DNA of 41,716 nt from a virus. Location: positions 1 to 41,716 of IMG/VR virus record IMGVR_UViG_3300023181_000016, one strand, 5' to 3'. Positions 1 to 41,716 of the stretch are shown here, piece after piece. Position numbers and translations under genes: made by a program. The notes under the pieces were generated by a model. It made no database searches. It saw nothing but the letters and a program-made list of their open reading frames with translations, and had not been told where the DNA came from. Within the stretch, counting starts at the first letter, position 1, and each line of letters starts with the position of its first letter.

Positions 1-117
1 GTCGATTTGGTTTAAGTTTTCTTCAACTTTTCCATCTCGAAAACTGTTATCAATATCATCTTCATCGGTTGGAATATGAAAGTATTTAAGTAAAAAATAA
101 CGTTCAGCGTATGTAAG
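1..117. repeat. Terminal direct repeat, copy 1 (circularisation overlap)
   Basis: These 117 bases are identical to the last 117 bases (41600-41716). The repeat lies inside the ERF coding region and reading continues in frame across the junction, so the contig is best read as a circular or circularly permuted molecule of 41,599 unique bases with an assembly overlap. A true short terminal repeat is possible but less likely, because the ends fall in the middle of a gene. Confidence 0.95.
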
Positions 118-492
118 CGCAGAACCAACGCCTTTATCCCAATCGTTTTGACCGTTCGCGCCGAATAAATTCTCGTCTTTTTCTCCTGTTTCAATATCAA
201 CCCAAGTAAACCGCTGCATAACTTTCGAAAGAATTTCAGATTTAGGCTTTCCATTCCATTGCTTTGTTTCTTTATCTTGATTTAAAGAAACTGAATAATC
301 CATACGCTCGTTATCAATACTAATAACCTCTTGTTTGAGTAATAATCCTAATTCATTCATAAGTGGTTTAATTGCGCCTAAAACCTTTGAGCCTGTCACA
401 TATTGATATGAGTTACTTGCTTTATCTTTTCCTAATCCATTAATCCGGGATTGGATTATGTGTAATTTCTGATATAAATTCATCTTTTCCAT
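1..492 (-). CDS. erf: ERF-family single-strand annealing protein, N-terminal part (gene continues at 41599)
   Basis: Read leftwards from the ATG at 492 and continued across the circle junction to the stop at 41489-41491, this gives a 200-residue protein. The middle contains the ERF hallmark GSALTYAERYFL, preceded by a YQYVTGSKVLGAIKPLMNE segment, typical of phage ERF single-strand annealing recombinases. These proteins pair complementary single strands during phage recombination and end joining. The N-terminal 164 codons lie here; the C-terminal tail is charged and variable. It follows a run of small leftward genes and precedes, across the junction, a 164-residue unknown gene and a NinB-like gene, forming a recombination cassette in the early leftward operon. 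The family assignment is from motif recognition. Confidence 0.85.
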   Translation of the reverse strand, partial: MEKMNLYQKLHIIQSRINGLGKDKASNSYQYVTGSKVLGAIKPLMNELGLLLKQEVISIDNERMDYSVSLNQDKETKQWNGKPKSEILSKVMQRFTWVDIETGEKDENLFGANGQNDWDKGVGSALTYAERYFLLKYFHIPTDEDDIDNSFRDGKVEENLNQID

Positions 493-502
493 TTTGTTTT
501 TT

Positions 503-616
503 TTAATCGTAATCTTTAAATTTTTCTAAAAGCGCAATAAATACTTCTGCTGTTATTGCGTGAGTTCCGTGCCATACATTCTGATAGGTTTGGAGAAATA
601 AGGTTAGTTCTTTCAT
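503..616 (-). CDS. Small hypothetical protein (37 aa)
   Basis: A short leftward ORF (MKELTLFLQTYQNVWHGT...) whose ATG overlaps the stop of the next gene upstream (ATGA at 613-616), which suggests translational coupling. It ends 10 bases before the ERF start. No domain is recognised. Its support is the coupling and the tight packing between two leftward genes. Confidence 0.5.
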   Translation of the reverse strand: MKELTLFLQTYQNVWHGTHAITAEVFIALLEKFKDYD

Positions 617-783
617 CGTTTTTCGTTTAATCGGTCAAAAATTTCATCGTAGCAGAAAGTTGGGAATGATAATAAAACCAATACAATTGCTTCTGCCATT
701 ACTAATTTCATCGAAGCGTTATCGATTGATAAAGCGGAGAAAAAAACCAATCCCCAAAATAATACTTTAAATACTGTTTTCAT
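613..783 (-). CDS. Small membrane protein (56 aa)
   Basis: A leftward ORF starting at 783. Two hydrophobic stretches, about residues 5-19 (FKVLFWGLVFFSALS) and 27-42 (LVMAEAIVLVLLSFP), suggest two membrane passes or a signal anchor plus one pass. The end is charged (DEIFDRLNEKR). It overlaps the upstream gene by 17 bases and the downstream gene by an ATGA. Function unknown; it may be an early host-takeover or exclusion membrane protein, which is inference only. Confidence 0.55.
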   Translation of the reverse strand: MKTVFKVLFWGLVFFSALSIDNASMKLVMAEAIVLVLLSFPTFCYDEIFDRLNEKR

Positions 784-985
784 CGTTTTGTTTTTTAGGT
801 GTTTTAATCCAAACTTCTTTAATTAAGTTCCCTACTTTTACTGCAGTATCGTAATCAGATTTATTAATCAAATTTTTCATTAGACTGCAGTTGTATTCGG
901 TAGTAATAATTTTAAGAATTACTGGTGTTAATTCGATTCCGAACATTTCACTGTATTTTTTTGATATTTCCTCTAAATTATTCAT
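767..985 (-). CDS. Hypothetical protein (72 aa)
   Basis: A leftward gene from ATG 985, overlapping the stop of the upstream secreted-protein gene by four bases and the next membrane-protein gene by 17 bases. The product is mostly helical in character, starting MNNLEEISKKYSEMFGIELT. No family is recognised. It is part of the continuous early leftward transcript. Confidence 0.6.
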   Translation of the reverse strand: MNNLEEISKKYSEMFGIELTPVILKIITTEYNCSLMKNLINKSDYDTAVKVGNLIKEVWIKTPKKQNDENSI

Positions 986-1485
986 CTTTTCTTTTTTAGT
1001 AAATTAGTAATATTGTAATTAACACCTACTGAAAGGTGTGGATAACCCGCAATTGATTCGTAGAGAAGTTCAGCGGTAATATAATCATCGGTCAACTGAA
1101 ACCCGAAACCGTACGCTAAATTGGTTTTAAAACCGCCTTTAAAGTTGCTCATAATATCGTTGTTGAAGTTATTCGCGTAACCTGCGTAATAGGTGAAATT
1201 CCAATATTGTACGAACTCTTTAGCGAACTGTAACCGCGCTACATAAAAAGTTTCGTTTTCGCCTTTTTTACGTGGCATTGGGTCTTTGTAAAGATTGAAG
1301 TTAACTCCAATATTACTCATTATCAAATCAGCCGTTTTAGGGGCGTAAATTAGCCCTGTTTGGATTGATAGTGGTTCGTGGTTCATGTCGTAGGATAAAC
1401 CGCCTGAATAATGCACTCCGATAGTTGGTTTAAGCGATTGAGCGGAAAGTAAACCCGCAAATAAAAGTAGTGATAGTGTTTTCAT
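982..1485 (-). CDS. Secreted outer-membrane beta-barrel-like protein (167 aa)
   Basis: The protein begins with a clear Sec signal peptide (MKTLSLLLFAGLLSAQS, residues 1-17) of Bacteroidota style, with cleavage expected near the AQ. The rest alternates aromatic and small residues in strands rich in Gly, Tyr, Asn and Phe (for example YWNFTYYAGYANNF and LAYGFGFQLTDDYITAELLY), as in small outer-membrane barrels. It sits among early leftward genes, not in the lysis or virion modules, so it is probably made early and exported to the host envelope. A role in superinfection exclusion or receptor masking is inference; a morphogenetic role is less likely from position. Confidence 0.65.
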   Translation of the reverse strand: MKTLSLLLFAGLLSAQSLKPTIGVHYSGGLSYDMNHEPLSIQTGLIYAPKTADLIMSNIGVNFNLYKDPMPRKKGENETFYVARLQFAKEFVQYWNFTYYAGYANNFNNDIMSNFKGGFKTNLAYGFGFQLTDDYITAELLYESIAGYPHLSVGVNYNITNLLKKKR

Positions 1486-1495
1486 AATGTTTGTT

Positions 1496-1765
1496 TTAAA
1501 GTTCAGTAGCTTCTTTGATTAGCTGTTTTGCTTCTCCTTTTATATAGTCTATCTCGTTTTTATTGGAATTAACTAAGCGTTCCAACATTTCCAACATTTC
1601 AGGTGCTTTGGAGATAAGCTTAAAATTTGCATTATTTATTATTTGATTATTTACCCTTGAAACAAATAATGTTCTTGTATTATCTTCATTTCTTATAGAT
1701 GTATAATGACAATATTCATTTTCAATTAAAATCCACTTTCCTTTTGTTCCTTTAAATTCTGACAT
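1496..1765 (-). CDS. Conserved phage hypothetical protein (89 aa)
   Basis: The protein carries the pattern GTKGKW near the N-terminus and then NANFKLISKAPEMLEMLERL around residues 45-64. This matches a widespread class of small phage proteins with a (N)AKLIAAAPEMLEAL core. The function of that class is not established. It starts two bases after the stop of the RHH-containing gene, consistent with one transcript. Confidence 0.65.
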   Translation of the reverse strand: MSEFKGTKGKWILIENEYCHYTSIRNEDNTRTLFVSRVNNQIINNANFKLISKAPEMLEMLERLVNSNKNEIDYIKGEAKQLIKEATEL

Positions 1766-1766
1766 T

Positions 1767-2219
1767 TTAATATTTTTTAATTAGGTTAAACGTTAGATTT
1801 TTGTTGAAGCCTTTCTCGATTGCTCTTTCCAGGTTTTTAGGGATTTCAACTTTCCCGTTTTCGTCTGTTATTTCAAGTAACGTAGTCTTGTAACTTAAAA
1901 CCTCAAACTCATAAGCGTTATCGCATTCGGGTTCAGGCGGGTAATATTTATGCGCTATTTCAAACGCTAAACTAAAGTTAACTGCGTCTGTTTCTATCGT
2001 TGCAAAGTGATTTGTGTAATCATCATTAGCATCTGCGAAAACTTCTATATCTTGTCCGCTTTCCGAAACAATATCGAGAATGTTTTTTTGAAGCTCTTTG
2101 TCAATCCAATTGCGTAATAGTTCGGATTGAGATTTGTCATTCATTTTGGAAATCGTTTTAAGGTTTTCCGTTTGCCTTGGTTCTACTTTTAAAGATACCA
2201 TTTTTAGTTTTTGTGCCAT
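1767..2219 (-). CDS. Protein with N-terminal ribbon-helix-helix domain (150 aa)
   Basis: Residues about 5-45 have a strand (KMVSLKVEPRQ) followed by two helices (ENLKTISKMNDKSQSELLRNWIDKEL), the pattern of CopG/Arc-like ribbon-helix-helix DNA-binding domains. The remaining 100 residues are acidic and of unknown fold (DIEVFADANDDYTNHF...). It is the third clear or likely RHH protein in the window, after the ones at 3543 and 33601. Located in the early leftward operon close to its promoter, it may be an autoregulator; that role is inferred. Confidence 0.65.
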   Translation of the reverse strand: MAQKLKMVSLKVEPRQTENLKTISKMNDKSQSELLRNWIDKELQKNILDIVSESGQDIEVFADANDDYTNHFATIETDAVNFSLAFEIAHKYYPPEPECDNAYEFEVLSYKTTLLEITDENGKVEIPKNLERAIEKGFNKNLTFNLIKKY

Positions 2220-2230
2220 AATTAATTATT

Positions 2231-2308
2231 TTAATTTTTAAACAGGTTGCCTCGTGGGGTATTTAGTTTTTTAAATGAGTTGCCTCGTGGGGGTTGTGGA
2301 TTACTCAT
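2231..2308 (-). CDS. Possible 25-aa peptide with PRGN repeat
   Basis: A short leftward ORF, MSNPQPPRGN then SFKKLNTPRGNLFKN, contains two copies of PRGN(S/L)FK spaced 11 residues apart. The DNA shows two exact 14-bp copies of GTTGCCTCGTGGGG (2246-2259 and 2279-2292), 33 bp apart. The repeat could be a peptide feature or a DNA/RNA element that happens to be open. Coding status is uncertain. Confidence 0.3.
   Translation of the reverse strand: MSNPQPPRGNSFKKLNTPRGNLFKN
2246..2292. repeat. Two 14-bp direct repeats, 33 bp apart
   Basis: GTTGCCTCGTGGGG occurs at 2246-2259 and again at 2279-2292. It is GC-rich compared with its surroundings and sits between two leftward genes. It may be a protein-binding site, or the result of a small duplication inside a short ORF. 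Confidence 0.8.
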
Positions 2309-2348
2309 ATTCTTTGATGAGAATTAAAGCGTTTTCGTGTGGTGTCAT
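2301..2348 (-). pseudogene. Possible truncated remnant of an MTPxEKA-type phage protein (15 aa)
   Basis: The ORF starts one base after the stop of the 74-aa gene and reads MTPHENALILIKEYE before a TAA. The start resembles the MTPKEKAKEL opening of a common small Bacteroidota phage protein, but it stops after 15 codons. It may be a truncated remnant, or a short leader peptide. The resemblance is from memory and unverified. Confidence 0.25.
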
Positions 2349-2349
2349 T

Positions 2350-2574
2350 TTATTTCCAATAATTGTATGATGATATAGCGTTAGCGAATTTAGGATGCGT
2401 TTCTTCGTTTACCCCTTGATTTCTTAATTCTTGGATTATAGACGGCAATCTATCTTGATAGTCTTTATAAATTTCTTTCCCTTTTTTTGATGGTTCATTT
2501 TTGAAATTACTCATTGATTCAACTTGATCTGCGAAAGATTGAATTTGTTCTGAAATTGTTTTTACAGTTTTCAT
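2350..2574 (-). CDS. Hypothetical protein (74 aa)
   Basis: A leftward gene whose charged helical product begins MKTVKTISEQIQSFADQVES. No family is recognised. It has a typical AT-rich upstream leader (AAATATT then ATG) and lies second in the leftward operon from the promoter near 2952-2982. Confidence 0.6.
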   Translation of the reverse strand: MKTVKTISEQIQSFADQVESMSNFKNEPSKKGKEIYKDYQDRLPSIIQELRNQGVNEETHPKFANAISSYNYWK

Positions 2575-2609
2575 AATATTTGATTTTAATTGTTAATTTA
2601 TAAAGTTTA

Positions 2610-2903
2610 TTAATATTGTAAATTAGATGGCCTTGAATCCATTTTGTTTTTTTCAATATTTATTTCAATCTGATTTCTTTGAGCTACTGTACTTACTTTA
2701 TAATACTTGATATAGTTACTTATAGCTTCATTTGTGATTTTATCAATATTAGACATTAAAGGTTTTTTATCAGCATATCGGGGAAGATAAGCAACCATCT
2801 TAACCATCACGTCTTTAATATTCTCTTGAGTACATAAAGTAATTTGATACTTAATTTTTTTAATGATTCGTTCTTTATTGTTAGTTAAATCTTGAGTTTT
2901 CAT
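2610..2903 (-). CDS. Hypothetical protein, first gene of the leftward operon (97 aa)
   Basis: This is the first gene downstream of the leftward promoter (TTG-N20-TATCTTTG, 2952-2982). The product starts MKTQDLTNNKERIIKKIKYQ and is Lys/Ile/Asn rich with probable helices throughout. No domain is recognised. As promoter-proximal gene of the early operon it is a candidate early takeover or regulatory protein, which is inference from position only. Confidence 0.6.
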   Translation of the reverse strand: MKTQDLTNNKERIIKKIKYQITLCTQENIKDVMVKMVAYLPRYADKKPLMSNIDKITNEAISNYIKYYKVSTVAQRNQIEINIEKNKMDSRPSNLQY

Positions 2904-2951
2904 AATCTTAAATTTATAAATGAGTTGGTTACTCTCTCATTTTCTATACTA

Positions 2952-2982
2952 CAAAGATATACTATTTTTTAATATAAGTCAA
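2952..2982 (-). promoter_or_regulatory. Leftward early promoter
   Basis: On the minus strand, TTG (2980-2982) is followed after 20 bases by TATCTTTG (2952-2959). This matches the Bacteroidota -33 TTG / -7 TAnnTTTG consensus. Transcription would start about 45 bases upstream of the ATG at 2903 and read the whole early operon across the circle junction. Confidence 0.8.
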
Positions 2983-2997
2983 TACCCCAATCAATAC
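2979..2997. promoter_or_regulatory. Tandem TCAATAC repeats over the leftward -33 box (possible operator)
   Basis: TCAATAC occurs at 2979-2985 and 2991-2997, 12 bp apart. The first copy contains the -33 TTG of the leftward promoter. The same arrangement is found at the second leftward promoter (33544-33561), so a shared phage regulator, perhaps a ribbon-helix-helix protein, may bind here. Confidence 0.5.
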
Positions 2998-3046
2998 TTT
3001 CCTTAATTTGTAATCATTCTAAATTAGGATATATTTATTGTAAAGT

Positions 3047-3077
3047 TTGCGTAATCAAGATTAATGTTATATATTTG
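3047..3077 (+). promoter_or_regulatory. Rightward promoter
   Basis: TTG (3047-3049) and TATATTTG (3070-3077) are separated by 20 bases, a full match to the Bacteroidota consensus. It is divergent from the leftward promoter and lies 20 bases before the ATG at 3098. Confidence 0.8.
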
Positions 3078-3097
3078 TATCAACAAAAACAAACGAT

Positions 3098-3319
3098 ATG
3101 ACACATTTAGAAAATATTTACAACGCAACAGTAACATTCACTGATAAACAAATTGAAAATGTTATTTATTGTTGGGAAATTGAAAACGATAAAGCTTTAG
3201 AAACTTTTAATTCTTTAGTTAGATTAGGAGATTCAAAACAAGTGGCTTTTGCTTCGGTAATGGTAGAAAAAGAAACAGGTGATAATTCAGAATTTTATAT
3301 TAACGCATATACTAAATAA
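3098..3319 (+). CDS. Hypothetical protein (73 aa)
   Basis: First gene of the rightward block, 20 bases after a consensus promoter. The product (MTHLENIYNATVTFTDKQIE...) is acidic with a YCWEIENDKALETFNSLVRLGDS region; no family is recognised. The next gene begins two bases after its stop. Confidence 0.6.
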   Translation: MTHLENIYNATVTFTDKQIENVIYCWEIENDKALETFNSLVRLGDSKQVAFASVMVEKETGDNSEFYINAYTK

Positions 3320-3321
3320 TT

Positions 3322-3540
3322 ATGAAAATTACAACAAGAACGGTATCGTGGGGTATTGAATTGAAAAACGATACAGTAACAGAAGAAATTGGAAGTTCAA
3401 ACCAAATAGAGTTAAAAGAAACGATGTTAAACTTTTTAGAAGCAATTAAAGACATGGCTAATTTATTAAATTATGAAGATTTCAAGGATGAAATAATTAG
3501 CAAAATAGATTCTGTTTTAAATAGATTAGAAGATATTTAA
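3322..3540 (+). CDS. Hypothetical protein (72 aa)
   Basis: A rightward gene two bases after the previous stop and two bases before the next ATG. The first half looks like strands (MKITTRTVSWGIELKNDTVT), and the second like a helix with leucine-rich spacing. No family is recognised. The tight three-gene spacing indicates one transcript. Confidence 0.6.
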   Translation: MKITTRTVSWGIELKNDTVTEEIGSSNQIELKETMLNFLEAIKDMANLLNYEDFKDEIISKIDSVLNRLEDI

Positions 3541-3542
3541 TT

Positions 3543-3686
3543 ATGCACGGAGGAAAAAGAGTAAACGCAGGACGAAAACCTGAGTACAACGAGCCAACGG
3601 ACACGATAGCATTCCGAGTTCCCATAAGCCACAAGGAAAGCATAAAAACAATAGTTAAAGAATACTTATCAAAACTTAAAAAATAG
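3543..3686 (+). CDS. Small RHH-like or AT-hook-like DNA-binding protein (47 aa)
   Basis: The product starts MHGGKRVNAGRKPEYNEPTD. The GGKRxNAGRKP segment is the basic motif that opens many small phage and plasmid DNA-binding proteins. It is followed by TIAFRVPISHKESIKTIVKEYLSKLKK, which fits a strand plus helix of a ribbon-helix-helix fold. It is short for a full RHH but could dimerise. It overlies the start of the next promoter region, making it a good candidate local regulator. Function is inferred. Confidence 0.6.
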   Translation: MHGGKRVNAGRKPEYNEPTDTIAFRVPISHKESIKTIVKEYLSKLKK

Positions 3687-3717
3687 TTTGGTGGTGTGGA
3701 AATAATAACTATCTTTG
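3687..3717 (+). promoter_or_regulatory. Rightward promoter driving the leader RNA region
   Basis: TTTG (3687-3690), 19 bases, then TATCTTTG (3710-3717), a strong match to the Bacteroidota consensus. Transcription should start around 3722-3724, directly at the first arm of the inverted repeat at 3721. No coding gene follows for over 450 bases. Confidence 0.8.
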
Positions 3718-3718
3718 T

Positions 3719-3848
3719 ATTTGCAAACAGTGATATAAGTTATTTGACTAATCAAAATTTACCGAACATCTTTTATAATATTTTAAAAGCCATTTACTAA
3801 AGTCTCTGTTTGCAAGTCAAAGTCTTTAACATAGTAAGTGGCTTTTTT
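3719..3848 (+). ncRNA. Candidate structured small RNA or leader, pseudoknot-like
   Basis: Two long inverted repeats interlock. Arm 3721-3730 (TTGCAAACAG) is perfectly complementary to 3806-3815. Arm 3785-3799 pairs over 15 bp, with one G-U, to 3832-3846 just before a run of six T. The 3' half of the first stem lies in the loop of the second, which is H-type pseudoknot or attenuator topology. With the promoter at 3687-3717 this predicts an RNA of about 125 bases that starts at the first arm and ends at the T-run. No known RNA family is recognised. It may act alone or as an attenuator for the genes from 4175. Confidence 0.6.
3785..3848 (+). terminator. Intrinsic terminator within the leader (possible attenuator)
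   Basis: A 15-bp stem AAAAGCCATTTACTA / TAGTAAGTGGCTTTT (3785-3799 with 3832-3846) with a 32-base loop is followed by T's up to 3848. The large loop holds a sequence complementary to the predicted RNA 5' end (3721-3730), so folding could be switchable. Confidence 0.65.
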
Positions 3849-4174
3849 ATTTGTATTTAGGTGTTTCTAAACGGTATGACCTACTCAAACCAACCAACGT
3901 TTTTAATAAGAATACAAATAGGATTTCCGCAAAAGTACGAACCTCCAAATCCGAGCAATGTCCCACACTCCGACAACTCAGGGTCTCGACTTGCATATTT
4001 TTAATAGAGATAAAGGAGCAAATTAATAAAGTTAGCGAAAGGCGATATGGCTAACACCTTAAAAAAGGTCTGCAAGATTAATTTAATTAGTGCTGAGTTA
4101 GTATAAAATCTAACGTTCTTGCTTGGGTAACTTATGCAAGTATTAAGGGAGGGGTGTAACTAAAAAACAATAAC
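3849..4174 (+). other. Gene-poor structured leader region
   Basis: These 326 bases contain no convincing gene. The first half (about 3870-3995) is richer in G+C than its neighbours and includes an inverted repeat GGATTT/AAATCC (3921-3926 with 3947-3952). The second half has consecutive hairpins: GTTAGC/GCTAAC (4031-4036, 4050-4055), ACCTT/AAGGT (4056-4060, 4065-4069), GTTAG/CTAAC (4097-4101, 4110-4114) and CTTGC/GCAAG (4118-4122, 4136-4140). An alternative GCAAGA/TCTTGC pairing (4072-4077, 4117-4122) encloses the third. The repeats allow mutually exclusive folds. A 49-codon minus-strand ORF (3847-3996) exists but has unusual codons. No RNA family is recognised; a structured 5' leader or independent ncRNA is inferred. 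Confidence 0.5.
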
Positions 4175-4378
4175 ATGATGTTAATAGAAAACAAATTTGA
4201 ATTAGGTCAAACAGTATATCTTAAAACTGATAATGACCAATCAGAAAGAATGGTAATCGGAATATCGATAAGACCATCGGGTTTGCTTTATGAATTATCA
4301 TTTGGATCGGTTTGTTCATGGCATTATGAAATGGAAATATCGGAAGAAAAGAACGTATTAAAAACAACGAGTAATTAA
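4175..4378 (+). CDS. Conserved Bacteroidota phage hypothetical protein (67 aa)
   Basis: The product starts MMLIENKFELGQTVYLKTD, then QSERMVIGISIRPSGLLYELS and SWHYEMEISEEKNVL. The pattern of ELGQxVYLKTD.xQxxRxVxGIxIRP...Y.LS....HYExEIS recalls small proteins of Bacteroidota prophages with no known function. Predicted all-beta. It is the first gene after the structured leader, with an A-rich region (AAAAAACAATAAC) ahead of the ATG; the second Met is an equally possible start. Confidence 0.65.
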   Translation: MMLIENKFELGQTVYLKTDNDQSERMVIGISIRPSGLLYELSFGSVCSWHYEMEISEEKNVLKTTSN

Positions 4379-4392
4379 TAAAATTAATAATT

Positions 4393-4611
4393 ATGACAAC
4401 AGAAGAAAAAAGAGAAGAAAGATGGATTGCTTTTGAAAAAGAATTATCCGAATTAGTTAAAAAACACAATGTTGAAATTGCATTAGATTCTGAAACAAAT
4501 GGATATTCACAAAATTATTTTATTTCGTTTGATTTTAAAAATGACGAATCAAAAGAATGGGAAGAAGGCTCAAATGATTACTTTCAAAAACGATGTAATT
4601 TCATTGATTAA
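4393..4611 (+). CDS. Hypothetical protein (72 aa)
   Basis: A very charged small protein (MTTEEKREERWIAFEKELSE...) with a helical N-terminus and an acidic second half ending NDYFQKRCNFID. The leader TAATAATT precedes the ATG. No family is recognised. Confidence 0.6.
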   Translation: MTTEEKREERWIAFEKELSELVKKHNVEIALDSETNGYSQNYFISFDFKNDESKEWEEGSNDYFQKRCNFID

Positions 4612-4636
4612 TTAACAATAACTAAATACAAGTATT

Positions 4637-4939
4637 ATGAACAGACTTGAAGAAATAAAAAATGAATATGCTTTATTTAATAATTATCCAAATTGGGATG
4701 AATTTATAAGTGATACGCCTATTTTCAGAAGAGAAGAACATTATGATGAAATTGGTAAAATCTACGCAGAAGAATGTGTAAAAGCATCATTAGAGAAAGC
4801 GAGTAAAAATACCGAAATGCATTATCATGATGGATATTTTAAAACCAATACGCCTAAAAATTACGTGCAAATTGGGTCTGATAATGTTCAAATAAACAAA
4901 GATTCCATCATCAACCCCGAAAACATTATTCTACTTTAA
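4637..4939 (+). CDS. Hypothetical protein (100 aa)
   Basis: Starts MNRLEEIKNEYALFNNYPNW; the N-terminal half resembles other small phage proteins with an early helix and a YAEECVKASLEKASKN helix at about residues 44-58. The function is unknown. Its stop lies two bases before the NinG start, so the two are probably co-translated. Confidence 0.6.
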   Translation: MNRLEEIKNEYALFNNYPNWDEFISDTPIFRREEHYDEIGKIYAEECVKASLEKASKNTEMHYHDGYFKTNTPKNYVQIGSDNVQINKDSIINPENIILL

Positions 4940-4941
4940 CC

Positions 4942-5505
4942 ATGCCCCGCTGCAAAAATTGTAAAGATAAATTCACCGCAAAGCACTTTAATCAAAAATT
5001 TTGTTTAGAGAAAGACGATTGTATAAAAGCCTTTACAATCTACGCAAAGGAAGTTAAAGAAAAGCAGTCTAAACAATCTTGGAATAAAGAGAAAAAAGAA
5101 AGGAAAGAAGCTAATATGACGCATTCAGAATGGTTGAAGATATTACAGGCGGTTTTTAATACTTACATTCGGGCAAGGGATAAAAACGAACCTTGTATAA
5201 GTTGCGGAACCACAAAAACAAATATAAAGTATGATGCAGGCCATTTTTTTAGTCAAGGAGGTTTCCCAAATGTAAGAACGGATGAAGATAATTGTCATAA
5301 ACAATGTTCAAACAATTGCAATGTGAGTTTATCTGGAAACATTCATAATTACAGACCTAAATTGATTGAAAAAATAGGGATTGAAAGGTTTGAAGCATTA
5401 GAATTAAGAGCGCGTACATCTACCTTAAAACTGTCAATTCCGGAAATAAAAGAAAAGATACAAGAATATAAAAACAAAATAAAAGAACTTAAAAATGGAA
5501 ACTAA
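4942..5505 (+). CDS. ninG: NinG-family recombination endonuclease (Rap-like)
   Basis: The N-terminus has a zinc-ribbon-like set of cysteines (C4, C7, C21, C27). A long basic helix follows, then CISCG (C85, C88), an AGHFFSQGG segment with H101, and a Cys/His cluster (C118, H119, C122, C126). This matches NinG/Rap proteins, which cleave branched DNA such as Holliday junctions in lambda recombination, and it has the typical size near 190 residues. With ERF, the NinB-like protein and the SSB-like protein it makes a recombination toolkit, although it is transcribed in the opposite direction to ERF. Family assignment is by motif; activity here is inferred. Confidence 0.85.
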   Translation: MPRCKNCKDKFTAKHFNQKFCLEKDDCIKAFTIYAKEVKEKQSKQSWNKEKKERKEANMTHSEWLKILQAVFNTYIRARDKNEPCISCGTTKTNIKYDAGHFFSQGGFPNVRTDEDNCHKQCSNNCNVSLSGNIHNYRPKLIEKIGIERFEALELRARTSTLKLSIPEIKEKIQEYKNKIKELKNGN

Positions 5506-5704
5506 AAAAGCGTTAAAAATTGCTTATTCAATAGCTAAATTTCAAGACTTTGTAACAGAAGATTTTCAATTTGATGAAATTGATGAATTAGATTTGGATT
5601 TTACACCTACTCAATCCGAAATAGAAGAGGTATTAAAGGCTTATGATGGGTGGGGTATGGATTCAATAGAGGATAAAATTAGACAAATTTATTTAAAAGA
5701 CTAA
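5495..5704 (+). CDS. Hypothetical acidic protein (69 aa)
   Basis: Overlaps the end of the NinG-like gene by 11 bases in another frame. The product (METKKALKIAYSIAKFQDFV...) is strongly acidic in the middle (FDEIDELDLDFT) and ends in YDGWGMDSIEDKIRQIYLKD. No family is recognised; the acidity might suit a DNA mimic or partner-binding protein, but this is speculation. Confidence 0.6.
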   Translation: METKKALKIAYSIAKFQDFVTEDFQFDEIDELDLDFTPTQSEIEEVLKAYDGWGMDSIEDKIRQIYLKD

Positions 5705-5762
5705 CCATTACAAATAAAAAATAATTCGTAAATTTACAACGTTTTCATAATTAAATGGTTCG

Positions 5763-5782
5763 GGGAGTGAAAGCTCCCTTTT
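5763..5782 (+). terminator. Short intrinsic terminator
   Basis: GGGAG (5763-5767) and CTCCC (5774-5778) form a 5-bp GC-rich stem with a 6-base loop followed by TTTT. It separates the NinG group from the membrane-protein gene at 5796. It is short, so partial termination is likely. Confidence 0.6.
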
Positions 5783-5795
5783 ATGAAGAAAAAAA

Positions 5796-6122
5796 ATGAT
5801 TATGTATAAAAAATTAAAGAGAGTTTGGTCGCATAACGACATGAATTATATTCCACGGTTTAGAGAAACTTTTCCTGAATTAAACATAGTTTCCAATGAA
5901 GAGCTTTGTGATAGATGGATTGATTTAGGAATTGATTATTACACACAAAAATCTACACCCGTTAAGCCGTGGATTAGATTAACATTACCATTTGCGATAA
6001 TTTTTCTATTACTACTGTTTATTGCGTCACCAATTAATTTTTTCATTACGGGCCAATGGGGTTATACGTTATCAAAAAACCCAAGAATTTATAACTGGCT
6101 AAAGTCATTAAAACTTTTGTAA
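5796..6122 (+). CDS. Membrane protein (108 aa)
   Basis: A soluble N-terminal part (about 60 residues, with RFRETFPELNIVSNEELCDRW) precedes one strong hydrophobic segment LTLPFAIIFLLLLFIASPIN at about residues 63-82 and a basic C-terminal tail, so a single-pass membrane protein is predicted. The start may be the third codon. It is placed between recombination genes and the SSB-like gene, far from the lysis genes, so a holin role is not favoured. Function unknown. Confidence 0.65.
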   Translation: MIMYKKLKRVWSHNDMNYIPRFRETFPELNIVSNEELCDRWIDLGIDYYTQKSTPVKPWIRLTLPFAIIFLLLLFIASPINFFITGQWGYTLSKNPRIYNWLKSLKLL

Positions 6123-6123
6123 A

Positions 6124-6243
6124 ATGAACATCGAACAAATAAAAGCCAATTGGAGTAAAACAGATGAAATAATCTACAGAACTCCCGAGGTTAAATTAGC
6201 CTCAATAATTGAATCGAAAACAAAAGTAATAGCAAAACAATAA
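6124..6243 (+). CDS. Small hypothetical protein (39 aa)
   Basis: ATG at 6124, one base after the previous stop; reads MNIEQIKANWSKTDEIIYRT and ends in a basic tail (KTKVIAKQ). It fills the gap between the membrane protein and the SSB-like gene. Support is spacing and codon use only. Confidence 0.5.
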   Translation: MNIEQIKANWSKTDEIIYRTPEVKLASIIESKTKVIAKQ

Positions 6244-6268
6244 AAAATCTTAATTAAATCTTAAATCT

Positions 6269-6583
6269 ATGGCAAATCAATTATTTTTCGGAAGCGTCAA
6301 TTATGATGAACTTTTGAAAGCATTAAAAAGCGGAACTGCAAAAACAAGTATTGTAACACGAAAAGACGGTAGCACATTTCGTTCAGTAGATGTAAACGTT
6401 TGGATAAATGAAGAAACCGACCAATATAAGAATGACGGATCAATTTCCGTACAGTTGAAAAAAGAAGCATACGAAGCAGGGGAGAAAGGTGCTTACATTG
6501 GAAATATTAAAAAGTCAGTTCAGACCGTACAAGATGCACCAAATGATGCATTCGCAGAAGATGATAACGATCTCCCATTCTGA
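6269..6583 (+). CDS. Phage single-stranded DNA-binding-like protein (104 aa)
   Basis: The protein ends in an acidic tip, AFAEDDNDLPF (residues 94-104), very like the DDDIPF tail by which bacterial SSBs recruit partner proteins. The body (MANQLFFGSVNYDELLKALK, then SFRSVDVNVWINEETDQY-like beta pattern) fits a small OB-fold-type ssDNA-binding protein of Bacteroidota phages. It would protect single strands during replication and recombination alongside ERF and NinG. An A/T-rich leader precedes the ATG. The SSB role is inferred mainly from the tail and context. Confidence 0.65.
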   Translation: MANQLFFGSVNYDELLKALKSGTAKTSIVTRKDGSTFRSVDVNVWINEETDQYKNDGSISVQLKKEAYEAGEKGAYIGNIKKSVQTVQDAPNDAFAEDDNDLPF

Positions 6584-6593
6584 TAATTTTAAC

Positions 6594-6601
6594 TACCTTT
6601 G
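6594..6601 (+). promoter_or_regulatory. Possible -7 element before the terminase genes
   Basis: TACCTTTG matches TAnnTTTG and lies 25 bases before the ATG at 6627. No clear TTG is found 19-20 bases upstream, so it is weak or needs an activator, as would suit a late promoter. Confidence 0.4.
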
Positions 6602-6626
6602 ATAACGAAAATAAAATAATGTAATA

Positions 6627-7133
6627 ATGGGAAAGAACAAATATATTGAAACCCCTGAAAAGATGTGGGAGTTATTTTGTTCATATAGGGATGAGATAAA
6701 AGAAAACCCAATAAAAATAGTAGAGCAAAAAAGAGGTTCAGTAAATTTTAAAGTTTATGGTGAAGCCGATTTAAGTTCAATTGGTGAGGAGATAAAAGAA
6801 GCATCAAAACCTTTTGTAGAGCTTCCCGCACAAAGACCATTAACTTTTGATGGGTTTCAAAACTGGCTTGATGATAACGATATTATTTCTGATGTAACAG
6901 ATTACTTTGAAAATAAAGATGATAGATATTCAGATTATATCCGTATCTGTTCACGTGTTAAGAGAAATATTCGACAAGACCAAATAGAAGGTGGTATGGC
7001 AGGAATCTACAACCCATCAATTACACAACGATTAAATGGATTAGTTGACAAAAGCGATGTTACTTCATCTGGAGAAAAAATAACTACACCAACGGCAATT
7101 AACATCGGGATCATAGAACCTCCAAAAGAATAA
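6627..7133 (+). CDS. terS: Terminase small subunit / DNA-packaging protein (168 aa)
   Basis: The order is typical of Bacteroidota phage small terminases: an N-terminal YIETPEKMWELFCSYRDEIK segment, RPLTFDGFQNWLDDNDI (about residues 71-87) with a helix-turn-helix feel, CSRVKRNIRQDQIEGGMAGIYNPSITQRLNGL (about residues 109-140), and a C-terminal DVTSSGEKI...PTAINIGI tail. The subunit recognises phage DNA and presents it to the large terminase. It lies just before the large subunit, separated by a 250-base interval that contains a short ORF and a hairpin. Confidence 0.8.
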   Translation: MGKNKYIETPEKMWELFCSYRDEIKENPIKIVEQKRGSVNFKVYGEADLSSIGEEIKEASKPFVELPAQRPLTFDGFQNWLDDNDIISDVTDYFENKDDRYSDYIRICSRVKRNIRQDQIEGGMAGIYNPSITQRLNGLVDKSDVTSSGEKITTPTAINIGIIEPPKE

Positions 7134-7182
7134 AATTAACCTAAAAGGTTAAACTTAATTAATTATTTGTAAATTTTTAAGT

Positions 7183-7203
7183 GGTGTGTTTTGATTTGAC
7201 ACC
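7183..7203 (+). other. Hairpin between terminase genes
   Basis: GGTGT (7183-7187) and ACACC (7199-7203) form a small stem with an 11-base loop in the 118-base stretch between the small terminase gene and the 45-aa ORF. No T-run follows, so it is more likely an RNA processing or leader element than a terminator. Confidence 0.35.
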
Positions 7204-7251
7204 GAGCCAAGACCAAAGCACTATGAATAATTTTAACTTAGACAATAAAAT

Positions 7252-7389
7252 ATGCTAACAGAAATAAAATGTAGTGATAAACCAATCGAATCAGATTTGT
7301 TTAGAAAATTACCAAAAATAAAACCCCTAATTAAATTGACTTGTAATCCTGTTAAAAATAATTGGATAATCAAAGAGTTTAAAAAATGA
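7252..7389 (+). CDS. Small protein with a terminase-like LTCNPxKNxW motif (45 aa)
   Basis: The ORF overlaps the large terminase start by four bases (ATGA). Its C-terminal half reads PLIKLTCNPVKNNWIIKEFK, which is strikingly parallel to the coupling motif of large terminases; the neighbour has VIISDWNPKQNHWLEKEK. It may be an independent small protein translationally coupled to the terminase, or a remnant of an older terminase gene replaced during module exchange. No known family is recognised otherwise. Confidence 0.5.
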   Translation: MLTEIKCSDKPIESDLFRKLPKIKPLIKLTCNPVKNNWIIKEFKK

Positions 7390-8825
7390 GTGCAATTAAC
7401 TTTCAAGCATCAATAGTTTTTAGAGATGTATGGACCGCTTTAAATTCGAAAGATGATAATGGCGACCACGTTTATAAATTGATAATTGAGGAAGGAAGCT
7501 CACGAAGCACAAAGACTTGGAGTAATTTCCAAGTTTTGTTTTTATACCTCTATGAAAACCCAATTACTTCTGCAACGGTTTTACGAGATACTCAAAAGAG
7601 TTGCCGGGAAATTGTGGAAAAGGACTGGAAGGACTGGCTAAAAGATCCAATGGTTCGAAAAAAGCAATATGAGAAAGGCGAAATCACTATTGATCAATTC
7701 GATAAATATATTAAGGCTGAAAGTTTAGCGCAATACTTCATCGAGAATAAAACCAATCACACGTGGACTTTTAAACACAACGGGAATTTCTTAAGATTTA
7801 CAGGATTAGATGATGAGAATGACGCAATGGGAATGACGCAAACGTTATGCTTTATTAACGAGCCTTATGGGTTTAGTCATGAAGTATTTCTGCAGCTTTC
7901 TCAACGTTCAAAAGTAATCATATCGGATTGGAACCCGAAGCAAAATCATTGGTTAGAAAAAGAGAAGTTAAAAGATAGTACTTATGTTAATTACTCTACG
8001 TTTCGTGATAATCCTTTTTTATCTACAGAATCCAGGAATCAATTATTGTCGTATCAATCGGTTAAATATTCAGAAGTAGTTTTAAATTCGATTCTTACCG
8101 AACCGGAAGCGAATACTTACGACTTTGTTTCAAACCCAAAGGAATTATCAGAAAAGCAAATTAAAGAGCTTAAACGATGTATATATAATGAGAAAGTAAA
8201 ATCATCATCTGATTATCATTGGTCAGTTTACGGATTGGGTTTGAAATCCGAGAAACCGAATAAGATTTATAAAGGATGGATGAAAATAACTTTAGCCGAA
8301 TACAACGCAATTGATGAGCGAGAGTATTTCGGTTTAGATTATGGATGGGCGAAACCTACTGCTTTAGTAGGCGTTAAATATGACGGTGATAGAACTTTCT
8401 ACGTTCGACCTGCATTGTACAAGCCTATGAATGATATGAAAGACGCATCAGGCGCAAACATTCCTTTGGGCGAGTTTTTGATTGCTGCAGGTTTTCCGAT
8501 TGGTAACGTCACTTACGGTTGGGCTGATAGTTCAGATAAAGAAGCAGGAAGCGAAATATCACTAACAAATGATTTACGGGTAAATTACAAGTTAAATTTA
8601 ATTCCGACCACTAAGCCAACTTATAAATCTCGATGGGAATTCTTAACGAATATGCGCGTTTGCTTCGTTGAAAACGATGAATTTGAGTTTGAATATGATA
8701 ACTATGAACTTGAATATATTAATGGAGCGCCAACGGGTAAGCCAGTAAAGAAAGATGATCACTATATTAATAGTTTTGAATATTGCACATGGGGGATAAA
8801 AAACCTATTAAATATCATAACGTAA
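7386..8825 (+). CDS. terL: Terminase large subunit (479 aa)
   Basis: The packaging ATPase and nuclease. The ATP-binding loop is GSSRSTKT (residues 37-44), Walker B is LCFINE with E159 as the likely catalytic acid, and a coupling motif DWNPKQNHW lies at 181-189. The C-terminal RNase-H-like nuclease shows YFGLDYGW with D318, a second acidic cluster in GWADSSDKE, and a third in KKDDHYINSFEY. The length is normal. Small terminase is upstream; the portal gene follows after a 126-base gap, so this is the start of the morphogenesis module. Confidence 0.95.
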   Translation: MSAINFQASIVFRDVWTALNSKDDNGDHVYKLIIEEGSSRSTKTWSNFQVLFLYLYENPITSATVLRDTQKSCREIVEKDWKDWLKDPMVRKKQYEKGEITIDQFDKYIKAESLAQYFIENKTNHTWTFKHNGNFLRFTGLDDENDAMGMTQTLCFINEPYGFSHEVFLQLSQRSKVIISDWNPKQNHWLEKEKLKDSTYVNYSTFRDNPFLSTESRNQLLSYQSVKYSEVVLNSILTEPEANTYDFVSNPKELSEKQIKELKRCIYNEKVKSSSDYHWSVYGLGLKSEKPNKIYKGWMKITLAEYNAIDEREYFGLDYGWAKPTALVGVKYDGDRTFYVRPALYKPMNDMKDASGANIPLGEFLIAAGFPIGNVTYGWADSSDKEAGSEISLTNDLRVNYKLNLIPTTKPTYKSRWEFLTNMRVCFVENDEFEFEYDNYELEYINGAPTGKPVKKDDHYINSFEYCTWGIKNLLNIIT

Positions 8826-8926
8826 AAACCCCCTTATAAATAAGAGGGAAACTAAAACTATGAAAATAAAACTAAGCAAATATAACAAATAGTAAACATT
8901 ATTTATAATTATTCAAAATAATATTT

Positions 8927-8934
8927 TACATTTG
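8927..8934 (+). promoter_or_regulatory. Possible late promoter (-7 element) before the portal gene
   Basis: TACATTTG matches TAnnTTTG and ends 17 bases before the TTG start of the portal gene, giving a very short leader. The -33 region lacks a TTG. The 126-base gap before it also holds a CCCTTA/TAAGAGGG hairpin (8830-8848) without a T-run. Confidence 0.45.
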
Positions 8935-8951
8935 TATAAATTATTACAAAG

Positions 8952-10337
8952 TTGCAACATAAAGTAGGTTTCTTAACGAAGTTAGATAGAAGTATTGATG
9001 CAGTAAAATCTGTTTTTCAATCGGAAATCCCACCTATTTACTCAGAATTAAGTAATGGCGACCATACTTACAATATGGAAACTGAAAGACACGGTTTATT
9101 AGGTTTTCTTGGGTTAGGTTCAGAGTATTATTCACCAAGTGAAAACCTTAAATGGTATTACGAAAACGTTTCTTTTTTTAGTGATTGCATTAATTTATAC
9201 GCGGACATAGCTTCACAAGTAAGAATACAAGAAGTTGACTCAAGCGGTAATATTGTTGAGAATTCGGAATTTGTTAAACTTTTAGACCAACCTAACGAAT
9301 GGCAAGACGGAATAGCATTTATCAAAGAATTGGTTATAAACACGCTATGCAGCGGAATAAACGTGCAGTACGGAAACTTTTTCAAGAACGGAAATCTACG
9401 AATAAATCCAAATCTTTATAATATCGATTTCTTTAATTTATCGATGCCAAAGATTAAAAACCCTTATATTTTATCTCGCGCTCAAATCCAAGACCTTAAA
9501 TTTATTGAGAAGTTGGAAGGAAACGAAAAGCGTGATTTAAGAATGTTTGAATTAGCTTTTGTTTATGATACTATTGCAAAGAATACATACAGCGGTAACG
9601 GATTTAACTCATCAAAGTTTTTAGATCCTATTTCCCGAGTGTTTTCATTGAGAAAAGATTTACAAGTATTAGTAAACACAACCGATACAATGGCTTTTTT
9701 ATCAGGGAAAAATGTAAATTGGATAGTTTCAAAGAATTCGCCAACAGGTTCGTTAGCACCATTAGGAGGTGAAGAAAAGGCGGATATTGAAAGACAATTA
9801 AGCGGTAATGGCAGATATGGTTCTAAAGGTCGTAAATCAGATATTGTAGCAACTAATGAAGATTTGTCTTTACTTAATCTCACAAGAGATAACCGTAAAA
9901 TGCAGATGATTGAAATGCAGAACAACGCAAAAGAAAATGTTAGAAGCCGTTACGGAATCCCAAGAGATTTATTAGATGCTTTTACAGGTTCAAATTCCGG
10001 ATCAACTTACGAAAACCAACAATTTGCAGAAGCTCGATTTACCTCTAATAACGTAAAAAATATAACTGATTCATGGCTTTATTCATTGGAGAAGAAAAAC
10101 CCATCAATGTTTGAGAATAGAGGTCATAAGCTGATAGGAACTTATGATCATATGCCATCATTGGTAGCTATTAATTCTGTTCTTAAAAATAATGGATTCA
10201 AGGCAAAAGCAGACGCATTAATGAAGTTCTTAGAAGCGTTTGAAAAATCGAAAGGTTTGGGAGTTGAATTAGATTACGATGCTTTCCTTCGTGAAAATGG
10301 ATTTGAGGAATTTCTTAAAACACAATCAACGCAATGA
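8952..10337 (+). CDS. Portal protein (461 aa)
   Basis: The head-tail connector ring through which DNA enters and leaves. It belongs to the HK97-type portal group by position and sequence: WYYENVSFFSDCINLYADIASQ near the N-terminus, a LLDQPNEWQDGIAFIKELV segment (LLxxPN is typical), and NVRSRYGIPRDLLDAFTGSNSGSTYENQQFAEARF in the C-terminal half (YGIP..L motif). The start must be TTG at 8952, because a stop lies five codons upstream and the first in-frame ATG is about 40 codons later. The stop overlaps the next ATG (ATGA). Confidence 0.9.
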   Translation: MQHKVGFLTKLDRSIDAVKSVFQSEIPPIYSELSNGDHTYNMETERHGLLGFLGLGSEYYSPSENLKWYYENVSFFSDCINLYADIASQVRIQEVDSSGNIVENSEFVKLLDQPNEWQDGIAFIKELVINTLCSGINVQYGNFFKNGNLRINPNLYNIDFFNLSMPKIKNPYILSRAQIQDLKFIEKLEGNEKRDLRMFELAFVYDTIAKNTYSGNGFNSSKFLDPISRVFSLRKDLQVLVNTTDTMAFLSGKNVNWIVSKNSPTGSLAPLGGEEKADIERQLSGNGRYGSKGRKSDIVATNEDLSLLNLTRDNRKMQMIEMQNNAKENVRSRYGIPRDLLDAFTGSNSGSTYENQQFAEARFTSNNVKNITDSWLYSLEKKNPSMFENRGHKLIGTYDHMPSLVAINSVLKNNGFKAKADALMKFLEAFEKSKGLGVELDYDAFLRENGFEEFLKTQSTQ

Positions 10338-10456
10338 AAAAACTTACAGTAAAAAAAATCGATGAACTTTTAGAAAAAGATATTGACGAGACTTTAAAGG
10401 AAAGCCTTAAAAAGAAAAAGGAAATATTATCACACGATAAACCGATTCAAAAATGA
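10334..10456 (+). CDS. Small charged protein between portal and protease (40 aa)
   Basis: Overlaps the portal stop and the protease start by ATGA on both sides, so all three are probably translationally coupled. The peptide (MKKLTVKKIDELLEKDIDET...) is one very Lys/Glu-rich helix. It may be a small scaffold-like or coupling peptide; this is inferred from position. Confidence 0.6.
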   Translation: MKKLTVKKIDELLEKDIDETLKESLKKKKEILSHDKPIQK

Positions 10457-11283
10457 TTACATTAAAAGAATTTCCGGATAAAACTTTCGATACTTCCGAT
10501 GAAGCGATGAAAGAATTGATTGATAATAAAAAACTTATTATCGCTCAAAAGAAATCAGTTGTAAAACACGCTGATTCATTGCCGTACCATAATACTATCG
10601 AAAATGAAAATAAAGAAGTCGTAAAAGCTGAAAAGATTACTAATTTAGCCGATGTAAATTCTATTAAGGTTGTAGCAGTTTCAAATGCTTGTAATTACTT
10701 TGATTCTCATGGTGATGTATCAATTAACAGTAGTTGGAATAGAACGGCAAAAAACACTAAAGACGGCTTACATTTGCAAGAGCATCAGATGAAGTATGAT
10801 AAGTTGATTTCGGATAATGTAACCTTTGCCGTTGAAACAAAAACGTGGAAAGATTTAGGATTCAATTACGAAGGATCAACCGAATGTTTAGTAATGTATT
10901 CCCAAATTGAAAAAGAAGATAATCCTTTTATGTTTGACAAATATGTAAAAGGTAAAGTTAAAAATCATTCATCTGGCTTAAGATATGTAAATATTGAAAT
11001 GGCTGTGAATAATAATGCAGATTGGGCAAAAGATGAAAAAGCAGTTTGGGATAAATATTACCAATCAATTGTAAATAAAGAAGATGTAGACCAAGTTGGA
11101 TATTTCTATGCAGTTACGGAGCAAAAGATAATTGAAAATTCAGCCGTACTGAAAGGAAGCAATCCAGCTACACCAACAATATCAGTAGAATCCGCCGACG
11201 GCACTTCTGCAAAAACCGAGAACACGGATAATTCCACTTCTCACAGTGAACAAAAAGAATTATTAAACCTAAATTTCTATTAA
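10453..11283 (+). CDS. Prohead maturation protease, HK97-like (276 aa)
   Basis: Sits between portal and major capsid, the usual place of the prohead protease. Core motifs are VVAVSNACNYFDSHGDV (about residues 73-89), HLQEH (H107 or H111 as likely catalytic His) and VKNHSSGLRYV (S173/S174 as likely catalytic Ser), followed by a variable acidic and Ser/Thr-rich tail. The pattern agrees with HK97-type serine proteases that trim the capsid protein and destroy the scaffold domain. Catalytic residue choices are inferred. Confidence 0.75.
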   Translation: MITLKEFPDKTFDTSDEAMKELIDNKKLIIAQKKSVVKHADSLPYHNTIENENKEVVKAEKITNLADVNSIKVVAVSNACNYFDSHGDVSINSSWNRTAKNTKDGLHLQEHQMKYDKLISDNVTFAVETKTWKDLGFNYEGSTECLVMYSQIEKEDNPFMFDKYVKGKVKNHSSGLRYVNIEMAVNNNADWAKDEKAVWDKYYQSIVNKEDVDQVGYFYAVTEQKIIENSAVLKGSNPATPTISVESADGTSAKTENTDNSTSHSEQKELLNLNFY

Positions 11284-11284
11284 A

Positions 11285-12526
11285 ATGGATTTTAAGTACA
11301 AAACAGCCGAGGAAATCGGTAAAATGTCGGCAGATGAGCAAAACAAATATCTCGCTGATAAAAACACTCACGAAACAGAAGTGAGAAAAAACGAAATCAA
11401 AGAAGCATTAAACCCTTTAGGAGTTAGTGTTAAAGCTATTGATGATGCGCAAAAAGAATCTGCAAAAGATGTAACAGCAATCAAAGAAGAGCTTACAACA
11501 ATTGCGGAACAAGTAAAATCTAAAGTTACTCCGGAGTTGAAAAACTTCTTGCATTCAATTGTAAAAGAAAGACACCAAGATTTTATTGATGCCTTCAAAA
11601 ACGAAGGTGAATTAAAAATCACAGTTACGAAAGTTGCAGCAATGCACATGACTAACAATGGTACGGTTTCAAATATTTCGGGATTAACTGCATATCCTAC
11701 GGGATCATTTGAAGTTGATGGCGACATTGCTTACATTAGAGTTCCTGAAAACTTTATTTTGAATGTTATCCGTAACACTCAAAGAGCGAAAGTGCCAAAT
11801 CAAATTATTTCAAGACAGCAAGTTGCTACAGAAGGAGCGGTTGCAGTTGTAGCAGAGGGAGCGGTTAAGCCTTTACTTCAATACAAGTTCCAAAACGTAT
11901 CTACATCACGTAGAAAATATGCGGGTCGTATTGAATGGACTGAGGAATTTGAAATGGATTTTGAAGCGTTATTAGATGCTATTATCGATTTATTCGAAAG
12001 AGATGTAATTACGGCTTGGCAAGATGGTATTATCGATATTATCGATGCAAATGCAACGGCTTACGTTTCTTCTTCTTTAGATGGCACTTTGGTGTTACCT
12101 GATAATGGACTTGCAGTAATCGCAGCAGCACAACAAATTAGAGTTTTAGGAGGTATTCCTGATTACGTTCTTATGAATCCTGTTGATATTGATTCAGCGG
12201 TTTACACACAAGATACAGAAGGCAATTTCCAATTAAAACCTTATATCGATGCTTCTGGAAACAGAATTGCAGGACTTACTGTTGTACCATCTTTGAAAAT
12301 TGATGCAGGAACAGCTTTAGTTGGTGAGTTTGGAATTTACAAAGAAATTCACTCTGGATTTATTATGAGAAGAGGACAGTATAACGCTCAATTTATTGAG
12401 AATGAGTACACTTTAATTGGAGAGGTATTCTCTATTTTACAAGTTGCTCCGGCTAATCTTCCATTCGTGGTGAAAATCAATCTCGCAACAGTTAAAGCAG
12501 CTTTGCAATTAGATCCAACGCCTTAA
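11285..12526 (+). CDS. Major capsid protein, HK97 fold (413 aa)
   Basis: One base after the protease stop. The first ~100 residues are a charged coiled-coil-like region (AEEIGKMSADEQNKYLADKN... KEELTTIAEQVKSKVTPELK), as expected for the delta/scaffold domain removed by the protease. The body shows typical HK97-type stretches: RRKYAGRIEWTEEFEMDF, LDAIIDLFERDVITAWQDG, GIPDYVLMNPVDID and FGIYKEIHSGFIMRRGQYNAQFIENEYTL. It forms the head shell. The length fits the family. Confidence 0.92.
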   Translation: MDFKYKTAEEIGKMSADEQNKYLADKNTHETEVRKNEIKEALNPLGVSVKAIDDAQKESAKDVTAIKEELTTIAEQVKSKVTPELKNFLHSIVKERHQDFIDAFKNEGELKITVTKVAAMHMTNNGTVSNISGLTAYPTGSFEVDGDIAYIRVPENFILNVIRNTQRAKVPNQIISRQQVATEGAVAVVAEGAVKPLLQYKFQNVSTSRRKYAGRIEWTEEFEMDFEALLDAIIDLFERDVITAWQDGIIDIIDANATAYVSSSLDGTLVLPDNGLAVIAAAQQIRVLGGIPDYVLMNPVDIDSAVYTQDTEGNFQLKPYIDASGNRIAGLTVVPSLKIDAGTALVGEFGIYKEIHSGFIMRRGQYNAQFIENEYTLIGEVFSILQVAPANLPFVVKINLATVKAALQLDPTP

Positions 12527-12548
12527 TAAATAACTTAAATAAATAAAA

Positions 12549-12782
12549 ATGGCATCAAGAATTAAAGCTGATAAAACGGCTAAAAAAGAAGACGGAGTTG
12601 TTGTTACTTTTGATGAAAAGCAATATGTTGCGGTAAAGTTAAAAGCAGACGGCAAAACGTACGTGGAGCATAAAATCTTCGCTAAGAAATTAGTAGATAG
12701 AAAACTTGCTGAATATGACAAAGAAGCCAAGTTGGAAGCGCCAAAAACCAATTTTACAGTTATCGATACAGAAACTGAGTAA
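12549..12782 (+). CDS. Small hypothetical virion-region protein (77 aa)
   Basis: Located between capsid and the connector gene. Starts MASRIKADKTAKKEDGVVVT and is predicted to have beta strands in the middle (EKQYVAVKLKADGKTYVEH) and a Lys/Glu-rich helix. No family is recognised; a head decoration or head-completion role is possible from position only. Confidence 0.6.
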   Translation: MASRIKADKTAKKEDGVVVTFDEKQYVAVKLKADGKTYVEHKIFAKKLVDRKLAEYDKEAKLEAPKTNFTVIDTETE

Positions 12783-12797
12783 TAAAAACCAAGTAAA

Positions 12798-13463
12798 ATG
12801 TTAATAGACGACACTTCATTTACCGGATTAATATTAATTCCCAACGTTACTGAACCCGATCCAAACAATCGGACTACAACGGATTTGGCGCAATTAATCG
12901 ATACGTGCGAATATGAAGTGTTGTCTTTTGCATTTGGCGTGGTAATGTTCAATGATTTTATAGCAAATTATCAAACTGATCCGGAATATATCAAAATTGT
13001 AGAAGGCGAAACCTACCAAAAAGATGATAAAACATACATTTGGAAAGGATTAGCCGACAACCCTATTGAAAGGTCTTTATTAGTTGATTATGTTTACTAT
13101 CGTTGGCAAACAGATAATGTTACACAGCAAACGGAATTTGGGCAAGTTGCGATGGATAACAAGATTGGAAATAAAGCAAGTTCAACGCCTAAGATAGTTA
13201 AATCGTGGAATACTTTTTTATTAAAGTTTCAAGGCGGTAAATTATTTAATGGTGCGAATGGTTTTACTCCGGAAGGTAATCCTTATTGGGTAATCGAAAA
13301 TAGATTAGGTAACGGTTATGGCATTAGTTATTTCGGTGGGAATTTAAAAGGCGGTGAAGTTTCATTGTTACAATATTTAAGCGACAAAAAAGAAAACTTA
13401 CCACTTTTAGACAACGAAAATACTAAATTCGGACTTCAACGAAAAAACTCATTCGGGATATGA
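12798..13463 (+). CDS. Head-tail connector / head completion protein (221 aa)
   Basis: The third gene after capsid, where head-tail adaptors lie in siphophages. Begins MLIDDTSFTGLILIPNVTEP and contains LAQLIDTCEYEVLSFAFGVVMFNDFIANY and NPIERSLLVDYVYYRWQ, the helical part expected of adaptor proteins in Bacteroidota phages (a family of unknown-function proteins in this position). It overlaps the next gene by ATGA. The name is from gene order rather than a recognised domain. Confidence 0.55.
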   Translation: MLIDDTSFTGLILIPNVTEPDPNNRTTTDLAQLIDTCEYEVLSFAFGVVMFNDFIANYQTDPEYIKIVEGETYQKDDKTYIWKGLADNPIERSLLVDYVYYRWQTDNVTQQTEFGQVAMDNKIGNKASSTPKIVKSWNTFLLKFQGGKLFNGANGFTPEGNPYWVIENRLGNGYGISYFGGNLKGGEVSLLQYLSDKKENLPLLDNENTKFGLQRKNSFGI

Positions 13464-13999
13464 TTAATCATAATTTATTACTTTACGATTTATTTGATAG
13501 AAAATATTCTATCAATTTCAATCAGACTGAATATATGGTAAATTATACCGAGGGAGATTTATTTGAGTTGAATAAGAAATTATTAATGTCAACAACTAAA
13601 TATCCTATAACATGGCTTCAAACAGGTTATAGAGTTTCAGAAAGTCGCTTAGGTCGTTCGATTGAGTTGCAGAATTGTAATTTATTTTTAATAACCAAAG
13701 GAGACCAACACGATCTTTATAAAAAGCGATATGAAACAAACTATCAAAAGATGTTATTTCCTATGTATGAAAACTTTAAAGAAGTATTCAGATTAACAAG
13801 AGGGATTGATATTTTAAATGATACGATTGATTTTGTAGAGCTTCCATTTAACGATGTGAGTGAATTAACCGCTCGTGATGGATTGAAGCGAAAACCCGAA
13901 AACGCAACAGTAACCGATATTTGGGATGCGATAGTAATAGAAGGACTTAACTTAAAAATTAATGAGGATTGTTTTCCTCAACATAAAATACAAAAATAA
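13460..13999 (+). CDS. Tail completion / neck protein (179 aa)
   Basis: Follows the connector gene with a four-base overlap and precedes the probable tail tube gene, the position of neck or tail-terminator proteins. The product (MINHNLLLYDLFDRKYSINF...) contains PITWLQTGYRVSESRLGRSI and a LFLITKGDQHDLYKKRYE segment typical of head-tail joining proteins in these phages. The role is inferred from order. Confidence 0.55.
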   Translation: MINHNLLLYDLFDRKYSINFNQTEYMVNYTEGDLFELNKKLLMSTTKYPITWLQTGYRVSESRLGRSIELQNCNLFLITKGDQHDLYKKRYETNYQKMLFPMYENFKEVFRLTRGIDILNDTIDFVELPFNDVSELTARDGLKRKPENATVTDIWDAIVIEGLNLKINEDCFPQHKIQK

Positions 14000-14004
14000 A
14001 TATT

Positions 14005-14901
14005 ATGTTTACAACATTCAAATGCGATAGCGCAGCATCAGTTGCACTTTTAGGAGGTTTGCACTGTGATATTCCTAAAATGGTAGGAGTAGCATTATGG
14101 AAGCCAGGAACAATTTTCACAGAAGCATTCGATAAGGACGCATTAGATGTGATTATTCAAGACGGTGGATTTATTGGTTCTATTATGGCTGAAAGTATCG
14201 AAAACAATGATACAGAAGCAACTTACAGCGAATCAATCATGAAGATTAGAAGCCAAACCGATTTAGGTCGTAAGGGTTGGAATCTTACATTTGAGAAAAC
14301 ACCGTGTTTTCATAACGAGTTGAATAAACTAAATAACAGCGAGAATTGGCATTTTACACCCGTTTTAGAAGATGGTAGTATTTTCGCTTACCGTGCAAAA
14401 GATGGAACCGATAGACCATTTGCAGTAAAAACCTTTGTAGGTCTTTATATGTTGGCTATTATGGGGGTTGAAGAAAAAGGATCTGTTTTAGGAATTGATT
14501 TATTGCCGAAAGCATTAAACAATTGGCAAAATAACGGAATCGTTTTAACTAATGATGAAATTGACTTTACCGAGGTTAATCCGATTGCAGGAGTAACTAT
14601 TGTAACGCCTATTTTAGTCGCTGCAGCAACATCAACTATTGTAACGGTTTCAAATCTTTGTTCAGACGCTTATATTGGGGGTCTTGCAACAGCGGGAATG
14701 TGGAAACTTGAAAGAAATGGAGCTTTAGAAGCGGTAACTGCGGTATCTTACAACGCAACTACAAAAGAGTACACACTTACACACGCTGCATTAGTAGCCG
14801 GACAAAAAGTAAGATTCTTATTGTCGGAAAATGGGAATGATATTATTGCGGTTGATACCAATTATTATTCCGGAACTTCAACAGTAAAAACCGTTGCATA
14901 A
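14005..14901 (+). CDS. Major tail protein (tube), with C-terminal extra domain (298 aa)
   Basis: The likely tail tube protein by position before the chaperone-position genes and the tape measure. The N-terminal 190 residues (SAASVALLGGLHCDIPKMVG..., SIMKIRSQTDLGRKGWNLTFEKTPCFHNEL) would be the tube core. Residues ~200-298 (VTPILVAAATSTIVTVSNLCSDAYIGGLAT..., YTLTHAALVAGQKVRFLL) look like an added beta-sandwich domain displayed on the tail. Its stop overlaps the next ATG (TAATG). Confidence 0.75.
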   Translation: MFTTFKCDSAASVALLGGLHCDIPKMVGVALWKPGTIFTEAFDKDALDVIIQDGGFIGSIMAESIENNDTEATYSESIMKIRSQTDLGRKGWNLTFEKTPCFHNELNKLNNSENWHFTPVLEDGSIFAYRAKDGTDRPFAVKTFVGLYMLAIMGVEEKGSVLGIDLLPKALNNWQNNGIVLTNDEIDFTEVNPIAGVTIVTPILVAAATSTIVTVSNLCSDAYIGGLATAGMWKLERNGALEAVTAVSYNATTKEYTLTHAALVAGQKVRFLLSENGNDIIAVDTNYYSGTSTVKTVA

Positions 14902-15143
14902 TGAAGATTAAAGTAGGAAAATATGTTGTTGATGGTGAATTTAAAAGCCGTAAACACGCAAAAGAAACATTCCTTACTCATTATCCATTAGTAACGGAAT
15001 CAGATTTGGAAATTGAACTCGATAAAATCTATAAAGATGCTGATAAATCCGGAGACGCTATCGAAAAGGATAAAGTTAGCGATAAAGCAAACACCGAAAT
15101 TGGTTCAAAATCTATTGAAGGAAAACCAATTAGAAAAGATTAA
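14901..15143 (+). CDS. Small tail-region protein (80 aa), overlapped by next gene
   Basis: Starts at the TAATG overlap with the tail tube gene. The first half is ordered (MKIKVGKYVVDGEFKSRKHA... FLTHYPLVTESDLEIELDKI); the last 35 residues are low-complexity and charged. The 159-aa gene begins inside it (15013) in the +1 frame, giving a 131-base overlap. In lambda-like phages this location holds the frameshifted tail chaperone pair, so a chaperone role is possible but not shown. Confidence 0.6.
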   Translation: MKIKVGKYVVDGEFKSRKHAKETFLTHYPLVTESDLEIELDKIYKDADKSGDAIEKDKVSDKANTEIGSKSIEGKPIRKD

Positions 15144-15492
15144 TCGTGAAAACTTATTAAAAGGATTGGATAGTGAGGGCAGAGAAATGCCCTTCTATTC
15201 CGATTCTGAATATGGATATGAAAAATTCATAAGCAATCCTTCTAATAATGGTCATTGGGATTTAAAAAATACGGGGCAATATCATGAAGGAATATTTGTA
15301 AAGGTAAATTTAAAAGATGTTTTCTTTCGACAGAGATTTAATAATAAAAAGGTACGATGGTTAGATATGATGCTTGATCAAGCAAATAGAAATCCATTAG
15401 GTATTACAGAGGAACAGTTTGTTAAAGTTCAGATGCAAAATAAACCAAAGTTGAAAGAACAAATAGATAAAATAATAAATGGCACGACATAA
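15013..15492 (+). CDS. Tail assembly or minor tail protein in overlapping frame (up to 159 aa)
   Basis: An ORF in the +1 frame relative to the preceding gene. Downstream of the overlap the protein is convincing: LLKGLDSEGREMPFYSDSEY, NGHWDLKNTGQYHEGIFVKV and later GITEEQFVKVQMQNKPKLKEQ. The N..LLxGLDSxGxxMxxYS segment resembles small proteins in the tail region of Bacteroidota phages. The ATG at 15013 is the only ATG; TTG codons near 15100-15120 are alternatives that would shorten the overlap. A +1 (or -2) frameshift from the 80-aa gene is another option. Confidence 0.65.
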   Translation: MNSIKSIKMLINPETLSKRIKLAIKQTPKLVQNLLKENQLEKINRENLLKGLDSEGREMPFYSDSEYGYEKFISNPSNNGHWDLKNTGQYHEGIFVKVNLKDVFFRQRFNNKKVRWLDMMLDQANRNPLGITEEQFVKVQMQNKPKLKEQIDKIINGTT

Positions 15493-15583
15493 AGCATCAC
15501 CGAAACAAATAACCGTTTATTTCTTTTCAATATCCTTAGGTTTACTTCTTATTTATCTTTTGTTTTTACTAAGTTTGTGTTAA
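15479..15583 (+). CDS. Small membrane peptide (34 aa)
   Basis: ATG at 15479 overlaps the previous gene by 14 bases and the stop is one base before the next ATG. After a basic start (MARHKASPKQ) comes a continuous hydrophobic helix (ITVYFFSISLGLLLIYLLFL), so a single-pass membrane peptide is predicted. It is an unusual find between tail genes; function unknown. Confidence 0.5.
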   Translation: MARHKASPKQITVYFFSISLGLLLIYLLFLLSLC

Positions 15584-15584
15584 T

Positions 15585-15821
15585 ATGTGCAATTGCAGTA
15601 AAGAAATTACGTTGACCGAATGTCAGACTTTAAAAGAGTTTAATAATGACAAATTAAAACGCTTTTTCATCTATAATATTTCGGATGAAAAAGGATTGAT
15701 GATTGCTTATGTTCCGAATGGAATTAACCCGAATCAAATAGCCTTAGAAAGAGGTTTTATTGATGGTAAAGGAAATGCTGAATGGTACAATATAAAAGAA
15801 CACCCCTGTTTAAATGAATAA
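15585..15821 (+). CDS. Hypothetical tail-region protein (78 aa)
   Basis: Begins MCNCSKEITLTECQTLKEFN, with three cysteines in the first 13 residues, and has a DEKGLMIAYVPNGINPNQIAL segment in the middle. It overlaps the next gene by eight bases. No family is recognised; the Cys pair might bind metal. Confidence 0.6.
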   Translation: MCNCSKEITLTECQTLKEFNNDKLKRFFIYNISDEKGLMIAYVPNGINPNQIALERGFIDGKGNAEWYNIKEHPCLNE

Positions 15822-16449
15822 AATTAAAACATACAAAGACAGTAAAGAATTCCCGCTTGAAAAATTCGAAAGAATTCAGAGTACGGGAATATTTTTTTAT
15901 ATGATAAAAGGTTATGAAGATGGTGACGAAACAGGAGCCAATGAAGAAGAAATGCAGGAACAATTTAATTTAGTTGTTCAGGATTACGTTACTTCCTTAA
16001 ATGCTAAAAATTATGATATAATTCAGTACGGCAAAATCAATGCATCCAAAGTATCATTACTTAAATTTGAGATTGCGAAAAGTATTATATTGTTGCAAAT
16101 TCAGGCTAATACATTACGAATAGAAGCCGGATTGAAAATAGATAATTCAAGTATCTATGAAATGATGACAGAATTACGAGTGCCAAAGAAAACTGATTTA
16201 AATGAACAAATATTAATTCTCGATGGAAAGATTGAGAAGTTGTTAAACGACATTTCAGAAGCAGAAAAAAACATCGAGAAAAACGATAAGAAAAATAGTG
16301 GTGAATCGGATATTAACGAGATAATCACAAATGTAGAATTAATATTAGAGCGGTCAATTGATTTAGAAAAAACTTCATTGTATCGCTTCGGAATAATGCA
16401 AGACCAGGCAAAAAAGAAAATAGAAAGCATAAATAAACACCAAAGATAA
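15814..16449 (+). CDS. Probable tail assembly chaperone-position protein (211 aa)
   Basis: Directly upstream of the tape measure gene, overlapping it by TAATG. The N-terminal half (FEIAKSIILLQIQANTLRIE...) is helical. Residues ~130-175 are coiled-coil with a KNIEKNDKKNSGESD linker, and the end has ITNVELILERSIDLEKTSLYRFGIMQDQAKKK. In lambda this spot holds the gpG/gpGT chaperones that load the tape measure; no frameshift extension is visible here. Name from order only. Confidence 0.5.
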   Translation: MNKIKTYKDSKEFPLEKFERIQSTGIFFYMIKGYEDGDETGANEEEMQEQFNLVVQDYVTSLNAKNYDIIQYGKINASKVSLLKFEIAKSIILLQIQANTLRIEAGLKIDNSSIYEMMTELRVPKKTDLNEQILILDGKIEKLLNDISEAEKNIEKNDKKNSGESDINEIITNVELILERSIDLEKTSLYRFGIMQDQAKKKIESINKHQR

Positions 16450-19400
16450 TGAGCGATCAGTTAGCCGTAATTCAGTCAGCAGAAACGATAAAAGAATTAA
16501 ATCTTATTGATGATAGGGTTAAGTCTTTGGTTTCCACTTTTAAAGATTTGGTAGATACCGGAAATAAAATAAACACAGGACTTTTAAAAGGCACACCTAA
16601 AGAATTTATTGAATCTGAAAAGCAATTGATTGCGCTGAATAAACAGAAAGCGGACATAATTAAGCAATTGAGCGCAGCAGAAGCAAATTTATCAAAGATT
16701 ACTATTGCAAATGCCAACGCAAGAAAAGCAGAAGCAAATGCAGATAGAGCGGATATAGCATTAAAGCAAAAGAAAATACAATTATCAAAGCAAGAAGAAA
16801 AAGAGCAACAAAGATTGATTGCTACGGTTGCACTTTATAAAAAAGTAGAGCAAGGTTTAAATTCATTGCGTGCGAGATATAACGAATTAGCAATTAAAAA
16901 AGAATTTGGTATTGAGTTAAGCCGTAAAGAAGAAATTCGTATGGCAGGACTTGAAAAAACAATGCTTAGATACGATAAAGCATTAAAGGCTGTTGATGCG
17001 TCTGGTGGAAAGTATAATCGTAATGTTGGTAATTATGCGAGTGGATTTAATGCAATGAATAATTCGGTCGCTCAGTTAGCGCGTGAAATGCCTGCGTTTG
17101 CAAATTCTGTTCAAACGGGATTTATGGCAATTTCGAATAACTTACCTATTTTCTTTGATTCTATTAATCAAGCTATAGATAAAAACAAACAATTAACGGC
17201 CGAGGGTAAAAAGGGCGTTCCCGTTTGGAAACAATTAGGAAGTGCAATATTCTCATTTAGTTCTTTGTTGTCTATTGGCGTGGTGTTATTAACTGTTTAT
17301 GGTAAAGATATTGTTATTTGGGCGCAAAATATGCTGAAAGGCTCAAACGCGGCATCCATAGCAGCTAAAAACACTAAAGATTTAAACGAAGCTAAAAAAG
17401 AGGGAATTAAATCCGCTGCAAGCGAGATAAACCAACTTAAAATTCTTTATAGAGTTGCAACCGATGTTTCATTAAGTACAGAACAAAGAACAAGAGCCGT
17501 AAGAAAATTACAGGATTTATATCCGTCATACTTTGGAAATATGACCAAAGAATCTATTATGTTGGGTAATGCAAAAAAACAATATGAGCAATTAGCAAAA
17601 GCAATTATAGCATCTGCACAAGCGCGCGGAATCGAAAACATTCTTACACAAAGAATGGAAGAAACATTGCTAAAAGAAGAGGATTTACAAAAACAATTAA
17701 ATGAAAGTATTGCGGAAGAAAATCGATTAAGAAAAGCAGGAACGACAACCCAAAGCGTTAGGGATGGTCAAGGCGGTTATATTTTAAAAGAGGTTAATAA
17801 TAATAAATTGTTGAACGGTGTTCTATATCGTCAAGGCGTTATTCGAAATGGAATCAGAAAAATACAAGACAATGCAGCAAAAGAAAATGAAGCATTAATT
17901 AACCGACAAATTCAGTTACAAAATGAAGCGTCACAATACGAAGCCGATAAATACGGAAAAGATGCACCCAAAGCCAAAGTTGCAAAAGCCACATCACTAA
18001 GTAAAGAACAACGCGATTATTTAGATTCTTTGGCAGCTATTCGAGATAATGAAATTGCAATCCAAAAAGAAAGACAATTAAACGGTGAAATAAACGAAAA
18101 GCAATATTGGGAAAAATATATTGTCATCATTAAAAATTACCGCCAAAAGATTGAGGATTACCTTAAAGGTGCAAATGGAAGACAAAGAGCCATTGAAGCA
18201 TCTGTAAGAAAACGTGCGGTTGATGAAGTGGTAAAGGCTAATAAAGAGATATACGACTATGAAAAATCAGCTTTAGATGCGCAAAGGAAACTTTATGAAC
18301 AAAATTCAGAAACACGCTTAGAATCGATTAAACGTGACGAATTTATATTGGAGCAAGAACGCATTAAACAGCAAAACGATGTTTATAATGAATTGATTGC
18401 AAATACTGATTTATACTATCAAAATTTAATCGAATCGGCAAAACGTAATGCGCAGGAAATAATTAATATTGAATTAGAACGAGATACGGCAATATCCGGA
18501 ATCCAAAAGAATCAAATCACATTAAATTCTGGATTGCCAAATGCTACTAAAAAAGATATTGAATATTACCGTCAAATAGATGATGCTTACCGTTCAGCAG
18601 CGAATGCAGAAGAAAGGCTTTTAATCCTTACAAATAGTCGTTTAAATTTACGCGAAAGAGAATTCTTTTTATCATTAAAAACCAAAGAGCAAACATTAGA
18701 CGCTTTAGAAGTTGATAAAAAACGAAATCAAGAGCGTGAAAAAGAATTACGGGATAAGGCTACCACAACAAAATTAACAATTGACGAAGGAACCGAACTT
18801 GCTAAATTAGTTGATACTATTTCTTTAATTAATGAAAAATTAGCATTAACAGCAGAAGAAATAAAGCAATTAAAAATTGATAAACTTCGTGAAGATTGGG
18901 TTGATACATTAGATTTAATTTCACAAGGTTTAGAGGATTTAGGTTTTTCAAACCTTTCTAAATTAGTTAATAGAACATTTGATGAAATTGTAAATAAAAC
19001 TTTTGATTGGAGAGATGCTACTTTATTGGCTGCTGCTGCAGTTCAAGATGGATTAACGCAACTAAATCAAAAGACTTTAGACAATCGTATTGCAACATTA
19101 GATGAGCAATTAAAATATACTCAATCAGCAACCGAACAAGAGTTAGGTTTTATCAATGCTCGTTTGGAATCATTAAACGCTATCGAAAACGCTTCTCGTG
19201 AACAAATACAAGAACGTAACGCGTTAGAAGACGAAGCAAGAGTAGTAAAAGAACAGCAATTGCAACGTGAAAAAATGATTGCAACTCAAAAGGCTAAAGC
19301 AGAACAAAGAGCTGCAGCAAATCAAGCGTTAATAAATGGATTTTTAGCGGCTACAAAAACTTTAGCTAATTTGGGTATTCCTGCGGGTATTATTCCGGCT

Positions 19401-19931
19401 GCGGTTGCTGCGGGTTTTGGTGCAATTCAAGCGGGATTAATTATGAGTAAAAATCCTGTTCCTCAATATTTCGTAGGTAGAAAAGGTGGTATTGAAGAAA
19501 TTGCATACACCCAAGAGAAAGGACGTGAATTAATCACCAATAACGGAAAGATTAAATCATTGGGTTCAGATGATGGAGCGGTTTTAACTCATTTGGGTAA
19601 AGGTGATACGGTTCATACTGCTTCTGAAACGCAAAAGATATTATCTAATTTTGATAGTATTCCAAAATTAGGAGCGAATGTATTTCATAAAATCGCTAAT
19701 CAATCGGTAACGCCTATTTTCGTACAAAACGATAAAATAGATTACGATAAGTTAGCCGATAAAATAGGAAATAAATTTGAGAAGGGATTACGTAAATTTG
19801 ACAAACCAACTACTACGGAAAATGAAAAGGGTGAGATATTCATTCACGAAGGCGGTAAATATCCGGTTTATATTGGTAAAAGAAAGAAACAATCATTAGT
19901 AATAAAACAATCAAGAAATGAGCGTAATTAA
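16449..19931 (+). CDS. Tail tape measure protein (1160 aa)
   Basis: The longest gene, in the tape measure position. Long coiled-coil regions occur at ~60-170 and ~520-900. A hydrophobic segment, IFSFSSLLSIGVVLLTVYG, lies near residue 270, and another, NLGIPAGIIPAAVAAGFGAI, near 980. This fits a tape measure that sets tail length and may help channel DNA through the inner membrane. With roughly 1.5 Angstrom per residue, a tail of about 160-170 nm would be expected if the usual rule holds. The C-terminus has YFVGRKGGIEEIAYTQEKGRELI, a segment often seen at the end of these proteins. Confidence 0.9.
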   Translation: MSDQLAVIQSAETIKELNLIDDRVKSLVSTFKDLVDTGNKINTGLLKGTPKEFIESEKQLIALNKQKADIIKQLSAAEANLSKITIANANARKAEANADRADIALKQKKIQLSKQEEKEQQRLIATVALYKKVEQGLNSLRARYNELAIKKEFGIELSRKEEIRMAGLEKTMLRYDKALKAVDASGGKYNRNVGNYASGFNAMNNSVAQLAREMPAFANSVQTGFMAISNNLPIFFDSINQAIDKNKQLTAEGKKGVPVWKQLGSAIFSFSSLLSIGVVLLTVYGKDIVIWAQNMLKGSNAASIAAKNTKDLNEAKKEGIKSAASEINQLKILYRVATDVSLSTEQRTRAVRKLQDLYPSYFGNMTKESIMLGNAKKQYEQLAKAIIASAQARGIENILTQRMEETLLKEEDLQKQLNESIAEENRLRKAGTTTQSVRDGQGGYILKEVNNNKLLNGVLYRQGVIRNGIRKIQDNAAKENEALINRQIQLQNEASQYEADKYGKDAPKAKVAKATSLSKEQRDYLDSLAAIRDNEIAIQKERQLNGEINEKQYWEKYIVIIKNYRQKIEDYLKGANGRQRAIEASVRKRAVDEVVKANKEIYDYEKSALDAQRKLYEQNSETRLESIKRDEFILEQERIKQQNDVYNELIANTDLYYQNLIESAKRNAQEIINIELERDTAISGIQKNQITLNSGLPNATKKDIEYYRQIDDAYRSAANAEERLLILTNSRLNLREREFFLSLKTKEQTLDALEVDKKRNQEREKELRDKATTTKLTIDEGTELAKLVDTISLINEKLALTAEEIKQLKIDKLREDWVDTLDLISQGLEDLGFSNLSKLVNRTFDEIVNKTFDWRDATLLAAAAVQDGLTQLNQKTLDNRIATLDEQLKYTQSATEQELGFINARLESLNAIENASREQIQERNALEDEARVVKEQQLQREKMIATQKAKAEQRAAANQALINGFLAATKTLANLGIPAGIIPAAVAAGFGAIQAGLIMSKNPVPQYFVGRKGGIEEIAYTQEKGRELITNNGKIKSLGSDDGAVLTHLGKGDTVHTASETQKILSNFDSIPKLGANVFHKIANQSVTPIFVQNDKIDYDKLADKIGNKFEKGLRKFDKPTTTENEKGEIFIHEGGKYPVYIGKRKKQSLVIKQSRNERN

Positions 19932-22374
19932 GCATATTCAATACCAAAGCGGAACAGAAGAAATATTTACACTAAATGTTGTTGATGGTGAATTTTCGGG
20001 GGTTTATGTGGTAGAAAAACCCGATGCTTTTGATGAAGCTGATTGCATTGTTGATATTGATGAGGAATTCTTTAATATTCAAAACTTTATTATTGGTGAT
20101 AGTGAAAAGATTACATTTTTAGAATACTCAAATCCGATTGGTTACGATATTATAAAAAAAGTTTATGAAGAGCAAGGCGGTGACGCTGTTATTATATTTA
20201 ATTGGAAAGCGGTAAATGGTTCTGATGAATATGATTTATTGGGTTCTGGCTACCAATTAAACTTAAACAAATACAATCATTCATTCGATAAAAGTATGAT
20301 GAAGATTGAAACGGAAATAAAAAAGCGAGAAGTACAAAATAAGTTCATCACTCGTGAAGATGTTTCCGTTAATTTGTTCACCGAAAAGGATTTGGATAAT
20401 TTGGAAGTTGAGCCGTTGGTTTTAGAAGATGTTTACTTTAAAGAAGGGGTTCGCAAATTAAGTAACTTTTATATTTTCGATACAACTCAATTCCCATTTG
20501 CATCAAAATTAAAAACTGTTTTCCAATTCGTTTACATTCGTTCTGACGGGTATGAAATAGGGAATAATACTAATGATGCAAGTGGTTATTATGAGAGTTT
20601 TGGAGGTATTGTTTACCAATATAAAGGGGTTTTATTATCTACTATTTTAGAACTTCCTGATGTATCTGTTGAAATAAGTAATTTAAAAGTTCAGGCATTG
20701 CGGTTTTTGGCAGATACGCAACCTAGTTTCGAGTTAAATGCTGTTATTAAATTGGGAGCAACTGTAGTTCGTAAGGTGAAATTAGAGGATTTTGCAACAA
20801 TGCCACCTGATGCTACGTATAAAATAGCCGAACTACAAATCACAAATAAAACCTATGAAATTGGAAATTTAAAACCAGGCGAAAGTTTAGAGTTATTATT
20901 TGAAAGCAAAGATGGAAATTCCGCAGGATTTTACGCATTAGATACGCAAACATCATTCACGGTTTCCGCTGATTTAACCACACCACTTAAAAAGACAAAA
21001 GTAATCCGTTTAAAAAATGCAGTTGAAAGGTTAGCTCGTATTTATAGTGGTGAAAATATTCCGGTTCAAAGCTCAATCATTAATATGGGTGGATATTATT
21101 ACAACACTGTTATATCTACGGGAATGTTTATGAGAGGATTACCGGACATTTACAATACAAATAAAATTACTACTTCGTTTAAAACTTTGTTCTATGATTC
21201 CGCTGCTAAATTATTGGCATTGGGATTTGATTTGCAGGATGACAAAATAGTTATAGAAGATATTAAATATTTTTTCAAAGATGTTGAAACGTATGATTTC
21301 ACCAATAAAGAATTTATTCAGGATGAATTTTCAACAGATCACGATTTAGAAAATTCTTATAATCAGCTAACATTTGGAAGTAAGAAATATTCTACCAATA
21401 AAAAAAGTGATTTACTAAACTACAACACAAAGTTAGAAGCGCTTACGCCTTTAAAATCGGTTAAAACAAAATTTGACAAAACAATTGATGCTATCATTGA
21501 TGAAGATAAAATTTCGGAAATGATTTTGGATAAATCAACTTCTACAAATGATAATGATGATGATTTGATTATGTTTGATGTTGTAGATGTTGATAATTAC
21601 GAAGATGAAGGTATTTTGTCCGATGCCGTTCATTTTGCAGATGGTGGTTATTTATGGATAACTTCATACGAAACTCCATTTGATGTTTTGCCATTATTTG
21701 TTGGCGGTTATTTGGAAATTACATCTGGATTAAATACCGGAAATTGGCAGATTTTAGAAATTGACAGCTATAAAATTAAACTAAATAAGACTTCCGGAAT
21801 TGAAACGGGAACTTCTGAAACGCCTATTAAATTTATTGTAAGTGATATTTCAAAGAATAGAACAAATGAAGGATTTAGTATTGAACCCGGAACCGTGAAA
21901 GACGAGAAAAGTGCAACTAATTTACGGCACAATCCAAAATATCAAATGGCTAGATGGTTTGGGTTTTATGGTTCAGGATTGAATAATAAACCTAATTCAG
22001 ATGAAATAATTGTAACGAATTATAAAAATAATGGTGATGTAATTTTAGAGCCGATAACTTCTGATTTAGATAATGAATTACCAGGAATTACAACCCTAAA
22101 AAATAACGAAACATTAGAAAGGCTTCGAGCTTACAAAACTCCAATTTTTAACGGTCAAATAATCGAAATCACTTTGGCAGAAGTATTGTTTCATGAGTTT
22201 TATGAATGCTACACCAAATGGCGATATGATCCTACTGTTAACCGTGGTTATATTTCTGTAAATACGAATGAAGGTATTATACAGATTTATCCGTTCGGCT
22301 CAAAAGCATTTGAATTCAGTGGAAAATATAATGAGTTAACAATAAGAGGAAAAATAAGAAATCAAATTATTTAG
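19918..22374 (+). CDS. Distal tail / baseplate hub-like protein (818 aa)
   Basis: Overlaps the tape measure end by 14 bases. A large mostly beta protein, starting MSVIKHIQYQSGTEEIFTLN, with repeated acidic strands and a C-terminal HEFYECYTKWRYDPTVNRGY and KAFEFSGKYNELTIRGKIRN. In siphophages the gene after the tape measure encodes the distal tail or hub component. No recognisable peptidase or lysozyme motif was seen. The role is inferred from order. Confidence 0.65.
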   Translation: MSVIKHIQYQSGTEEIFTLNVVDGEFSGVYVVEKPDAFDEADCIVDIDEEFFNIQNFIIGDSEKITFLEYSNPIGYDIIKKVYEEQGGDAVIIFNWKAVNGSDEYDLLGSGYQLNLNKYNHSFDKSMMKIETEIKKREVQNKFITREDVSVNLFTEKDLDNLEVEPLVLEDVYFKEGVRKLSNFYIFDTTQFPFASKLKTVFQFVYIRSDGYEIGNNTNDASGYYESFGGIVYQYKGVLLSTILELPDVSVEISNLKVQALRFLADTQPSFELNAVIKLGATVVRKVKLEDFATMPPDATYKIAELQITNKTYEIGNLKPGESLELLFESKDGNSAGFYALDTQTSFTVSADLTTPLKKTKVIRLKNAVERLARIYSGENIPVQSSIINMGGYYYNTVISTGMFMRGLPDIYNTNKITTSFKTLFYDSAAKLLALGFDLQDDKIVIEDIKYFFKDVETYDFTNKEFIQDEFSTDHDLENSYNQLTFGSKKYSTNKKSDLLNYNTKLEALTPLKSVKTKFDKTIDAIIDEDKISEMILDKSTSTNDNDDDLIMFDVVDVDNYEDEGILSDAVHFADGGYLWITSYETPFDVLPLFVGGYLEITSGLNTGNWQILEIDSYKIKLNKTSGIETGTSETPIKFIVSDISKNRTNEGFSIEPGTVKDEKSATNLRHNPKYQMARWFGFYGSGLNNKPNSDEIIVTNYKNNGDVILEPITSDLDNELPGITTLKNNETLERLRAYKTPIFNGQIIEITLAEVLFHEFYECYTKWRYDPTVNRGYISVNTNEGIIQIYPFGSKAFEFSGKYNELTIRGKIRNQII

Positions 22375-22400
22375 AATAAGTATAAATAATACTATATTTG
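22371..22400 (+). promoter_or_regulatory. Probable late promoter before the fibre genes
   Basis: TATATTTG (22393-22400) is a perfect -7 element, 17 bases before the ATG at 22417. A TTA (22371-22373) lies 19 bases upstream in place of TTG. It may give separate control of the fibre and lysis genes. Confidence 0.55.
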
Positions 22401-22416
22401 TAAAGTAAAAATCACT

Positions 22417-24276
22417 ATGCATAGATTTTGGTATCATTCACCCGTTAGATTTTATCGAACTTTAGAAGAGTTGGAAGATAAACTTAACCCCCAAAATTCC
22501 CAATACTTTGGAACTGTCGGAAATCCTTATCCATTGGAGAAAGGAAAATTACATCGGTTTTTGGTTCCTAATGACAATAATACACTTTCATCTAATGATT
22601 TACAATTGTTTGTAGATGGTGTTTTACTCGCTGCACATTTTAAAATAGTCGATGCTAAATTGCATTATATTACTTTTCAAAGTGATGTTGATGTTTGTGG
22701 CAGGATTGAGATTAAATCAGACGGAGAAACTTTATTTTACTCTAATTATGTACGATTTTTAGATAGTGATGATGGTGATGGTCGCAAATTTATTAGAGTT
22801 GCTACAAAACATTTATACGACCGTAATTTATTTCTTTATAAAGACGAGCATTATTGGATGGTAACTAATTTACCCGCTTATTCCTTAGGTACTTTTACGA
22901 CTGATGTTGATGTAAATAATTCCCGAATTGGAGGTTTAAGTACTTTGCAAGTTAGGGAAACATTTATAGATGAATCAGTTGACTATGAATTTGTTTCCGA
23001 AGGTGATGCAAATATTCTTTCGTTTATTCAAGTCCATTCAACAAATAACGAATTTTACATCGATGGAACAAAAAGAACTTCCTTAGAAAAATTAGATGTT
23101 GAGGAATTTGCAATGAAAGGAACAATGAGTTTTACCAATGTAAAAGATAAATTCGGATATAATATTATTTTGGATGAAACAGAAATATTTAATGATGTTT
23201 ATTTTATTTATTCTGATCCTATAACTTATTCATTTACATATTCACACGAACCGGAAAACGAGCCGAATTCAGGCGAATGGTTTTTAACTAATATGCTTTT
23301 TGTAAATTATTTCAATGCTTTTGGTATTGAATATGATTGTGATTTATTTGTAAAATTGGTAAGTGTTCCGGCACGAGGTTTTTTAGCAAATAACATCACA
23401 AAGGATATTTATGCGATAAACGATTTAATTTCATATTGTGACAAAGATGATTTGGTTTATTTTCCGAATGGATTTAATAATGACAGTGGCGTACAAGGAA
23501 ATTTCACCGAATACTTTTCTTATCGAATAGTTGATCAGGCAGGCAGAATTGGGAAATTAACTACTCACACATTAATAATGACTGATTCAGCGGTTGAGCC
23601 TATTGACTTATCGGTTTCGATTACATGGGGCGATGATACAAGCGCACCGATAACAGGTAATTTAAGCAATATAAATGTGAAAAGAGCGAGTTTAGTTTTT
23701 GATCCTGCCGACCCTGTAATTAGTCAACAGTGGGAAATTTTCAACGGCACGGATTGGGTATTTTACAAAAATTACACAACGGATACTGAATCATTTGCAC
23801 TTTCATATTTAGAAAACAAGATTCGATTTAAAGCGGTTACACAATTCGGTGTTACAGCACATTCAAATAATCTGCAGTATACAAAAGCAAGTACGGCAAA
23901 TATTTACATATCAGATTTAGTATTTGATCAGGATTTAGGAATAACAACCTACAATCTTAATATTGAAGAGGAGTCCTTTGTAGGCTTTGTAAATATGAGT
24001 GGTGAAAAGAATTTAAACACAAGAAATGGAAGCGGAAATGATACTTATGGTGGGTTAATATTTATTCCAAACTCAAATGATATAGGAGATTGGGTAAATG
24101 CATCAAATCCAATATCATTATCTGTTGGAGTTTATAATTGCGAAATTAAAGCTAATGGAAATCCTAAGAATGCAGGACAGAATGTAGAAGTAAACATAAT
24201 CGTAGGATATGGCTATACAAATGACATTGCAGATGCAGTAGCGGTTGCACAAGCTAATTTATTAATAGTACCATAA
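22417..24276 (+). CDS. Baseplate or tail fibre protein (619 aa)
   Basis: A large beta-rich protein in the tail tip region. The N-terminus (MHRFWYHSPVRFYRTLEELE, then NPYPLEKGKLHRFLVP) likely attaches to the hub; the central part holds domains with SFTYSHEPENEP and YSFTYS strands; the C-terminal third (DLSVSITWGDDTSAPITGNL... and NIYISDLVFDQDLGITTYNL) looks like Ig-like modules. Such proteins build the tip or carry the receptor-binding fibres. Its stop overlaps the next start (TAATG). Confidence 0.6.
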   Translation: MHRFWYHSPVRFYRTLEELEDKLNPQNSQYFGTVGNPYPLEKGKLHRFLVPNDNNTLSSNDLQLFVDGVLLAAHFKIVDAKLHYITFQSDVDVCGRIEIKSDGETLFYSNYVRFLDSDDGDGRKFIRVATKHLYDRNLFLYKDEHYWMVTNLPAYSLGTFTTDVDVNNSRIGGLSTLQVRETFIDESVDYEFVSEGDANILSFIQVHSTNNEFYIDGTKRTSLEKLDVEEFAMKGTMSFTNVKDKFGYNIILDETEIFNDVYFIYSDPITYSFTYSHEPENEPNSGEWFLTNMLFVNYFNAFGIEYDCDLFVKLVSVPARGFLANNITKDIYAINDLISYCDKDDLVYFPNGFNNDSGVQGNFTEYFSYRIVDQAGRIGKLTTHTLIMTDSAVEPIDLSVSITWGDDTSAPITGNLSNINVKRASLVFDPADPVISQQWEIFNGTDWVFYKNYTTDTESFALSYLENKIRFKAVTQFGVTAHSNNLQYTKASTANIYISDLVFDQDLGITTYNLNIEEESFVGFVNMSGEKNLNTRNGSGNDTYGGLIFIPNSNDIGDWVNASNPISLSVGVYNCEIKANGNPKNAGQNVEVNIIVGYGYTNDIADAVAVAQANLLIVP

Positions 24277-25769
24277 TGCATCAGATACAAATAAAAGAAT
24301 TAGTAAATGGAATTGAGATTACCGAAAATCTCGATGGTGTTGTTGTGGTTAAATTACTATCTTACAATTCCCGACCATTTTTCAGAACTACAAACGAAAC
24401 CGATGAAGAAAGTTATCAGGTTTTAGATACTTTGGGAGAAATTTATCATTTGCCTGCTTTGGCAACTGAGTTTGTTTTAATTGATTTACAGGGTAATTAT
24501 TGGATTCCCGATAATGGAACTGAATTAATCGAATATTCGTACAAAATAAGATGTTTCAGACCCGATAATGAGAATGACAAGGTTTTATCTATTGGTGAAA
24601 TTGAAACAACTTCAAATAGTGTTACTTTAAATGTTCCTGGCGTTGGTTTGGCTAATACGGTTAGAATTGATGGAACTATTTATACGAATTATTATCCGAG
24701 TGTTTTTAATTATACGCCAATTGTAGAATTCATTAAGATTCTAATTATTTACGCTAAACCCGATTCAACGGTATTTTATTTAGCGCAAGGTGATGAGAGT
24801 TCGGAAGCAGTTGAGCCACCTTATGATGGTTTATTTGTGGCTAAAATAACGGTTAATTTAAGCGGTCAAATTATAGATACGGGTAACGGATTAACTTTAG
24901 AACAAGCACGTCAAAACGGAAATGAATTTTTAGGAGATGTAAATATTCCAATAATTGATAATACTGAATTTATTGGTTTTTTAGGTAATAATATTCCAAA
25001 TGGAACCGAGTTTAAATTAGGATATTTTATAGATTATAGAAGTGATAATTTACTCTTTGGGAATTATGTTGATGAATATAATTTCTGGGGTATTCAAGAA
25101 AATCGTCGTAATTCGATATTTTTAATAAAGGGAATTAAAGATGGAATAGAATATCAATTTACAGTAGCTGATTTTATAGAATTTGCTACGAGTGATATAA
25201 ATTCCAAAGGCTTAATAGGAGGTGCGGAATTTAATAAACAAGGAGACAGAAAAGCCTTTGCTCAACTTTCAGATGTTTATGATTTTGGAATACCACTTAC
25301 AGGAACAGAAGAAGGTAAACCTGTTACTGGAGATATTGAATTTGTACAAAATGATTATGATGTTAAAGGATTTAAAATAATAAATAATTCAACAGGTACA
25401 TATTCAACTATTGGGTTTTTTAACCATCCTGCCTCAGATGAAAATTCTTTCGGTACTATCACTGATAATATTATTTCAGCAATTAATTTCCGAAGTACGA
25501 ATAATGACCCAAAATTATCTCTACGATATTCACATCCTGATAATGGTGATACAACTTTTGATATTTCAAGTGATAATATTAGAATAGAAAGCTCTTTATT
25601 AGAAGATTTTAAAGGGATAGTAGGAAACGAAGAATTCGACAAACAAGGAGACAGAAAAGCCTTTGCCCAACTTTCAGATGTTTATGACCCCGAAGCCTTT
25701 ATTCAATTATTAAATGATTCTAATTCGACACAACTTGCGACCATTAAAGGATTATTAGGAATAGTTTAA
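24276..25769 (+). CDS. Tail fibre protein with an internal repeat (497 aa)
   Basis: Begins MHQIQIKELVNGIEITENLD. The C-terminal third contains two near-identical blocks of about 20 residues with KQGDRKAFAQLSDVYD, at ~321-336 and ~456-471. Between them lies a ~110-residue beta-rich segment (IEFVQNDYDVKGFKI..., NDPKLSLRYSHPDNGDTTFD) typical of fibre shaft or receptor-binding parts. The DNA copies are 46 of 47 bases identical and 405 bp apart, an exact number of codons, so recombination would remove or add a module in frame. Confidence 0.7.
   Translation: MHQIQIKELVNGIEITENLDGVVVVKLLSYNSRPFFRTTNETDEESYQVLDTLGEIYHLPALATEFVLIDLQGNYWIPDNGTELIEYSYKIRCFRPDNENDKVLSIGEIETTSNSVTLNVPGVGLANTVRIDGTIYTNYYPSVFNYTPIVEFIKILIIYAKPDSTVFYLAQGDESSEAVEPPYDGLFVAKITVNLSGQIIDTGNGLTLEQARQNGNEFLGDVNIPIIDNTEFIGFLGNNIPNGTEFKLGYFIDYRSDNLLFGNYVDEYNFWGIQENRRNSIFLIKGIKDGIEYQFTVADFIEFATSDINSKGLIGGAEFNKQGDRKAFAQLSDVYDFGIPLTGTEEGKPVTGDIEFVQNDYDVKGFKIINNSTGTYSTIGFFNHPASDENSFGTITDNIISAINFRSTNNDPKLSLRYSHPDNGDTTFDISSDNIRIESSLLEDFKGIVGNEEFDKQGDRKAFAQLSDVYDPEAFIQLLNDSNSTQLATIKGLLGIV
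25236..25282 (+). repeat. 47-bp direct repeat in the fibre gene, copy 1
   Basis: Matches 25641-25687 with one difference (GCTCAA against GCCCAA). The copies are 405 bp apart (135 codons) within one gene. Confidence 0.9.
25641..25687 (+). repeat. 47-bp direct repeat in the fibre gene, copy 2
   Basis: Second copy of the repeat at 25236-25282, located just before the C-terminal end of the fibre protein. Confidence 0.9.
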
Positions 25770-25783
25770 ACACTTATTAATTT

Positions 25784-26215
25784 ATGAACCAAATAAAAGA
25801 AGGAGCGGAAGAAGTCAGAACTAATATGACTTTTATCCAAGAATTTTTACAAAAGAAATACGGCTTTGGTATTTTGATTTTTGTGATTATCATTGGTGGT
25901 TTTATTACCGCAATTTCCTTCTATAATAAAGGTGAGGAAAACGGACAAGAAAGCGCAAAAGAGGAAGTTCAATCGCTTAAAAATGCTATTGTTAATGATG
26001 CTGCGGAATTGAGAAATATAAACCAAAGGCTTAACTATTATCAGAAGCGTTTGGATAGTTGCAATAACAGTTCTTTAAATAGTAATTTGGAACAATTAGT
26101 GACCAAAAAATTAGAGGAAGCCGAAAGGATTAAAAATATTCTGAAATCAAAAAATGAAAGCGATAAAAAAGACATCAACACAATCAACACAATCGAAAAA
26201 TTAATAAAAAAATGA
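25784..26215 (+). CDS. Membrane-anchored coiled-coil protein, lysis region (143 aa)
   Basis: One transmembrane segment, FGILIFVIIIGGFITAISFY (residues 28-47), follows a short N-terminal part. The rest is a long charged helix (QSLKNAIVNDAAELRNINQR..., LEQLVTKKLEEAERIKNIL) predicted to be coiled coil. This topology, with a membrane anchor and long helical domain, is that of an inner-membrane spanin, and it lies in the lysis cassette before the endolysin. A holin-like role is the alternative. It overlaps the next gene by ATGA. Confidence 0.6.
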   Translation: MNQIKEGAEEVRTNMTFIQEFLQKKYGFGILIFVIIIGGFITAISFYNKGEENGQESAKEEVQSLKNAIVNDAAELRNINQRLNYYQKRLDSCNNSSLNSNLEQLVTKKLEEAERIKNILKSKNESDKKDINTINTIEKLIKK

Positions 26216-26637
26216 AAAAGCTATTATTCTTATTAGTAGGGGTTTTAATTAGCGCACATTCGTTTTCGCAGAATGATTCTGTGAAAATAATGAAGCAATT
26301 GAACCAATTAGACAAAATCAACAAAGAAAATATTGAATTGTTGAAAACCTCTGAAAAGTTGGAGAAAAGGAAACAAAACCTATTTGAGAAGTTAAAGGTT
26401 TACATCATTAATTTGAAGTTTGAAAACCGATTAAAAGATAAGGTAATAACGGCAAATAAATTCAAAAACCAAGAAGCAGTTAAAGCCGAAAACATAAACG
26501 AACCCGTTGAAGAAATTCAAGTTCCCGATGGTGTAGATTCTATTAGAGGTAGCTTTTTCTATAGGCTATTCAACAAGTCAAAATTCATTCTAAAGCCTTA
26601 TAAAATAGTAAACAATGAAAAAATATATTTGGATTAG
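26212..26637 (+). CDS. Exported protein of the lysis cassette (141 aa)
   Basis: A Sec signal peptide (MKKLLFLLVGVLISAHSFSQ, cleavage near SFSQ, as in Bacteroidota) precedes a helical, Lys/Asn-rich mature part (VKIMKQLNQLDKINKENIEL...). The end is different in character (DGVDSIRGSFFYRLFNKSKF). The gene is coupled to its neighbours by short overlaps (ATGA upstream, 23 bases downstream). It could be a periplasmic partner in lysis; no family is recognised. Confidence 0.6.
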   Translation: MKKLLFLLVGVLISAHSFSQNDSVKIMKQLNQLDKINKENIELLKTSEKLEKRKQNLFEKLKVYIINLKFENRLKDKVITANKFKNQEAVKAENINEPVEEIQVPDGVDSIRGSFFYRLFNKSKFILKPYKIVNNEKIYLD

Positions 26638-27109
26638 TCTATTGGTAATTTCTTGTGGTTCCCGGACTTCAAAAGTAGAAAAGCAATCGGAGAAAGTAGA
26701 AGCGAAAACAAAGCAGAATTTAATTGCAGAAACCTTTTCAGAAAATCAATCGGAAACCACTGTTGATTATTCGAAGTTTTGGGAAAATCAAAATATTGTA
26801 ATCGGTACTGATGGAAATCCTTTCACGGTCAATTATCGAGGTTTTCAATATTCAGGAAGCGCACCAATCACAATTAACAATGTAAAGGGAGAAGTTAAAT
26901 ATAAGACCGTAACCAAAATACACACTACTTTCAAATCTCGAATTCAGTATAAAACCAAAACTATTTATAAATCGGTTAAAACTTCAAAAGACAAGGAAAC
27001 AGAGCGCAAAGGTTTGCCTATAATTATTTGGATTGTTTTAGGCGCTTTTATAACTGTTTTATTGCAATTACTTTGGAAACTCTACAAACCTAAAAACCCT
27101 ATACAATGA
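26615..27109 (+). CDS. Probable unimolecular spanin (lipoprotein with C-terminal membrane anchor, 164 aa)
   Basis: The N-terminus is a short lipoprotein signal, MKKYIWISLLVISCGS, with Cys14 as the expected lipidated residue. The C-terminus carries one strong membrane helix, LPIIIWIVLGAFITVLLQLL (134-153), followed by a short basic tail. A protein with an outer-membrane lipid anchor and an inner-membrane helix is the hallmark of unimolecular spanins (as in phage T1), which fuse the two membranes at the end of lysis. The middle is a beta-rich part (~60-120) with many Thr and Lys. It overlaps the endolysin start by four bases. Confidence 0.7.
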   Translation: MKKYIWISLLVISCGSRTSKVEKQSEKVEAKTKQNLIAETFSENQSETTVDYSKFWENQNIVIGTDGNPFTVNYRGFQYSGSAPITINNVKGEVKYKTVTKIHTTFKSRIQYKTKTIYKSVKTSKDKETERKGLPIIIWIVLGAFITVLLQLLWKLYKPKNPIQ

Positions 27110-27663
27110 TAAATAAAAAAATATTCTTCGATGAATACCGTAGAAATTTAGATCCGAATAAGAGTTTGGATGCTAAAGAAGTTTCCGCAATCGATCAGTT
27201 TTTAGATTTTACACAAGCTGTTCAAAATTCGTTTTCTGTTCAGCAATGGGCATATGTATTCGCCACCACTTTTCACGAAACAAATGCTACATTTCTGCCA
27301 ATCAAAGAAGCTTATTGGCTTAGCGAAACTTGGAGAAAAAACAATCTTAGATATTTTCCATTTTACGGGCGAGGTTACGTTCAAATTACTTGGAAAGAAA
27401 ACTATCAATATTATTCAAAAGTTTTGGGTGAAGATTTGGTAAAGAATCCAGATTTGGCAATGATTCCAAAATACGCATTTACAATTTTGGTAGATGGATT
27501 TATTAAAGGTGCTTTCACAAAGAAAAAAATCACCGACTACATTAATAAAGAAAAAACCGATTACAAAGGTGCAAGAAGATGCATCAACGGAACAGACAAA
27601 GCAGAATTGATTGCAATTTATGCTGTAGCGTTTGAAAATATTATCAGAAAATCTTTCTCATAA
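27106..27663 (+). CDS. Endolysin, GH19-like glycoside hydrolase (185 aa)
   Basis: The motif FATTFHETN (residues 52-60; E58 is the likely catalytic acid), then PIKEAYWLSETW, FPFYGRGYVQITWKENY (84-100) and a NPDLAM segment fit the chitinase/endolysin GH19 fold used by many phages to cut peptidoglycan glycan strands. No signal peptide is present, so a holin or similar release route is needed. It closes the lysis cassette after the probable spanin. The exact bond cut cannot be told from sequence. Confidence 0.85.
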   Translation: MINKKIFFDEYRRNLDPNKSLDAKEVSAIDQFLDFTQAVQNSFSVQQWAYVFATTFHETNATFLPIKEAYWLSETWRKNNLRYFPFYGRGYVQITWKENYQYYSKVLGEDLVKNPDLAMIPKYAFTILVDGFIKGAFTKKKITDYINKEKTDYKGARRCINGTDKAELIAIYAVAFENIIRKSFS

Positions 27664-27709
27664 GCCAATCACCTTATAATCATCAATTACAATCTAAATA
27701 ACTAATATA

Positions 27710-28849
27710 ATGAGTTGCAAAGCATTAAAATTAAGCAGTTGCGAAATAAAGGGAAGTACGTTTGCAGGTCGTAAATTTACTTTCCTGGATCGAGATATTT
27801 CAGAAGATACTTTTGTTGCTAAGGTTCGCGGGTTTTACAATGATTCTCACATAATTGCAGAAATTGAAGGCGTAAAAGACGAAGAGGGTAATGTTTATTT
27901 CCCAAAAACACCTTTAGAAAGTTATCAAAAGGGAAATTATACTATTGATTATTGGGCAACATTCCAAGGTCTTGAAAAAGAATTAATCGAAAAAATAGCG
28001 GTTGAAAACTTTAAAATTTCAATTGACGCTTGTGATTGTGGTGATTCAGAAGATTCTACTTTCACGCTAACTTTTCCCGAAGAAACTATTGAATATTCCG
28101 TAGAAATTGCGGTGATTAATATTGGTGGCGGTGGTGATACTTCAAATTTAGCAAGACGAAACGGAACGAATATAACTAATCCCGAAAATTGGAAGGCATC
28201 ATTAGGATATGTAACCGATATTAGTGGTTTAGCAACGACAACCTATGTTAATGAAACGTTTCAGCCGATAGGAAACTATTTAATTCCTTCTGACATCGCA
28301 AATTTAGCGAGTTTAAGCTATGTAAATTCTACTTTCGCTACAATTGATAATACTTATACAAAAACAGAAGTTGACGGCTTATTAACGGCTGTATATCGTT
28401 CAAAAGGTTCGGTAGATAATTTCGCTTCATTACCAACAACCAACAGAAGGGCGGGTGATGTTTGGAATTTACTCGATACCGGTGATAATTATGTTTGGGT
28501 TACCAATCTAAATAATACAGGCGTTCCTGGATGGGACAAACTTTCGGGAGTGGTGGATTTGTCGGCTTATCAAACTACTTCAAGTGCAGATGCTAAGTAT
28601 TTTTTGATTTCTAATGCAAATGCTGATAACATTTCGGAAACTTCTACACGTGTTTATTTAACGCCTGCTCAAAAAGCTCAAATAGCAACCAATGCATCCG
28701 CAATAAGCACTAATGCAACTGCAATTGCAAATAAAAACTCTATTTTAGAAACAAGAGCAAATATTCCTACTAAATTTTGGACCGGCACACAAGCGCAATA
28801 CGATGCAATTGTAACTAAAGATTCAGCAACTTTATACTTTATTCAATGA
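27710..28849 (+). CDS. Tail fibre / receptor-binding protein (379 aa)
   Basis: The N-terminal half is beta-rich with a globular region (MSCKALKLSSCEIKGSTFAG... IVEGV-like strands). From ~170 it turns into a repetitive fibre part (SYVNSTFATIDNTYTKTEVDGLL, typical of phage fibre shafts). It ends with KFWTGTQAQYDAIVTKDSAT then LYFIQ, a terminal module commonly seen in phage tail fibres and related to a trimeric attachment or chaperone domain. It overlaps the lectin gene by ATGA. Placed after the endolysin, it is probably a late-acquired host-range gene. Confidence 0.7.
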   Translation: MSCKALKLSSCEIKGSTFAGRKFTFLDRDISEDTFVAKVRGFYNDSHIIAEIEGVKDEEGNVYFPKTPLESYQKGNYTIDYWATFQGLEKELIEKIAVENFKISIDACDCGDSEDSTFTLTFPEETIEYSVEIAVINIGGGGDTSNLARRNGTNITNPENWKASLGYVTDISGLATTTYVNETFQPIGNYLIPSDIANLASLSYVNSTFATIDNTYTKTEVDGLLTAVYRSKGSVDNFASLPTTNRRAGDVWNLLDTGDNYVWVTNLNNTGVPGWDKLSGVVDLSAYQTTSSADAKYFLISNANADNISETSTRVYLTPAQKAQIATNASAISTNATAIANKNSILETRANIPTKFWTGTQAQYDAIVTKDSATLYFIQ

Positions 28850-29598
28850 GTTTAAAATTAGGTAACATAAATATTTCAGATGTTAAGTTGGGGAATAGTC
28901 AAGTAAATTCGGTTTATCTTGGTACACAAAAGATATGGAGTAAATACACGCCATTCGCAACCCCTATTTTAGACCTCGATTTTCAAAACAATTTTATTGA
29001 TAAATCACCCTCTGCACTTACTATGGTGCAAGGTCAAGGATTGCCAACTTTTGGATTGTCGGGAAGAAAATCGGGGGAATATTGCGCTAATTTCAACGGC
29101 TCACAATCGATTAAAACTACTACTAATTTACCTATAAATTCTGATAAAGTTTGCGTTAAATTTTTTATTAAAACAAGTCAAACAAGTTTGGGTTGTCTTT
29201 TTGAATTGTCTCAAAATCTTAATGCAAATAATGCGTTTGCTTGTTTTATAAATGATTTAATTGTAAATAGACTTGAAGTTGTTGATAATAATATTTCTCA
29301 AATAAATATTGGTCATTCAGTATCTAATATTAACACATCAAATTGGATTCACGTGATAGTTAGCATTGATAGAACTTTAGGAAATGTACAGAATATAATT
29401 TATATAAATGGAGTTGTGAGTTATGTTCAAAATTCAGCAAATGCAAATTTAAATGGTAATTGGGTAAATAATATTTTACACATCGGTCAAAGGGCGGGGA
29501 ATTCACTTGGATATATCGGTTCTTTAATGAAATATCAAGCATTTAGAGCAGTACCAACGGATGCACAAGCAATGGAAATCTACCAAAATGATTTATAA
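28846..29598 (+). CDS. Lectin-like receptor-binding protein, ConA/LamG-type fold (250 aa)
   Basis: Starts MSLKLGNINISDVKLGNSQV, a short tail-attachment part that includes KIWSKY. Then a jelly-roll domain: LDLDFQNNFIDKSPSALTMV, ANFNGSQSIKT, VCVKFFIKTSQTS, WIHVIVSIDR and IYINGVVSYVQN, strands characteristic of concanavalin A-like / laminin-G domains. These bind sugars at the host surface. The last gene of the rightward unit, followed directly by a strong terminator. Confidence 0.75.
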   Translation: MSLKLGNINISDVKLGNSQVNSVYLGTQKIWSKYTPFATPILDLDFQNNFIDKSPSALTMVQGQGLPTFGLSGRKSGEYCANFNGSQSIKTTTNLPINSDKVCVKFFIKTSQTSLGCLFELSQNLNANNAFACFINDLIVNRLEVVDNNISQINIGHSVSNINTSNWIHVIVSIDRTLGNVQNIIYINGVVSYVQNSANANLNGNWVNNILHIGQRAGNSLGYIGSLMKYQAFRAVPTDAQAMEIYQNDL

Positions 29599-29624
29599 TG
29601 TCTAACCAAAAGAATGAGATTAAA

Positions 29625-29656
29625 AAACTCCCCGCTTATAATTAGGTGGGGAGTTT
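29625..29656 (+). terminator. Strong bidirectional terminator at the end of the late genes
   Basis: AAACTCCCC (29625-29633) and GGGGAGTTT (29648-29656) form a 9-bp stem with a 14-base loop. The right side runs into GGTTTTAATT and the left side has an A-run, so it works in both directions. It separates the rightward late genes from the convergent leftward operon ending at 29661. Confidence 0.85.
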
Positions 29657-29660
29657 GGTT

Positions 29661-30116
29661 TTAATTCTCAATAAATATGAGAGTTTGGGTTATGTCGAAG
29701 GTCTTTTTTTGCGCTTCGTTCCATTTATTTAGGTGTTCCGTTTGAATTATCAAAGGTTGCGATTTGTCGAGTTTATTATTTAAAGGATTCACCCAATAAA
29801 TTTCTTTTTCTAAGGCTGAGTTAAAGGATTCGATAGCGGTTTTAAATCCATAATCTTCGTTAACATAGTCATAAAAAACATAAGATAGTGGTTGATGAAA
29901 ATCAGGCATTCGTCCAAACCATTTTACCAAATCCTTCACATCTTCCTCTTTTAAATCATCGGGTGAGCCTAAACATTTCCATTTTCCTTTTGGCAATAAA
30001 AACAAATGCTCTGTATCGTGTGTGACAAGATATTCTACATATTTTTTAAAGCGTGTTTCCTCTGATGGTTCAATTACCAAAACCTTTCTCTTTAATGTAA
30101 GGGTGGCTGTTTTCAT
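29661..30116 (-). CDS. Hypothetical protein (151 aa)
   Basis: Last gene of the second leftward operon, right next to the terminator. Starts MKTATLTLKRKVLVIEPSEE; contains FKKYVEYLVTHDTEHLFLLP and WFGRMPDFHQPLSYVFYDYV. A mixed alpha/beta protein without a recognised family. Early accessory gene by its operon. Confidence 0.6.
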   Translation of the reverse strand: MKTATLTLKRKVLVIEPSEETRFKKYVEYLVTHDTEHLFLLPKGKWKCLGSPDDLKEEDVKDLVKWFGRMPDFHQPLSYVFYDYVNEDYGFKTAIESFNSALEKEIYWVNPLNNKLDKSQPLIIQTEHLNKWNEAQKKTFDITQTLIFIEN

Positions 30117-30126
30117 TGCTTTTGTT

Positions 30127-30321
30127 TTAAAATGCTTGTAGATAATGAATATCTATATCTTTATTCCGTCTATAAGGCGAAAGACCTCCTTGTTTTGCAA
30201 TTTCTCTATTTACAATATCAATTGAAATTTCACCTTCAATATTCAAAATGAGAAATTTTTTATCCGACTTTTTGCCGTTTTCATGCCAACCGCTAAATTG
30301 TACTATTAATCTTGTTTTCAT
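30127..30321 (-). CDS. Hypothetical protein (64 aa)
   Basis: A leftward gene overlapping the stop of the upstream gene by one base. MKTRLIVQFSGWHENGKKSD with a second half rich in hydrophobic strands (ISIDIVNREIAKQGGLSPYR). No family is recognised. Confidence 0.55.
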   Translation of the reverse strand: MKTRLIVQFSGWHENGKKSDKKFLILNIEGEISIDIVNREIAKQGGLSPYRRNKDIDIHYLQAF

Positions 30322-30788
30322 TACTTTTGTTTTTGAAATTTGTTCAGTAGATTTCGAGCTATGTCGATTATTTCAAGTTCTTCATTTCTTGTATTTCGAT
30401 ACGGTTTATATCCTACTTTAAATATTTTATCTAAACCTTCGATAAGCTCTTCTTTGTCTTTTAAAAGCGTTTTAACCGATGGTAATATTTGCTCCGATAC
30501 TGAAGTTCCCAATTTAACATTAAGAAGTTTTCCTAATTCTTGAAGGCTTAAATCCGACATAACCTGCATCGCTGATTCTTTCCACGCTTCTAAATCTTCT
30601 TTGTATTTTTTTAGTTGGGTTAAATCGATTTCTTCAAGCCACCATTCTGGATAAATTGTTTCTGCTTTATAATAATCTTCCCATTTGTGAGTTTTGGAAT
30701 TAAAATAAGACTTACCTAAATCGGTAAGATAGTCACCACCTCTTTTTGGTTCTTCGCTTACCGCTACTTTTCTGTAGATTGTTTCCAT
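30321..30788 (-). CDS. Conserved phage hypothetical protein (155 aa)
   Basis: The N-terminal part, KVAVSEEPKRGGDYLTDLGK then WEDYYKAETIYPEWWLEEID, resembles a recurring module in Bacteroidota phage accessory proteins. The C-terminal two thirds are helical (LKKYKEDLEAWKESAMQVMS..., LIEGLDKIFKVGY). Function is not known. Confidence 0.6.
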   Translation of the reverse strand: METIYRKVAVSEEPKRGGDYLTDLGKSYFNSKTHKWEDYYKAETIYPEWWLEEIDLTQLKKYKEDLEAWKESAMQVMSDLSLQELGKLLNVKLGTSVSEQILPSVKTLLKDKEELIEGLDKIFKVGYKPYRNTRNEELEIIDIARNLLNKFQKQK

Positions 30789-30796
30789 ATCTATTT

Positions 30797-31036
30797 TTAT
30801 TTATCAAATAATATTGCTGCGTTTCCTTCAAAATCAATATCTTTTGTATCATAAAGCATCGCTAATAAATTACCTAAAGCAATTTCATACTTCATTCCTT
30901 CAATGAAATACACAACACCATTAGTTTCTTTGTAATTTATCTCCCATCCGTTTAATTTATCATAATCACACGTTAATAATTCAAATCCTGCCAATTTGAT
31001 TATTAGTTCTAAGTATTTCTTTTTATTCATATCCAT
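30797..31036 (-). CDS. Hypothetical protein (79 aa)
   Basis: A leftward gene starting MDMNKKKYLELIIKLAGFEL, with a short beta part (NGVVYFIEGMKYEIALGNLL). No family is recognised. Confidence 0.55.
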   Translation of the reverse strand: MDMNKKKYLELIIKLAGFELLTCDYDKLNGWEINYKETNGVVYFIEGMKYEIALGNLLAMLYDTKDIDFEGNAAILFDK

Positions 31037-31056
31037 TGTTTTATTAGTTGTTAGAT

Positions 31057-31587
31057 TTAAAATTTAGGTGGTTCAGGTAACGGCATCCAATGAGAAACGC
31101 TTTCTGGATGAAGTATTGCAGGAACAGCGAAATATATTCCTTGCATTCTTGAATATCCTGTTAAAGAATTAGGGCCGCCAATTAGAGTATCTTTTTCTAA
31201 ATATCCGACTTGAGCAAAATCAATATGCGGAATTCTTTTTTCATCCCACTTTCGAACATCTCTAAATATTAAAACATTCTCTCCTTTATTCGGCAATCTA
31301 TCTTTTACAGAAATCCAACCGTTATTCTCACCTTGTAAGACTTCCTCACTTGAAAATAGCTGTCTAAATTCTGATAGAGTGATTTCGGTTTTTTTATATT
31401 TCTTATCTACAAAAGACTCGGAAAAATTAAACCACATTTTTTTTTCTTCCCAATCATTATAAGCATAATGAAATATTGGATTGCCGACTATGCCATTTAA
31501 AATAGGATTTTCGGTTAATATTTCTACCTCTTTTACTTGCTCTCCACTCAATTTAGAGAGGTGGAGATAAATGTTTTCTTTTTTCAT
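31057..31587 (-). CDS. DUF551-domain protein (176 aa)
   Basis: I choose ATG 31587 (MKKENIYLHLSKLSGEQVKE), because upstream codons run inside the previous gene and the two genes then share an ATGA overlap. The C-terminal half carries GWISVKDRLPNKGENVLIF and, at the end, VSHWMPLPEPPKF, the two flanks of the DUF551 domain found in many phages. The domain's function is unknown. The N-terminal half is variable and acidic. Confidence 0.75.
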   Translation of the reverse strand: MKKENIYLHLSKLSGEQVKEVEILTENPILNGIVGNPIFHYAYNDWEEKKMWFNFSESFVDKKYKKTEITLSEFRQLFSSEEVLQGENNGWISVKDRLPNKGENVLIFRDVRKWDEKRIPHIDFAQVGYLEKDTLIGGPNSLTGYSRMQGIYFAVPAILHPESVSHWMPLPEPPKF

Positions 31588-32039
31588 AATCCTATTTGTT
31601 TTATTGCGGTTTCGGAAAGTTCTATTTCGTATGGGATTAAACCTTCTACAAGCATTTTGCTTACTCCGTTTGATAGATACCATCCTTTTTCACTGTTGTA
31701 CCAAGCAACGTTAAATACTCCATTAGGAGAAGTAAGTCTTTTCGTTTCATCATTTAGTAAAGTGTGAATTTCAAAACCTTTGAATAAAACTTTTTCTCGT
31801 GCTTTTTTATATTTCTCAATCTTATCAATACCATCTGCATAATAAGGTACTTCTTCCAAAACATTACCCTCTAAATCACACGGAACGAAGAAACCCAATT
31901 GCAAAGGCTGTTTTAAAAATTTTGCGTAATTGGTTATCGATTTATAAAAATCGCTAAATTCATAATTTTTTTCGTCAAAAATTCTCATTCTTTGCTCTAA
32001 AACGAAATCAGTCATTGACTGTAATTTAATTGCTTCCAT
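31584..32039 (-). CDS. Hypothetical protein (151 aa)
   Basis: Starts MEAIKLQSMTDFVLEQRMRI, then DFYKSITNYAKFLKQPLQLG and FVPCDLEGNVLEEVPYYADG, as in several Bacteroidota phage accessory proteins. The C-terminus contains VAWYNSEKGWYLSNGVSKML and ends in IELSETAIKQIGL. Coupled to the DUF551 gene by ATGA. Function unknown. Confidence 0.6.
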   Translation of the reverse strand: MEAIKLQSMTDFVLEQRMRIFDEKNYEFSDFYKSITNYAKFLKQPLQLGFFVPCDLEGNVLEEVPYYADGIDKIEKYKKAREKVLFKGFEIHTLLNDETKRLTSPNGVFNVAWYNSEKGWYLSNGVSKMLVEGLIPYEIELSETAIKQIGL

Positions 32040-32041
32040 TG

Positions 32042-32284
32042 TTATTGTTTTAAAGTTTCTTTTTTGATGTACTCGGAAAACTCTTTTATATCCAATTCAG
32101 TTGCTATTTTCCATCCATTATGTTTAAGATTTTGCATTTGGGAATACGGGTGAATTTGAAGCGTTGGCTTTCCTTTGATTACTGACTTCATAAGAATTGA
32201 GTTGTCAAGTTTGTATAATTCAGAGGTAAATTCTTCTAATTGTCTTGTAAGTAATTCTATTTTAGCTTTCAATTGCTCTTTCAT
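32042..32284 (-). CDS. Small coiled-coil protein (80 aa)
   Basis: The N-terminal half is a predicted coiled coil (MKEQLKAKIELLTRQLEEFT). The C-terminus has a KHNGWKIATELDIKEFSEY segment. No family is recognised. The gene is separated by two bases from the downstream gene. Confidence 0.55.
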   Translation of the reverse strand: MKEQLKAKIELLTRQLEEFTSELYKLDNSILMKSVIKGKPTLQIHPYSQMQNLKHNGWKIATELDIKEFSEYIKKETLKQ

Positions 32285-32317
32285 AATTTTAATTTGAGGG
32301 GTTAAGTAGTTCGGGGG

Positions 32318-32512
32318 TTAAACATATTTAAGATTAAAATAGTTTCCTTTAAACCATTCTTTTGTCTGAATTTCATCTTCCGTTGCTCGTCTCCAATTAG
32401 GAGAGCATGATTGCCTAAATTGAGCGTGTGAATATTCCATTCTGCCTTTTGGAATTTCAGTGCCGTTTTCTAAAGTGTAACTATTTACACAAATTAACCA
32501 TATACCATTCAT
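32318..32512 (-). CDS. Small hypothetical protein (64 aa)
   Basis: Leftward; MNGIWLICVNSYTLENGTEI then RMEYSHAQFRQSCSPNWRRATEDEIQTK. The RRATEDEI phrase is common in small phage accessory proteins that describe a short C-terminal module. Function unknown. Confidence 0.55.
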   Translation of the reverse strand: MNGIWLICVNSYTLENGTEIPKGRMEYSHAQFRQSCSPNWRRATEDEIQTKEWFKGNYFNLKYV

Positions 32513-32547
32513 AATCTTAAATTTTAGTATTGTTTTTCACCCGAAAA

Positions 32548-32565
32548 AGCGGGGGTTAATCCGCT
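32548..32565 (-). terminator. Intercistronic hairpin (AGCGG/CCGCT) with T-run
   Basis: AGCGG (32548-32552) and CCGCT (32561-32565) form a 5-bp stem; on the minus strand CCGCT is followed by TTTTT. The same stem recurs at 33230-33247. It may attenuate the leftward transcript between genes. Confidence 0.45.
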
Positions 32566-32566
32566 C

Positions 32567-32938
32567 TTAGTGTTGAATTTTACTTACCGATTTTTCAATA
32601 TCTCTTTTAATTTTTTCCAAAAGATTTTGCTTCTTCAAATTCTTGATTCGATATATTCTGCACTTGTTTTTTAATCGCAAATTCTCTAATTCTAATTCAT
32701 TTATCTTTTTGATATATGGTTCACTTTGATTGTATAATTTTTTCCTCAAAGCTCTAACTTCAATTAAAAAGTTTCTTGCTCTGTCTTTTTCTTTTGAGAC
32801 TTCGATAATTTCAGATAATAATTCAAAAACCAAATTGCATTGATTTTGCAAGTTTTTAAATCGTTCATTATCGATATTTGTTTCGCCTTGTGGTGCAATT
32901 TTACCGTTTAGCTTTTCTATAATTTCTTTTAAGTTCAT
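32567..32938 (-). CDS. Coiled-coil protein (123 aa)
   Basis: Almost entirely helical: MNLKEIIEKLNGKIAPQGET, then LQNQCNLVFELLSEIIEVSK and a long heptad-like stretch (IKKINELELENLRLKNKCRI). No enzyme motif. Could be a structural adaptor or anti-host coiled-coil protein; no family is recognised. Confidence 0.6.
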   Translation of the reverse strand: MNLKEIIEKLNGKIAPQGETNIDNERFKNLQNQCNLVFELLSEIIEVSKEKDRARNFLIEVRALRKKLYNQSEPYIKKINELELENLRLKNKCRIYRIKNLKKQNLLEKIKRDIEKSVSKIQH

Positions 32939-32986
32939 AATAAATAGTATTTAGTTAAGGTTAAGAGAGTAATTCTATTGAGGGGA

Positions 32987-33187
32987 TTACCCTTCTATTT
33001 CAGTTATTATAAGACCTCTCAAGTCAAGTTTATAATTTGAAACTTTATCAATATTCTGTTTGGTTTTTGCCCACTCAATAATCTCGTTTAAAGTGGTGAA
33101 TTCATCGAATAATCGTTCTACCCATACATTTCTCCATTCATCTTCATTAACTCTAATTGTTTGTTCAAATTTTACTAATATTTTCAT
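32987..33187 (-). CDS. Hypothetical protein (66 aa)
   Basis: Leftward; MKILVKFEQTIRVNEDEWRN, WVERLFDEFTTLNEIIEWAK. Alpha/beta protein without a recognised family. The end overlaps a weak GTAAT/ATTAC inverted repeat (32969-32990). Confidence 0.55.
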   Translation of the reverse strand: MKILVKFEQTIRVNEDEWRNVWVERLFDEFTTLNEIIEWAKTKQNIDKVSNYKLDLRGLIITEIEG

Positions 33188-33229
33188 AATTCTGTTATTT
33201 GATTCTTAGTTAAGGGTTATACCACCAAA

Positions 33230-33247
33230 AGCGGTTTTTACACCGCT
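33230..33247 (-). terminator. Intercistronic hairpin (AGCGG/CCGCT) with T-run
   Basis: AGCGG (33230-33234) and CCGCT (33243-33247) form a 5-bp stem; on the minus strand it is followed by TTTT. It uses the same stem sequence as the hairpin at 32548-32565. Confidence 0.45.
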
Positions 33248-33252
33248 GATAT

Positions 33253-33486
33253 TTATATTTCTTCAAATGTGATTCGATGATTATTAAAATCACCATTACC
33301 GCCTGCGTGAACTGCGTATATTTTACCATCTGAATTTTTAACTTCTGCATAAGTGCCGTCAAGTAAAATTATTTCTGAATCTTTTTCAAATCTTGAATAA
33401 AAATGATTTTCGTTTTCTAAAAATTCTGCCATTGTCGATTCATTATTTGGTAGGGATTGAATTGTTGAAAAAATGTAATCTGTCAT
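33253..33486 (-). CDS. Hypothetical protein, first gene of the second leftward operon (77 aa)
   Basis: The first gene after the promoter at 33518-33547. MTDYIFSTIQSLPNNESTMA, then a beta-rich part with IILLDGTYAEVKNSDGKIYA and GNGDFNNHRITFEEI. No family is recognised. Confidence 0.6.
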   Translation of the reverse strand: MTDYIFSTIQSLPNNESTMAEFLENENHFYSRFEKDSEIILLDGTYAEVKNSDGKIYAVHAGGNGDFNNHRITFEEI

Positions 33487-33517
33487 AATATTTATTATTA
33501 AGTGTTATTTTCTTCTG

Positions 33518-33547
33518 CAAATGTACAATTAATATTTCAATTGTCAA
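33518..33547 (-). promoter_or_regulatory. Second leftward promoter
   Basis: On the minus strand TTG (33545-33547), 19 bases, then TACATTTG (33518-33525). The -33 box is inside a TATTGAC repeat. It drives the operon from 33486 to 29661. Confidence 0.75.
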
Positions 33548-33561
33548 TACTTTGTCAATAT
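33541..33561. promoter_or_regulatory. Tandem TTGTCAATA repeats (possible operator for the RHH protein)
   Basis: TTGTCAATA occurs at 33541-33549 and 33552-33560, 11 bp apart, over the -33 box of the leftward promoter and just upstream of the RHH gene. The same TCAATA(C/T) repeat with 11-12-bp spacing lies over the other leftward promoter (2979-2997). Confidence 0.55.
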
Positions 33562-33588
33562 AAAAAGTATTTATTTTGTAAAGTTTTA

Positions 33589-33596
33589 TATCTTTG
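33589..33596 (+). promoter_or_regulatory. Rightward -7 element giving a near-leaderless RHH mRNA
   Basis: TATCTTTG (33589-33596) is followed after four bases by the ATG at 33601. The expected transcription start is at or next to the ATG, so the mRNA would have almost no leader. The -33 region has no clear TTG. Confidence 0.5.
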
Positions 33597-33600
33597 TGCT

Positions 33601-33747
33601 ATGGAAGAAAAATATGATAAAATGATTTCGGTTAAAATCACACCCAGCCAAGCCGAAAAACTAAAAAAGATTGCTAAGAAAAAACAGACTTCACAAGGTG
33701 CAATAATTAGGCAATGGATTGAAAAGGAAGAAATCAAACCTGATTAG
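33601..33747 (+). CDS. Ribbon-helix-helix regulator (48 aa)
   Basis: I choose the ATG at 33601 (MEEKYDKMISVKITPSQAEK), because the upstream open frame runs through the promoter. The core MISVKITPSQAEKLKKIAKK then TSQGAIIRQWIEKE is a standard CopG/Arc-type RHH: a short strand and two helices with the turn at KKQTSQG. It is alone on the plus strand between two leftward operons and next to repeated sites, so it probably represses its own region and the divergent leftward promoter. Its end overlaps the convergent gene by 14 bases. Confidence 0.75.
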   Translation: MEEKYDKMISVKITPSQAEKLKKIAKKKQTSQGAIIRQWIEKEEIKPD

Positions 33748-34120
33748 CCTTTACCTCTAATTCTTCGTTTGTGAGAGCGAAATAAAGGTTTTGGAGTTGG
33801 TGAACGTATTCGATGTAATTTTCTTTTGTTACTCCATCTGAACCTGAACCTAAACAGAATTTTCCTGCATACCAACCAATAAAAAAGATAGAATCTTTCG
33901 GAAATTCCCAATCAATAGAATCAAACCTAAACCCAAATTTCAATAACCAATCTTCTGTTAATGGGATAGGCTCTAATCTATCTAAACTTACAATTGCGGA
34001 CGGGTATGTAACACCTAAAGCCATTATACAAGCGTGTTCTGTTCTAAACCAAAGTAGTCTAACAATTTTCTCATTATCCAGTAATACTAAATTACCTTGT
34101 CTTAAAGATTGTGCTTTCAT
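33734..34120 (-). CDS. Conserved phage protein with HQLQNLYFALT C-terminus (128 aa)
   Basis: The C-terminal part contains YVHQLQNLYFALTNEELEVK (~104-123), the highly conserved hallmark of a widespread Bacteroidota phage and prophage family. The N-terminus (MKAQSLRQGNLVLLDNEKIV, LDRLEPIPLTEDWLLKFGF) also fits. The function of the family has not been determined. Last gene of the long leftward operon; it converges with the RHH gene. Confidence 0.75.
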   Translation of the reverse strand: MKAQSLRQGNLVLLDNEKIVRLLWFRTEHACIMALGVTYPSAIVSLDRLEPIPLTEDWLLKFGFRFDSIDWEFPKDSIFFIGWYAGKFCLGSGSDGVTKENYIEYVHQLQNLYFALTNEELEVKANQV

Positions 34121-34248
34121 ATCGTATTTTTTAATTGTTTTTTATAATTAGATTCCACTGTTTCAATAGGTGGATTTTTCTTCTGTGATTCGATGAAGTC
34201 TTTCAACTCTTGTCGTTTTGCTTTCTTCCAGATGGTTTTATTTTGCAT
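34117..34248 (-). CDS. Small basic protein (43 aa)
   Basis: Starts at 34248, overlapping the previous gene's stop by 11 bases, and ends in an ATGA with the next. The peptide (MQNKTIWKKAKRQELKDFIE...) is very Lys-rich, so it may bind nucleic acid. No family is recognised. Confidence 0.55.
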   Translation of the reverse strand: MQNKTIWKKAKRQELKDFIESQKKNPPIETVESNYKKQLKNTI

Positions 34249-34570
34249 TTTTAATCTGTTTTAAGTGTTTATTTTTGGCAGTTCGCTCTCGGATTTCCTG
34301 CTCCCATTTTACGCCCTCATCACCTTTCGCTGCGACAATCTTTTTAACGTAATATCCTATTGCATTTCTTCCAAGTTTCATTTTTACAGCGGTTTCCGAA
34401 AAGTTCAAGCCATTATTCAAATGATCTTCAACTATCTTTTGTTTATCTCGTATAATTTGAGTGCTTGCATCACCGTCCGTATGTTTTCCATAAAGCATTT
34501 CACCCGATACTCCTTGCTTTAAAAACAAGCCTTTTGAGCCATTGGTGAAGGTTAAGTGTTTTTGTATCAT
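34238..34570 (-). CDS. HTH-like hypothetical protein (110 aa)
   Basis: The middle, IVEDHLNNGLNFSETAVKMKLGRNAIGYYVKKIV in two parts (~45-77), has the spacing of a helix-turn-helix (NFSETAVKMKLGRNAIGYYV). The C-terminus is basic (RERTAKNKHLKQIKNAK). It could be a regulator of the leftward operon or a small DNA-binding replication factor. The assignment is moderate. Confidence 0.55.
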   Translation of the reverse strand: MIQKHLTFTNGSKGLFLKQGVSGEMLYGKHTDGDASTQIIRDKQKIVEDHLNNGLNFSETAVKMKLGRNAIGYYVKKIVAAKGDEGVKWEQEIRERTAKNKHLKQIKNAK

Positions 34571-34582
34571 TTTAGTGGGGTT

Positions 34583-35272
34583 TTAGATTTCAGTATATTG
34601 TTCATCGAATAAACTTTCCATTTTTCGCTTTGGTCGGTTTATAATTCCTAAAGCAGTTTCAAATATTGTTTTTCCAACCTCGTAGTCTACAAGATTTCTT
34701 GCTATTTTATCTTTACGTTGTGACCCTTTATAACTTGAAATGTCTATTTGATGAAATTCACATAACTTTCTAACTTCATCAGTGCCACTACCAATCTGAA
34801 CTTTTCTTTCGCCCAAATCAGATGAGAGTTTGAAATTTGTCCAATACAAATGTCTACCTCTCTTTTGTGCTTCAATCAACGGTTCATAATAAGGTATTAC
34901 ATTTTCAACTACATAGCTTCCCTCGAAATAATTATCTAACAATAAAATTTCTTGATATAATGTCATTTCAGGATAAATAGCTTTATAAACATCATCTTTC
35001 CTGCCTTTAGCTTGATTAAACCTTATTCTTGAATGACTTGGGCAAGGAGGCGAACTCCATATAAAATCAAACTCTTTGTAATGGTCTAAAAGATATTGGT
35101 GAGCATCAGTGATAATTACAATATCATTTGGAAAGCGTTCTTGGTATATTCTCGCTAATTCCGGGTCAATTTCAACCGCCGTTACTTCAATCTCAATTCC
35201 GGCAGCCTTTGCAACTTCATCCCATTTAAAGCGATTCCCACCCAAGCAGGCGTAAAGATTTAATATTTTCAT
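34583..35272 (-). CDS. DNA cytosine-5 methyltransferase, phage orphan type (229 aa)
   Basis: Motif I is ILNLYACLGGNR (SAM binding), an acidic loop VEIDPELARIYQERF follows, the catalytic motif IV is SSPPCPSHSR with Cys77, and motif VI is VVENV with Glu123. The order and spacing match C5 methyltransferases; the protein is short (usual 300+), lacking a large target recognition part, as seen in small phage enzymes with NLYAGIGGNR-type starts. No restriction gene is adjacent. Likely protects phage DNA. Confidence 0.85.
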   Translation of the reverse strand: MKILNLYACLGGNRFKWDEVAKAAGIEIEVTAVEIDPELARIYQERFPNDIVIITDAHQYLLDHYKEFDFIWSSPPCPSHSRIRFNQAKGRKDDVYKAIYPEMTLYQEILLLDNYFEGSYVVENVIPYYEPLIEAQKRGRHLYWTNFKLSSDLGERKVQIGSGTDEVRKLCEFHQIDISSYKGSQRKDKIARNLVDYEVGKTIFETALGIINRPKRKMESLFDEQYTEI

Positions 35273-35274
35273 TT

Positions 35275-35514
35275 TTAGATTATTTTATTTTTTAAAGTGT
35301 TTTTTATCCAGCAGTCTAAAAGTTGAATTTCACTTTCTGAATAGGTGGCATCGCAATAAACTTCTTTGCCTTTTTTGTGATCATCTTCCATAGGAACCAA
35401 AACCTTATATTTTAAAATTCCTTTGTACCAATAAGTATTTTTTACTACTACCACCGATTCAGTTTCCAAGTGGACCGCTAATCTTCCTAAATTATTTTGA
35501 GTGAATAAATCCAT
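35275..35514 (-). CDS. Hypothetical protein (79 aa)
   Basis: Sits two bases from the methyltransferase gene and three bases from the helicase loader gene. MDLFTQNNLGRLAVHLETES, then a beta-rich part (VVVKNTYWYKGILKYKVLVP). No family is recognised. Confidence 0.55.
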   Translation of the reverse strand: MDLFTQNNLGRLAVHLETESVVVVKNTYWYKGILKYKVLVPMEDDHKKGKEVYCDATYSESEIQLLDCWIKNTLKNKII

Positions 35515-35517
35515 TGG

Positions 35518-36435
35518 TTATTTTCTTAAGCTTTCGCCTTTTAATTCGATGATATTGAACATCTCAAAAATCCTATCGTAAACTCGTTCACCGTACTTTT
35601 TTGAGATTTCATCTAAAGTTTCATCGAGTGTTCCCGCGTAATTCAAACTAATTAAAGTCTTGGCCCCCGTGGAATATCTCATTTCGAATAAATCTTTGAA
35701 AATTTCTATTTTACCGTAATTAGAAGCGGTGGCTTCGGTCATCACATCATCAAAATATTTAGTTCCTTTACTGTGACGGCTCCAAAATATTTCTTTATCT
35801 TGCGGGTCTGAAATCGCTTCAAAAGTTTTTACAAGGTCATTCGCTGTAAAATATCCAAAACCCATTTTATAACGCCCCAAAAGTTGCTCCGTGCCTTCAA
35901 TGTCTTTTACTTGCATCGGCATACTTTGAGAAATCTTAAACATTTGGTGGAAAGTGTTTAAAATCGAAGTCTTACCCGTTCCGTAACCGCCAATTATCAT
36001 TAAGCCTTTCTGCAGACTTGGTTCTGACTTGTGATTTAAAAGCGGACTTCTCAAAAAAGCTGGTTTTTCCGAAAAATAAGTGCAAAGTGTTCGCGCTAAT
36101 TGTCGCGCTTCTGAATCGTTGGCTGTTTCGTCAAAATCTTTTCTTTGAAAATATTTGAAAGCGCTTTTAAAAACATCGTAAAGGCTTTCAACATTAACCG
36201 GTTTCAATTCAGGCAATATGATTTCTTCTTTTTTCGGAAGCGCGGAAAGATGATTGTCTAAATTCTTTTCGTATTCCGCGTACTCTTCCAAATATTTTTT
36301 AGCAATGTGATGATTTACATTATTCACTTTCAGAAGCGCTTCGATGGTGCGTGTTCGCATCGGAGGAATTAAACTACCTACGTCTTGCTTGTGCGAGGTT
36401 TGGGGTTCCGTTGGTGATTGGTCTATTATTTCCAT
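35518..36435 (-). CDS. DnaC-like helicase loader ATPase (305 aa)
   Basis: The AAA+ core has Walker A GGYGTGKTS (149-157) and Walker B KYFDDVMTEA with D229/D230. A sensor region follows (AKTLISLNYAGTLDETLDEI, then KYGERVYDRIFEMFNIIELK), with the arginine-rich YGERVYDR typical of DnaC/IstB proteins. It would load the host replicative helicase onto phage DNA. The N-terminal 25 codons overlap the upstream gene by 62 bases; ATG 36360 (MRTRTIEALLKV) is an alternative start without overlap. It acts with the DUF6291 protein. Confidence 0.8.
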   Translation of the reverse strand: MEIIDQSPTEPQTSHKQDVGSLIPPMRTRTIEALLKVNNVNHHIAKKYLEEYAEYEKNLDNHLSALPKKEEIILPELKPVNVESLYDVFKSAFKYFQRKDFDETANDSEARQLARTLCTYFSEKPAFLRSPLLNHKSEPSLQKGLMIIGGYGTGKTSILNTFHQMFKISQSMPMQVKDIEGTEQLLGRYKMGFGYFTANDLVKTFEAISDPQDKEIFWSRHSKGTKYFDDVMTEATASNYGKIEIFKDLFEMRYSTGAKTLISLNYAGTLDETLDEISKKYGERVYDRIFEMFNIIELKGESLRK

Positions 36436-37150
36436 TTGTTGTATTTTTTAGTTCAAAAAAGCCTTTCCACCCTTTGTCGATACTCTGTCGAATGATTGCG
36501 AGCGCGGTGTTTTCGTTGCTTTTTGAGAGGTTAAATAGTTCTGTGAGTGCCTTCTGTTCGCTCAAATCGTCGAAATATTGAAACTTATCTTTCTTTTTTC
36601 GGTACACTTTCCACAAATCCCATTGAGCTTTAAAATCTTTCGAGGGGAACGGATAATCAATTACCTTTTTTTGCGCAACTTTTTTGGGTTCGGGTTCGTC
36701 AGGAATTTTATTTGCTGAATCGGAAATTAAAACCTCGGTCTCTTTTGTTTCTTTTTCTAAAAGAATAACAGTATCATTATCAATTACAGTAACAGTATCA
36801 TTAACAGTTACAGCTTCGTTTGCTTCGGTTTGCTTAACAAAAGAAGCATTTGCTTCGTTTGCTTCATCTTGGTTAGTTTTGCTTCTCGTTTCACCACTTT
36901 TTAAACCACCATTTCTTCCTGCTTCTGATCGCTTTTTTTTGACTTCTTTGTATTTCTGTAAATCTCTTTTTAATTGAAGTTTAATAGGTTCAAATGCCAT
37001 TGTTAGAAGCCTATCATCTAATTGTGGATCTTTATCATTTATGTAATTAAAAAAATGCTTTATTAATTTTCCAGCTTCTTCATCTGTTAGCATTTCAAAA
37101 GTATTTTCCCAGTCACAATAACCTATAAAAGATTTTTTATTTTCTGCCAT
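36374..37150 (-). CDS. DUF6291-like replication protein with repetitive linker (258 aa)
   Basis: I choose ATG 37150 (MAENKKSFIGYCDWENTFEM), because upstream codons run into the neighbouring methyltransferase gene. The N-terminal 95 residues match the DUF6291 pattern (LTDEEAGKLIKHFFNYINDK, IKLQLKRDLQKYKEVKKKRSE, AGRNGGL). A low-complexity linker follows with EANEA twice and TVTV/DTV repeats, then a DnaD-like C-terminal part (QWDLWKVYRKKKDKFQYFDD, ALAIIRQSIDKGWKGFFELK). Such proteins start phage replication together with a DnaC-like loader, which is encoded next. Confidence 0.75.
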   Translation of the reverse strand: MAENKKSFIGYCDWENTFEMLTDEEAGKLIKHFFNYINDKDPQLDDRLLTMAFEPIKLQLKRDLQKYKEVKKKRSEAGRNGGLKSGETRSKTNQDEANEANASFVKQTEANEAVTVNDTVTVIDNDTVILLEKETKETEVLISDSANKIPDEPEPKKVAQKKVIDYPFPSKDFKAQWDLWKVYRKKKDKFQYFDDLSEQKALTELFNLSKSNENTALAIIRQSIDKGWKGFFELKNTTNGNNRPITNGTPNLAQARRR

Positions 37151-37163
37151 TTCTAATTTTGTT

Positions 37164-37751
37164 TTAAATTGTGATTGAATTTTCAACTTCATTTCCGAAA
37201 ACATCCCAACCTTCTCGGGGATTTCTCGCAAACATTTCTAATTTTTTTGCTTCTGGAAACAATGATTCTATTATTTCAGCAAATATTTCAGGCTTTTTTG
37301 AGTGGCAAGGGTAGCCGTTAACGTATGGTCTTTTGGCTTCAATTACACTTTCAGGAATATTCCCAACGGCTTTTAAATTTCCTCTCCTGCAGAACATTAA
37401 ATACTCACTTGAAATTCTTACCACACCACCTAAACCACCGCCCATTCTTTTCTTTTTCCAAGTGATACAAGCCACGTATTCAAAACCCCATGCATTTATT
37501 ACCTTTTCGCATTTCAATAGGTATTTATTCGTTACCCATAAAAAAAGAACCGCGTCTTTGGAAACTATCTCTTTTATCGGCATATCTGCCATTTCTTCAA
37601 CTGTCATCGTTTGATATGGTAAATCAGAAGATTTTGTTTCATCGCTGTTCCAAATCTGCTTACCATCAATCATCTTATACGGTTTCATTTTCCTTCCTGC
37701 TTTCTGAATCCAAGGATTATCAGAATAAAGGACTTCATATTTCTCTGCCAT
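37164..37751 (-). CDS. MT-A70 family adenine methyltransferase with altered catalytic motif (195 aa)
   Basis: The fold is that of MT-A70 / phage N6-adenine methyltransferases: LYSDNPWIQKAG at 8-19, then ADMPIKEIVSKDAVLFLWVT, EKVINAWGFEYVACITWKKK, and RPYVNGYPCHSKKPEIFAEI with a final EMFARNPREGWDVFGNE. The catalytic tetrad is normally DPPW; here residues 11-14 are DNPW, so the first proline is replaced. The protein may be active with a different specificity or be inactive. It is orphan and in an operon with another methyltransferase. Confidence 0.8.
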   Translation of the reverse strand: MAEKYEVLYSDNPWIQKAGRKMKPYKMIDGKQIWNSDETKSSDLPYQTMTVEEMADMPIKEIVSKDAVLFLWVTNKYLLKCEKVINAWGFEYVACITWKKKRMGGGLGGVVRISSEYLMFCRRGNLKAVGNIPESVIEAKRPYVNGYPCHSKKPEIFAEIIESLFPEAKKLEMFARNPREGWDVFGNEVENSITI

Positions 37752-37803
37752 TTGTTTTTAGGGTTTTGTTTTTGTTCTACTTCTATTTTTACTTTGGGGG
37801 ATT

Positions 37804-38733
37804 TTAAAAAAGTTGCCCCTCTTTAATCTTTATTAGATTGTCAATCCTTTCTTTTCCTGCATCGAAATATTCTTTGTCGATTTCGGTTCCGATGAATTCA
37901 AATTCTATATCTGGAAATTCTGATTGAAGATTTATTACGGCTTCACAACAAGAGTTTGAACCGCTGAACCAATCCGCAACGACAATCTTTTTATTTTTCA
38001 TTGGAATTACCAATTTTAATAGACGCTCCAAAAGACGGACGGGTTTTTGGGTTGGATGAATAGCCGAATAGTGGTCACGTGTTTCTGAAATAATAGACCG
38101 CTCTTTTGCTCCATTTTCTAATTTAACCGCAAATTGAATCGTTCTATTTAATTTTGCTTTTAGGGACTGTTTTGAGATAGAAACACCGTGTTTTGAAATT
38201 CCTGCTCCCTCTGTAAATTGAGTTAATTTACTCTCATAATATTTAGTAAGCATTTTAAAAGTTTCCCGATTTCCGAAAGTCGTAGAAAGTCTATAAACTA
38301 TTTCTTTCATTTTTTCCGGCTCAAATTCATAAGCTTTTTCAACGGGAATTTTTACATTATTAATACGGGAATTACCTTTACAAAACACCGAAATTGTTTC
38401 GTGAATCCTTGATAATGGAATAACAGGGCTACTACCTTGTCTTTTATTCCAAATAATTTCTTCTTTGAAAGTAAATTTTAAATCTTCCAAAATAGTATTC
38501 CAACGATAAAAAGAAGTTCCACGACCAAACATCACAATAAAACCATCTTTTGTCAAAAGCCTTTTGCATTCAGAAAAGAATTTCAACTCATCAAAAACCC
38601 TTTCGAGCTTCTGATTTTTTAGATATAAATAAGGGGGATCGATACATATAACGTCGATGCTTTCATCTGGAAGCGTTTTCATTATATCGAGATTGTCTGC
38701 GTTGTGCAAATGAATATTATCGATTATTGGCAT
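37804..38733 (-). CDS. DNA adenine/cytosine-N4 methyltransferase, beta-type order (309 aa)
   Basis: The catalytic motif IDPPYLYL (DPPY at 32-35) comes first, and the SAM-binding motif near the C-terminus is HPTQKPVRLLERLLKLVI followed by VVADWFSGSNS. That order defines the beta class of amino-methyltransferases. The middle region (~90-200) would be the target recognition part. It methylates adenine N6 or cytosine N4; the site is unknown. Third methyltransferase in the early operon; no endonuclease partner. Confidence 0.88.
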   Translation of the reverse strand: MPIIDNIHLHNADNLDIMKTLPDESIDVICIDPPYLYLKNQKLERVFDELKFFSECKRLLTKDGFIVMFGRGTSFYRWNTILEDLKFTFKEEIIWNKRQGSSPVIPLSRIHETISVFCKGNSRINNVKIPVEKAYEFEPEKMKEIVYRLSTTFGNRETFKMLTKYYESKLTQFTEGAGISKHGVSISKQSLKAKLNRTIQFAVKLENGAKERSIISETRDHYSAIHPTQKPVRLLERLLKLVIPMKNKKIVVADWFSGSNSCCEAVINLQSEFPDIEFEFIGTEIDKEYFDAGKERIDNLIKIKEGQLF

Positions 38734-38755
38734 TATTTTGATTTCAATTCGTTAA

Positions 38756-38910
38756 TTATTTCGTTAGCTTTCTGCTCCAATACTGCTATTGGATTTTTTT
38801 TTGATGTTAAAGGTTTTGAAGACTTTTAGTTTAGGAATTTGCAAGATGTAATTATCTGCTCCGATGTCCGCGCCTATCCATACTTCAAAACCTTTTATTT
38901 CTATTTTCAT
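38756..38910 (-). pseudogene. Small phage gene broken by apparent frameshifts
   Basis: The ATG at 38910 is in an ATGA overlap with the previous gene, as for a real gene. It reads MKIEIKGFEV and then hits a shift: the next sensible segment, WIGADIGADNYILQIPKLKV, is in another frame, separated by one extra base at about 38880. A second shift follows at a run of nine T (38793-38801 on the plus strand), after which PIAVLEQKANE reads to a stop. The pieces form one plausible 50-odd-residue protein, so this looks like a gene damaged by homopolymer indels, real or from sequencing. Confidence 0.5.
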
Positions 38911-39473
38911 ACTTGGATTTCGATGTTTTCGGGAGTTGTTTTCATCTTTTTAGCGATGATTTTCAAAGCCTTTTCCATTGGTACTACGGTCTTTTCTTGG
39001 GGGAGTATTTCAGCCCATTTGCCGTTGTCGAATATTTTTGCGAATGTGTCATTTTTCTGCCGAACAAATAGTTGATTATTATTAGAATCAAAATAGAAGT
39101 CTGAATCAGTAATTTTGTAGGCATAAATATTATGCGGAAAACTTTTATATCCTTTCTTGAATCCTCTTTTCTTCGCTTCGTTAATTAAAGCGCTTTCTAC
39201 TTCTTCGGGAGTGGCTTCACGACACATATTTTTATGATATTCATCGAAAAACCATAAATCCCAATTTCCCATAAATCCATAATGAATATCAATTTCACTT
39301 TCTCCATGATAGTTTAATAAATAAGTAGGATCATTATTTATTACATACCATTTCCCAACGACCAATCCAGTCTTAAATGCTTCTGCAAAATGTTCTTTTA
39401 AATAAAGTGATACATCTGCACCGCCAAATTTTTCGATGTTTAATAGTTGCTCTTTTGTAATGTCGAATTTCAT
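38907..39473 (-). CDS. Hypothetical protein (188 aa)
   Basis: Starts MKFDITKEQLLNIEKFGGAD. Two parts are visible: an N-terminal half with VVGKWYVINNDPTYLLNYHG and NWDLWFFDEYHKN, and a C-terminal half with REATPEEVESALINEAKKRG, recurring in Bacteroidota phage accessory proteins, and a final KALKIIAKKMKTTPENIEIQ. It overlaps the next gene by ATGA. Function unknown. Confidence 0.6.
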   Translation of the reverse strand: MKFDITKEQLLNIEKFGGADVSLYLKEHFAEAFKTGLVVGKWYVINNDPTYLLNYHGESEIDIHYGFMGNWDLWFFDEYHKNMCREATPEEVESALINEAKKRGFKKGYKSFPHNIYAYKITDSDFYFDSNNNQLFVRQKNDTFAKIFDNGKWAEILPQEKTVVPMEKALKIIAKKMKTTPENIEIQV

Positions 39474-39484
39474 TGTTTTATTTT

Positions 39485-39634
39485 TTAATTGTTAAAGTAA
39501 ATTTCTCTAAAGTAAATCTTAACCTTTGTTTTTACGGTTTCAGTTTTTACCTTGTGTTTTTTGTTAAGTTTTTCTGATTCTGATTTAGGTAGCATTTCCC
39601 ACCATAATATCGCTTTTTCAATCAACATAAACAT
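39485..39634 (-). CDS. Small hypothetical protein (49 aa)
   Basis: Starts at 39634 (MFMLIEKAILWW) or two codons later, and overlaps the end of the next upstream gene by 17 bases. The body is Lys/Glu-rich and ends FREIYFNN. No family is recognised; support is the location in a leftward run of genes. Confidence 0.5.
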   Translation of the reverse strand: MFMLIEKAILWWEMLPKSESEKLNKKHKVKTETVKTKVKIYFREIYFNN

Positions 39635-40463
39635 TTTTTTTATAATCTTGTAAGTCATCGATTAAAATATTAATCATTTCATCCATAGATTTTTTGTTCT
39701 TTAATTTTTTAGCAACTTTTAATTGAGCAATAATCATTATCTTTTTTTCATCAGATAGATTTTTAGGGAAAATATTTTTTAATGCGGAACATCTAACAGC
39801 TTCTCTTATTTTACTTTCCTCATCTTTTGCCTTTTGTAAAGATGTAAATGATTTTTGATTGCTAATTTCTTGAAACGGATAATGGTCACCAAAAGAATAT
39901 TTGTTATTTATTTTGGCAAATCTTAAATATTTTCTATCCAATTTTTCAAAAGTAGCATTATCGGAATGTTTATTTTTCAAAATATTATATTCATCAATTG
40001 TAATTAGATTTACATTTAAAGAGTATAATATTGGATTACTACTGTATTGGCTTGTAATTTCGCAATAAATAAATTCAGACCCTGTATCAGCAATATTACC
40101 GTAAATTTCAAATTCGACAGGTTGTAATTCTATGTCTTTGTAAATTGGAACAAAACCTTCTAATTCTTTTTTATTAGCAATTGCACGAAGTACATATTCG
40201 TCATTATGTTCGTCACTATAATACTGTGGTTTTGATTTATAATCTTCAACAGTTAATTTTTCTTTTCCTCTTTCATAACCAATTAATTCTTTTGAATTTG
40301 GCATATACTCAAAAACATCTTTTTTACTTATAGTTAATGAGTTTTTACAAAGTTCTTTTGGAAGTAAGTTTTTATTGAGGTAATAATCTATATGATTCGA
40401 AAGTATTCCAGATTTAATTAAATAAGAATTTGCTTCTAAAATTTCTAATACGTTAATTTTCAT
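39618..40463 (-). CDS. Hypothetical protein of the recombination region (281 aa)
   Basis: I prefer ATG 40463 (MKINVLEILEANSYLIKSGI), because it has the A-rich leader typical here; an upstream ATG at 40496 would add 11 residues. The protein has helical ends and a central beta-rich part (LQPVEFEIYGNIADTGSEFI, ILYSLNVNLITIDEY). The C-terminus is Lys-rich (QLKVAKKLKNKKSMDEMINI). No enzyme motif was recognised. Confidence 0.6.
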   Translation of the reverse strand: MKINVLEILEANSYLIKSGILSNHIDYYLNKNLLPKELCKNSLTISKKDVFEYMPNSKELIGYERGKEKLTVEDYKSKPQYYSDEHNDEYVLRAIANKKELEGFVPIYKDIELQPVEFEIYGNIADTGSEFIYCEITSQYSSNPILYSLNVNLITIDEYNILKNKHSDNATFEKLDRKYLRFAKINNKYSFGDHYPFQEISNQKSFTSLQKAKDEESKIREAVRCSALKNIFPKNLSDEKKIMIIAQLKVAKKLKNKKSMDEMINILIDDLQDYKKNVYVD

Positions 40464-40558
40464 TTTGTTTATTTTTGTTATTGTTTTATTTTTCAAATTT
40501 CGTTATAATGGAAGGATTATGCAATAGATTTTAGTAATATGGAATTAATCTAAATAAC

Positions 40559-40993
40559 TTATAAATCCATTGTCAACTGTTCGCCAGGCTCAGGAAGTAC
40601 CGTATTAAAATAATCCATAGCCAACTGTTTTAGCTTCTGATTATATTCAATAAATCCGGTAGTCGTTAAAATAGTTGTAGATTGTGGAACGCGGATAATT
40701 TCGCCCGTTTCCGTATTTATTTTCTCATCATAATTACAAGCGAACTTTAATATCTCGTGGGTTTCTTCTGCAGACTTTATTTCGCCCCAATTATCATTTA
40801 TTAACTCTTGGAAAATCGGAATTAAAACGCCCCAATAAAATGAATTTTGAGGAATGGAGCGTTTTGCATATTTCCGTTTAAAAATTATTTCAATTTCTTT
40901 ACCCTCGAATTTTTCGATTGCAGATTTCACGAGTTTAGAGTTTCGTTTTAGTTTACCGTTTTCTATTCGGGTAAGGATTGATATTGATTTCAT
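40559..40993 (-). CDS. ninB: NinB-family recombination protein (144 aa)
   Basis: Contains RSIPQNSFYWGVLIPIFQEL (45-64), a helix with HEILKFACN, then PQSTTILTTTGFIEYNQKLK and a C-terminal TVLPEPGEQ, the pattern of lambda NinB (Orf) proteins. These bind single-stranded DNA and assist the annealing recombinase. Its start overlaps the next gene's stop by one base, and ERF follows upstream, making a recombination unit. Confidence 0.75.
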   Translation of the reverse strand: MKSISILTRIENGKLKRNSKLVKSAIEKFEGKEIEIIFKRKYAKRSIPQNSFYWGVLIPIFQELINDNWGEIKSAEETHEILKFACNYDEKINTETGEIIRVPQSTTILTTTGFIEYNQKLKQLAMDYFNTVLPEPGEQLTMDL

Positions 40994-41487
40994 TATTTTA
41001 CTTTGTCGAATTTAATAAATGAAGTAACCGACATTTCAGGCAACGGAATTTCTTCTCCATTTGCATCTACATTTAAACCGCCTTTTTGAACCATTTGATA
41101 TGCTAATTTACTTTTCGCTTCAAAATCTTTTTTGTCTTTTTCTAATTTAATCCATTCCGGAATACTTTTAAAATTAGCGGTTGATTTTGTTTGAATAGAA
41201 ACTTTGTAACCTTTAAAGCCTTCCGGATATTTACTCGATTCACTTTCAATAGATTCTTTGTTTTCATCCATCCAAGTTTTGCGTAAATTCATTTGGATTT
41301 CCAAACGCTCGTAATCTTTGCGCATCAATATAGCCGTTTCTAAAGCGTCAATATCTCCGTTTTCATATTTGTCCGCTTGTTGTAAAAAAGCGTCTGAAAG
41401 TTGGTCGAATGGATTGTGATTTGAAGATTTAACTTCATAAAGTTCGCTTTCTCTGTCTTGCATAAATAAATCTTTACTTGCTCCCAT
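40993..41487 (-). CDS. Hypothetical protein next to ERF (164 aa)
   Basis: Starts at 41487, two bases after the ERF stop. MGASKDLFMQDRESELYEVK, then a helical region (DIDALETAILMRKDYERLEI) and a C-terminal part with FKGYKVSIQTKSTANFKSIP and LAYQMVQKGGLNVDANGEEI. In Bacteroidota phages this gene often accompanies ERF-like or NinB genes, so a recombination-associated role is likely, though no domain is recognised. Confidence 0.6.
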   Translation of the reverse strand: MGASKDLFMQDRESELYEVKSSNHNPFDQLSDAFLQQADKYENGDIDALETAILMRKDYERLEIQMNLRKTWMDENKESIESESSKYPEGFKGYKVSIQTKSTANFKSIPEWIKLEKDKKDFEAKSKLAYQMVQKGGLNVDANGEEIPLPEMSVTSFIKFDKVK

Positions 41488-41488
41488 T

Positions 41489-41716
41489 TTAATCTGTTTT
41501 TGGTGTTAATTCCTCTTTTCTTTTCGTGAATAAGGGTGTAAATTCTTTAACTTGTTTCTGTGTTAATTGTTTAAATAAAGCGTTCAAATCTTTTAAATTG
41601 TCGATTTGGTTTAAGTTTTCTTCAACTTTTCCATCTCGAAAACTGTTATCAATATCATCTTCATCGGTTGGAATATGAAAGTATTTAAGTAAAAAATAAC
41701 GTTCAGCGTATGTAAG
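41489..41716 (-). CDS. erf: ERF-family single-strand annealing protein, C-terminal part (continues at 492 across the junction)
   Basis: The rest of the ERF gene. The unique part, 41489-41599, encodes the last 36 residues (NLKDLNALFKQLTQKQVKEF, then a Lys/Glu-rich tail); 41600-41716 repeats 1-117. Together with 1-492 it gives one intact 200-residue ORF in frame across the join. Confidence 0.85.
   Translation of the reverse strand, partial: LTYAERYFLLKYFHIPTDEDDIDNSFRDGKVEENLNQIDNLKDLNALFKQLTQKQVKEFTPLFTKRKEELTPKTD
41600..41716. repeat. Terminal direct repeat, copy 2
   Basis: Identical to 1-117. Marks the circular closure of the genome. Confidence 0.95.

Follow-up and report, generated by a model that had tools for sequence, protein, structure and literature searches.

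Phages of the Flavobacteriia type carry, at many of their operon starts, a leader RNA in which a segment close to the 5' end can base-pair with the loop of a terminator-like hairpin further along the same transcript, and the RNA architecture of this leader family is well supported. We define the family in the present analysis as the Flavobacteriia-phage kissing-loop terminator leader. One copy lies in the stretch of DNA analyzed here (the window: 41,716 nucleotides, or 41.7 kb, of virus record IMGVR_UViG_3300023181_000016), whose gene content is of the Bacteroidota phage type. The window copy would work in the same way as the rest of the family, but we describe it as divergent or relict and do not count it as a plain member. 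The reading that we favor, with somewhat more confidence than doubt, is that the leader is a cis-acting conditional terminator (an attenuator or antitermination leader) placed at the starts of operons, and its recurrence points to an undescribed way of controlling gene blocks in related viruses.

The leader in the window

The initial annotation had placed a consensus promoter at positions 3687 to 3717 of the plus strand. The place holds; the type is that of Bacteroidota and not sigma-70, with a -33 element TTTG (3687-3690), a spacer of 19 nucleotides and the -7 box TATCTTTG (3710-3717), as in the published B. fragilis promoter consensus TTTG / TAnnTTTG (PMC7366714). The list from a sigma-70 promoter scan, which is uninformative for Bacteroidota hosts, does not contain 3687-3717. 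By the Bacteroidota consensus and the -7 box, the transcription start is expected at about 3720-3724 (plus strand). The next ATG open reading frame (ORF) of at least 60 amino acids begins at 4175, 458 nucleotides past the promoter, in agreement with the annotated stretch of more than 450 bases without a gene.

At the expected 5' end sits a segment that we call E (3721-3730, TTGCAAACAG), perfectly complementary over 10 nucleotides to a segment L (3806-3815, CTGTTTGCAA) in the loop of a terminator-like hairpin whose 15-bp stem (3785-3799 with 3832-3846, plus strand) includes one G-T pair; the inverted repeat, the coincidence of one arm with the predicted RNA start and the stem itself are as first annotated. 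The six T said to follow the stem are present as a run (3843-3848), but the first four lie inside it, and the hairpin reads as 15 bp plus TT or as 11 bp plus TTTTTT depending on how these four are counted. The E:L duplex has a predicted energy of -12.2 kcal/mol. The proposal that the 5' end of the RNA could pair with the terminator loop is borne out by how rarely shuffled sequences match it: with the whole leader shuffled, an E:L match of at least 7 nucleotides together with a comparable stem arose in 1 of 5,000 cases, and with the 5' part shuffled and the loop fixed, a match of at least 10 nucleotides was reached in 46 of 20,000. Nested folding of the leader is only modestly above that of shuffles (z -1.9) because such folding cannot represent interlocked pairing. 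The loop lengths of 54, 6 and 16 nucleotides permit both stems together, so that an H-type pseudoknot with both formed at once is sterically possible in the window copy. As far as its letters tell, the feature is probably a promoter and, downstream of it, a structured leader RNA some 130 nucleotides long. A small, weak hairpin, TTTGA-CTAA-TCAAA, lies at 3743-3756 (plus strand). A second stretch of the 5' region, 7 nucleotides long, could also pair with the terminator loop (TTTGACT/AGTCAAA, 3743-3749 with 3815-3821); we set it aside because it is not kept in the homologue described below.

The only other contig with the window leader in the collections searched is L020 (IMGVR_UViG_3300022930_000018), with 83% identity to the window over the RNA and 97.7% over 3840-4180. 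Its terminator stem is identical to that of the window, and it keeps a 7-bp E:L core (GCAAACA/TGTTTGC) although the rest of the leader has diverged; the three flanking pairs are lost without compensation. Because the stem is identical, the core invariant and the flanks uncompensated, covariation cannot be shown for the exact window copy. In related phages, the check by compensatory changes suggested in the initial annotation gives strong support to the architecture; the window copy, with its one homologue, has no such changes. In place of the hairpin at 3743-3756, L020 has a different 5-bp hairpin, GATTT-TT-AAATC.

In L020 the window-type promoter is also split into its -33 and -7 halves by a gene for a C5-methyltransferase, which comes with a separate pseudoknot-terminator leader (L020 3548-5215). 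The 22 nucleotides at window positions 3685-3706 are exactly repeated at L020 3548-3569, whereas it is the second leader that the -7 half of the window-type promoter precedes; the sequences look as if the methyltransferase leader and gene might move together as a single cassette.

Recurrence of the leader in Flavobacteriia-type phages

In a systematic scan of the leaders that follow promoters, we counted those in which a segment E near the 5' end, 7 or more nucleotides long, matches as a complement the loop L of a promoter-proximal hairpin with a U tract. Among the leaders of related phages that were read, this arrangement is repeated with unrelated sequences. The design is present in 53 of 676 strict-promoter leaders, against 6.4 expected, and, in Flavobacteriia-type phages, in 99 of the 3,643 leaders that follow -7 boxes, against 9 in shuffles; the T-rich end is retained in nearly all strict copies even when it was not demanded. 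The usual copy has a 5' hairpin with E in its loop, an A/U-rich linker and the terminator stem, and at the terminator tip of most copies a small inner stem stands beyond a purine-rich internal loop (such as tgaa/ggat or ggag/gaa), with L as the apical loop. Most copies are therefore two hairpins with kissing loops in cis, joined by a contact of 7 to 10 bp. Two subtypes, A and B, are mirror images of each other, and there is a further GCAG subtype. The window copy most resembles the simpler H-type forms that lack the inner stem (L014, L017, L128, L135 and L161). The GCAG subtype, found before a replication-like gene in L222, L223, L235, L236, L256, L285, L270 and L219, keeps AGTA in its hairpin, its contact is only 6 to 7 bp long, and it shares its genomic place with the other subtypes.

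The position of the leader is regular. The downstream gene is co-directional in 92 of 93 copies, the upstream gene lies on the same strand in 86 of 90, and the distance from hairpin to ATG has a median of 24 nucleotides, with most copies at 17 to 50. The genes served, judged by eye from their sequences, include those for replication proteins and helicases, for methyltransferases that act on DNA, and for endonucleases of the HNH or GIY-YIG kind that stand on their own. Endonuclease genes of these two kinds (again by eye) have their own leader at L013 4490 and 6354, L112 5443, L123 9711, L125 7957 and L128 8627, and the sequences suggest that mobile genes may bring the promoter-leader along. Several copies occur in each of the loci L013, L118 and L125. 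Cultured carriers are the Flavobacterium phages tooticki6-1 (L183), mymlan6-1 (L185) and elemoA (L186) and the Cellulophaga phage phi19:1 (L184). For tooticki6-1 the leader RNA is predicted to run from near 12636 to near 12740 of NC_048844, and for phi19:1 over about 10364-10462 of NC_021799. No convincing leader copy was found in the closest terminase relatives of the window phage (L002 to L006) or in L021, and no copy was found in a small sample of three gut Bacteroidales phages or in those loci, mostly gammaproteobacterial NinG loci from a genome collection, that were scanned.

Covariation and independent checks

Since E:L and the terminator stem are themselves the search criteria, we ran three checks that are independent of them. 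Two helices stand outside the criteria: the 5' hairpin pairs in 82 of 93 copies, against 33% for mismatched flanks, and the inner stem in 83 of 93, against 41%. Compensatory changes are present in every helix (0 of 500 shuffles). In alignment A3, double changes occur at 25 of 28 pairs; the double-changed cells number 158, where shuffles give 40 +- 5, and 94.9% of the cells of the whole structure are paired; in alignment A6 the corresponding figures are 20 of 28 pairs, 75 cells against 18 +- 3, and 98.4%. Structures slid along A3 and A6 as a control pair in only 33-48% of cells. A covariance model built without E:L (R1) retrieved 11 copies outside the selected set, one or two of them doubtful, and E:L of at least 7 nucleotides is found in 10 of the 11, against about 7% of shuffles. 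An ortholog set of 80 loci, fetched by one replication-associated protein alone and reduced to 56 distinct upstream regions, has a leader with E:L of at least 7 nucleotides in 43 of the 56 (0 in shuffles) and E:L of at least 6 nucleotides in 51, a few of these in poor context. Many different E:L sequences occur at this one genomic position, and such variety at orthologous sites is compensatory evolution.

Against this background, the window copy shares some features of the family and lacks others. It has the family -7 box TAnnTTTG together with the -33 TTTG, and the family E:L contact (at least 7 nucleotides, with the loop of a U-tract hairpin near the promoter) measures 10 nucleotides in the window and 7 in L020. 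A 5' hairpin of at least 4 bp around E is lacking in the window, where only TAT/ATA could pair, partly upstream of the expected start, and it is absent in L020 too. The window also shows no clear inner stem that a purine-rich internal loop would part from the terminator stem; L020 has a 5-bp stem, ACTTT/AAAGT. The window copy matches neither covariance model R1 nor R2, and it does not lie within the roughly 60 nucleotides of a co-directional ORF that are usual in the family (327 nucleotides in L020). With no 5' hairpin and no match to the covariance models, the window copy and L020 are divergent members by architecture only.

Proposed mechanism

In the mechanism that we propose, RNA polymerase would begin at the dedicated promoter of the leader, the 5' end of the transcript would pair with the loop of its own terminator-like hairpin to form a pseudoknot, and this E:L contact would form ahead of synthesis of the 3' arm of the terminator. 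Because E:L is able to form before that last arm is transcribed, it is placed to influence termination. The resulting fold would set the outcome: the polymerase would halt at the U tract or continue into the operon. In the window, the controlled unit would be the long rightward ninG-terminase-virion operon, a block of plus-strand genes from 4175 to 29598, flanked by leftward genes, with ninG at 4942 and the small and large terminase subunits at 6627 and 7386. We infer transcription, termination, control of read-through and the involvement of a factor or signal from the anatomy; there would be little reason to set a promoter, a structured leader and a terminator directly ahead of a gene if read-through were neither partial nor controlled. 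In the pseudoknot, E:L and the terminator stem need not exclude each other, so the mutual exclusion of classical attenuators is not evident. The fold would probably be read by a common factor, such as a phage antiterminator, a host Nus-type factor or the ribosome; because the fold is kept while the sequences are free, and several copies occur in some loci, a common fold-reading factor is more likely than ligand sensing. The attenuation or antitermination switch that was one of the two readings in the initial annotation gains support from the recurrence of the design before operons, with covarying helices, in related phages. The other, a one-off phage small RNA of about 125 nucleotides, gives way to a divergent example of a leader that recurs among these phages and as a rule lies right before operon starts.

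A different role for the same fold, which we consider rather unlikely, is that of a 5'-UTR stabilizer or insulator, in which the pseudoknotted 5' end would guard the mRNA from 5'-end-dependent decay, the structure would serve as a spacer before the start codon, and the U tract would be an unstructured ribosome landing site and no terminator. The 5' end of the RNA is closed off by the fold, most copies lie at the short distance from the ATG given above, and initiation regions in Bacteroidota are A/U-rich, all of which would suit such a role. A G+C-rich stem that leads straight into a T run is, however, how an intrinsic terminator is built, and copies with very different sequences all keep it; T5 runs occur upstream of only 14% of ORFs as background; and the window hairpin lies about 327 nucleotides from its ORF, against about 24 in family copies. 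That distance, and the presence of a full promoter-to-terminator unit, would fit a stand-alone small RNA, a terminated product of about 130 nucleotides that acts in trans while other promoters serve the downstream genes. We regard this as unlikely: the family unit lies directly before co-directional genes with conserved spacing, as a leader would, the free variation of the E:L sequences leaves no conserved trans-acting seed, and E:L matches between copies within one genome reach at most 3 nucleotides (a weak argument, from 17 pairs).

For the window copy taken by itself, the pairing could be a fortuitous 10-nucleotide match between an ordinary promoter and an ordinary early-operon terminator, and the single homologue with its pairing down to 7 bp, the missing 5' hairpin and the lack of a covariance-model match would all be expected of it. 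The shuffles put the probability of such a match at about 0.0002 to 0.002, and related phages show a strong enrichment of this unusual arrangement, which makes chance a very unlikely explanation. Highly improbable, in our view, is a repeat that acts at the DNA level, with E and L as half-sites of a repressor operator at the start site and some 85 bp downstream: one arm does overlap the expected start site, but the repeats are unrelated among copies of one phage and lie in RNA hairpin loops with covarying stems.

Under the conditional-terminator reading, the copies may even be joined in a genome-wide antitermination regulon of Flavobacteriia phages, in which a copy of the kissing-loop leader, with its built-in terminator, would stand at the start of every middle and late operon and even of the mobile cassettes for homing endonucleases and methyltransferases, and one fold-recognizing factor of phage or host switches all of them on. 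We offer this broader proposal tentatively and with more doubt than confidence; if true, the regulon would be a strategy like that of λ N and Q built on an RNA tertiary contact.

Relation to known systems

The nearest tested precedent is the HMP-PP (thiS motif) riboswitch, a terminator-embedded aptamer in which the tip of the terminator hairpin joins a pseudoknot that favors read-through (PMC6478431). As in our proposal for the phage leader, the terminator tip loop enters a pseudoknot and the fold chooses between termination and read-through. The riboswitch has highly conserved ligand-binding nucleotides and serves thiamin genes, whereas the phage leader has free paired sequences, serves many phage genes and pairs its terminator loop either with a 5' hairpin that stands apart or directly with the RNA 5' end.

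In phage λ, the pR' promoter, the 6S RNA and the terminator tR' form a unit in which a dedicated promoter and a promoter-proximal terminator produce a short RNA ahead of an operon, with regulated read-through. By anatomy the window resembles it in having a promoter-proximal terminator ahead of a phage operon. Control in λ rests on a DNA and paused-polymerase site and on the Q protein, without the pseudoknot between 5' end and terminator loop that distinguishes the phage leader; no Q protein gene was found among the ten proteins scanned. The put RNAs of HK022 are structured phage leaders that act in cis on the polymerase at operon starts, in more than one copy per genome. They act on terminators further downstream and differ from the phage leader in not being built into a terminator themselves. 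The c4 antisense RNA (RF01695) and the P4 CI RNA likewise control leader transcripts by RNA-RNA pairing, but as separate antisense RNAs, whereas the phage leader pairs within one RNA.

Searches against Rfam release 15, run on the window and on 11 loci that hold copies of the family, gave no match at the gathering score, with weak hits at chance level only. The design is undescribed in the literature searched, which did not extend to subscription papers and preprints. Nested folding and sequence-based RNA families miss E:L because the sequences turn over while the contact between 5' end and terminator loop stays. To our knowledge, gene timing in Bacteroidota phages is largely unknown. A covariation-supported leader now marks many operon starts of these phages. 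Candidates for start sites, terminators and switch points can be read from it in many genomes of uncultured phages, and the question can be tested directly in those phages of Flavobacterium and Cellulophaga that are in culture and have the leader.

Other elements near the window leader

A DNA search of the region against named phages and plasmids gave no match, and a tRNA search of the window found none. From the hairpin to the first ORF of the rightward operon runs a non-coding leader (3849-4174, plus strand, about 325 nucleotides) with several small hairpins and about 98% identity with L020 despite different neighbor genes. Rfam gives no match for it, and its conservation would reflect either recent exchange or a second conserved RNA. 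A promoter-like TTG-N18-TACTTTTG on the minus strand (3958-3930), which L020 also has, faces left towards the window hairpin; a transcript from it would be antisense across 3785-3850, and an 11-bp inverted repeat (about 3848-3858 with 3909-3919) lies in its path. Further upstream is a divergent pair of Bacteroidota-type promoters, at 2982-2959 (minus strand) and 3046-3077 (plus strand), which from their sequence look like early leftward and rightward promoters.
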